From Sporolactobacillus sp. THM19-2 (GTDB lineage Bacteria > Bacillota > Bacilli > Bacillales > Sporolactobacillaceae): DNA of 38,471 nucleotides. Positions 1 through 38,471 of this stretch are shown here, in pieces. The DNA is taken from positions 1 through 38,471 of the forward strand of contig NZ_SEMC01000022.1 in the NCBI RefSeq assembly GCF_004153195.1. The letters run 5' to 3'. The notes beneath the pieces were generated by a model. That model searched no databases. It was not told the origin of the DNA and saw nothing but the letters and a program-made list of their open reading frames with translations. The translations under genes and the position numbers were made by a program. Position 1 is the stretch's first letter, and each line of letters opens with the position of its first letter.

Positions 1-58
1 GTTTCTGAAAAAACTGCCGTCCAGCTATCGGGAACGGCTGACCAAAGCGGCAGCCTGA
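1..58 (+). CDS. 3' end of an unidentified gene (truncated by window edge)
   Basis: The frame beginning at base 2 reads about 18 codons to a TGA at 56-58; the C-terminus is basic and ends in three alanines. It is followed, after some 85 bases, by a strong terminator, which fits the end of a transcription unit. Too little is visible to assign a family. The frame call rests only on the open stretch, its position before a terminator and the lack of any alternative. Confidence 0.4.
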   Translation, partial: FLKKLPSSYRERLTKAAA

Positions 59-145
59 GCTAATTTATCCAGGAAGAACATAGAACCAGCAAGGAACAGG
101 GACACTTTTCTATCTTTCAAGTTTTAGTATGTAATATGAAATCAG

Positions 146-173
146 GGAGGACTGAGCCGGTCCTCCTTTTTTT
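146..173 (+). terminator. Rho-independent terminator
   Basis: A perfect 7-bp stem (GGAGGAC at 146-152 with GTCCTCC at 160-166), a 7-base loop and a run of seven T at 167-173. It ends the transcript of the gene truncated at the left edge. Confidence 0.85.
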
Positions 174-426
174 ATCCCGCAGCCGTCCAAAACGGGCACG
201 CCCTTTACGCCCGGAATACCCCGGTTTCCTGAAATTTCACTTTATTTTTATGAAAGTATTAATAGCGTAACTTCTGGCGACACCACTCTGCAGGTTTTTC
301 TTTTATTCTTCACAAAGTCAGAAATATTTTTAGATATTGCAGGATTATTCTTCTGTCACGATGAATAACTTTAGGTAAGATTTCCCCGTATTGACCAATC
401 CATCCCCCCGATTCCCGTAATCAGAT
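174..426 (+). other. intergenic region upstream of comGA
   Basis: With the terminator region before it, this makes about 370 bases without a recognisable gene. It should hold the comGA promoter. A-tract and T-tract pairs near 325-345 resemble ComK half-sites only loosely, and I see no clean ComK box or sigma-A promoter. Confidence 0.4.
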
Positions 427-1572
427 ATGAGAGCGGGTGCCATCTTGACCGAAATATCTGCTGAAACTGTTGAAAAGAGCAGAGAATTACTGGAGCACGC
501 CTGTCAGGCAGAGGCCTCAGATATTCATTTTATCCCACGTATGGAAGATACACTTGTTGAACTGCGTATCCACGGTTACCTTTATCAAATGACCCTTTTG
601 CCCGCAGCAGATGCTGAACGAATCATTAATCATTTTAAGTACCTGTCCGGCATGGATATAGGAGAACGCAGGCTGCCGCAAAGTGGGTCAATGAGACTCA
701 TCATTAACAGCGAGGTTGTCTCACTCCGTCTGTCAACGCTCCCCACACCAGAACAGGAAAGCCTGGTCATTCGATTATTACCGCAGCAGAAAGAATTGGC
801 AGTTCGTGACTTATCCGTGTTTCAGGAGGCAACTGAAGGACTTGCTTCCCTTCTTAACTTTAATAGCGGTATGATTCTGATTTCAGGGCCTACAGGTTCA
901 GGAAAGACGACCACATTATATACGATGCTTATGGAACTGCAGAAACGTTATCATGCACGGATCATCACTATTGAAGACCCGATTGAAATAAGAAATCACA
1001 GTTTTGTGCAGATGGAAGTGAACGAAAAAGCACATTTTTCCTATGCGGAGGGATTCAAAGCCATTCTGCGGCATGACCCTGATATCATCATGATCGGTGA
1101 AATAAGAGATGAAAATACAGCAAAAATGGCCGTCCGGGCCAGCCTGACAGGTCATCTTGTCCTTTCTACGGTGCATGCCTTTAATGCTTCCGGCACGATC
1201 AGAAGAATGACAGAACTTGGCGTACCCCAGTACGACCTTAAGGAGACGCTGGTTGGCGTGATTGCTCAGCGACTGGTAAATATTCAGTGCCCGGAGTGCG
1301 GGCCGGTCTGCAGGACAGACTGCAGCAACCGCCATCATCCGAGTCGAACGGGAATTTTTGAGATACTGACTGGAATGGCATTACATGAATATCTGTCCAG
1401 CAGATCAAGAAGCAGCCGGCCCGCGTATAAAACGTTCGATGATTATCTGGAGGAAGGCGTCACAAACGGACTGATAGAGAAAAGAGAGTGGAAGGGGGGT
1501 GGAATAGCAAATGCGGAGAGCCGGACGCTGGAAAAAGAAAGAACAGGCAAAGATGCTGATTCAGCTTGGTGA
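427..1572 (+). CDS. comGA: ComGA, competence pilus assembly ATPase (GspE/PilB family)
   Basis: Traffic ATPase that powers assembly of the competence pseudopilus for DNA uptake at the inner face of the membrane. Visible features: the N-terminal ASDIHF motif near residue 30, the MDIGERR segment near 77, Walker A GPTGSGKTTT near 157, the Asp box around ITIEDPIE, Walker B-type RHDPDIIMIGEIRD near 215, GHLVLSTVHA near 240, and a CPEC...C zinc-type cluster near 286. Its 381 aa is slightly longer than B. subtilis ComGA because the C-terminus runs 62 bases into comGB. The start is uncertain: neither ATG 427 nor TTG 445 has a good Shine-Dalgarno. The ATPase motifs are intact, although the pseudopilin genes it would serve are missing from the locus. 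Confidence 0.9.
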   Translation: MRAGAILTEISAETVEKSRELLEHACQAEASDIHFIPRMEDTLVELRIHGYLYQMTLLPAADAERIINHFKYLSGMDIGERRLPQSGSMRLIINSEVVSLRLSTLPTPEQESLVIRLLPQQKELAVRDLSVFQEATEGLASLLNFNSGMILISGPTGSGKTTTLYTMLMELQKRYHARIITIEDPIEIRNHSFVQMEVNEKAHFSYAEGFKAILRHDPDIIMIGEIRDENTAKMAVRASLTGHLVLSTVHAFNASGTIRRMTELGVPQYDLKETLVGVIAQRLVNIQCPECGPVCRTDCSNRHHPSRTGIFEILTGMALHEYLSSRSRSSRPAYKTFDDYLEEGVTNGLIEKREWKGGGIANAESRTLEKERTGKDADSAW

Positions 1573-2542
1573 ATGTCTCAGGGATGGCTATTCCCTGAGA
1601 AAAGCCCTGAACCTTCTGCAAATTGAATGGACCGGGATCATGAGAAGAAAGACAGATCAGATGATTCTTCAGCTGGAAAAAGGTGTACCGTTCCATGATG
1701 TCCTGCTTTTTGCCGGGTTTCCCCGGGAAATTGCGACGACGGTCTACTTTTCTCAGCGAAGTGGCAGATTGTCCCGTGGTTTGATTGAGAGTGGGACCCT
1801 GGTACTCAGACGTGAGGAATATAAAGAGAAAATGGGCAGGCTGATGCGTTACCCGATTATCCTGATCTGGTGTCTGAGTATGATTCTGCTGATTATCAGC
1901 CGATTCGTTCTCCCCAGTTTTCTGAGGCTCTATCAGTCCTTTTCCATTGAACTTCCGCAGATTATGAAAATGCTGATCCTGTTGTCCGGTCGGTCCGAGA
2001 CCATTTTTGCTGCAGGTTTGCTGAGCGCCCTCATCCTGCTGTGCGCTTATCTGACGTTTAAACGTTTACCGATTGGAAAAAAGATAAATTGCCTGATTCC
2101 TTTTCCCTTCATCGGTTATTTTGTCAGGTCTTATCTGACGCAGCAAATGTGTTTTCAACTGGGCCATTTATTAAGCGCCGGTTTATCTATTCGGGATTCT
2201 GTTGCCAGTATGACTGAAAAAGGGACCACGTCGTTTCTTGAACATGAAGCAAAACGGATGGGCAGATTGCTCGAAGAAGGTATCGAACTGGATAAAGCGT
2301 TAGAAACGGCAGGGTATTATCTTTCTGATTTTTCTTCCGTGGTAAGACACGGTGAACGAAACGGTTTTCTTGATCATGCCCTTCAGCGATACGGTATGAC
2401 CGTTATGAAGAGATCAGACCAGAAAATACAAACCCTGATGTCCTGTATCCAGCCGGTTCTTCTCCTGCTTATCGGTGGATTTATCCTGGGCCTGTTTGCA
2501 TCAGTTCTGATTCCTGTCTTTGAGATCATTAACGGATTATGA
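1511..2542 (+). CDS. comGB: ComGB, polytopic membrane platform protein of the competence pilus (GspF/PilC family)
   Basis: Inner-membrane platform of the type II secretion-like competence pilus, partner of ComGA. The 343 aa protein has the duplicated GspF arrangement: a cytoplasmic helical domain (about 15-110), a membrane segment near 115-135, a second near 160-185, another GspF repeat (about 205-300) with LGHLLSAGLSIRDS and RHGERNGFLDHAL motifs, and a C-terminal membrane segment near 315-340. The start is set by a strong Shine-Dalgarno (AAGGGGGG at about 1492-1499), and the gene overlaps comGA by 62 bases. After its stop no comGC follows: the opposite-strand yqhG gene overlaps its last 6 bases. 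Confidence 0.9.
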   Translation: MRRAGRWKKKEQAKMLIQLGECLRDGYSLRKALNLLQIEWTGIMRRKTDQMILQLEKGVPFHDVLLFAGFPREIATTVYFSQRSGRLSRGLIESGTLVLRREEYKEKMGRLMRYPIILIWCLSMILLIISRFVLPSFLRLYQSFSIELPQIMKMLILLSGRSETIFAAGLLSALILLCAYLTFKRLPIGKKINCLIPFPFIGYFVRSYLTQQMCFQLGHLLSAGLSIRDSVASMTEKGTTSFLEHEAKRMGRLLEEGIELDKALETAGYYLSDFSSVVRHGERNGFLDHALQRYGMTVMKRSDQKIQTLMSCIQPVLLLLIGGFILGLFASVLIPVFEIINGL

Positions 2543-3334
2543 TTTCCCAGGGAGAAAAGATGAAGACTGCAGATAAAACAGCCCCGCATTGATCAGCTGG
2601 ATTTGAATTTTTGGCTGATACTGCTGGCGAAGTGCTTCTTTTTCCTGAAAATAAGGCTCGGGTTTATCCTCTTCAGATTCGTAAAAAGCGTCCAGAAGAC
2701 GCTGATCGACTGCCCATTTTCTTCCGGCTTCTTCTGCCCAGTCTTTTGATTCATCGGCCAGTGTTGATCGGATAAAGGATTCGATTCGCAGCATGCCGCT
2801 TTTGATTTTGATCAGAGGACTGAGTGTATAACTGTAATCAGGTATTTTGGGGGACAGAGGTAGTTCACGGATGGCATCACGAAAACCATCGATTAACGTA
2901 CCGTTGATCAGTTGCAGTCCGGCGGAACAGAGTCGCTCTTTTTTCAGGTCACACTGATAACTGATGCGCATGTTCATGCACAGCCAGGGTTCCAGTGCAG
3001 CAGAAGAGGTGTTCCGAGGACTCTGATATAAGCGAATGAAGGACCCAAGCTGTCTGGCGGCATCAAAAATCTGATGGAGGCGCGGGGCACCGAAGTAAAT
3101 GAACTCTCCATCCTGATCGGAATGGGGATTGGTCCGCAATCGAAGTGTTACGGTTTCGCCTGTTCCTCCTGTCTGTTTGATATAGTGCCAGTAAAATGGC
3201 CGGTTCATCAGAATTTTATCCATTTCTTCCGTTAATTTTACCGAGAGAACATGACCATTGGTTTCAGGAAGCAGGCGGCATCCTGAAACGGTAAAAAAGC
3301 GATTAAGGTACTGATTAATGGCTGCCGGCTGCAT
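2537..3334 (-). CDS. yqhG: YqhG family protein of unknown function
   Basis: A 265 aa soluble protein matching B. subtilis YqhG in length, position and general composition (PxSGCRLLPE near 20, many aromatic and charged residues, no membrane segment or signal peptide). The function is unknown. It begins 20 bases inside the end of the helicase gene, so the two are translationally linked, as in B. subtilis, and probably work together or are at least co-expressed. Its 3' end overlaps the end of comGB convergently by 6 bases, an unusually tight junction where the rest of the comG operon would normally lie. Confidence 0.8.
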   Translation of the reverse strand: MQPAAINQYLNRFFTVSGCRLLPETNGHVLSVKLTEEMDKILMNRPFYWHYIKQTGGTGETVTLRLRTNPHSDQDGEFIYFGAPRLHQIFDAARQLGSFIRLYQSPRNTSSAALEPWLCMNMRISYQCDLKKERLCSAGLQLINGTLIDGFRDAIRELPLSPKIPDYSYTLSPLIKIKSGMLRIESFIRSTLADESKDWAEEAGRKWAVDQRLLDAFYESEEDKPEPYFQEKEALRQQYQPKIQIQLINAGLFYLQSSSFLPGKS

Positions 3335-4985
3335 TTCGCACCTCCGAGAGTGGTTGGCTTTCAGAATTGATCACACTGCTTAAATTATCAAGTTTTATGC
3401 GGATTTCGCCATCTGAATCAGATTCTTCAAAGATCGTCTGAACCTGTTTATCAATGTCCTTCAGATCTATCCGGGTAAGAATAGCATCCAATCGTCCAAC
3501 GACCTGTTCAAACAGATGAATTTTATTATATAAAAGATTCAGAATATGGCTCTCTACGGTGCCGTGCACTGCAAAATTGTAAATGTGAACATCTTTTTCC
3601 TGACCGAGACGATGAATACGTCCGATTCGCTGCTCAATCCTCATAGGATTCCATGGCAGATCATAATTGATCAGGTGGCTCGCGAACTGCAGATTGATTC
3701 CTTCGCCGCCGGCCTCTGTCGCTATTAATACCTGTATTCTGCTTTTAAACAGTTCGCGCATCCAGTCTTTCTTACCACGCCGAAAACCTCCGCTGAATGG
3801 AACGGAAGTGATCCCGTGTTGTTTAAAAAACCATTGCAAATATAACTGTGTGGCCCTGTATTCTGTAAATATGATCACCTTATCGTTAATCTCACGAATG
3901 AGCTCGAGTGCCTTTTCCGCCTTGGCGTTCCGGGTGATCGCATTCAGTCTTCTGAAAATGGAATGCCAGAGATGTTCGTGGTGGAGGTGATCGGAGGCAT
4001 GGTATATTTTGTTAAGTGTCTTGAATGCTGCTTCACGACTGCTGCAGGCTTCCCTTTGCAGGGTGACGAGTGAAAAGCCCTGGATGATGCCGGCATGCCT
4101 TAAATCCGTCAGAGATTGATAAAAGGCTGCCTCTTCCCTTGAAAATGTGATGTCGAGTGAACAGACGATTCGTTTGGGCCACCGCAGTCCCGTATCTTCT
4201 CTTCGATTGCGTACCATCACCTGACTGACCAGTTTATTCAGCTTTTTTTCATTCTGCAGGGATCCGCGATCTGACTTGAAGACTCGTGAAAAAACATCGG
4301 CACTGCCCAGATAACCAGGCTTGAGAAGTGAAACAAGATAAAAGATTTCACTTAATCGGTTCTGTATCGGCGTAGCTGTGAGCAGCAGACAAAACCGCTT
4401 TTTTAGCAACTGAACGAACTGATAGTTTTTGGTTTTGTGATTTTTAAGTTTATGGGCTTCATCGATAATGACAAAGTCATAGTCCTGCTTCAGCACCAGA
4501 CTTCGATGGGGGTCCCGTTTCGCTGTATCTATTGAGGAGACAATGACATCGCATTTGTCCCACATGTAAGATTTGCGCTGAGGTACAGCCGGGATCGCAA
4601 ATTTGCGGTTCAATTCGGAAACCCATTGTGAAACGAGGGAGGCAGGAACGAGTATCAGGACTTTTCTGGCAAGCCCGCGGATCATATATTCTTTAATGAT
4701 CAGACCGGCTTCAATAGTCTTTCCGAGTCCGACTTCATCTGCCAGAATCGCTTTACCGTGCATTTTTTCAATCACATGCTGTGCGGTCTCAACCTGGTGC
4801 GGATGGAGCTTCAGATCCGGTAACTGAGAAGGAGCAATAAGCCCGTGAAAAGAGGGGACGATCCTGGCCTGTTCCGCCTGGAAAGCAAGATCAAACATCA
4901 CCGGATTGGCCCATGGCCCCCCGGCTTCAATTTTTTTTATCAATTCATCCTGCCACGAACGATCAAATTCAATAATCGGTTCCAT
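3315..4985 (-). CDS. yqhH: SNF2/RapA-like superfamily 2 helicase (YqhH)
   Basis: A 556 aa Swi2/Snf2-type DNA translocase, the size of B. subtilis YqhH. The motifs appear in order: motif I DEVGLGKTIEAGLI near residue 80, Ia VLVPASLVSQW near 115, DEAH box (IIDEAHKLKN) near 175, motif III LLTATPIQNR near 202, motif V GGEGINLQFA near 425, and motif VI with RIEQRIGRIHRLGQ near 447. It would use ATP to move along DNA or displace bound proteins; the target is unknown. The start follows an AAAGGTG Shine-Dalgarno and is divergent from the gcv promoter region. It lacks the extra N-terminal domains of full-length RapA, so I do not call it RapA. Confidence 0.88.
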   Translation of the reverse strand: MEPIIEFDRSWQDELIKKIEAGGPWANPVMFDLAFQAEQARIVPSFHGLIAPSQLPDLKLHPHQVETAQHVIEKMHGKAILADEVGLGKTIEAGLIIKEYMIRGLARKVLILVPASLVSQWVSELNRKFAIPAVPQRKSYMWDKCDVIVSSIDTAKRDPHRSLVLKQDYDFVIIDEAHKLKNHKTKNYQFVQLLKKRFCLLLTATPIQNRLSEIFYLVSLLKPGYLGSADVFSRVFKSDRGSLQNEKKLNKLVSQVMVRNRREDTGLRWPKRIVCSLDITFSREEAAFYQSLTDLRHAGIIQGFSLVTLQREACSSREAAFKTLNKIYHASDHLHHEHLWHSIFRRLNAITRNAKAEKALELIREINDKVIIFTEYRATQLYLQWFFKQHGITSVPFSGGFRRGKKDWMRELFKSRIQVLIATEAGGEGINLQFASHLINYDLPWNPMRIEQRIGRIHRLGQEKDVHIYNFAVHGTVESHILNLLYNKIHLFEQVVGRLDAILTRIDLKDIDKQVQTIFEESDSDGEIRIKLDNLSSVINSESQPLSEVRNAAGSH

Positions 4986-5027
4986 ATTATGTCACCTTTT
5001 TTGTTAAAATTTTGTGAATGAAAAGCA

Positions 5028-5057
5028 TTGATTTTATTCACCTGTAAATGGTAGGAT
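5028..5057 (+). promoter_or_regulatory. candidate sigma-A promoter for the gcv operon
   Basis: TTGATT (5028-5033), 18-base spacer, TAGGAT (5052-5057), about 65-70 bases upstream of the first riboswitch aptamer. The match is moderate; the position is right for the gcv leader. Confidence 0.45.
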
Positions 5058-5126
5058 ATGTATTGTTAGTATGACCGATTCAGACAGGATTAAACGACAA
5101 CAATTGAATGTTTTGCGGATGACGGC

Positions 5127-5304
5127 ATGGGGAGAGCGCGCAGCCGGGCGACGCCGAAGGAGCAAACAGTCAGTGAATCTCTCAGGCAAAAAGACTCATG
5201 ACGGACGCACCTCTGGAGAGTGCTACAGACAGGAAAGCCACCAAAGGGGATACCGTGTGTGACGATTGTTGTTCATACGATAAACTTTCAGGTTTCAGGA
5301 CAGG
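5127..5304 (+). promoter_or_regulatory. tandem glycine riboswitch (two aptamers) upstream of gcvT
   Basis: Aptamer 1 (about 5127-5205) carries the hallmarks GGGGAGAG, GACGCCGAAGGAGCAA and TCTCTCAGGCAAAAAGAC. Aptamer 2 (about 5212-5304) carries CTGGAGAG, CACCAAAGGGG and TTTCAGGTTTCAGGACAG. The two are joined by a short linker, the cooperative tandem form typical of gcv operons. Glycine binding would hold the 3' strand of aptamer 2 in the aptamer and prevent the terminator hairpin just downstream, turning the glycine cleavage genes on when glycine is plentiful. Confidence 0.92.
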
Positions 5305-5337
5305 GGAACACGTAATGTGTTTTCTCTGTCCTTTTTT
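5298..5337 (+). terminator. riboswitch expression-platform terminator
   Basis: A long near-perfect hairpin from GGACAG (5298-5303) to CTGTCC (5326-5331) closes on a short loop near 5311-5315 and is followed by TTTTTT (5332-5337). The 5' arm is also the last conserved element of aptamer 2, so terminator and ligand-bound aptamer are mutually exclusive. This supports an ON switch. Confidence 0.85.
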
Positions 5338-5419
5338 CTGCACTATGTGCAACCGGGGCTTAGCGGGCATCAGGTTTTCTTTATACACTGGCAAAAATGA
5401 AGGGAGACGGGTATCAGCC

Positions 5420-6514
5420 TTGAAAACGACACCGATTTATGAATATTATAAAAGTTCAGATGCTAAATTGATTGAGTTTGGCGGATATTTATTACCGGTC
5501 AGTCTGTCGGGAATTAAGCTGGAACATCAGGCTGTCAGAACCAGGGCCGGACTGTTTGACGTATCGCATATGGGTGAATTTCATTTACAGGGACCCGAAG
5601 CTGAAGCGTTTCTTCAGAAAATGATTACGAATAACGTAGCAAAGACGCAACCTGGCGATGCGCAATATACGGCAATGTGCTATGAGAATGGAGGAACGGT
5701 CGATGATCTGATGGTCTACCGTCTGGCTGGTGATGCCTTCATGCTCGTTGTAAATGCAGCAAATATTGATAAAGATTTTGACTGGCTGGACAGTCACTTA
5801 ACCGAAGAGGCGGTATTGACCAACCAGTCGGCAAATATCGCACTCCTTGCCCTTCAGGGTCCCGCCGCAGAACACATTCTTCAGAAGATTGCGGATATTC
5901 CTCTTGCGCAGATCAGTCGTTTTACATTCCGGGAGCATGTCAGTCTTGAAGGGATTCAGGCACTTGTTTCCCGTACAGGATATACGGGTGAAGATGGTTT
6001 TGAACTCTATTGCCCGTGGGAGAAGGCCCGGGCCCTGTGGGACAGATTACTGGATGCAGGAAAGGATGAAGGATTAATCCCGTGCGGACTCGGTGCGAGA
6101 GATACATTGCGGTTTGAATCCTGTCTGCCGCTTTACGGGCAGGAACTCAGCCCTGATGTTTCTCCACTTGAAGCCGGGATCGGTTTCGCTGTTAAAGCGA
6201 AAAAAAATGTTCCCTTTCTTGGTCAGAAGGCTTTGTCTGAACAAAGAGAGAACGGACTTAAGCGAAAAATTGTCGGTATCGAAATGGTAGACCGGGCGAT
6301 TCCGAGAACACACTATGAGGTCTATTCGGATAACCGGAAAATTGGTCAAATCACGACCGGAACACAGTCACCGACTCTGGGAAAGAATCTCGGGCTTGCG
6401 CTGATTGACATCATGTATACCCGGCCCGGGACCACTCTCGAAGTCGATATCCGTGGGAAAAGGAAAAAAGCGGTAATTGTTCATACGCCCTTCTATAATA
6501 AAAAAAATAATTGA
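5420..6514 (+). CDS. gcvT: aminomethyltransferase, T protein of the glycine cleavage system
   Basis: Transfers the methylene carbon from the aminomethyl-lipoyl H protein to tetrahydrofolate, releasing ammonia. The reading frame is open upstream through the riboswitch, but homology begins at LKTTPIYE, so I place the start at TTG 5420, preceded by GGGAG at 5402-5406. That gives 364 aa, the usual GcvT length. Family motifs include the FDVSHMGE segment, the TVDDLMVY segment with the folate-binding acidic residue, ALQGPAAE, RTGYTGEDGFE, and the C-terminal GTQSPTL region. It is the first gene of gcvT-gcvPA-gcvPB. The lipoyl carrier gene gcvH is not in the window. Confidence 0.94.
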   Translation: MKTTPIYEYYKSSDAKLIEFGGYLLPVSLSGIKLEHQAVRTRAGLFDVSHMGEFHLQGPEAEAFLQKMITNNVAKTQPGDAQYTAMCYENGGTVDDLMVYRLAGDAFMLVVNAANIDKDFDWLDSHLTEEAVLTNQSANIALLALQGPAAEHILQKIADIPLAQISRFTFREHVSLEGIQALVSRTGYTGEDGFELYCPWEKARALWDRLLDAGKDEGLIPCGLGARDTLRFESCLPLYGQELSPDVSPLEAGIGFAVKAKKNVPFLGQKALSEQRENGLKRKIVGIEMVDRAIPRTHYEVYSDNRKIGQITTGTQSPTLGKNLGLALIDIMYTRPGTTLEVDIRGKRKKAVIVHTPFYNKKNN

Positions 6515-6526
6515 GGAGGTCACATC

Positions 6527-7882
6527 ATGACGTCATATCGCTATCTTCCGATGACCGAAGAAGATAGAAAAGCCATGCTTCGGACCATAGGGGTAACAAG
6601 TGATGAAACATTGTTTTCTGACGTTCCCGAAGGTATTCGTTTCAAAGGAAAACTGAATGTTGAAAAAGCTTTATCGGAACCTGAACTGATCCGTCTGATG
6701 ACTAAACTTGCCAAAGAAAACATTTCGACAGAAGATCTTCCATCTTTTCTGGGTGCCGGGGTCTATGACCACTACGTTCCCTCAGTTGTTGACAGTGTCA
6801 TTTCAAAAGGGGAGTTCTATACCGCTTATACGCCTTATCAGGCTGAAGTGTCCCAGGGCGAATTACAGGCCATTTTCGAATTCCAGTCTCTGATCTGTGA
6901 ACTTACTGCCATGGAAGTGGCCAACTCTTCGATGTATGACGGGTCTACAGCTCTTGCCGAAGCTGCTCTCCTGGCATCCGGTACAACGAGAAAGAATAAG
7001 ATTCTGGTTTCTGAAGCCGTGCATCCGGAATATCGTCAGGTACTCAGCACATATGCCCATGGCCGTCACCTGAAGGTCGAAACCATCCCGGTCCGGAATG
7101 GTGTGACAGATCCTGAGCGGCTGAGACAGGCTGTTGATGATCAGACAGCATGCGTCATCGTTCAGTATCCCAATTTTTTGGGACAAATTGAACCGTTAAA
7201 ACAAATAGAGGCCATCGTCCATGACGCAAAGAAGACGCATTTTATTGTTTCCAGTAATCCCCTTGCACTGGGCGTTCTGAAACCTCCAGGCGAATTTCAT
7301 GCAGATATCGTGGTCGGAGACTGCCAGCCCCTGGGTATTCCCACATCCTTCGGCGGACCCCATTGCGGGTATTTTGCCGTAACAAAAAAACTCATCCGTA
7401 AGATCCCCGGAAGACTTGTCGGGGAAACGGTAGATGAAAATGGAAAGCGCGGCTATGTTCTCACCCTTCAGGCAAGGGAGCAGCATATCCGCCGGGATAA
7501 GGCAACATCAAATATTTGTTCCAACCAGGCACTCAACGCGCTTGCCTCTTCAGTAGCCATGGTCGCACTGGGTAAGCATGGGATCCGGAAAATGGCTGAA
7601 CAAAATGTACAAAAAGCGCATTATGCTGCGAAAAGATTGAAACAGGCAGGAGTTCAGGTGATGACAGAAGGGGCTTTCTTCAATGAATTTGTGATTCATT
7701 GCGGAAAACCGGTAGCTGATCTGAATCGTGTGCTATTGAAAAAAGGGTTCATCGGCGGCTATGATCTGGGTCGTGATTCAGAAGAACTGAAAAACCGGAT
7801 GCTTGTTGCTGTTACAGAAATGCGGACGAAGCAGGAGATTGATGATTTTGCTGATGCTCTGGGGGGAATTATTCATGACTGA
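6527..7882 (+). CDS. gcvPA: glycine dehydrogenase (decarboxylating) subunit 1
   Basis: Alpha half of the split P protein, which decarboxylates glycine and loads aminomethyl onto the lipoyl H protein. The 451 aa protein starts after a strong GAGGAGG site, 12 bases downstream of gcvT. It shows the typical N-terminal [15 protein letters not shown], the [16 protein letters not shown] segment, [20 protein letters not shown] near 105, and the [11 protein letters not shown] segment near 274. Split GcvP is normal in Firmicutes. It pairs with gcvPB, which overlaps its end by 8 bases. Confidence 0.95.
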
Positions 7883-9347
7883 TGAAGAAAATCAGACACT
7901 CATTTTTGAAGAGTCGAAAGCCGGTCGCACCGCTTACAGCCTCGCTGAACTGGATGTGCCTGAAGAGCCGCTGGATCATCTGATTGATCAGGATTACATG
8001 CGTACAAAAGAACCGGAATTCCCGGAAGTATCCGAACTCCAGCTTGTTCGGCATTACACGGCACTGGCCAGAAGAAATTTCGGTGTGGATAATGGTTTTT
8101 ACCCGCTGGGTTCCTGTACAATGAAATATAATCCGAAAGTAAATGAAGTCGTGGCCAGACTTGAGGGGTTTTCAAAAATCCATCCCTACGAGGATGAGAG
8201 TTCCGTTCAGGGTGCGCTGGAACTACTGTATCGGTTACAGATGAATCTTGAAGAAATAACCGGTATGGATGCAATCACTTTGCAACCTGCTGCCGGGGCC
8301 CATGGTGAGTGGACAGGACTGATGATTATCCGTGCCTTTCACGAAGCCAATCACGATTTTAAACGAACAAAAGTTATTATTCCCGACACCGCGCATGGAA
8401 CAAATCCGGCCTCAGCATCTGTCGCCGGGTTTGAACCTGTCACCGTCAGGACAAATGAAAAGGGCCTTGTGGATCTGGATGATCTGAGAAGGCTGGCAGA
8501 TGATCAAACTGCCGCGTTGATGTTGACGAATCCCAATACCCTTGGCCTGTTTGAAACACATATCCGTGATATTGCCAGCATTGTTCATGCAGCGGGAGGA
8601 AAAGTGTATTACGACGGTGCCAATATGAATGCAATCATGGGAATCACCCGTCCGGGGGATATGGGCTATGACGTTGTTCACCTCAATCTGCATAAAACCT
8701 TCACCGGACCGCACGGCGGAGGCGGACCGGGGTCGGGTCCTGTCGGCGTGAAAAAGGAGCTGGTGCCGTTTTTGCCCAAACCACTGATTATCAGAAAATC
8801 AGATGGAAGCTATGGGCTTGATTATGACCGTCCTCTCTCCATTGGTCGGGTCAAGGCTTATTATGGTAATTTCGGCATTCTTGTCCGGGCTTATGCCTAC
8901 ATCCGTACGATGGGTGCGGAAGGTCTGCGCCAGGTGTCAAAGGACGCTGTTTTGAACGCCAATTACTTAATGAAGCGGCTTTCTCCATATTTTGAAACGC
9001 CTTATAAACAATTTTGCAAACATGAATTTGTACTCTCCGGAAGCCGGCAAAAGAAGCTTGGCGTTCGGACACTTGATATGGCAAAGCGTCTGCTTGATTT
9101 CGGGTATTATCCACCAACGATCTATTTTCCTCTGATTGTTGATGAAGCTATGATGTTTGAACCGACTGAAACAGAATCTAAAGAAACACTGGATGCCTTT
9201 GCTGACCACATGATTAAAATCAGTGAAGAAGCTGAGAAAGATCCAGAATGTGTGCAGGAGGCACCGCATCAAACGGTTGTTGCCCGACTCGATGAAACCC
9301 GGGCAGCACGCCACCCGGTTCTGCGCTATCAGCCTGAGACTGTCTAA
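7875..9347 (+). CDS. gcvPB: glycine dehydrogenase (decarboxylating) subunit 2
   Basis: Catalytic PLP-bearing half of the split P protein. The start is ATG 7875 behind a GGGGGG site; the frame is open further upstream but that part is gcvPA in another frame. The 490 aa protein contains [45 protein letters not shown] and the PLP-lysine signature in [18 protein letters not shown]. It is the last gene of the glycine-cleavage operon and ends 23 bases before a palindromic bidirectional terminator. Confidence 0.95.
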
Positions 9348-9364
9348 AGACAATGTGAAATATT

Positions 9365-9407
9365 AAAAAAGGTGCACGATTCTGATCAGAATCGTGCACC
9401 CTTTTTT
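9365..9407. terminator. bidirectional terminator between gcvPB and yqhL
   Basis: A perfect 30-base palindrome (9371-9400, GGTGCACGATTCTG and its complement around a central GATC) flanked by AAAAAA (9365-9370) and CTTTTTT (9401-9407). It can stop gcvPB transcription rightwards and yqhL transcription leftwards. Confidence 0.92.
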
Positions 9408-9429
9408 CAGTGAAATGGATGAAATAATA

Positions 9430-9807
9430 TCATGATTTTTTGATTTTTCCATCCCATTTCTTAAAACCACCCTGCAGCTGAAAAAGATTCTTGTATCCCA
9501 GCTTTTTCAGTACAGCGGCAGCTCTTGCACTTCTTACACCGTTTGCATCATAAAGATAAATCGGCATGTCATGACGAATCTCAGCTTTTCTGATCTTAAG
9601 CTGCGTGAGCGGCAGATTTCTGGCGCCCAGTATATGTCCCTTTTTAAATTCATCCGGTTCACGCACATCGATCAGTTGTGCTTTTCTGTAGCCGGCACGA
9701 AAATCGGCTTCACTTAAAGTTGTGAGATATCTGCGCTGCAAATACCGGGAGATAAATACATACCCAAAATAAGCAGCGATCATAACAATCAGAATTATCC
9801 AGCCCAT
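9430..9807 (-). CDS. yqhL: membrane-anchored rhodanese-like domain protein lacking the catalytic cysteine
   Basis: A 125 aa protein with an N-terminal membrane segment (about 2-19) and a rhodanese fold: LIDVREPDEFKKGHI near 45, GARNLP near 60, and a C-terminal GGFKKWDG. The active-site loop, normally CxxGxRS, here reads DANGVRS (about residues 88-94), with Asp where the sulfur-carrying Cys should be. The whole protein has no cysteine. It is therefore unlikely to be a sulfurtransferase and more likely a binding or scaffold domain at the membrane. The start has a GGGGGGAA site about 6 bases upstream. Position matches yqhL, between gcvPB and mntR. Confidence 0.88.
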   Translation of the reverse strand: MGWIILIVMIAAYFGYVFISRYLQRRYLTTLSEADFRAGYRKAQLIDVREPDEFKKGHILGARNLPLTQLKIRKAEIRHDMPIYLYDANGVRSARAAAVLKKLGYKNLFQLQGGFKKWDGKIKKS

Positions 9808-9922
9808 ACCTGTTTCCCCCCAAGACTTATCACAACATATTATACCGATTCAGAACCTTTTTTTAAAGAAGGGGCAGATAAAGTCAGGTGACAATAGCCG
9901 GCAGATGGATAATCCGCCATAG

Positions 9923-9936
9923 TGAAAGCGCTTTAA
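9923..9936. promoter_or_regulatory. candidate cre (CcpA-binding) site
   Basis: TGAAAGCGCTTTAA matches the catabolite-responsive element consensus at 12 of 14 positions, including the central palindrome AAAGCGCTTT. It lies directly upstream of the -35 of the candidate mntR promoter and in the leader side of yqhL. Confidence 0.55.
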
Positions 9937-9939
9937 TCC

Positions 9940-9968
9940 TTGTTTTTTCCATTGTAGTATTGTAACAT
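9940..9968 (+). promoter_or_regulatory. candidate mntR promoter
   Basis: TTGTTT (9940-9945), 17-base spacer, TAACAT (9963-9968), about 40 bases before the mntR start codon. Confidence 0.5.
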
Positions 9969-10009
9969 AGAATGAGTGATTAAGTGATCGTTGATTAGGA
10001 GGAGACGTT

Positions 10010-10438
10010 ATGTCGCCTACACCAAGTATGGAAGACTACATTGAACGGATTTACTGGCTGATTCAGGATAAAGGGTATGCCCGCGTTTCCGACATAGCGG
10101 AAGCGCTGAATGTACATTCATCGTCAGTAACGAAAATGGTTCAGAAACTGGATAAGGATCAATATCTGATCTATGAAAAATATAGAGGATTTATTTTAAC
10201 CCCAAAAGGGAAAAAGATGGGAAAGCGCCTTGTCTATCGTCATGAACTCCTGGAAGATTTTCTGAAATTGATCGGTGTTCATGATGAAAATGTTTATAAA
10301 GATGTTGAAGGGATCGAGCATCACCTCAGCTGGGACTCCATTGACAGAATAGGCGATGTTGTCCAGTATTTCGAGGAAGATCCCAAACGGGTAGAACAGC
10401 TTCTGGAAATCAAAGAACGAAGCGAAGAAGAAGAATAG
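10010..10438 (+). CDS. mntR: MntR, manganese-responsive transcriptional regulator (DtxR family)
   Basis: A 142 aa Mn(II)-sensing repressor of manganese uptake genes. It is very close to B. subtilis MntR through the whole winged helix ([47 protein letters not shown]) and the dimerisation domain ([27 protein letters not shown]). The metal ligands are present, shifted by one: D9, E12, H78, E100, E103, H104. The start follows TAGGAGGAG. It is monocistronic, with a folded repeat and a terminator in its 3' region. A possible cre site upstream would link it to carbon status. Confidence 0.96.
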
Positions 10439-10476
10439 TCAGAAAAAGATGAACAAAAGGATTAATGATTGACATT

Positions 10477-10629
10477 AAGTGAAACTTCAATCAGTGGGGG
10501 TCTTCATCTCCCACTGATTGTTCGTTGTACCCAGGGCTGCTGCGGGCCGTTATCCCCCAACCGGGCCTGTTCGTTTATCCTCATGACCCTGAGGTGGGGA
10601 CTTTACTTCCCGTTAATGCGGGACGATAA
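10477..10629 (+). repeat. structured intergenic repeat, copy 1 (mntR 3' region)
   Basis: About 153 bp beginning AAGTGAAACTTCAATCAGTG and ending GCGGGACGATAA. It can form an 11-12 bp hairpin (arms near 10488-10500 and 10510-10520), a small CCTCA/TGAGG hairpin near 10579-10594 and a terminal CCCGT/GCGGG hairpin near 10609-10622, separated by conserved single-strand blocks (GGGCTGCTGCGG, CCGGGCCTGTTCG). Homologous to copies at 11794, 14805 and 36746. No ORF is conserved across the copies. Confidence 0.88.
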
Positions 10630-10660
10630 ACCGGGAGAAGATTCTTCCGGTCTTTTTTTT
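10630..10660 (+). terminator. mntR terminator
   Basis: A 10-bp stem with one G-T pair (ACCGGGAGAA with TTCTTCCGGT, 10630-10651) followed by a T-run to 10660. It abuts the downstream end of repeat copy 1. Confidence 0.85.
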
Positions 10661-10698
10661 ATTTTCCCTCATTTAATGAAGTAAGGGGGGAAGGACCT

Positions 10699-11586
10699 GT
10701 GTGGATTGATATTGTTTTTTCAGGGGGAGGAGTCAGGGGCTTTGCATTCGCGGGAGCACTTGAAGTACTGGAAAGATCCGGATACCGTTTTAAACGAACG
10801 GCAGGAACCAGCGCAGGTGCCATTGTGGCGGCTCTGGTCGCTGCAGGCTATACGTCGGAAGAAATGAAACGGTTAATGGTGGAAATGAATACCCGGCAAC
10901 TGCTTGATCCGCCTGGTCTGATCCGCTTCCCACTTTATAAATGGCTCCGCATGTACTTCAGCCTGGGGCTCTTTAATGGTGATGATCTGGAAAAGTGGCT
11001 GTTGCATGTTCTTAAGGAAAAGGGCGTCATCCACTTTTCAGATCTTTCGGATGAAGCCCTCAGAGTCATTGTTGCGGATGTTTCAAAGAAGAAAATCGTT
11101 GTTTTTCCTGATGACCTGGCAGAATATGGTATCGATCCCGGCCAGTTTTCAGTAGCCCGGGCTGTACGCATGAGTGCGGGCCTTCCCTTCTTCTTTAAGC
11201 CTGTCCCTTTGTCCTATGGCAGTGGACAGAAATCTTTAATGGTCGACGGTGGCGTGTTAAGTAATTTTCCGTTGTGGCTTTTTGACAGGGAAAATAATCT
11301 TCCACTTCGCCCGTTTCTCGGGTTGCAGGTTACAAATAAAATACCGAATAATGAAAGCGTCGTAAAAATAAGAAATGCGGCTGATTTATTTCGCGGGATG
11401 TTCACAACAATGCGCGAAGCACGGGATGAACAGACCATTGAGAAACTTCAGGGTTCAAATATCATCACTATACCCATTACGGAAGTCAAGACGAAAGATC
11501 TTCAAATTTCCAGGGAGGAGAGAGAACGCCTGTATCAGATAGGCAGAGAGGAAGCCAAACGTTTTTTGAAAAAATGGTGCTATTAA
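10699..11586 (+). CDS. yqhO: patatin-like phospholipase (YqhO)
   Basis: A 295 aa patatin-family serine acyl hydrolase. The catalytic dyad is visible: nucleophile Ser38 in GTSAG and Asp183 in VDGG, with the oxyanion loop SGGGVRGFAFAG at residues 8-19. This family hydrolyses acyl chains from lipids; the physiological substrate is not known for YqhO. The start is GTG 10699 after AAGGGGGGAAGG. It stands alone between the mntR terminator and a 460-base repeat-rich gap. It has no signal peptide or clear transmembrane helix, so it is probably cytoplasmic or peripherally membrane-bound. Confidence 0.88.
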   Translation: MWIDIVFSGGGVRGFAFAGALEVLERSGYRFKRTAGTSAGAIVAALVAAGYTSEEMKRLMVEMNTRQLLDPPGLIRFPLYKWLRMYFSLGLFNGDDLEKWLLHVLKEKGVIHFSDLSDEALRVIVADVSKKKIVVFPDDLAEYGIDPGQFSVARAVRMSAGLPFFFKPVPLSYGSGQKSLMVDGGVLSNFPLWLFDRENNLPLRPFLGLQVTNKIPNNESVVKIRNAADLFRGMFTTMREARDEQTIEKLQGSNIITIPITEVKTKDLQISREERERLYQIGREEAKRFLKKWCY

Positions 11587-11634
11587 TAAGGTATGTTAAC
11601 GTTGCCTGTTGCTTATATCCTTTATGGGTTATGG

Positions 11635-11768
11635 GCTGAGCGGAAGGTACGAGACTCCTGAGTGATCAGCGAGCGAGGTGAGACTGCGCAGTGCAGTAAG
11701 GTGAAGTTACCGGGCAAGGGGCTCACGGATCGCCCGCGTCAAGTGAGCACCTGGAGCGAAAAATAACA
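11635..11768 (+). repeat. Bacillaceae-type dispersed intergenic repeat
   Basis: The blocks GCTGAGCGGAAGGTACGAGA, CTCCTGAGTGATCAGCGAGC, GAGGTGAGACTGCGCAGTGC, GGGGCTCACGGATCGCCCGC and GAGCACCTGGAGCGAAAAAT occur in the order of a widely scattered non-coding repeat I recognise from Bacillus-type genomes (GAGACTCCTGCGGG... GAGCACCTGGAGCGGAAATCAACA). This copy is diverged. GGTGAGACTGCGCA and GGGGCTCAC suggest internal pairing. It lies in the 460-base gap after yqhO; its function is unknown. Confidence 0.7.
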
Positions 11769-11793
11769 GACAAGTTTTATGAAGCCATCAATA

Positions 11794-11922
11794 AAGTGAA
11801 ACCTCAATCAGTGGGTGGCTACCCCGACTGATTGTTCGTTGACCTTATCGGGCTGCTGCGGTCCGTTACCCGGGCCTGTTCGTTTTCCCTCATGACCCTG
11901 AGGGGGGTAACTGCCCGTTCAA
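11794..11922 (+). repeat. structured intergenic repeat, copy 2 (yqhO 3' region)
   Basis: About 129 bp homologous to copy 1. It keeps the AAGTGAAACCTCAATCAGTG start, the CAATCAGT/ACTGATTG hairpin with a different loop, the GGGCTGCTGCGG and CGGGCCTGTTCG blocks and CCTCATGACCCTGAGG. It lacks the right arm of the terminal CCCGT hairpin. A terminator follows within 20 bases. Confidence 0.85.
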
Positions 11923-11931
11923 AGATATAAG

Positions 11932-11961
11932 AAAAAAGACAGTCAGATGACTGTCTTTTTT
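11932..11961. terminator. bidirectional terminator between yqhO and yqhP
   Basis: An 8-bp perfect stem GACAGTCA/TGACTGTC (11938-11955) flanked by AAAAAA and TTTTTT. It can serve both yqhO (plus) and the convergent yqhQ-yqhP transcript (minus). Confidence 0.88.
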
Positions 11962-12048
11962 CATCCCTGAGTAAGTATAAGCAGAAAAACTCAGCCTGTG
12001 GAGTCGTCAAAGATTATGTCAGCCGGCAAGTTTTTCTTCCTGATCATC

Positions 12049-12459
12049 TCAGAAGAGGACCCGTTTCTTTTTTTTAGCCTTTTTCCCATCAATGACGGTC
12101 AAATGTCTGTCCTCTCGCAACGATGTCCTGGAAAAATCTCTGAATGTGCGTGATCCTGTCGAAATGACTTTCAGCCTTGATGGATGCTGCAGATTGCGAC
12201 TCTTTTTTCCGGCTGTCGCGAGTTTATGACGCTTAACGGATTGCCGGGCCGCTTTTTTATAAGCCTGATCTGCTGTTTTTCCGGCACTGCCGGCAAGACG
12301 ACGGAACAGGTACAGACCAACGGTCACAATGATCGCAACGATCACCATTTGGACCAGCAAAGCGGTCGGATTATCAAGGACAGAGGAGAGTAGACCGAAA
12401 AGTCCGAGGGCAACGATCAGCGAAAAGAATAAGGAATAAAGGAACGTCTTCACGGACAT
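12049..12459 (-). CDS. yqhP: YqhP, small membrane protein of unknown function
   Basis: A 136 aa protein with two N-terminal membrane segments (about 5-27 and 33-52), followed by a long, very basic cytoplasmic tail rich in K and R that ends in KAKKKKRVLF. Position (downstream of yqhQ, convergent with yqhO) and topology match B. subtilis YqhP, family function unknown. The start is set by AGGAGGTGA immediately upstream, 16 bases after the yqhQ stop, so the two form an operon. Confidence 0.72.
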   Translation of the reverse strand: MSVKTFLYSLFFSLIVALGLFGLLSSVLDNPTALLVQMVIVAIIVTVGLYLFRRLAGSAGKTADQAYKKAARQSVKRHKLATAGKKSRNLQHPSRLKVISTGSRTFRDFSRTSLREDRHLTVIDGKKAKKKKRVLF

Positions 12460-12475
12460 TCACCTCCTGAATGAT

Positions 12476-13435
12476 TTAAAGAACCTGATTCGTGACATAC
12501 CCTTTTTCTTTCTCAATGGCCGTTTCGCATGCCCGCATCCTTTCAAATGCCCGAATGCCGATTTCAATCTGTCCGGCATCCGGCTCTTTGGTAGTAAGCA
12601 GCTGGACACTGAGTCCGGGATAGCCAAGCCAGCGCAGGACGGGAATATGACGCACCCGATTGGTAAATCTCAGGATTTCATAAGCCAGACCAAGATCGAA
12701 AGGAATCAGCAGAATGCGGGACACAAGCCTGAGCCACAGCGGATCGGCAGGGAAAAAGAGATACAGAAAAATACTGATAATAGCTGTAAACAGAATAAAA
12801 CTTGAACCGCAGCGATAATGAAACCTTGAATGCTTCATGACGTTTTCCACCGTCAGCGGATCGCCGCTTTCAAACGTATTAATTACTTTATGTTCCGCCC
12901 CATGGTATTGAAACAGCCGTTTAATCAGGGGCGTCATAGAAATAAAATAAATATAGCCAATGAGCAGAATAATTTTAAATAAGCCTTCAAGAAGAACCTG
13001 GCCCGTATTACTGCTGATCAGCGGTTCGAAAAAACTGGCAACAACGGCCGGAACAAGTGTGAATACGAATTTCGAAAAAAGAAAGGTAAGAATACCGATC
13101 GCAGTAAGTCCGAGAATAGTACTCAGGCTTCGCTTTTTTTTCTCATCCTTCTGAACTGCACGGATACCATCCTCAGCCGGATCTGCATCGTAAACCTCAG
13201 ATGCAAAGTTAAGATGCTTTGTTCCTATTCCACTGGCTTCGAGGATGGCAACGATACCTCGAATAATTGGTATTTTTTTTAGGGTATTCAAAGAAGGATT
13301 GTCTTCTTTCGGACACTCATAATAAGATACTGAATGGTCTTTTCTGCGAACAGCAGTTACCGTGGTGTACTTTCCGCCCATCATGACACCCTCAATAACT
13401 GCCTGACCACCATATACCGGAACATGTTCTGACAT
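12476..13435 (-). CDS. yqhQ: YqhQ, DUF1385 polytopic membrane protein
   Basis: A 319 aa member of the DUF1385 family. It shows the N-terminal VYGGQAVIEGVMMGG signature (residues 6-20), a hydrophobic segment near 105-130, further membrane segments near 145-170 and 210-250, and the conserved YHGAEHKVINTFESG (about 178-192) and HYRCGSSF motifs. The function is not established; the His/Glu/Cys-rich conserved loops suggest metal binding or catalysis, which is inference. First gene of yqhQ-yqhP on the minus strand. Confidence 0.88.
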   Translation of the reverse strand: MSEHVPVYGGQAVIEGVMMGGKYTTVTAVRRKDHSVSYYECPKEDNPSLNTLKKIPIIRGIVAILEASGIGTKHLNFASEVYDADPAEDGIRAVQKDEKKKRSLSTILGLTAIGILTFLFSKFVFTLVPAVVASFFEPLISSNTGQVLLEGLFKIILLIGYIYFISMTPLIKRLFQYHGAEHKVINTFESGDPLTVENVMKHSRFHYRCGSSFILFTAIISIFLYLFFPADPLWLRLVSRILLIPFDLGLAYEILRFTNRVRHIPVLRWLGYPGLSVQLLTTKEPDAGQIEIGIRAFERMRACETAIEKEKGYVTNQVL

Positions 13436-13663
13436 GACTCATCTGCCCTGCCTTTATCTGCATTTCAAATGCACTTCATTATTTGTTATCTACTTACTTT
13501 ATATTCTACCCGAATAACCTGAAAACCTCTAGGAAACTGAACGATTTTTTGATAAAACTTTTCCGCATCATATTCGTTTTCTGAACAGGATTCTGACTTC
13601 AGAAAATTCATGGGGCATTTCGGGTATACTGAATGTGTAGAATGATCATCGGAGGGTGTCATT

Positions 13664-14173
13664 GTGGCGAGAAAAGTACGAAAGAAAAAGAAAGATGGTA
13701 CAATGAAAAAGGCGGGAAAATCACTGGGAAGATCAGCTGTGATCGGTTTTTTTGGCGGTCTGATATGGGGGTTTGTCGCTTTAATCTGTTATCTTCTTAA
13801 TTTTACTTCGATAGGTCCGTCTTTATTATTTTCCCCATTCCCGCCCGGTGCCTGGAGAAACGGGACAGGCGGGCAGTTTCTTGCGGTTGCGGGAATCAGC
13901 GTTCTGTCCGTTCCCTTTGCCCTAATTTATCGATTCACTCTAAGTCGTTTGAAATCAATTTGGGCAGGTATCGGGACGGGTGTACTGCTTTGGGGACTTG
14001 TGTTTATCGTCCTGAAACCATGGCTCAGAGGACTGCCTGTTTTCTACCGGCTGGGCTGGAATACATGCACAACAACCCTGTGTCTGTTCATTCTTTACGG
14101 GCTGTTTATCGGATACTCAATCGCTTTCATGATACAGGAAAATTCAGGTAGAGAGAACTATTCAAATAATTAG
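13664..14173 (+). CDS. yqhR: YqhR family membrane protein
   Basis: A 169 aa protein with a highly basic N-terminus (residues 2-24) and four predicted membrane segments (about 27-48, 70-90, 97-118, 138-160). A PFPPGAWRNG motif near 57-66 lies in the first outside loop. Function unknown; placed as YqhR by synteny with yqhQ and efp and by topology. GTG start 13664 with GGAGG 7-8 bases upstream. In B. subtilis aroQ (yqhS) and yqhT lie between yqhR and efp; here efp follows directly after 59 bases. Confidence 0.8.
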   Translation: MARKVRKKKKDGTMKKAGKSLGRSAVIGFFGGLIWGFVALICYLLNFTSIGPSLLFSPFPPGAWRNGTGGQFLAVAGISVLSVPFALIYRFTLSRLKSIWAGIGTGVLLWGLVFIVLKPWLRGLPVFYRLGWNTCTTTLCLFILYGLFIGYSIAFMIQENSGRENYSNN

Positions 14174-14232
14174 TGCTGTGGTAAAATTGGATCAGTGTTT
14201 TGGTTTGTGCGGTATGTTAAAGGAGGACAACC

Positions 14233-14790
14233 ATGATTTCAGTAAATGATTTTCGAACAGGGTTAACCATTGAAGTGGATGGAGATATTCTCTCTGTCAT
14301 TGAATTCCAGCATGTCAAGCCGGGGAAGGGTGCGGCTTTTGTTCGTTCAAAGCTGAGAAACCTGAGAACAGGGGCGATTCAGGAAAAAACTTTCCGAGGC
14401 GGCGAAAAAGTAAATACAGCCCACATTGATAACCGGAAAATGCAGTATCTGTATTCAAGCGGGGATACGTATACGTTTATGGATATGAATACATTTGAAC
14501 AGCTGGATCTTGACAAGAGCCAGATTCAGGAACAGCTCAACTTTTTAAAAGAGAACATGGAAGTTAATATTCAGTCGTATCAGGGAGAGACACTCGGTGT
14601 GGTTCTTCCGAATACGGTTGTCCTCGAAGTTGCTGAGACGGAGCCGGGGATTAAGGGAGATACAGCGTCGGGAGGTTCAAAACCGGCTACACTTGAAACG
14701 GGTTACGTGGTAAATGTTCCGTTTTTTGTTAACCAGGGGGACAAGCTGATTATTGATACACGCTCTGGTCTCTATGTATCAAGAGCCTGA
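14233..14790 (+). CDS. efp: translation elongation factor P
   Basis: A 185 aa EF-P, which relieves ribosome stalling at consecutive prolines. It has the three beta-barrel domains of the family: [15 protein letters not shown] at the N-terminus, the modified-loop PGKGAAFVR with Lys32 at the tip (the position carrying 5-aminopentanol in B. subtilis), and the C-terminal signature [19 protein letters not shown] followed by [14 protein letters not shown]. The start follows AAAGGAGGA. It is monocistronic, with inverted repeat copy 3 and a terminator downstream. Confidence 0.96.
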
Positions 14791-14804
14791 CCGAATGGAC
14801 AGAT

Positions 14805-14927
14805 TTATCCCGTATTGACGGGCAGTATCACCCCGGGGTCATGAGGGGAAACGAACAGGCCCGGTTGGGGATCACTGCTCGCAGCAGCTCGATGGGTCCA
14901 ACTGACAATCAGTGGGGGATTTCACTT
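14805..14927 (-). repeat. structured intergenic repeat, copy 3 (inverted, efp 3' region)
   Basis: About 123 bp homologous to copies 1, 2 and 4 but in the opposite orientation, so efp read-through would transcribe its complement. It retains the terminal CCCGT/ACGGG hairpin, the GGGCCTGTTCG block and the CTGATTG arm, but one arm of the first long hairpin is deleted. The reverse frame through it begins MRGNEQAR, which resembles copy 2 only; I regard it as non-coding. Confidence 0.85.
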
Positions 14928-14955
14928 TCTCTTTGCGATTTCACTTTCTCTTTGC
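14918..14955. repeat. 19-bp perfect tandem duplication
   Basis: GATTTCACTTTCTCTTTGC occurs twice back to back (14918-14936 and 14937-14955). The first unit overlaps the end of repeat copy 3 and the last two bases overlap the efp terminator stem. Confidence 0.95.
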
Positions 14956-14982
14956 ACCTTACTTTTAGTAGGTGCTTTTTTT
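14954..14982 (+). terminator. efp terminator
   Basis: GCACC/GGTGC stem extended by TACT/AGTA with one bulged T (14954-14975), then TTTTTTT (14976-14982). Confidence 0.85.
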
Positions 14983-15006
14983 GTGCACTTTTTTCCGTTG
15001 TACGTA

Positions 15007-15035
15007 TTCATAAGGCGGACAGGCAGGCATATATT
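15007..15035 (+). promoter_or_regulatory. candidate sigma-E promoter of the spoIIIA operon
   Basis: TTCATAA (15007-15013), 14-base spacer, CATATATT (15028-15035). This resembles the sigma-E consensus (-35 containing ATA, -10 CATACAnT) at the expected distance upstream of spoIIIAA. The operon is sigma-E controlled in B. subtilis. Confidence 0.5.
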
Positions 15036-15079
15036 TATCAATAGCCAGAAATATCCTGCAAGGGGACCGGGGGATCACT

Positions 15080-16030
15080 GTGAAAGAAATTATTCCATTT
15101 TTGCCTGAGCCATTTCAGAAAGTCATTACATGTATGCCTGTTGAGCAACTTGCCCTGCTGGAGGAGATACGCTGCCGTGCCGGACGTCCGCTTGAGCTGA
15201 TTGTCTCCGGCAAAGTCTGGCATCCGGATGAAGGTGTATTGCCGGTATTATCATTAACCCAGGCGAAAGAAATGCTGCAGAAAATGGGAAATTATTCATT
15301 GTATGCTCTCGATGAAGAACTGAAGAGGGGCTATGTGACGATCAGCGGCGGGCACCGGGTGGGTCTGGCAGGCAGGGTCATCACACAGAATGGACATGTT
15401 CTGAGAATCAGGGATGTTACGTGTTTCAATATCAGACTTGCCAGGCAGAAAATCGGAGCAGCACTGCCACTTGTCCCTTTTCTTTATCAGAAGGGAAGCT
15501 GGCTCAGCACCTTAATTATCGGTGCTCCGCAGACTGGAAAAACCACATTGCTGCGTGATCTTGCACGGATTATCAGTGAGGGAATACCTGCCAGATACAT
15601 TGAAGCCAAAAAAACGGGTATTGTTGATGAACGATCAGAAATTGCCGGCTGTATCCAGGGCGTCCCGCAAAATAGATTAGGTGTCCGTGTTGATGTTTTA
15701 GATGCCTGTCCGAAAGCAGAGGGTATGATGATGCTGATCAGATCAATGAGCCCGGAGGTACTGATCGTCGATGAAATCGGCAGACAGGAGGATACGGAGG
15801 CATTGTTTGAAGCCATGAATGCCGGCGTTGCTGTGATCGCTACAGCACACAGTTCTTCTCTGATGCAGCTGAAAAGAAGACCCTCTTTTCGTTCACTGCT
15901 CGATCAGCACCTGTTTGACCGTTATATTCAGCTTTCCAGAAAGATGAAAGCAGGAGCATCCGGTTGCCGCCTGACTCTCTATGATAAGGCTTTTAAACCC
16001 TTATCTGCTGTGCAGGAGGTTTGGCAATGA
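15080..16030 (+). CDS. spoIIIAA: SpoIIIAA, stage III sporulation ATPase
   Basis: Mother-cell ATPase of the SpoIIIA-SpoIIQ channel, related to type II/IV secretion ATPases. The 316 aa protein has an N-terminal domain with CRAGRPLELI near 34, Walker A GAPQTGKTTLLRD near 149, a DERSEIAGC motif near 183, and Walker B VLIVDEIGRQED near 230. GTG start 15080 behind GGGGGA. It overlaps spoIIIAB by 10 bases and opens the eight-gene operon. It is needed for sigma-G activity in the engulfed forespore. Confidence 0.95.
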   Translation: MKEIIPFLPEPFQKVITCMPVEQLALLEEIRCRAGRPLELIVSGKVWHPDEGVLPVLSLTQAKEMLQKMGNYSLYALDEELKRGYVTISGGHRVGLAGRVITQNGHVLRIRDVTCFNIRLARQKIGAALPLVPFLYQKGSWLSTLIIGAPQTGKTTLLRDLARIISEGIPARYIEAKKTGIVDERSEIAGCIQGVPQNRLGVRVDVLDACPKAEGMMMLIRSMSPEVLIVDEIGRQEDTEALFEAMNAGVAVIATAHSSSLMQLKRRPSFRSLLDQHLFDRYIQLSRKMKAGASGCRLTLYDKAFKPLSAVQEVWQ

Positions 16031-16542
16031 TTTGGATAATGGGTTCACTGATGATTATTGCCGCCTCGACCGGGGCGGGCATGCTGATTGCCTCCCGCTT
16101 CCGGGCAAGGCCTAAAGAAATTCGTCAATGGATGTCTGCGCTTCAGTCTATAGAAGCGGAAATCGTTTATGGCCGCGTTCCGGTAGCTGAACTTGCAGAG
16201 CACCTGGCAGGACAATTACCGGATCCTGTCGGAAGTTATTTCAGCAGCCTGAGAAAAAATTTACAGGAGGCTGGCCTGTCCCTTCGTGAGTCCTGGACGA
16301 AAGCTTTGGAAGAATATTGGTTGGATACAGCGCTGAAGAAAAGTGAGAAAGAAATCCTGCTTCAGTTTGGCACCACACTGGGTAACGAAGACGCAGATAA
16401 CCAGCAAAAGCATATCCATCTTGCGCTCGCCCATCTCAGGCGGCAGGAATCGGAAGCAAGGGCGGCGCAATCGGCTAATGAGAAAATGGCCAGAAGCCTT
16501 GGCTTTTTGTCAGGTCTCTTGCTGGCGCTTATGTTTATCTGA
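16021..16542 (+). CDS. spoIIIAB: SpoIIIAB, stage III sporulation protein (GspF-like)
   Basis: A 173 aa mother-cell membrane protein, distantly GspF-like, with an N-terminal membrane segment (about 2-23), a helical soluble domain containing ALQSIEAEIVYG and PVAELAEHLA, and a C-terminal hydrophobic segment (about 158-173). Length agrees with the family. The start is ATG 16021 behind AGGAGG, inside the end of spoIIIAA, indicating translational coupling. Confidence 0.93.
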   Translation: MAMIWIMGSLMIIAASTGAGMLIASRFRARPKEIRQWMSALQSIEAEIVYGRVPVAELAEHLAGQLPDPVGSYFSSLRKNLQEAGLSLRESWTKALEEYWLDTALKKSEKEILLQFGTTLGNEDADNQQKHIHLALAHLRRQESEARAAQSANEKMARSLGFLSGLLLALMFI

Positions 16543-16572
16543 AAACATCAGAACCGACGGAGGAGAGATAAC

Positions 16573-16776
16573 ATGTCCCTTGATGTGAATACCATCTTTC
16601 AAATAGCAGGAATAGGGATCATTGTGGCGATGATCCAGACGGTTCTGAAACAGATGGGAAAAGACGACTGGGCTCAGTGGGTTACTCTGATTGGATTTGT
16701 CGTTATCTTATATATGGCTGCAACGATGATTGACGACCTGTTTGAAAAAATAAAGAATGTTTTTCTGTTTCTGTAG
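16573..16776 (+). CDS. spoIIIAC: SpoIIIAC, small channel membrane protein
   Basis: A 67 aa protein with two membrane segments (about 8-26 and 33-54), containing IAGIGIIVAMIQTVLKQMGK and DWAQWVTLIGF, typical of SpoIIIAC. The start follows GGAGGAG. SpoIIIAC and SpoIIIAD are paralogous small membrane parts of the SpoIIIA complex. Unusually, 117 bases separate it from spoIIIAD. Confidence 0.93.
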   Translation: MSLDVNTIFQIAGIGIIVAMIQTVLKQMGKDDWAQWVTLIGFVVILYMAATMIDDLFEKIKNVFLFL

Positions 16777-16851
16777 CTGCATTCTGCCGTTGTTATATTA
16801 TTTCGGGACAGGCATAGACATGTTCTAAGGGCAGATTCAGAGGTGAATAAC

Positions 16852-16884
16852 ATGATTGAAAATAACGATGCGGTTTATTTATAA
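16852..16884 (+). CDS. possible 10-codon leader ORF before spoIIIAD
   Basis: ATG 16852 follows AGAGGTGA at ideal spacing and reads ten codons (MIENNDAVYL) to TAA 16882-16884, nine bases before the spoIIIAD ATG, which itself has only a weak TAAGG site. It could couple translation to spoIIIAD or be a decayed start region of that gene. No homology can be claimed for so short a peptide. Confidence 0.35.
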   Translation: MIENNDAVYL

Positions 16885-16893
16885 GGCCATATC

Positions 16894-17295
16894 ATGGATA
16901 TATTGCAAATTGCCGGGCTTGGACTGGCTGCAACATTTCTTGCCCTTGTTCTGAAAGAGAAAAATCCGGTCTTCGCTCTGCTGCTTTCCGTGATTGTCGG
17001 TACTTTTATTTTTATCATGCTGATCGACCAGATCAGACTGGTTCTGGACATGTTAAGGAAAATGGCTGTTACTGCACACCTCAACGGGGCTTATGTGGCA
17101 ACGGTTCTGAAAATAATCGGTATCGCCTACATTGCCGAATTTTCCATTCAGATTGCCAAAGATGCCGGTCAGAATGCGCTTGCCGGGAAAATAGAGCTGG
17201 CAGGAAAAATCCTGATTCTGGTCATGGCGATCCCGATTTTGACGGCAATTATTGAGACCGTAGTGAACATGATGCCACAGATAGGAGGCATGTGA
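16894..17295 (+). CDS. spoIIIAD: SpoIIIAD, channel membrane protein
   Basis: A 133 aa protein, the usual length, with membrane segments at about 4-22, 27-48, 65-85 and 105-125. The N-terminal IAGLGLAATFLALVLKEK echoes SpoIIIAC, its smaller paralogue. The weak ribosome site next to a well-placed mini-ORF is unusual for this operon. Its stop overlaps the GTG start of spoIIIAE. Confidence 0.93.
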   Translation: MDILQIAGLGLAATFLALVLKEKNPVFALLLSVIVGTFIFIMLIDQIRLVLDMLRKMAVTAHLNGAYVATVLKIIGIAYIAEFSIQIAKDAGQNALAGKIELAGKILILVMAIPILTAIIETVVNMMPQIGGM

Positions 17296-18488
17296 GGAAC
17301 ATGAAATACAGTCGCTCCGTGCTCCCGGGATTATTAATCGCGTTTGCGGCAGCCATCACCATCATGCAACCTGCGCCTGCTGAGGCAAAAGAAGACCCAT
17401 CTTTACAACAATGGTCAGATGAACAATTAAACAACATAGATACGGGAGAAATCGATAAATACTGGAGTCAGATCATCACTGATTACGATGGGTTTCTGCC
17501 GGAGACAAACCCGGATTTTAAACAATTTGTTCAATCGGACAAAAAGGGATTCCTGAATAAACTGTTCGAAGGTCTTCTGAATTTTTTTCTGGATGAAGTC
17601 ATTGTCACCAGTAAATTACTCGGCACTCTGATCTTATTATCTGTTTTTGCCTCATTGCTGAATACCCTTCAATCAGCCTTTGAAAATAAAACCGTTTCAA
17701 AAGTGGCTTATATTGTGATTACGCTCGTTCTTCTTGTTCTGCTGTTAAACAGCTTCAGACTGGCCATCAGTTATACCAGCGACACCGTTCGCATGATGAG
17801 CCATTTTCTTGTTGCCCTGATCCCGTTGATATTCGGGATGACAGCTGCGGCAGGAGGTGTTGCTTCAGTCGCATTCTTCCATCCTTTAATCCTCTTTCTT
17901 GTTAATGCATCCGGCTGGCTGGTGTCCATGATTATTCTCCCGCTGCTTTTTATGTCTGCTCTTCTTGGAATTGTCAGTACGCTTTCTGATCAGTACAAGC
18001 TGACCAAACTCAGTGCCCTGCTTAAAAACATCGCCTTGTTCACACTTGCCTCTTTTTTTGCCGTGTTTCTTGGGGTCATGTCGGTTCAGGGGGCTGCTGC
18101 AGCCATATCTGATGGATTACTGGTTAAATCTGCCAAGTTTTTCACAGCAAACTTTCTTCCCATTGTGGGCAGGATGTTTACCGAAGCTGCAGATACGGTT
18201 ATTGGCGCATCAGTCCTTTTGAAGAATACGGTTGGCATTGCCGGACTGCTGATCCTGTTATGTATTACTGCATTTCCTCTGCTCAAGGTACTGGCACTGG
18301 CTTTTATTTACAATGTCGCTTCGGCAGTATTACAGCCGCTTGGGAAAGGAGCAGTCACCGATTGCCTGGATATTATGGCTAAATGTCTGTTTTATCTGTT
18401 TGCCTCTCTGGCTGTTGTTTCACTTATGTTCTTTCTCGCACTGACGATTATTATCACATCAGGCAACCTGTCACTGATGGTGCGTTAA
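17292..18488 (+). CDS. spoIIIAE: SpoIIIAE, polytopic sporulation membrane protein
   Basis: A 398 aa protein matching family length: an N-terminal hydrophobic export signal ending near the AEAKE site (about residues 12-33), a soluble region to about residue 85, then six to eight membrane segments through to the C-terminus. FFHPLILFLVNASGWLV and the AVTDCLDIMAKCL stretch are family-like. GTG 17292 overlaps the spoIIIAD stop and has AGGAGG close upstream; ATG 17301 is an alternative start. Confidence 0.94.
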   Translation: MRNMKYSRSVLPGLLIAFAAAITIMQPAPAEAKEDPSLQQWSDEQLNNIDTGEIDKYWSQIITDYDGFLPETNPDFKQFVQSDKKGFLNKLFEGLLNFFLDEVIVTSKLLGTLILLSVFASLLNTLQSAFENKTVSKVAYIVITLVLLVLLLNSFRLAISYTSDTVRMMSHFLVALIPLIFGMTAAAGGVASVAFFHPLILFLVNASGWLVSMIILPLLFMSALLGIVSTLSDQYKLTKLSALLKNIALFTLASFFAVFLGVMSVQGAAAAISDGLLVKSAKFFTANFLPIVGRMFTEAADTVIGASVLLKNTVGIAGLLILLCITAFPLLKVLALAFIYNVASAVLQPLGKGAVTDCLDIMAKCLFYLFASLAVVSLMFFLALTIIITSGNLSLMVR

Positions 18489-18499
18489 GGAGGTAAGCC

Positions 18500-19144
18500 A
18501 TGAGTTATCTTTCCGGCTGGATCTCCCAGCTTGTCCTGATCGTTCTGTTTGCTGTTATTCTCGAAATTCTGCTTCCTTCCGGAGGATTTCAGAAATATGT
18601 AAAACTCGTTGTCGGACTTGTCCTGATCGTTGTCCTGCTTGATCCGGTGATGAAGCTGTTTCAGATCGATCCCGGGACTCTGATACGTGATATAGGCTCC
18701 TCAGAGATAGGAAAGGAAATAAAAAATGAAACAGCCCTGCAAAAAAAAGATATAGAAGAAGGACAGGCTGCATATATTCAAGAACAGGTGGCCGTTCAAT
18801 TGAAAAGCCGGGTACAGGAGGAGTTGATTGAGACATACGGCGTACAAATACATCATATTAATCTATCGGTCGAACAATCGAAAAACAGAGAGGTTTCCAT
18901 CTCCAGTGCAGAGGTTTTTCTTGAACAGGCAGATCCGGAGAAGAACCACACAGCTACCGGTGGTGAGCATGAGCAGCCGGTCAGACCGATTGAAGAAGTT
19001 ACAGTAGCTGTTGAGCCGAAGGACACCTCTGATTCCGGAAGTGGACAAGAATCTGTAGACAACAGCAGAATCCTCTCTTTTCTTGCCGGGCGGTGGGAGA
19101 TGGATAAAAAATTCATTTCGCTCCGCATGGAAGGAGGGACATAA
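18500..19144 (+). CDS. spoIIIAF: SpoIIIAF, sporulation membrane protein
   Basis: A 214 aa protein with two N-terminal membrane segments (about 8-27 and 32-52, with LPSGGFQKYVKLVVGLVLI), then a soluble domain (about 75-140) of the ring-building type common to SpoIIIAF/AG/AH, and a low-complexity acidic linker before the C-terminus. The start follows AAGGAGG. It is 11 bases after spoIIIAE and immediately abuts spoIIIAG. Confidence 0.92.
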   Translation: MSYLSGWISQLVLIVLFAVILEILLPSGGFQKYVKLVVGLVLIVVLLDPVMKLFQIDPGTLIRDIGSSEIGKEIKNETALQKKDIEEGQAAYIQEQVAVQLKSRVQEELIETYGVQIHHINLSVEQSKNREVSISSAEVFLEQADPEKNHTATGGEHEQPVRPIEEVTVAVEPKDTSDSGSGQESVDNSRILSFLAGRWEMDKKFISLRMEGGT

Positions 19145-19801
19145 GTGCGGCGGTTGCTCAACTTATTGAAAAAACAATTAACAGCATTTAAGGAGACCGG
19201 CGGAAAAAAGGAAAAGAAGCAGAAATCATTATTGGTCAAGTTCGTGCTTCTTGCCATGGTCGGGGTCGCGCTGCTGCTTGGCAATCGTCTGATGTCCGCA
19301 CCTGAAGATACCGGACAGGATAACAGCCGTCAGGTTTTCAGCAGTCAGGATGCCGGAAAACTGTCGGAAATAAAGACCGGCGGGAAAAAGGAAGTTCCCA
19401 TGGCTGAATATGAATCCTATATGAATCAGAACCTGAAAAATATCCTGGAACAAATAAAGGATGTTTCCGAAGTTTCTGTGATGGTCTCTTTTTCCTCCAC
19501 TGAAAAGAATATTTATCAAAACAATATAAAGACACAGGAGAACCAGACCGTTGAAAATGATCAAAAAGGCGGGACAAGACACGTTGACGAGCAAAATGAG
19601 GACAGCCAGGTGGTGATGATCGACAATAACGGCAGTAAGGAACCTGTTGTCATCGGGAAAGAGCAGCCTGCCGTCCGCGGCGTGATTGTTGTTGCCCGAG
19701 GCGCTGACCGCCCCTCGGTACGAGCTGAAATCATGGAGGCCGTCGCCACGGTACTGGACATTCCAACCTATAAAGTTAAAGTGTTACAGAAGAGTGAATA
19801 A
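19145..19801 (+). CDS. spoIIIAG: SpoIIIAG, ring-forming channel protein
   Basis: A 218 aa protein with one membrane segment (about 30-47), a flexible linker, and a ring-building domain: YESYMNQNLKNILEQIKDVS, VSVMVSFSSTEKNIY, and the C-terminal GVIVVARGADRPSVRAEI. In B. subtilis it forms a large ring in the intermembrane space between mother cell and forespore. GTG start 19145 directly after the spoIIIAF stop, with GGAGGG upstream. Confidence 0.93.
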   Translation: MRRLLNLLKKQLTAFKETGGKKEKKQKSLLVKFVLLAMVGVALLLGNRLMSAPEDTGQDNSRQVFSSQDAGKLSEIKTGGKKEVPMAEYESYMNQNLKNILEQIKDVSEVSVMVSFSSTEKNIYQNNIKTQENQTVENDQKGGTRHVDEQNEDSQVVMIDNNGSKEPVVIGKEQPAVRGVIVVARGADRPSVRAEIMEAVATVLDIPTYKVKVLQKSE

Positions 19802-19816
19802 GGAGGAAGGTAAGAA

Positions 19817-20347
19817 ATGTTAAAAAAGCAGACGGTTTGGCTATTAACGATGCTCAGCCTGATTGTTGTTCTTTCGGTCTATGCATTAACCGCTCCCGGA
19901 CAGAGTGATGATAAAATGGCAGATTCAGATCCGGCATCCACTGAACAGGCGTCAACGAATCAAGACAAAGGGGCGTCTGCTGCGCGGGTAACCGAAGATA
20001 AACTCGGTCAGCTCCAGCTGGATAAGGCTGATGAACGAAGCCGGGCACAGGAAAAATATGAGAGCGTCATCGCTTCTGAGAAAAGCAGTGCTGAAGAAGT
20101 CAGCGCAGCTTATGATGACATGCAGGCACTGAATACTCTGGCAAATAACGAGCGGGTACTTGAGGATGTCATTCAGTCGAAAGGTTTTGAAGATGCTGTT
20201 GTGACAACGAAAGGAAGTCAGGTTCAGATTTTTGTTATGGCTGATAAACTGACAGGAAAACAGGCGAATGAGGTGATCAGACTGGCAAATGAATATTTAG
20301 GAACAGGCAGAGTGGTCAGTGTCAGTTATGCATTAAATAAAAAATAG
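19817..20347 (+). CDS. spoIIIAH: SpoIIIAH, channel protein that binds SpoIIQ
   Basis: A 176 aa protein with an N-terminal membrane anchor (residues 8-25), a disordered Ser/Thr/Asp linker and a C-terminal ring-building domain (about 65-176; DKADERSRAQEKYESVI, NERVLEDVIQSKGFEDAVV, IRLANEYLGTG). Shorter than B. subtilis SpoIIIAH (about 218 aa), the difference lying in the linker. The start follows AAGGAGGAAGG. Last gene of the operon. Its partner spoIIQ is not in this window. Confidence 0.93.
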   Translation: MLKKQTVWLLTMLSLIVVLSVYALTAPGQSDDKMADSDPASTEQASTNQDKGASAARVTEDKLGQLQLDKADERSRAQEKYESVIASEKSSAEEVSAAYDDMQALNTLANNERVLEDVIQSKGFEDAVVTTKGSQVQIFVMADKLTGKQANEVIRLANEYLGTGRVVSVSYALNKK

Positions 20348-20425
20348 TCGTCCGATGAGGGGGCTGTGCAACGCGCTGATGATCACCGGATTTATGAAGA
20401 TTTTTTGAACGGAATCAGTTACAAT

Positions 20426-20456
20426 AGAGACTGTCGCAGATATTGCGACAGTCTCT
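20426..20456 (+). terminator. spoIIIA terminal hairpin, probable terminator
   Basis: A perfect 13-bp stem (AGAGACTGTCGCA with its complement) around a 5-base loop GATAT. The downstream sequence is T-rich (ATTCTATTTATTTTT) rather than a clean T-run, so termination may be partial. Confidence 0.6.
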
Positions 20457-20531
20457 GATTCTATTTATTTTTAGAGCCTGCTAAAGCAAGCCGGCCGCCG
20501 GATGCTGTCGGAAATGATTTCGATCGCGTTA

Positions 20532-20540
20532 TGGTATAAT
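20532..20540 (+). promoter_or_regulatory. candidate extended -10 promoter for accB
   Basis: TGGTATAAT gives a perfect -10 hexamer with the TGn extension, 37 bases before the accB start. No good -35 is present, as is common for extended -10 promoters. Confidence 0.55.
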
Positions 20541-20577
20541 AAATTCTAAATGCTGATGGGAAAAAGGAGTGCTTGAT

Positions 20578-21054
20578 TTGTTTAGTATCGATGATATTAA
20601 AGCCTTGATAAAGGAGATAGATTCATCTTCAATCAACGAGCTTAAAATTGAGTCTGAAAAGGGAAAACTGGTACTGCGTAAACCGGGCAGCCGCCGGGAA
20701 ACGACAGCTCTGCAGACTGTCCAGCCTGTTACCACACAATCTTCGGGTGCACAGATTTCTCAGCCTGCGGCCGGTGCCCCTGCAAAAGATAATCAGGCTG
20801 ATCAGGATGAAAGTCTGCACAAGATCACTTCACCCATGGTCGGCACTTTTTATACCTCATCTTCACCGGACTCTGATCCTTTTGTTAAAAAGGGATCAAA
20901 AGTTGATAAAAAAACAGTGGTCTGTATCGTTGAAGCGATGAAACTCTTTAATGAAATAGAAGCCGAGTGCAAGGGGACCATCGTCGATGTTCTGGCTGAA
21001 GACGGTCAGCTCGTTGAATATGGCCAGCCGCTGTTCCTGGTCAAAGAAGATTAA
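20578..21054 (+). CDS. accB: biotin carboxyl carrier protein of acetyl-CoA carboxylase
   Basis: A 158 aa carrier for the carboxybiotin of acetyl-CoA carboxylase, first step of fatty acid synthesis. N-terminal domain, then a Pro/Ala/Gln-rich linker (about 45-75), then the biotinyl domain with the biotinylated lysine in [11 protein letters not shown] and [12 protein letters not shown] at its start. I place the start at TTG 20578, eight bases after AAAGGAG; the upstream GTG at 20569 overlaps that site. Operon with accC. Confidence 0.94.
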
Positions 21055-21068
21055 GGAGCCGGTTATCT

Positions 21069-22421
21069 ATGATAAAAAAAGTACTTGTTGCAAACAGAGG
21101 AGAAATTGCGGTTAGAATTATCCGTGCATGTAAAGAATTGAATATTGAAACCGTTGCTGTCTATTCACAGGCGGACAAGGATGCGCTTCATGTTCAGCTG
21201 GCAGATGAGGCATACTGTATCGGGCCGAATGCGCCAAAGGACAGTTATCTGAACTACACCAGCCTGATCAGTATCGCTTCATTGACGGGTTGTGATGCGG
21301 TTCATCCCGGATACGGGTTCCTGTCCGAAAATGCCGATTTTGCAGAAATGTGTGAGGAATGCAATCTGATTTTCATCGGACCTTCTTCCGAAGCCATAAG
21401 CAAAATGGGGATAAAGGATGTCGCAAAACAAACCATGAAAGAAGCGGGGGTTCCCGTTGTTCCGGGATCAAACGGAGTCATTAACAGCGTGGAAGATGGT
21501 GTGAAAATTGCTTCAGATATTGGTTATCCGGTACTGATTAAAGCCACAGCAGGTGGTGGCGGTAAAGGGATCCGGGTTGCACGTAATGAGAAGGAACTCA
21601 AGAATGGTATTGCCGTTACCCGGCAGGAAGCGGATACGTCTTTCGGTAACCCGGGACTATATATTGAAAAGTATATTGAGAATTTCCGGCACGTTGAAAT
21701 CCAGGTTCTTGCTGACGGGTACGGGCATGTGATCCATCTGGGTGAACGCGATTGTACCATTCAAAGACGTCTGCAGAAACTTCTGGAAGAATCACCGTCC
21801 CCGGCACTTACTGAAGCAAAACGGCAGGAGATGGGACGGGCGGCTGTCCGTGCGGCAAAAGCTGTTCATTACTGTGGCGCCGGAACCATCGAATTCATCT
21901 ATGAGCCGGACGGTTCTTTTTACTTCATGGAAATGAACACACGGATTCAGGTAGAACATGGCGTTACGGAATATGTGACAGGCATAGATTTAATAAAGGA
22001 ACAGATCCGGATTGCCTCCGGAGAACCTTTGACGATAAAACAGGAAGATGTTCATCTTTCAGGTCACGCGATCGAGTGCAGAATCAACGCTGAAAATCCT
22101 GACCAGAACTTTATGCCCTCCTGTGGAAGGGTGGAGACTTATCTGCCGCCGGGTGGTCCGGGTGTACGCGTTGATTCCGCAGTGTATCAGGGATACTTCA
22201 TCCCACCTTATTATGACTCGATGGTGGCTAAAGTGATGACGTATGGAAAAACAAGAGAGGATGCCATCGCGATTATGAAGCGTGCGCTTGGAGAATATGT
22301 CATTGAAGGTATTCATACAACCATTCCGTTTCATCTGCGTCTGTTAAATCATCCTGTTTTCGTAAGTGGAAAGTTCAACACGAGATTTTTAAAAACTTAT
22401 CCGCTCACTGATGAGGAATAA
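21069..22421 (+). CDS. accC: biotin carboxylase subunit of acetyl-CoA carboxylase
   Basis: A 450 aa ATP-grasp enzyme that carboxylates biotin on AccB using bicarbonate and ATP. Visible motifs: [19 protein letters not shown] at the N-terminus, [15 protein letters not shown], the glycine-rich ATP loop [12 protein letters not shown] near 160, and the active-site segment [11 protein letters not shown] near 288. The residue after this HxVTE motif is Gly where the family usually has Pro (VEHPVTE). The start follows AAGGAG, 14 bases after accB. Confidence 0.96.
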
Positions 22422-22439
22422 TCATGGAGGTGTCATTCT

Positions 22440-22835
22440 ATGCCGGAAAAAGAAAATCAGCTGATTGATGCAGAGAAGCTGCAGGGAGATCTTGGAAAGA
22501 TTGAAATTTCTCCTGAAGTGATTCAGATCATTGCCGGTCTGGCTGCAATAGAAGTTGTCGGTGTCGGAGATACACACGGCGGGGTCGTTGAGAAACTAAG
22601 CGGTAAAAAATATGGCAAGGGCGTTAAAGTGGATCTGACTGAGGACGGGATTGTGATCGATGTACAGCTTACGATTAATTTCGGTGTTTCGATCCCAAAA
22701 GTTGCCGAGCAGGTACAGGACAATATTGCCCGGGCTCTGAAACGGATGACAGCGCTGGATGTTCACGAAATTAACATCCATGTCGTTGGTGTACATTTTG
22801 AGTCAAAGGCGGGAAAAAATTCCGGGACAGACTGA
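22440..22835 (+). CDS. yqhY: YqhY, Asp23/Gls24 family protein
   Basis: A 131 aa member of the Asp23 (DUF322) family, with EISPEVIQIIAGLAAIEV, GVDLTEDGIVIDVQLTINFG-like strands and an alternating strand/helix pattern. yqhY is conserved beside accBC in Bacilli, and genetic work in B. subtilis links it to control of acetyl-CoA carboxylase. The start follows ATGGAGGTG. No membrane segment. Confidence 0.92.
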   Translation: MPEKENQLIDAEKLQGDLGKIEISPEVIQIIAGLAAIEVVGVGDTHGGVVEKLSGKKYGKGVKVDLTEDGIVIDVQLTINFGVSIPKVAEQVQDNIARALKRMTALDVHEINIHVVGVHFESKAGKNSGTD

Positions 22836-22838
22836 GAA

Positions 22839-22874
22839 GCAGAGGGGCAGATCACATGAACCCCCTTTGCTTTT
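22839..22874 (+). terminator. weak terminator or attenuator between yqhY and nusB
   Basis: A 9-bp stem with one G-T pair (22839-22847 with 22862-22870), a 14-base loop and TTTT. It lies four bases after the yqhY stop in a 184-base gap that otherwise holds no visible gene. Confidence 0.4.
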
Positions 22875-23019
22875 GAATTTATGTGAACTGATAAGCGTAC
22901 TGCCTGAAAGAGGATCAGGTCATCTTAATAAACAGATTCCAGACAGACTTTTGCAGAGATCTCTGAATCTGATATAGCCATTAAAAGTAAGTCGATACGC
23001 CAGTGAAAGAGGGATTTTG

Positions 23020-23406
23020 ATGAATCGAAGACAGGCCAGGGAAACGGCATTGAAGGTACTCTTTCAGATGGAAGTAAGCGGTACGGAGCGAAGTACCGCT
23101 GTCAGGGCCGTTAATGAGAATGATATTCCGCTGGATCCGTTTGTGAATCAATTGCTTGACAAGACGCTGAATCATTTGAATGATATTGACTCGATTATTT
23201 CCAAAAACCTTGTCAACTGGTCATTCGACCGGCTTGGAAATATGGATCGGACCATTTTACGCCTTGCTGTCTGTGAGCTTCGTTATTTTGATGATATACC
23301 AGACACCGTTACGATTAACGAAGCTGTAGAGCTTTGCCGGACGTACAGTGATGAACAATCAAGACGATTTGTTAACGGCATATTATCTCATATCTCCAAA
23401 GAATGA
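23020..23406 (+). CDS. nusB: transcription antitermination factor NusB
   Basis: A 128 aa all-helical NusB, which with NusE (S10) binds boxA RNA in rRNA operons. Typical N-terminus NRRQARETALKVLFQME, central LVNWSFDRLGNMDRTILRLA and the C-terminal TVTINEAVELCRTYSDEQS. I choose ATG 23020 over the TTG three bases upstream, with AAAGAGGG at proper spacing. The rrn leader at the right end of the window carries a boxA on which this protein would act. Confidence 0.95.
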   Translation: MNRRQARETALKVLFQMEVSGTERSTAVRAVNENDIPLDPFVNQLLDKTLNHLNDIDSIISKNLVNWSFDRLGNMDRTILRLAVCELRYFDDIPDTVTINEAVELCRTYSDEQSRRFVNGILSHISKE

Positions 23407-23459
23407 TCAGAAACAAGGAGACAGGTCTGGATTTGAAGGACTGAAGGGAGGGGATCGAA

Positions 23460-24317
23460 ATGACTGCAAAACGGATTGACGGAAAGAAAATAGCGGCAGA
23501 GAAAAAACGTGCGATCAGGGAAAGCGTTAGAAAGTTGGGGATTGTTCCTGGACTGGCTGTTATTCTTGTCGGTGATGATCCGGCTTCCAGATCCTACATA
23601 AAAGGAAAAAGCAGAGACTGCAGACAGGCAGGCTTCCATTCAGATTTTATCCACTTCCCGGTCACTGTTTCGGAGCAGGAAGTGCTTGACAAAATCCATG
23701 AACTGAACGAACGTGATGATATTCATGGAATACTTGTACAGCGTCCTCTGCCGGATCATATTTCCGGACAGAAGGTCGTTCGCGCGATCAGACCGTCCAA
23801 GGATGTGGACGGATCTCATCCGGTCAACAGGGGACGGCTTTTTGCCGGACAGGAGACTTTTACACCTTGTACGTCAGCTGCCATTATGGAGGTGTTAAAA
23901 GCAGTTCATGTACCTGTTGCCGGTAAACATGTCGTGATCGTCGGAAGAAGCCTTATTGTCGGAAAGCCCGCCTCCCTCCTTTTTCTGAATCTGGATGCGA
24001 CAGTTACAATTTGCCATTCAAAGACGACGTCGCTCTCTGATTATACAAAACAGGGAGATATTCTCGTCGTCGCAACAGGACATGCGGGACTGATAGGGGC
24101 AGAAGATATTAAACCCGGGGCGGTGGTTATCGACGTTGGAATGAACCGCAATAAGGATGGAAAATGGGTCGGCGACGTCGCGTTTTCAGAAGCAAGCAAG
24201 AAGGCAGGATTTATTACCCCTGTACCGGGAGGAGTCGGTCCCGTGACCCGGGCGATGCTCCTCGCAAATACACTGAAAGCTGCTGAAAAATTAATCAAGG
24301 ATAATGATCCGATATGA
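23460..24317 (+). CDS. folD: bifunctional methylenetetrahydrofolate dehydrogenase/cyclohydrolase
   Basis: A 285 aa FolD, interconverting 5,10-methylene- and 10-formyl-tetrahydrofolate with NADP. Features: the SYIKGKSRDC active-site segment with the catalytic Lys, GILVQRPLPDHI, the NADP-binding VIVGRSLIVGKPASLL, and PVPGGVGPVTRAMLLANT at the C-terminus. GGAGGGG precedes the ATG. It overlaps xseA by 4 bases (ATGA), so folD-xseA-xseB-ispA is one translationally coupled unit. It uses the methylene-THF that the GCV system upstream produces. Confidence 0.95.
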   Translation: MTAKRIDGKKIAAEKKRAIRESVRKLGIVPGLAVILVGDDPASRSYIKGKSRDCRQAGFHSDFIHFPVTVSEQEVLDKIHELNERDDIHGILVQRPLPDHISGQKVVRAIRPSKDVDGSHPVNRGRLFAGQETFTPCTSAAIMEVLKAVHVPVAGKHVVIVGRSLIVGKPASLLFLNLDATVTICHSKTTSLSDYTKQGDILVVATGHAGLIGAEDIKPGAVVIDVGMNRNKDGKWVGDVAFSEASKKAGFITPVPGGVGPVTRAMLLANTLKAAEKLIKDNDPI

Positions 24318-25672
24318 TAGAAAACGATAAATATATCAGCGTAACCAGACTGACGCGTTATATCAGGCAGATGCTTGAGTCAGACAGAGCACTTCAGGAA
24401 GTGTGGCTGAAAGGTGAAATTTCTAATTTTAAGCGACACTCCAGGGGACATCTCTATTTAACTCTGAAGGATAAGAATGCCAGAATCAGAGCCGTTATGT
24501 TTGCCAGCAGTGCAAGACATCTCAACTTTGAACCGAAAGACGGAATGAAAGTGCTTGTCCACGGCTCAATTTCTCTTTACGAACCTTATGGTGAATATCA
24601 GATTTATATTCGCCAGATGGAGCAGGACGGGCTTGGCCGACTGTTTCTTGCATATGAAGCATTAAAACGAAAATTGCAGACTGAGGGCCTGTTTGAGGAA
24701 GCTCATAAAAAGGTTATTCCGCCTGTCGCTTACGAAATTGGTATCATCACTTCTCCAACAGGAGCAGCCGTACGCGATCTCTTTACAACAATCAAACGCA
24801 GATTCCCGGCCGCACGCATCACTCTTTTTCCGGTCCTGGTTCAGGGAGCTGATGCGGCTCCTTCGATTGCTTCAGCCATCACCAGAGCAAATCAGATGAG
24901 GACACTTGATCTCTTGATAGTCGGCCGCGGCGGCGGTTCTATCGAAGATTTATGGGCTTTCAATGAAGAAATCGTTGCACGGGCGATATTCCAGTCCAGA
25001 CTTCCTGTTATTTCGGCTGTAGGGCACGAAACAGATTTTACAATTGCTGACTTTGTGGCAGATAAACGTGCGCCAACTCCTACAGCAGCCGGTGAGTTTG
25101 CAGTTCCCGACGTCAGGGAACTCGAAAGACGGATAGACCAATTGTTTACAAGAATTCACAGAGCTCTGCAAAATAAATTAATCCGGGAGAAGGAGAGACT
25201 CAGCAGGTTAAATAAATCCTATGCGTTCAGATATCCAGGACAACTGGTATTACAAAAGGCACAGGAGCATGACCGCCTGTTTGAAAGGATGAAAAGGGCG
25301 GGAAGCAGGCTGACCAGTCAGTATGGAGACAGGTTGAATGTCCTGGATCGTCTGCTCGAGAAAGATCGTCCGAACGAACTGATTGCGCGTGCACATAAGA
25401 TTCTGTCTGATCGTACGGCTCAGCTCATTCGTTCTGCAGATCACTACCGGAAGACCAGGCAGTCGGCTTATGAACACATGGTTTTGCAGTTAAATGCCCT
25501 GAGCCCGCTTAAAGTGATGGCGCGGGGATATAGTATCGTGTATGATCAGGATAAACATCTGGTGAGATCGGTAAAGGATGTTTCACCTGGAGATCCGTTA
25601 TCTGTCAGGCTACGTGACGGAAATATTGATTGTCAGATATGGGGCATAGAGGAGGCTGAGAAGAATGAGTGA
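24314..25672 (+). CDS. xseA: exodeoxyribonuclease VII large subunit
   Basis: A 452 aa catalytic subunit of exonuclease VII, which degrades single-stranded DNA from both ends. N-terminal OB-fold ([18 protein letters not shown]), the catalytic core with [27 protein letters not shown] and [20 protein letters not shown], then a long coiled-coil region (about 270-400). Starts within the folD stop and overlaps xseB by 8 bases. Confidence 0.95.
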
Positions 25673-25916
25673 AGAAGAGCATAAGGAGCATGCACCCACC
25701 TTTGAAGAAGCCATGGAACATCTTGAACAAATTGTGACAAAGCTTGAAGAGAATGATGTACCACTGGAAAAAGCCATTGATTTGTTTCAGGAAGGAATGG
25801 CTCTCTCAAAGATATGCCACGACAAGCTTGAATCTGTAAGCAAAAAAATGGATCAGATGATCAGCAGCGATGGTGAGTCGAAACCCTTTACGTTACGAGA
25901 GGACGATCAGCAATGA
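25665..25916 (+). CDS. xseB: exodeoxyribonuclease VII small subunit
   Basis: An 83 aa two-helix subunit that binds the XseA coiled coil. The signature [20 protein letters not shown] and [16 protein letters not shown] is clear. A GAGGAGG-like site precedes ATG 25665 inside xseA, and the gene overlaps ispA by 4 bases (ATGA). Confidence 0.95.
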
Positions 25917-26797
25917 GTCGAACTCTGAAGGAATATATGGCTGATATTAAATCATGGTTTGATCCCTTTCTTACCAGGGAACTTAGTCGGACTCAAATTA
26001 CAGAGAGATTGAAAGAGTCAATGATTTATTCTTTGACGGCCGGAGGGAAGAGGTTTCGGCCAATGCTGCTCTTTGCCACACTGGAATCTCTTGGAAAGAA
26101 AAAGGAAACGGGTCTGTATCCTGCCATTGCCCTTGAAATGATACATACTTATTCATTGATCCATGATGATCTGCCTGCCATGGACAATGATGAGTTAAGG
26201 CGCGGGTTTGCGACCAATCATGTGAGATTTGGTGAAGCAACAGCTATATTGGCCGGGGACGGACTTCTGACCTTCGCCTTTCAGATCATTGCATCTGATC
26301 CGGAACTGTCAGATGCTGAGAAAAGCAGGATGACCTGGCTTCTTGCCCGTGCCGCCGGTCCGGAAGGAATGGTTGGCGGACAGGAAGATGATCTTGAAGC
26401 TGAGGACCATGTACTTTCCATTGATGAGCTGATGTCTGTTCATCGAAGAAAAACAGGACGGCTTATCAGATTTCCTGTCGAAGCAGCAGCAGTGATTTCG
26501 GGAGTGTCGCCGGATCAGTCTCATGCACTGATCGGGTACGCCGATCACCTGGGCATTGCCTTTCAAATTGGTGATGATCTGCTGGACATCACGGGTAATG
26601 AGAAAATGCTTGGTAAAAAGGTGGGCGGTGATCTCGCAAAACATAAGAACACGTATGTCAGTCTGCTGTCTCTGGACGGGGCAAGGAAGCAGCTATCCAC
26701 CCATATTGAAAAAGCAAAAGGATATCTTAATGAAGCGGGTATGGCTGACGGGCGCCTGAAGGAAATCGCTGAGTACCTGCTGCACAGGACGAGTTGA
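25913..26797 (+). CDS. ispA: farnesyl diphosphate synthase (polyprenyl synthetase)
   Basis: A 294 aa short-chain prenyl transferase that condenses IPP with DMAPP and GPP to farnesyl diphosphate. First aspartate-rich motif in [17 protein letters not shown] (about 83-99), second in [13 protein letters not shown] (about 218-230), and the GGKRFRPML substrate-binding segment near 43. It lies directly upstream of OLE RNA, with dxs downstream, so isoprenoid synthesis genes flank the RNA. Confidence 0.95.
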
Positions 26798-26870
26798 AAG
26801 TACAGGCGCAATTCAGTGATTGCTGAAGCCATTTTTTATAGAGGGCAGAATGGCTTTCACAATTTGACAA

Positions 26871-26899
26871 TTGAAATATGGTTTTAATCATGATATAAT
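26871..26899 (+). promoter_or_regulatory. sigma-A promoter for OLE RNA
   Basis: TTGAAA (26871-26876), 17-base spacer, perfect TATAAT (26894-26899), giving a predicted start near 26906, just where OLE homology begins. It is one of the best sigma-A promoters in the window and lies after the ispA stop, so the RNA can be made independently of the upstream operon. Confidence 0.8.
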
Positions 26900-26905
26900 T
26901 AATCG

Positions 26906-27527
26906 TGTAAGTTAAATGGTGGTGCAGTATTCTAGTCACTCCACTTTATTTGAAGGCGGGGCTAAAAATCCGCCAAAGGGCACATCGATGAAGTTCCTGG
27001 TTTCAGCTTAAGGCGCCCAGCCTTGGGTTGATTCTGGGAGTAAAGGATGTAGGGCGATCCGCAACGGCATGTGGGCGATGACCCTGCGTCCGTGGAGACA
27101 CGTACGTTGTTTGCTTTTAGGCAATGACTAAGTGGAAAACCTGTTTCGTTAGTACTTTTTTCAAGAAAAGCGAACAGCGTAGCCTGCCTTGAGTGGAAAA
27201 GAGGGGATAGAAGCACGTAACCCGGGTTAGCTTGGCCGGCAGCCCTGGCGTGTGCTTGCTTGAAATCAATTCTGCAAAAGAGGCTAGAATAAGGTTTAAG
27301 AGTGCCTGAGGAAATCTCCTAGACTGTCTGCGCTATGCAGCATCAGTGAAGGATTATAGTGCGGTCTGAGTGGCGTTCCAGTTCGATGACCGGCAACGGC
27401 AACGGTCAGTTTTTAAAAGGAAACTGCCTGTATGGCAACATCAGGTAATCTGACGGGAAAACCTACTGGACCTAAGCCGCAGCATTTACTTCACTGGTGA
27501 CCTCCACGTTACATAAACTTTCCAGAC
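26906..27527 (+). ncRNA. ole: OLE RNA (Ornate Large Extremophilic RNA)
   Basis: About 620 nt without a plausible ORF between ispA and oapA-dxs, exactly the place and size known for OLE RNA (about 600 nt). I recognise conserved OLE blocks: GGTGCAGTATTCTAGTCACT near 26920, GGCGGGGCTAAAAATCCGCC near 26956, GGGCACATCGATGAAGTTCC near 26978, AGGGCGATCCGCAACGGCAT near 27050, and GGTGACCTCCACGTTACATA near 27496. In Alkalihalobacillus halodurans this RNA forms a membrane-bound ribonucleoprotein with OapA (also OapB and OapC), and its loss gives sensitivity to ethanol, cold and magnesium. Its biochemical action is still unresolved. Both ends are estimates: the 5' end from the promoter, the 3' end from the last conserved block. 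Confidence 0.93.
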
Positions 27528-27596
27528 ATGAATACCATAAATATCAGGGATGTGACGATTGGTCCGGGCAATCAGTAAGTAATAAATCCGGATCGA

Positions 27597-28229
27597 ATGT
27601 GTATGAAGAATGATTTCAGAAAATCACTGAAATGGGCAATACCTTTAGCCGTTATCACGATAGTGCTGGCGGCTATTTTTTCTATCATTTCAACAGCAGT
27701 GCTGCATGATTCAAATGTGATTACCGGCACTATTGTTGTACTTGTGATTATTTTTATCGCCCTTTTTTTCGATATCATCGGCGTAGCAGCTACCGCTTCA
27801 AATGAAGCGCCTTTTCATTCTATGGCTTCAAACGGTATGAAAGGGGCAAGGTATGCAGTATGGCTGACAAAAAATGCAGATCGTGTCAATACATTTTGTA
27901 CGGATGTCATAGGCGATATCAGCTCAATCATCAGTGGTACGGCGGCTTCAGTCGTGGTTGTGCAGATTCTGGTCCTGCTATCCAGAGTCGACAGCGGTAT
28001 CGTTGAGTATGTTCTCTCCGTTGTGATAACATGTATGGTGGCGGCGCTTACAGTGTTTGTCAAAGCGCTGGGCAAATCATTTGCTATAAAAAATGCTACA
28101 AATATCATTTACCATACCGGATTTTTTATCTATTTCATCGAGCACCATCTTCATATTCCGCTCCTTCGTTTCCTTGATAAAAGAAACAGTAGTAAATCAA
28201 GGATAAAAAAGAGGAAAAAGGACGTGTGA
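27597..28229 (+). CDS. oapA: OapA, OLE-associated membrane protein
   Basis: A 210 aa membrane protein directly downstream of OLE RNA. Membrane segments at about 12-34, 42-66, 112-133 and 138-158. The conserved acidic DxxxD motif of OapA is seen as DVIGD (residues 103-107), preceded by NADRVNTFC and followed by ISSIISG. The C-terminus is very basic ([11 protein letters not shown]), suited to RNA contact. ATG 27597 or ATG 27603 could be the start; neither has a strong Shine-Dalgarno, unusual in this window. It ends 4 bases before dxs. OapA recruits OLE RNA to the membrane. Confidence 0.92.
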
Positions 28230-28233
28230 TCTA

Positions 28234-30156
28234 TTGGATGTCACTTCAATTAAAAATCCCGAATTCCTGAAAAACATGTCGACTTCACAGATGAATCATC
28301 TTGCTGCGGATATCCGTACTTTTCTTATTGAAAAGCTGTCAAAAACGGGTGGCCATCTCGCCCCCAACCTGGGTGTCGTCGAGCTGACACTGGCCCTTCA
28401 CAAAGAATTTAACAGCCCGACAGATAAGCTGATCTGGGATGTCGGGCATCAGACCTATGTTCATAAGATCCTGACTGGCCGTGGAGGACGCTTTGATACG
28501 TTACGTCAATATAAAGGACTTTGCGGTTTTCCAAAACGAAGTGAGAGTGAACATGATGTCTGGGAGACAGGACATAGTTCCACGTCTCTGTCTGCAGCAC
28601 TCGGCATGGCTGTGGCGAGAGATCTGAAAAAAGAAGACTATGAAGTCGTGGCGATTATCGGGGATGGAGCGCTTACCGGCGGTATGGCTCTTGAAGCTTT
28701 AAATAATATCGGACAAATGAAAAAAGATATGATCATTGTGCTTAATGATAATGAAATGTCGATTGCTCCAAATGTCGGAGCCCTTCATAATATGCTCGAC
28801 AGAATTCGATCGGCTGAGAAATACAATCGTGCTAAAGAAGACATTGAATTTCTTATGAAGAAAATACCTGCCTTTGGCGGGAAAATTGCTTCCGTCGCAG
28901 AGCGGGTAAAAGACCGCCTGAAGTATCTTCTGATGTCCGGCGTTTTTTTCGAGGAACTTGGTATTTCATATCTTGGACCTGTTGACGGGCACAATATCAG
29001 TGCGCTGATTGATAATCTGAAACTTGCCCGGAAGCGCAGAGGACCGGTCCTCATCCATGTTCTGACGCAGAAGGGTAAGGGCTACAAACCTGCCGAGATG
29101 GATTCAGTCGGTACCTGGCATGGCACGGGTCCTTATAAAATCGAGTCCGGCGCCTTTATAAAACCGGTTACTTCGGCCCCTTCCTATAGTAAAGTAGTCA
29201 GCGGGACCCTTCAGGAGCTGGCACGCAAGGATAAAAGAATCACAGTGATTACACCGGCTATGGTTGTTGGATCAAAGCTTGAGGGGTTCGCCAAAGAATT
29301 CCCCGACCGGCTGTTTGATGTAGGAATAGCCGAACAGCATGCCGCGACATTTGCTGCTGGTCTGGCTACTCAGAAAATGAAGCCGGTTCTGTTTATTTAC
29401 TCAACTTTTCTGCAGCGGGCCTATGATCAGGTTCTTCACGATATTTGCCGGCAGAATCTCAATGTCATGATCGCTGTAGATCGTGCAGGGCTTGTCGGAG
29501 CAGATGGGGAAACCCATCAGGGCGTCTTTGATATTGCATTTCTCCGCTCTCTTCCGAATCTTAAAATCATGATGGGTAAGGATGAGAATGAATTAAGGAA
29601 TATGGTTTATACAGCGATAAAGTATAATGATGGACCGATTGCCGTTCGTTTCCCGAGAGGAAACGGGCTCGGGGTTGCTTTTGATCAACATCCCTCTGAA
29701 ATTCCGATAGGCAAGTGGGAAGTTCTAAGAGAGGGATCGGACGCCTACATTCTTTCATTTGGCCCCATGTTACAGGTTGCGATTGAAGCCGCTCATCAGT
29801 TGCAGTCGAAAGGGCTTCAGATTGGTGTCATTAATGCACGCTTTATCAAGCCACTTGATAAAGACATGCTTATCAGGCTCGCCAAAGAAAAAAAGCCTGT
29901 ACTGACGCTGGAAGAAGGAGTTCTTGCAGGTGGCTTTGGTTCAAGCATTCTTGAATTTTATGCTGATCAGAAAGAATACGGCCTGATGATTGACCGGATG
30001 GGCATTCCGGATACCTTTATTGAACACGGCAGTGTCAGAGAACTTCTGAAGGGACTGGGCCTGACGAGTGAGCATGTCTGCGCAAGGATCAGCAGTATGA
30101 TCGCAGGGCAGGAAAATCAGGAAGCAGCGAAACGACAGAGGGTCTCCTCGTCATGA
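28234..30156 (+). CDS. dxs: 1-deoxy-D-xylulose-5-phosphate synthase
   Basis: A 640 aa thiamine diphosphate enzyme that condenses pyruvate and glyceraldehyde 3-phosphate, the first step of the MEP isoprenoid pathway. Visible: [20 protein letters not shown] near 40, [16 protein letters not shown], the ThDP/Mg motif [16 protein letters not shown] near 147, catalytic Glu367 in [15 protein letters not shown], and the transketolase C-domain. TTG start 28234, aligned to the family N-terminus, with AAAGGA some 10 bases upstream. It overlaps yqxC by 4 bases (ATGA). Confidence 0.95.
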
Positions 30157-30971
30157 AAGATAAAGAAAGGGTAGACGTCTTACTGGTACGGGACGGTTTT
30201 TTTGAATCACGTGAAAGAGCGCAGAGGGCTGTCATGGCCGGAATGGTTTATATTGGGGAACAGCGTGTTGATAAACCCGGTAGTAAAATCGACAGTCATA
30301 CTCAGTTTCTTGTCAAGGGGAACCCGATCCCCTATGTCGGACGCGGCGGGCTGAAACTGGAAAAGGCACTCCGCGTGTTTCCGGTTCACGTCTCAGGTAA
30401 ACTGATGATTGATATTGGTGCTTCGACCGGCGGCTTTACAGACTGTGCCCTGCAAAATGGTGCTGAAAGGGTTTATGCCCTTGATGTCGGCTATAATCAG
30501 CTTGCATGGAAATTGCGAAATGACCGCCGGGTGATTGTCATGGAAAAGACAAATTTCAGATATTGTACACCGGCCGATTTTCAGGAAGGTGTTCCGGAGT
30601 TTGCGACCATTGATGTCTCTTTTATTTCACTGAAAAAAATCTTACCTCCGCTTAAAACCATCCTCCTCCCTGGAGGAGATGTGATTGCGTTAATCAAACC
30701 GCAATTTGAGGCGGGCAGGGATGAGGTTGGAAAGAAAGGGATCGTCCGTGATCCACAGATACACCAATCGGTTCTTAAGAAAATTATCCTTTTTGCTGAA
30801 GAAGCGGGATTTATTCTGAAAGGACTGGATTATTCCCCCATTACCGGAGGAGACGGAAATATTGAATTTCTCACGTGGCTCAAATCGTCTGCTAAAAGAA
30901 GTATTAAAGACCCTTCTTTATTAGTGAATGACGTTGTTTCACGGGCCCACTGCCGACTGGACAGAAAATAA
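30153..30971 (+). CDS. yqxC: YqxC/TlyA family rRNA methyltransferase
   Basis: A 272 aa protein with an N-terminal S4 RNA-binding domain (about 5-62; [20 protein letters not shown]) and an FtsJ-like Rossmann methyltransferase domain with the SAM-binding [18 protein letters not shown] near 87 and the [17 protein letters not shown] segment. TlyA proteins 2'-O-methylate rRNA in mycobacteria; the substrate here is inferred. It is the last gene before a clear terminator. In B. subtilis ahrC follows; here it does not. Confidence 0.92.
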
Positions 30972-30979
30972 ATACCGAA

Positions 30980-31005
30980 GAGAGCGTCAGTGGACGCTCT
31001 CTTTT
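30980..31005 (+). terminator. terminator after yqxC
   Basis: A perfect 9-bp stem GAGAGCGTC/GACGCTCTC with loop AGTG (30980-31001) followed by TTTT. It lies 9 bases after the yqxC stop and separates OLE-oapA-dxs-yqxC from recN. Confidence 0.8.
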
Positions 31006-31075
31006 CATATATGGAAAAAAGGTTCAGAAAAACTAAGACTCAGGCGACTTGCCAGTCGGCCAGCTTTTCTTTATA

Positions 31076-31104
31076 TTGACGAAAGATCAAAAACAGGAGA
31101 AAAT
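31076..31104 (+). promoter_or_regulatory. candidate recN promoter
   Basis: TTGACG (31076-31081), 17-base spacer, GAAAAT (31099-31104): good -35, moderate -10. Downstream of the yqxC terminator and just upstream of a LexA-type box. Confidence 0.5.
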
Positions 31105-31111
31105 AGTAACA

Positions 31112-31123
31112 GAACCTGTGTTC
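31112..31123. promoter_or_regulatory. candidate LexA (DinR) operator
   Basis: GAACCTGTGTTC fits the Gram-positive SOS box GAAC-N4-GTTC exactly, with G following as in the longer consensus. It sits at the predicted recN transcription start, 21 bases before the start codon, where bound LexA would block initiation. Confidence 0.65.
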
Positions 31124-31144
31124 GTCAGGAGGTGGGCATACAGG

Positions 31145-32845
31145 ATGCTGTTGGAACTTCAGGTAGAGAACTTTGCCATTATTGATAAACTGAGGATTAA
31201 CTTTGACGAAGGAATGACCGTGATCACTGGTGAAACAGGTGCCGGTAAGTCAATTATTATTGATGCAATTGGACTGCTGTCCGGCGCCCGTGCTTCATCG
31301 GACTTTGTCCGGCAGGGAGCAACAAAAGCGGAACTTGAAGCGCTGTTTGAGGTGGATCCCAAAAATGAAGCGCTTCAGGAACTAAAAGGTATGGGTATTG
31401 ACTGTTCTGATCACATGATTATTCTCAGACGTGAGATATATGCTAAAGGAAAGAGTATCTGCAGGATCAACGGAAAACTGGTTACCCTGAACATTATGCA
31501 GAAGGTAGGCAGCAGGCTTGTTGATATTCACGGACAGCATGAGCATCAGCTTTTGATGGATCCGACTTATCATCTTCCACTGATTGACCGGTTCGGAGGT
31601 GATAAACTGGCTCATCTGAAGAAGGAATATGAGGCAGCCTATAATCAGGCAGCAGATATCGCGAGGCGTCTGACAAAATTCAACAAAGACGAAAAAATGA
31701 TCGCGCAACGCATGGATCTGCTGAAATATCAGATCCAGGAAATAGAGAAAGCGTCAATCACCCCCGGTGAAGACGAATCTCTGCTTGAAGAGAAAAGAAA
31801 GCTGGCCAATTTTGAGAAGGTTTTTCAGACGCTCAAATCCGTCTATGAGTCGCTTGATGGTGAGAACAGGGGACTGGACTGGATTCGAAGAGCAGCTTCT
31901 GAACTTGAATCCGTTCAGGATCTGGACAAGGATATCGGTTCCATTTCAGAAGATGTGACAAACAGTCTTTATATGCTGGAAGAACGCGCCACAGCTGTCC
32001 GTGATTATCTGGAACAGATGGAATACCAGCCAGGGCGACTTGACGAGATAGAACAGAGGTTGAGTGAGCTGGATCTTTTAAAAAGAAAATACGGCTCAAC
32101 CCTTGAAGAAATTCTGAACTATTATAAAAACATTAAAGAGGAGTATGATGCACTCACTCATCGGGATGAGAACTGTGAAGAACTGCAACATGCATTACGT
32201 GCTCAGATGGACACCTTAAGAGAACGCGCCCTTTCTTTGTCCACAATGAGACAAAAAACGACATCCGGACTGAATCAGGCTGTAAACAGTCAGCTTAAAG
32301 ATCTCTGCATGCCGCACGCTGTTTTTAAATCGATCATTCGGAGACAGGATCGTCTCGACCATTTTGAAAGTTACAGGCAGACAGGCATAGATGATGCGGA
32401 ATTTCTCATTTCAACAAACCCGGGAGAACCGATGAAACCTCTTGCAAAGACAGCTTCAGGCGGAGAACTGTCCCGAATTATGTTGGCTTTAAAGGTTAAT
32501 TTTAAACAAATTATGAACGTTTCTACTGTTATCTTTGATGAGGTTGATACAGGCGTGAGCGGCCGTGTGGCTCAGGCAATGGCTGAGAAGATTTTCAGCC
32601 TGTCTAAAGCGTCGCAGGTATTTTGTATCACGCATCTTCCTCAGGTCGCTTCGATGGCAGACCATCATTTATATATTTCAAAGCGGGTCACTGCTGAACA
32701 TCGCACAAAAACATCAGTAAAGAAACTCAATGACGCCGATAAAATACGGGAGATCGGCCGAATGATATCTGGCACTGAAATCACTGATCTGACAAAAAAA
32801 CATGCCCGTGAAATGCTCGAAATGGCTGGAAAAGTGAAAAAATAA
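31145..32845 (+). CDS. recN: DNA repair protein RecN
   Basis: A 566 aa SMC-like ATPase acting early in double-strand break repair. Walker A GETGAGKS near residue 30, a long coiled coil (about 160-370), ABC signature TASGGELSRIMLALK near 438 and Walker B VIFDEVDTGVSG near 463. The start is ATG 31145 with AGGAGGTG upstream, and homology begins at LLELQVENFAIID; the frame is open 32 codons further upstream but those carry no homology. Here it has its own promoter and SOS-type box instead of being read from the dxs-yqxC-ahrC transcript. Confidence 0.95.
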   Translation: MLLELQVENFAIIDKLRINFDEGMTVITGETGAGKSIIIDAIGLLSGARASSDFVRQGATKAELEALFEVDPKNEALQELKGMGIDCSDHMIILRREIYAKGKSICRINGKLVTLNIMQKVGSRLVDIHGQHEHQLLMDPTYHLPLIDRFGGDKLAHLKKEYEAAYNQAADIARRLTKFNKDEKMIAQRMDLLKYQIQEIEKASITPGEDESLLEEKRKLANFEKVFQTLKSVYESLDGENRGLDWIRRAASELESVQDLDKDIGSISEDVTNSLYMLEERATAVRDYLEQMEYQPGRLDEIEQRLSELDLLKRKYGSTLEEILNYYKNIKEEYDALTHRDENCEELQHALRAQMDTLRERALSLSTMRQKTTSGLNQAVNSQLKDLCMPHAVFKSIIRRQDRLDHFESYRQTGIDDAEFLISTNPGEPMKPLAKTASGGELSRIMLALKVNFKQIMNVSTVIFDEVDTGVSGRVAQAMAEKIFSLSKASQVFCITHLPQVASMADHHLYISKRVTAEHRTKTSVKKLNDADKIREIGRMISGTEITDLTKKHAREMLEMAGKVKK

Positions 32846-32973
32846 AAGGCTGGAACAGCTATCCTTTATTGGCAATAATCCATCTGTCTGTTCACTCATA
32901 ATTATCTCCTGCTCAGGCAATTTTAATTAATGCACGGCAACAGGCTGGTGCGTGTACGGAGCGAGGAGAGTGA

Positions 32974-34221
32974 GTGATGAGAAATATAAATAAATGGTTT
33001 GGGGTGTTCGTCTGCCTGTCAATTTTGGTCACTACAGCATTTGTTTTCGGGTCTGGTTTTGAAAAAAATCAACGATTAAATCACCGATCAGTGAGTATGG
33101 AGCATCTGTTTCATCCTTATCTTTCCGGCGGCTCACCACTTGCTGCAGAAATGCGAAAGGTAAAACTGAATACACTTCGGGAACAGAATGGTCATGCCGT
33201 GGCAGCCCATAACTTTTCAAAACAGAAGACCGGCGACGAACTTCGACTGGTCCCGGGCGGTCAGTCAATAGGTGTTAAAATCAAAACACGTGGCGTACTG
33301 GTGGTTGGGTACCATCTTATCAACAGTAATCGCGGTCAGGCTTCACCCGGAGAGTCGGCAGGTATTCAGATTGGGGATATCATAACGAAAATCAACGGTC
33401 GTCAGATGAGTTCCATAACGGATGTACGCCAGATCATTGATCGGGCATCTGCTCAAAAAAAGATGCAAGTGGATCTTATTCGCAGACATACGATATTAAA
33501 AAAGCAACTGATGCCGGTAAAAGGTAAAGATGAGGGAAGATTTCAGATTGGCCTGTATATCAGAGACTCTGCCTCCGGGATCGGTACCATGACTTTTTAT
33601 GACCCGAAATCAAATGCATATGGAGCTCTCGGACACACTATTTCCGATCGTGACACCGGGCAACCGGTTCCTGTGAAAAACGGTCAGATTGTTCGTTCTA
33701 TGGTGCAGGCTATTCAAAGAGGGGCAGAGGGTAACCCGGGAGAGAAGATTGCCTTTTTCCCCGATCATGCACAGCAGATTGGAACGATAAATAGAAATAC
33801 AGCTTTCGGCATTTACGGATATCTGCAGAACAATGATTTGATGTATCAGAACCGACGTATGCAGGCTCTTCCCGTAGCAAAACCGGATCAGGTTCACGAA
33901 GGTGCAGCTCAGATTCTGACGGTATTGAACGGAAGTCGTGTCGAAGCATTCGATGTTCGCATCTTAAACGCGGTATCTCAGAAAAATCCAGAAACAAAGG
34001 GAATTGTGATTAAGATAACTGACCCCAGGTTACTTCAGGTAACGGGCGGAATCATTCAGGGAATGAGTGGAAGTCCCATTATTCAGGACGGCAGACTCGT
34101 CGGTGCAGTCACCCATGTTTTTGTCAATGATCCAACCTGTGGCTATGGGGTTCATATTAAATGGATGCTTCACGAAGCTGGCATTCAACAATCCAGAATA
34201 ACCGAGGAATCTGCAAGTTAA
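32974..34221 (+). CDS. spoIVB: SpoIVB, sporulation serine peptidase (S55 family)
   Basis: A 415 aa forespore-made protease that signals across the intermembrane space to start pro-sigma-K processing by cleaving SpoIVFA. N-terminal membrane anchor/signal (about 8-27), PDZ domain (about 95-170; SPGESAGIQIGDIITKING), and the S55 peptidase domain with His in GALGHTISD (about 214-222) and Ser in GMSGSPII (about 364-371). GAGGAGAG precedes ATG 32974. It is followed by spo0A, the standard Bacillales order. Confidence 0.94.
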   Translation: MMRNINKWFGVFVCLSILVTTAFVFGSGFEKNQRLNHRSVSMEHLFHPYLSGGSPLAAEMRKVKLNTLREQNGHAVAAHNFSKQKTGDELRLVPGGQSIGVKIKTRGVLVVGYHLINSNRGQASPGESAGIQIGDIITKINGRQMSSITDVRQIIDRASAQKKMQVDLIRRHTILKKQLMPVKGKDEGRFQIGLYIRDSASGIGTMTFYDPKSNAYGALGHTISDRDTGQPVPVKNGQIVRSMVQAIQRGAEGNPGEKIAFFPDHAQQIGTINRNTAFGIYGYLQNNDLMYQNRRMQALPVAKPDQVHEGAAQILTVLNGSRVEAFDVRILNAVSQKNPETKGIVIKITDPRLLQVTGGIIQGMSGSPIIQDGRLVGAVTHVFVNDPTCGYGVHIKWMLHEAGIQQSRITEESAS

Positions 34222-34339
34222 ATGAATATAATACGACATCATCATGTCGAGAAATGTCAGATGGTGTCATAATAAATCAGTTTATCCGATAAAAGGGCAA
34301 TGATGAGGGAAAAATATTGAAGAAATCAAAACCGAGAAT

Positions 34340-34368
34340 AAAGGATTACTTTCTCCCCTGTCGAAAAG
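34340..34368 (+). promoter_or_regulatory. spo0A sigma-H-type promoter with overlapping 0A box
   Basis: AAAGGATTA (34340-34348) matches the sigma-H -35 (RnAGGAwww) exactly; 11 bases later GTCGAAAAG fits most of the -10 (RnnGAATww). The perfect 0A box TGTCGAA (34359-34365) overlaps this -10. A weaker 0A-like TGTCGAG lies at 34245-34251. This mirrors the autoregulated sporulation promoter of B. subtilis spo0A. Confidence 0.65.
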
Positions 34369-34402
34369 TTAAAGTGTAAAACTTTTTGGAAGGGGGCTTT
34401 TT

Positions 34403-35215
34403 TTGTTGCAAAAAATTAAAGTGGGTCTTACCGATGACAACCAGGAACTGATTATGCTGATTTCTGAATACCTGAAAACTCAGGATGACATTGAGGTTAC
34501 AGGAACCGCCAGAAATGGTCAGGAGTGCCTTGAAATGCTGAAAACGATATCTCCCGATGTCCTTCTGCTTGATATTATTATGCCGCATCTGGACGGAATT
34601 GGTGTTCTCGAACAGCTGCATCAGAACAGTACACTGCCCAGGCCAAAAATTATTATGCTTACCGCATTCGGTCAGGAAGACGTTACGAAAAAGGCAGTTG
34701 AACTGGGTGCATCTTATTTTATTTTGAAACCGTTTGACATGCCTAATCTTGCTAATCAGATTCGACAGATCGCCGGAAAAAAGGAGATGGACTCCATGTT
34801 TTCAAATCGCACGGCGAATTCATCTGTGTCCATCGTCCGCAGTCACGATTTAAATGCCAGCATTACTCATATTATTCATGAAATTGGTGTTCCGGCTCAT
34901 ATTAAAGGGTATATGTATTTAAGAGAAGCCATTTCAATGGTTTATCACAATATTGAACTTCTCGGATCGATTACCAAGGTGCTTTACCCTGATATTGCAA
35001 AAAAGTACAAAACAACGCCCAGCCGTGTAGAACGGGCGATCCGTCATGCCATCGAAGTCGCATGGAGTCGTGGTAATGTCGATTCCATTGTTTCACTGTT
35101 CGGTTATACAGTATCCATGTCCAAAGCTAAACCCACGAATTCAGAATTCATTGCCATGGTCGCTGACAAACTTCGGATTGAAAACAGAGCAGGGGATTCA
35201 ATGGAGGTTCATTGA
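34403..35215 (+). CDS. spo0A: Spo0A, master regulator of sporulation
   Basis: A 270 aa response regulator, phosphorylated through the phosphorelay, that switches on sporulation genes at 0A boxes. Receiver domain (about 1-125) with acidic pocket DDN (11-13) and phospho-acceptor Asp57 in [12 protein letters not shown], Thr in [15 protein letters not shown] and Lys in LKPFDM. The C-terminal DNA-binding domain is nearly identical to B. subtilis ([44 protein letters not shown]). Two adjacent TTG codons (34403, 34406) follow AAGGGGG; the second would number the acceptor Asp56 as in B. subtilis. Confidence 0.97.
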
Positions 35216-35242
35216 CCGGCAACCATCCAAATACTGAAAATA

Positions 35243-35279
35243 AGCGTGCGATCCTGAAAAAGGATGCATGCTTTTTTTT
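35243..35279 (+). terminator. spo0A terminator
   Basis: An imperfect hairpin (AGCGTGCGATCC pairing with GGATGCATGCT, one bulge) around a TGAAAAA loop, followed by eight T (35272-35279). Confidence 0.78.
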
Positions 35280-35324
35280 GAAAATGAATGCAGTTGCGTG
35301 TACACTGCTTTTTCCAAAAAGGAT

Positions 35325-35352
35325 TTGGAAAAACAGGATAATATGGTATATT
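35325..35352 (+). promoter_or_regulatory. candidate promoter of the sugar transporter gene
   Basis: TTGGAA (35325-35330), 16-base spacer, TATATT (35347-35352), about 80 bases upstream of the start codon and after the spo0A terminator. Confidence 0.5.
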
Positions 35353-35431
35353 AGACAGTATCAGTCGAAAAAAGAAGAAATTAACATGAATTTCCAAATT
35401 GATTTTTTTGGCATGGGAAGGTGCAGACACG

Positions 35432-36295
35432 TTGACCGGTTTAATGATCGCCCTGATTCCGGCCTTGCTGTGGGGTACGCTTCCTCTCGTCAGCACAAAA
35501 ATGGGAGGAACGCCAAATCAGCAGGCCTTCGGTATGACAATTGGTGCTATTTTTTTTTCAATAGTCGTATCCTTTATTGTTCCACCGATATTTAATTGGA
35601 CGGTAGTCATGATTAGCTTTATTTCGGGGCTGTTCTGGGCAGTCGGCCAGCTTTATCAGTTTGCTGCAATGAAAACAATCGGTATTTCAAAAACCATGCC
35701 TGTATCAACGGGTATGCAGCTTGCCGGAGCTGCATTGTGCGGTGTATTGATTTTTGGTGAATGGAATACGGCGTTCAGACTGTCAGTTGGTCTGACAGCT
35801 CTGGTTCTTATCGTAGCCGGCGTTCTCTGTACATCACATGAACCTGGAAAAAATGGACATACTGAATCCATAAGCATGATAAAGGGTATCCTTTTATTGC
35901 TTCTGTCCACTTCCGGGTATGTATCGTATATTGTCATACTTCGTTTGTTTGACATCAACGGATGGTCGGCTATTCTTCCTCAGTCGGCCGGAATGATCAC
36001 AGGTGCTTTATTATTGTCCGGACGGCAGGCCAGCCATCTCATAACAAGGGAAACAGCCGGGAATATGATATCCGGTCTGATGTGGGGAGGCGGGAACATT
36101 GCCTTACTTATGGCAACGAAACTGGAAGGAGTAGCAACCAGTTTCTCTCTGTCTCAGGTCGGTACCGTTCTTTCAACACTCGGGGGCATTTTCTTACTGG
36201 GTGAGAAAAAATCAAAAACGCAAATGATATTTGTCATGGCGGGCTGTTTCCTTATAGTTACCGGCGGTGTTCTCCTTGGTATGACAAAACAGTGA
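35432..36295 (+). CDS. GlcU-type glucose/ribose uptake permease (GRP family, DMT superfamily)
   Basis: A 287 aa membrane protein with ten evenly spaced hydrophobic segments and the GRP signatures LIPALLWGTLPLVSTKMGG at the N-terminus, FWAVGQLYQFAAMKTIGISKT near 72, and STGMQLAGAALCGVLIFGEW near 95. The length equals B. subtilis GlcU, a proton-linked glucose transporter; exact sugar specificity is inferred. I place the start at TTG 35432 after GGAAGGTG; TTG 35399 extends the frame but has no ribosome site. GlcU is often paired with gdh; here it stands alone, next to ptsH. Confidence 0.8.
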   Translation: MTGLMIALIPALLWGTLPLVSTKMGGTPNQQAFGMTIGAIFFSIVVSFIVPPIFNWTVVMISFISGLFWAVGQLYQFAAMKTIGISKTMPVSTGMQLAGAALCGVLIFGEWNTAFRLSVGLTALVLIVAGVLCTSHEPGKNGHTESISMIKGILLLLLSTSGYVSYIVILRLFDINGWSAILPQSAGMITGALLLSGRQASHLITRETAGNMISGLMWGGGNIALLMATKLEGVATSFSLSQVGTVLSTLGGIFLLGEKKSKTQMIFVMAGCFLIVTGGVLLGMTKQ

Positions 36296-36311
36296 GAGAT
36301 GTATTTTTTTC

Positions 36312-36340
36312 ATGACAGGAGCACTCAGTAATGTTAAAAT
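36312..36340 (+). promoter_or_regulatory. candidate ptsH promoter
   Basis: ATGACA (36312-36317), 17-base spacer, TAAAAT (36335-36340) with a TGn extension. It implies a leader of about 130 bases before the ptsH start, in which I see no strong structure. Confidence 0.55.
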
Positions 36341-36476
36341 AGATCTATGGTTTTTGCAGGATTCTGTCGGTATTTCAAATGTAAACGGTGTTTAGGTCGA
36401 TTCCGTTAGAAAATGATTTGCCGTATGTTTCCTGAAGCTGTTAATTTTTGATAAAGGAATGGAGAGAGTAAACACA

Positions 36477-36746
36477 ATGGAGAAAACATATGTTGTCACT
36501 GATGAAACCGGTATTCATGCACGTCCTGCTACTGTTCTTGTCAGCGAGGCGAGCAAATTCGAATCAAATATTAATATTGAATACAACGGGAAAAAGGCCA
36601 ATCTGAAGAGCATCATGGGTGTTATGGCCCTTGGTATTATGCAGGGTGCTGAATTTAAAGTAACTACAGACGGTGCCGATGCAGATGATGCAGCAAAGGC
36701 AATCAGCAATGTCATCGCGTCTCAGGGGATCGGCAAAGAAAAATAA
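36477..36746 (+). CDS. ptsH: HPr, phosphocarrier protein of the PTS
   Basis: An 89 aa HPr. It carries both regulatory sites: His14 (phosphorylated by enzyme I) in TGIHARPAT, and Ser45 (HPr kinase target) in NLKSIMGVMALGI, so it can serve sugar uptake and, as HPr-Ser-P, CcpA co-repression. Having His14 distinguishes it from Crh. I choose ATG 36477 by homology; ATG 36459 is in frame but sits within the ribosome site GGAGAGAG region. ptsI is not downstream: repeat copy 4 begins on the last base of the stop codon. Confidence 0.93.
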   Translation: MEKTYVVTDETGIHARPATVLVSEASKFESNINIEYNGKKANLKSIMGVMALGIMQGAEFKVTTDGADADDAAKAISNVIASQGIGKEK

Positions 36747-36896
36747 AGTGAAACTTCAATCTGTGTGAGGGTTCTTCATCTCCCACAGATTGTCAGTTGA
36801 ACAACTCACCGGATTTTTCGGGCAGTTATCCTCCCACCTGGGCATTTTCTTTACCATCATGACTCTGAGATGGACCCGCCCGTTCATGCGGGATAA
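36746..36896 (+). repeat. structured intergenic repeat, copy 4 (ptsH 3' region)
   Basis: About 151 bp, the most diverged copy, starting AAGTGAAACTTCAATCTGTG and ending CATGCGGGATAA. The first hairpin has CAATCTG/CAGATTG where copy 1 has CAATCAG/CTGATTG, an A-T to T-A change on both arms. The terminal CCCGT/GCGGG hairpin is kept. It begins at the last base of the ptsH stop. Confidence 0.85.
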
Positions 36897-36958
36897 CATT
36901 TAATTTTATCATAGTCAGGGAGCGATCCGGGATCTGCTTCTTTATCATCCTTTAAATG

Positions 36959-37012
36959 AAATAAACCAGGCCAATGGCAATGCCTGCATTTTGCCACTGG
37001 CCTGGTTTATTT
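36959..37012. terminator. long inverted repeat, probable bidirectional terminator after ptsH
   Basis: A 15-bp perfect stem (AAATAAACCAGGCCA with its complement), one mismatch, six more pairs and a 10-base loop. T-rich arm ends make it a plausible terminator in either direction, though no separate T-run follows. The length is unusual, and it could instead be a remnant of a palindromic element. Confidence 0.55.
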
Positions 37013-37068
37013 CGTGTTGCGTTAAAATGGCATTTTACAGAAGAATAAGAGGAGTAAGGACAGGGGCA

Positions 37069-37097
37069 AAGACAAAAGTAAAAGATACAGGTACAAT
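37069..37097 (+). promoter_or_regulatory. weak candidate promoter for the LysR gene
   Basis: AAGACA (37069-37074), 17-base spacer, TACAAT (37092-37097), 45 bases before the start codon. The -35 is poor. Confidence 0.3.
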
Positions 37098-37141
37098 AGA
37101 GTTTAAGCATAAAGTATATGCCATTATGTTATAGAGGAGGC

Positions 37142-38053
37142 ATGATAAAGACGGACATTAAACACTTACATTATTTTCTGGAGGTCGCAAAAAGGAAAAG
37201 TTTTACAAAAGCTGCGCATCATCTTTTTGTCACACAGCCTACAATTAGTAAGATGATTAAGGATATTGAGGATGAATTAGGCATGCAGCTTCTGGACCGT
37301 TCTGGTAAAGAAATTGAATTAACTGATGCCGGAAAAATCGTGTTCGAGCAATCTCGGAAGATCGTCAAATCCTTTGATCATTTGTCAGATGAGCTGGGAG
37401 ACCTGACTCATGCAAGGGTCGGAAAACTGACCATTGGGTTACCACCGATGATTGGTGTTTATTTTTTCCCTGCGATATTAGGAAAATTTAGAAATAAATA
37501 TCCCGGAGTGGATTTACATATTGTTGAATATGGTGCAAAAAAAATCGCTGATTGTGTTTCTGAAGGAATTCTGGAAGTGGGTGTCACTGTAGGTCCTTTC
37601 GATCATCGACACCTGGATTCTTTCGCTTTCTATGATGATCCGATCTGTGTCGTAGTTAATCAGTCACATTGGCTGTCAAAAAAAAGCAATGTTACACTTA
37701 ATGAATTAAAAAGTGAATCGTTTATACTTTTCCCTGAAGATTTTGCTCTTAGAACTATGATTACTAAAGCTTGTGAACACGCAGGTTATCAGCCAAAAAT
37801 TGTATTTGAAAGTTCTCAATGGGATTTTATGATTAAATTAGTCTCAGAAGGTTTCGGCATTGCACTTCTTCCATTGAGTATCGTAAAAAAAGCGAAAGAT
37901 CAGTCAGTCATTTCTGTTCCTCTTAATGAGAAAGACCTGACCTGGCATTTATCAATGATTTGGAGAAGAAATCATTATCTTTCGTTTGCAGCCAGGGCGT
38001 GGATAGAGGAGTCCGCAAAAGCGCTGAAATTGCAGAAAGTTATTGACAAATGA
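37142..38053 (+). CDS. LysR-family transcriptional regulator, CidR/YwbI-like
   Basis: A 303 aa LysR-type regulator: N-terminal winged helix (about 5-65; LHYFLEVAKRKSFTKAAHHL and VTQPTISKMIKDIEDELG), linker helix, and a periplasmic-binding-like effector domain (about 90-295; KLTIGLPPMIGVYFFPAIL). The N-terminus and IGLPPMIG resemble CidR/YwbI, which controls cidABC in response to acetate or glucose overflow; no target genes lie beside it here, so the role is inferred. AGGAGG ends one base before ATG 37142, too close for ideal initiation; ATG 37118 has no ribosome site. The codons look more A/T-rich than neighbours. Confidence 0.82.
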   Translation: MIKTDIKHLHYFLEVAKRKSFTKAAHHLFVTQPTISKMIKDIEDELGMQLLDRSGKEIELTDAGKIVFEQSRKIVKSFDHLSDELGDLTHARVGKLTIGLPPMIGVYFFPAILGKFRNKYPGVDLHIVEYGAKKIADCVSEGILEVGVTVGPFDHRHLDSFAFYDDPICVVVNQSHWLSKKSNVTLNELKSESFILFPEDFALRTMITKACEHAGYQPKIVFESSQWDFMIKLVSEGFGIALLPLSIVKKAKDQSVISVPLNEKDLTWHLSMIWRRNHYLSFAARAWIEESAKALKLQKVIDK

Positions 38054-38169
38054 TTTAATCATGGTGCCGGGTAAGAATTCTGCTCCGTTCACTTTCTGTT
38101 TGTTTCCTGATTTATCCTAATCAAATCAGTTAATCAAGTTCTCCAATAAAATACATTTTTGATTTTTTA
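38054..38169 (+). other. A/T-rich region upstream of rrn promoters
   Basis: No ORF. The stretch directly before the first -35 is very A/T-rich, as expected for UP elements of rRNA promoters. The full gene-free stretch runs from 38054 to the window end. Confidence 0.4.
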
Positions 38170-38198
38170 TTGACAAAGATACTGCTCTCTGATATATT
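38170..38198 (+). promoter_or_regulatory. rRNA operon promoter P1
   Basis: Consensus TTGACA (38170-38175), 17-base spacer, TATATT (38193-38198), preceded by T-rich sequence. Confidence 0.85.
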
Positions 38199-38232
38199 AT
38201 TCTAGTCGCTGAATTTGATGTCTTGTTCATCA

Positions 38233-38261
38233 TTGACAGAGACAAGTGAATCAGTTATAAT
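38233..38261 (+). promoter_or_regulatory. rRNA operon promoter P2
   Basis: Consensus TTGACA (38233-38238), 17-base spacer and consensus TATAAT (38256-38261), 63 bases after P1. Tandem perfect promoters are typical of Bacillales rrn operons. Confidence 0.9.
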
Positions 38262-38347
38262 TACAATATATTATTAGTGATCTCTGGTTTACGTTGCTGA
38301 CTGGTCTTTATATCAGCCGACTGATAATTAAGCCAGAAGATTTCGAA

Positions 38348-38357
38348 TGTTCCTTGA
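38348..38357 (+). promoter_or_regulatory. rrn leader boxA
   Basis: TGTTCCTTGA, followed by AAACTGAACA, is the boxA-type antitermination site bound by NusB/NusE in Bacillales rRNA leaders. The 16S gene itself is not reached before the window ends at 38471. Confidence 0.75.
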
Positions 38358-38471
38358 AAACTGAACAAAAGCCAAGCGTGATTTAAGGGGTTTATCCCCT
38401 GATCAATTCAATTTGCTATGGATCTTATGAACGAAAAAAGTCTGACCCGGATGCCGAAAGGGATCCGGAAG

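Follow-up and report, generated by a model that had tools for sequence, protein, structure and literature searches.

The OLE RNA and adjacent oapA gene of a Sporolactobacillus genome: a family-wide comparison of the RNA, its expected partners and a candidate leader hairpin

Among structured bacterial RNAs whose activity is unexplained, OLE ranks with the largest. The first-pass annotation of the DNA considered here had proposed an RNA of this known class, about 620 nt long and beginning at 26906, between ispA and dxs, with a gene resembling oapA next to it. This DNA, referred to below as the window, is a stretch of 38,471 nucleotides from Sporolactobacillus sp. THM19-2; our search for literature joining OLE RNA with Sporolactobacillus found none. 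In Halalkalibacterium halodurans, OLE is reported to have roles in stress and Mg2+ responses, to assemble into an RNP and to be located at the membrane (PMC12265935, PMC9723947), and PMC12265935 discusses a transmembrane RNA model. The locus raises two questions, namely whether it holds a genuine RNA-protein pair and whether the particle expected from it follows that of H. halodurans in its partners and in the supply of its membrane subunit.

The whole window was compared with the Rfam covariance models using cmscan, as the first-pass annotation had recommended for OLE. A full-length OLE RNA was found at 26903-27520 on the + strand (618 nt; RF01071, 477.6 bits, E 2.8e-137, with a curated cut-off of 50 bits). 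The match covers model positions 1-616, which are all of the positions, and is not cut off, so the class, place and approximate length that had been proposed were borne out. The annotation had named a translated ORF across the RNA as the contrary case; within the window no ORF of at least 60 aa overlaps OLE on the + strand, and two, of 84 and 70 aa, overlap it on the − strand. The source genome of 3.0 Mb contains a single OLE copy. One other RNA family exceeds its cut-off in the window, the glycine riboswitch, represented by one aptamer above the cut-off (5119-5207, 63.7 bits); the ORF that follows is presumably gcvT, as read from its translation.

The order of genes is ispA, OLE, oapA, dxs, tlyA. 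Matches to family libraries support ispA (farnesyl diphosphate synthase, 25913-26797, +; NF045485, 379.4 bits), dxs (28234-30156, +; TIGR00204, 925.4 bits), tlyA, nusB, xseB and an Asp23 (yqhY-like) gene. From translations we take the upstream neighbors to be accB, accC, folD and xseA, with spoIIIA genes further upstream, and the downstream ones to be recN, spoIVB and spo0A. Toward the other end of the window, at 427-3334, a convergent ORF comes directly after putative comGA and comGB, names that we assign from translation only, and leaves no room there for comGC-comGG.

The Rfam structure maps onto the window OLE with 157 pairs, 141 of them standard. Covariation was assessed in a MAFFT alignment of 25 distinct OLE RNAs from the family (26, less that of the same-species genome G018). 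Over the 157 pairs, 88.8% of the cells are paired. Changes on both sides of a pair occur in 395 cells, distributed over 80 pairs; sliding the partner strand by 1-3 columns reduces the count to 75-133 cells, and none of 500 shuffles was as high on any of five measures. Among helices of at least two pairs, numbers 5, 7 and 11 have the lowest pairing (75, 70 and 63% of cells). We take these to be P7, P8 and P9.3; they are the diverged parts of the family OLE. Both stems between P6 and P9, again as named in this analysis, are present in the window RNA, which is thus of the full-length form and not of variant 1 or 2, where P7/P8 are short or lacking. A complementarity of 9-10 bases seen by eye between two variable stems in Sporolactobacillus was considered as an alternative helix and rejected, since about 10 such matches are expected by chance (estimated by hand, with G-U allowed, for an RNA the size of OLE).

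Two elements with reported functions appear to be retained. The putative P6 stem, assigned by order and sequence rather than by alignment with the H. halodurans RNA, lies at 27049-27087 (+) and has three G-C pairs in a row that do not vary among the 25 family RNAs; P6 is reported as the bS21 site, and two such G-C pairs as needed for bS21 binding in H. halodurans (PMC12054373). In the loop taken as L9.3, the palindrome GGCC (27234-27237, +) is likewise invariant in all 25. According to Kretsch et al. (PMC12286853), the GGCC of L9.3 forms the self-kissing contact of the OLE dimer; this putative dimer contact would be kept in every family member compared.

The gene downstream was expected to be OapA-like, with a DVIGD motif and a basic tail, and the ORF at 27597-28229 has both. 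Although this ORF of 210 aa can be read from the in-frame ATG at 27597, relatives favor the ATG at 27603, so we place oapA at 27603-28229 (+). DVIGD occupies residues 103-107 of the 210-aa ORF, is invariant in eight aligned OapA proteins and conforms to DxxxD, an OapA trait that CNNM domains lack; the C-terminus is basic. The protein reaches 28.4 bits with Pfam CNNM, a borderline value equal to the cut-off, and no CBS, CorC_HlyC or other Pfam domain was found in it. Comparison of OapA with MpfA-type CNNM profiles by hhalign gave a probability of only 51% (E 1.5e-4), and the CNNM link consequently rests mainly on Pfam and on PMC11332333. A protein search of genome contigs confirmed one relative, Sporolactobacillus kofuensis, whose OapA is 76% identical to that of the window in the best segment. 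An AlphaFold2 model made from these two proteins was too poor to interpret (pLDDT 44.5, pTM 0.33), be it for the four-helix form proposed in the first-pass annotation or for the dimer and four transmembrane helices expected of an OapA. Two matches to the PDB were discarded as too weak to use: an eight-OapA profile hit only four nitrogenase chains (E 0.46-0.47), and a single OapA touched the CorB-type structure 7m1u (E 0.22).

It had also been suggested that the genome be searched for oapB and oapC, and homologues of both were found. That of OapB matches the solved structure of OLE-associated protein B (PDB 7k9b, E 2.9e-27); in a KOW search of the source genome it was the weakest (12.2 bits) of four places with E up to 1, and its gene lies between ORFs that we read as map and infA. 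All 25 family genomes sampled have OapB. In G018 (C1:632094-632416, −) the match is in two pieces, possibly through a frameshift or a sequencing error, and in the source genome it is in one. OapC-type (L7Ae-type) genes number two in each of the 25 genomes. In the source genome the OapC candidate, which presumably lies between rpoC and rpsL (both read from translations), matches YbxF-type structures (E 9.2e-25 and 1.3e-24) and is thus closest to YbxF, not YlxQ. The bS21 gene, too, was found in all 25 genomes. Taken together, the full-length covariance-model match, the family covariation, the downstream OapA with its DxxxD motif and the partner genes elsewhere in the genome confirm the original observation, and we have little doubt that, as judged from these sequences, the locus is a genuine, complete and adjacent OLE-OapA pair.

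How unusual is such a pair? OLE occurs once per genome in all 26 Sporolactobacillaceae genomes. A sample of the order, which includes 14 of these 26 (G002 among them) and was searched for OLE with stricter filters that lose weak matches, contains OLE in 199 of 348 genomes and OapA-class proteins in 200. The sole discordance is a genome (G228) that is 62% complete and in which the contig ends 30 bases from the OapA-class gene. The pair is ordinary for the family, and what this locus adds is the comparison that the family permits. In its full length, its conserved blocks, its isoprenoid and sporulation neighborhood and the downstream position of oapA, it is of the H. halodurans type.

The comparison bears first on the transcription of OLE. 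A promoter-like site, TTGAAA-17-TATAAT, whose −10 is preceded by TG, ends three bases before the 5′ end of OLE (26871-26899, +) and agrees at 11 of 12 positions with the consensus used for the scan. The scanned kilobase of the window contains two such sites where 1.4 are expected, and the window alone therefore provides no evidence. The family does. When 60 bases upstream and 10 bases of OLE were scanned, a score of at least 10 was reached in 25 of 26 loci, compared with 6.9% of 5200 control windows, and a score of at least 11 in 18 of 26, compared with 1.75%. A distance of 25-30 bases between the end of the best site and the conserved ATTCTAGTC is shared by 22 loci. The best site lies elsewhere in four (L006, L009, L020 and L023), L009 alone falling below 10, and in L024 the best site is a shifted reading of the one at the shared distance. 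Inspection by eye of these five loci reveals a TG-TATAAT-like −10 at the usual place. That most family members carry such a site immediately upstream of OLE is a new detail, predicted here from sequence. For H. halodurans, PMC12265935 describes a single polycistronic transcript of the cluster; a promoter of OLE's own would be either an addition to such transcription or a difference from that organism.

On the other side of the RNA, the leader of oapA in Sporolactobacillus differs from those in other genera of the family. In the window an extended Shine-Dalgarno-like motif, AGGGATGTGA (27546-27555, +), which reads AAGGATGTGA in most of the genus, is separated from the start of oapA by a predicted hairpin (27559-27596, +; z −2.2 in the window). 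Comparison of this leader with Rfam gave no match with E up to 1. The oapA start could be located for this comparison in 23 of the 26 family loci. At 45-64 nt upstream of this start, GGATG(T/C)GA is present in 14 of the 15 Sporolactobacillus genomes, the exception being G015, and in none of eight other family loci. The exact AAGGATGTGA is found in 12 of 129 loci, once in each and always shortly before oapA; two of the 12 (L015 and L066) represent the same organism. With one mismatch allowed, the motif occurs six times in the whole window against 3.7 expected. Because the motif is not rarer than chance across the window, the evidence for it is its conserved position. Inside the genus-specific AAGGAUGUGA-like motif (within 27546-27602) there is also a minimal start-stop, AUG UGA.

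Because the stems are too dissimilar in sequence and length for alignment, the hairpin was assessed by folding z-scores. Among 13 leader spacers (G018, from the same species, and G015, which has no motif, were left out) the mean z is −1.82, compared with −0.29 for 104 control windows, and eight of the 13 reach −1.5 or lower, as do 12.5% of the controls. Three have no hairpin beyond chance (G012, +0.52; G022, −0.08; G011, −0.54). The unpaired bases outside the stem total 4-16, which is near ordinary spacing, and the motif agrees at nine of ten positions with AAGGAGGUGA, the complement of the anti-Shine-Dalgarno sequence. These observations suggest a model, to which we give about an even chance, in which Sporolactobacillus oapA would be translated from the AAGGAUGUGA-like ribosome site, with the hairpin bringing that site near the AUG. 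T4 genes 38 and 25 share such an extended distance between ribosome site and AUG, which a stem-loop would shorten (PMC3014915); in Sporolactobacillus the structure is predicted only.

A different function for the hairpin may be imagined, in which it hides a ribosome site or serves RNA processing rather than bridging a distant site to the AUG. Processing has a precedent of sorts, for the 3′ end of OLE is reportedly processed in H. halodurans (PMC11332333). In favor of concealment, a GGA some 10 nt upstream of the AUG is often found in the 3′ arm and could be a weak ribosome site within the stem. Against this, the upstream motif is the better ribosome site, with its agreement to AAGGAGGUGA, and the few unpaired bases that remain beside the stem are what bridging would leave. 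We hold this alternative only tentatively, at roughly one chance in three, and continue with the bridging hairpin as the preferred reading.

The membrane subunit itself varies within the family. A DVIGD ORF directly follows OLE in 23 of the 26 genomes. One of the remaining three, G006, has a frameshifted linked oapA, and was set aside as evidence because dxs is broken there as well, in a genome of 75% completeness. In the other two, G005 and G002, remnants of the start of oapA can be recognized in the gap of about 130 bases that precedes dxs. Local comparison with the oapA region of G004 and with that of G003 scores 120 and 104 in G005 (shuffle maxima 39.5 and 42.5); in G002 the scores are 56.5 and 54.5 (shuffle maxima 39 and 43.5). 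Both genomes carry an unlinked paralog with DVIGD, which we call OapA2 and which is their only intact OapA match; their OLE RNAs are intact (492.3 bits in G002 and 500.8 in G005). OapA2 was found at L069:1370-1957 in G002, L070:1327-1905 in G004, L071:2567-3133 (−) in G005 and L072:1488-2060 (−) in G001, with G004 and G001 having the linked oapA in addition. Together the four, a divergent protein group from three related genera of the family, make up a single clade (100/100) with a long branch. A second paralog group that retains DVxGD, OapA3 (also our name), comprises five proteins (L119-L123) from genomes in other families of the order; in four of these (G174, G181, G187 and G274, the fifth being G100) coordinates place it away from OLE. 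In the OLE RNA literature searched, "paralog" refers to MpfA, to YlxQ or, in a reference title, to a MutS paralogue, and an OapA paralog was not found there.

The simplest reading is that OapA2 replaces OapA in G002 and G005. It follows from the remnants of the linked gene, from OapA2 being the sole match, from an unchanged OLE and from the co-occurrence of OLE with OapA, and on these sequence comparisons we judge it about as probable as its converse. The clade's long branch, together with an N-terminal segment and a tail that differ from those of OapA, would also fit a protein with another job, in which case OLE would work without OapA in these two genomes. Several observations weigh against this. 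OapA2 retains DVIGD and the surrounding core, and its profile matches OapA with E 1.4e-40. In the order sample, where G002 is the sole OapA2 genome, an OapA-class protein lacks an OLE match only in the 62% complete genome mentioned above. Finally, the OLE RNAs of G002 and G005 have no changes in the columns that are invariant across the other 24, though this holds equally for ten of the other 23. A separate function for OapA2 thus seems rather unlikely to us, and replacement remains the preferred reading. A lineage-specific change of OLE upon loss of linked oapA was also looked for and dismissed, as no base is privately common to G002 and G005.

Two further departures from H. halodurans concern ArgR and MpfA. 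The first-pass annotation had spoken of an unusual set of neighboring gene losses. This was examined for argR only, and for argR it held: no argR ORF was found between tlyA and recN (window 30971-31049), and no Arg_repressor match above cut-off, for either domain, in any of 25 family genomes, the source genome included. Bacillus subtilis was positive in the same controls, and G001 gave a sub-threshold match to the ArgR N-domain (25.9 bits in a 315-aa frame). In H. halodurans ArgR interacts with OLE and argR is often near ole (PMC10898510; the in vitro part is unpublished). The Sporolactobacillus particle would differ from that of H. halodurans if ArgR is a regular component of the latter.

MpfA is reported, in PMC11332333, to be anticorrelated with OLE, such that OLE genomes typically have at most one, and mpfA is absent in H. 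halodurans. By contrast, at least one strong CNNM protein (matches above 150 bits, counted by hand) occurs in 26 of 26 family genomes, and two or three in 11 of them. The source genome has two MpfA-type proteins close together (L068:1051-2439 and 4578-6152, both −), each with CNNM, two CBS and CorC_HlyC domains; this domain make-up was established for these two proteins, the others being counted by CNNM. Because the family sample contains no OLE-negative genome, MpfA-type proteins beside OLE are an exception to the reported tendency and not a test of it.

The source genome departs from H. halodurans in having no argR match, in possessing MpfA-type proteins and in the divergence of its variable stems. 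A priori, these same features might describe a decaying relic: with MpfA-type transporters in every family genome and more than one in 11, with no argR match in 25, and with the putative P7, P8 and P9.3 paired in only 63-75% of cells, the RNP might be unneeded and slowly disappearing. Such decay is hard to reconcile with the retention of OLE by all 26 genomes, none of which has lost it, with double-sided pair changes far above the controls, or with the upkeep of a promoter-like site and of the partner genes, and we regard it as very improbable.

How, then, might the locus work? What the genomes show directly is the RNA with its conserved structure, OapA beside it, genes for the partners and a promoter-like footprint. 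A full-length and presumably abundant OLE would be transcribed, probably from its own sigma-A-type promoter, with oapA next in the same direction. By homology with H. halodurans, the RNA would form a dimer, OapA, expected to bind OLE two to one, would hold it at the membrane, and OapB, OapC and bS21 would be bound. Expression, assembly of the RNP, membrane location and a stress role in Sporolactobacillus are what we infer by this analogy, and the particle may help the cell to cope with Mg2+, cold, alcohol and poor carbon sources. A more far-reaching interpretation, which we offer as a conjecture with the odds somewhat against it, is that the family's OLE particle has been rewired around its membrane subunit, through a hairpin-bridged oapA and a takeover by OapA2 in two genomes, while the invariant positions of OLE stayed unchanged.

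If true, the hairpin-bridged ribosome site could tie the supply of OapA to the OLE transcript. The family as a whole, with OLE everywhere, no detectable ArgR, MpfA-type proteins present and the linked OapA gone in some members, provides natural tests of which partners OLE needs.
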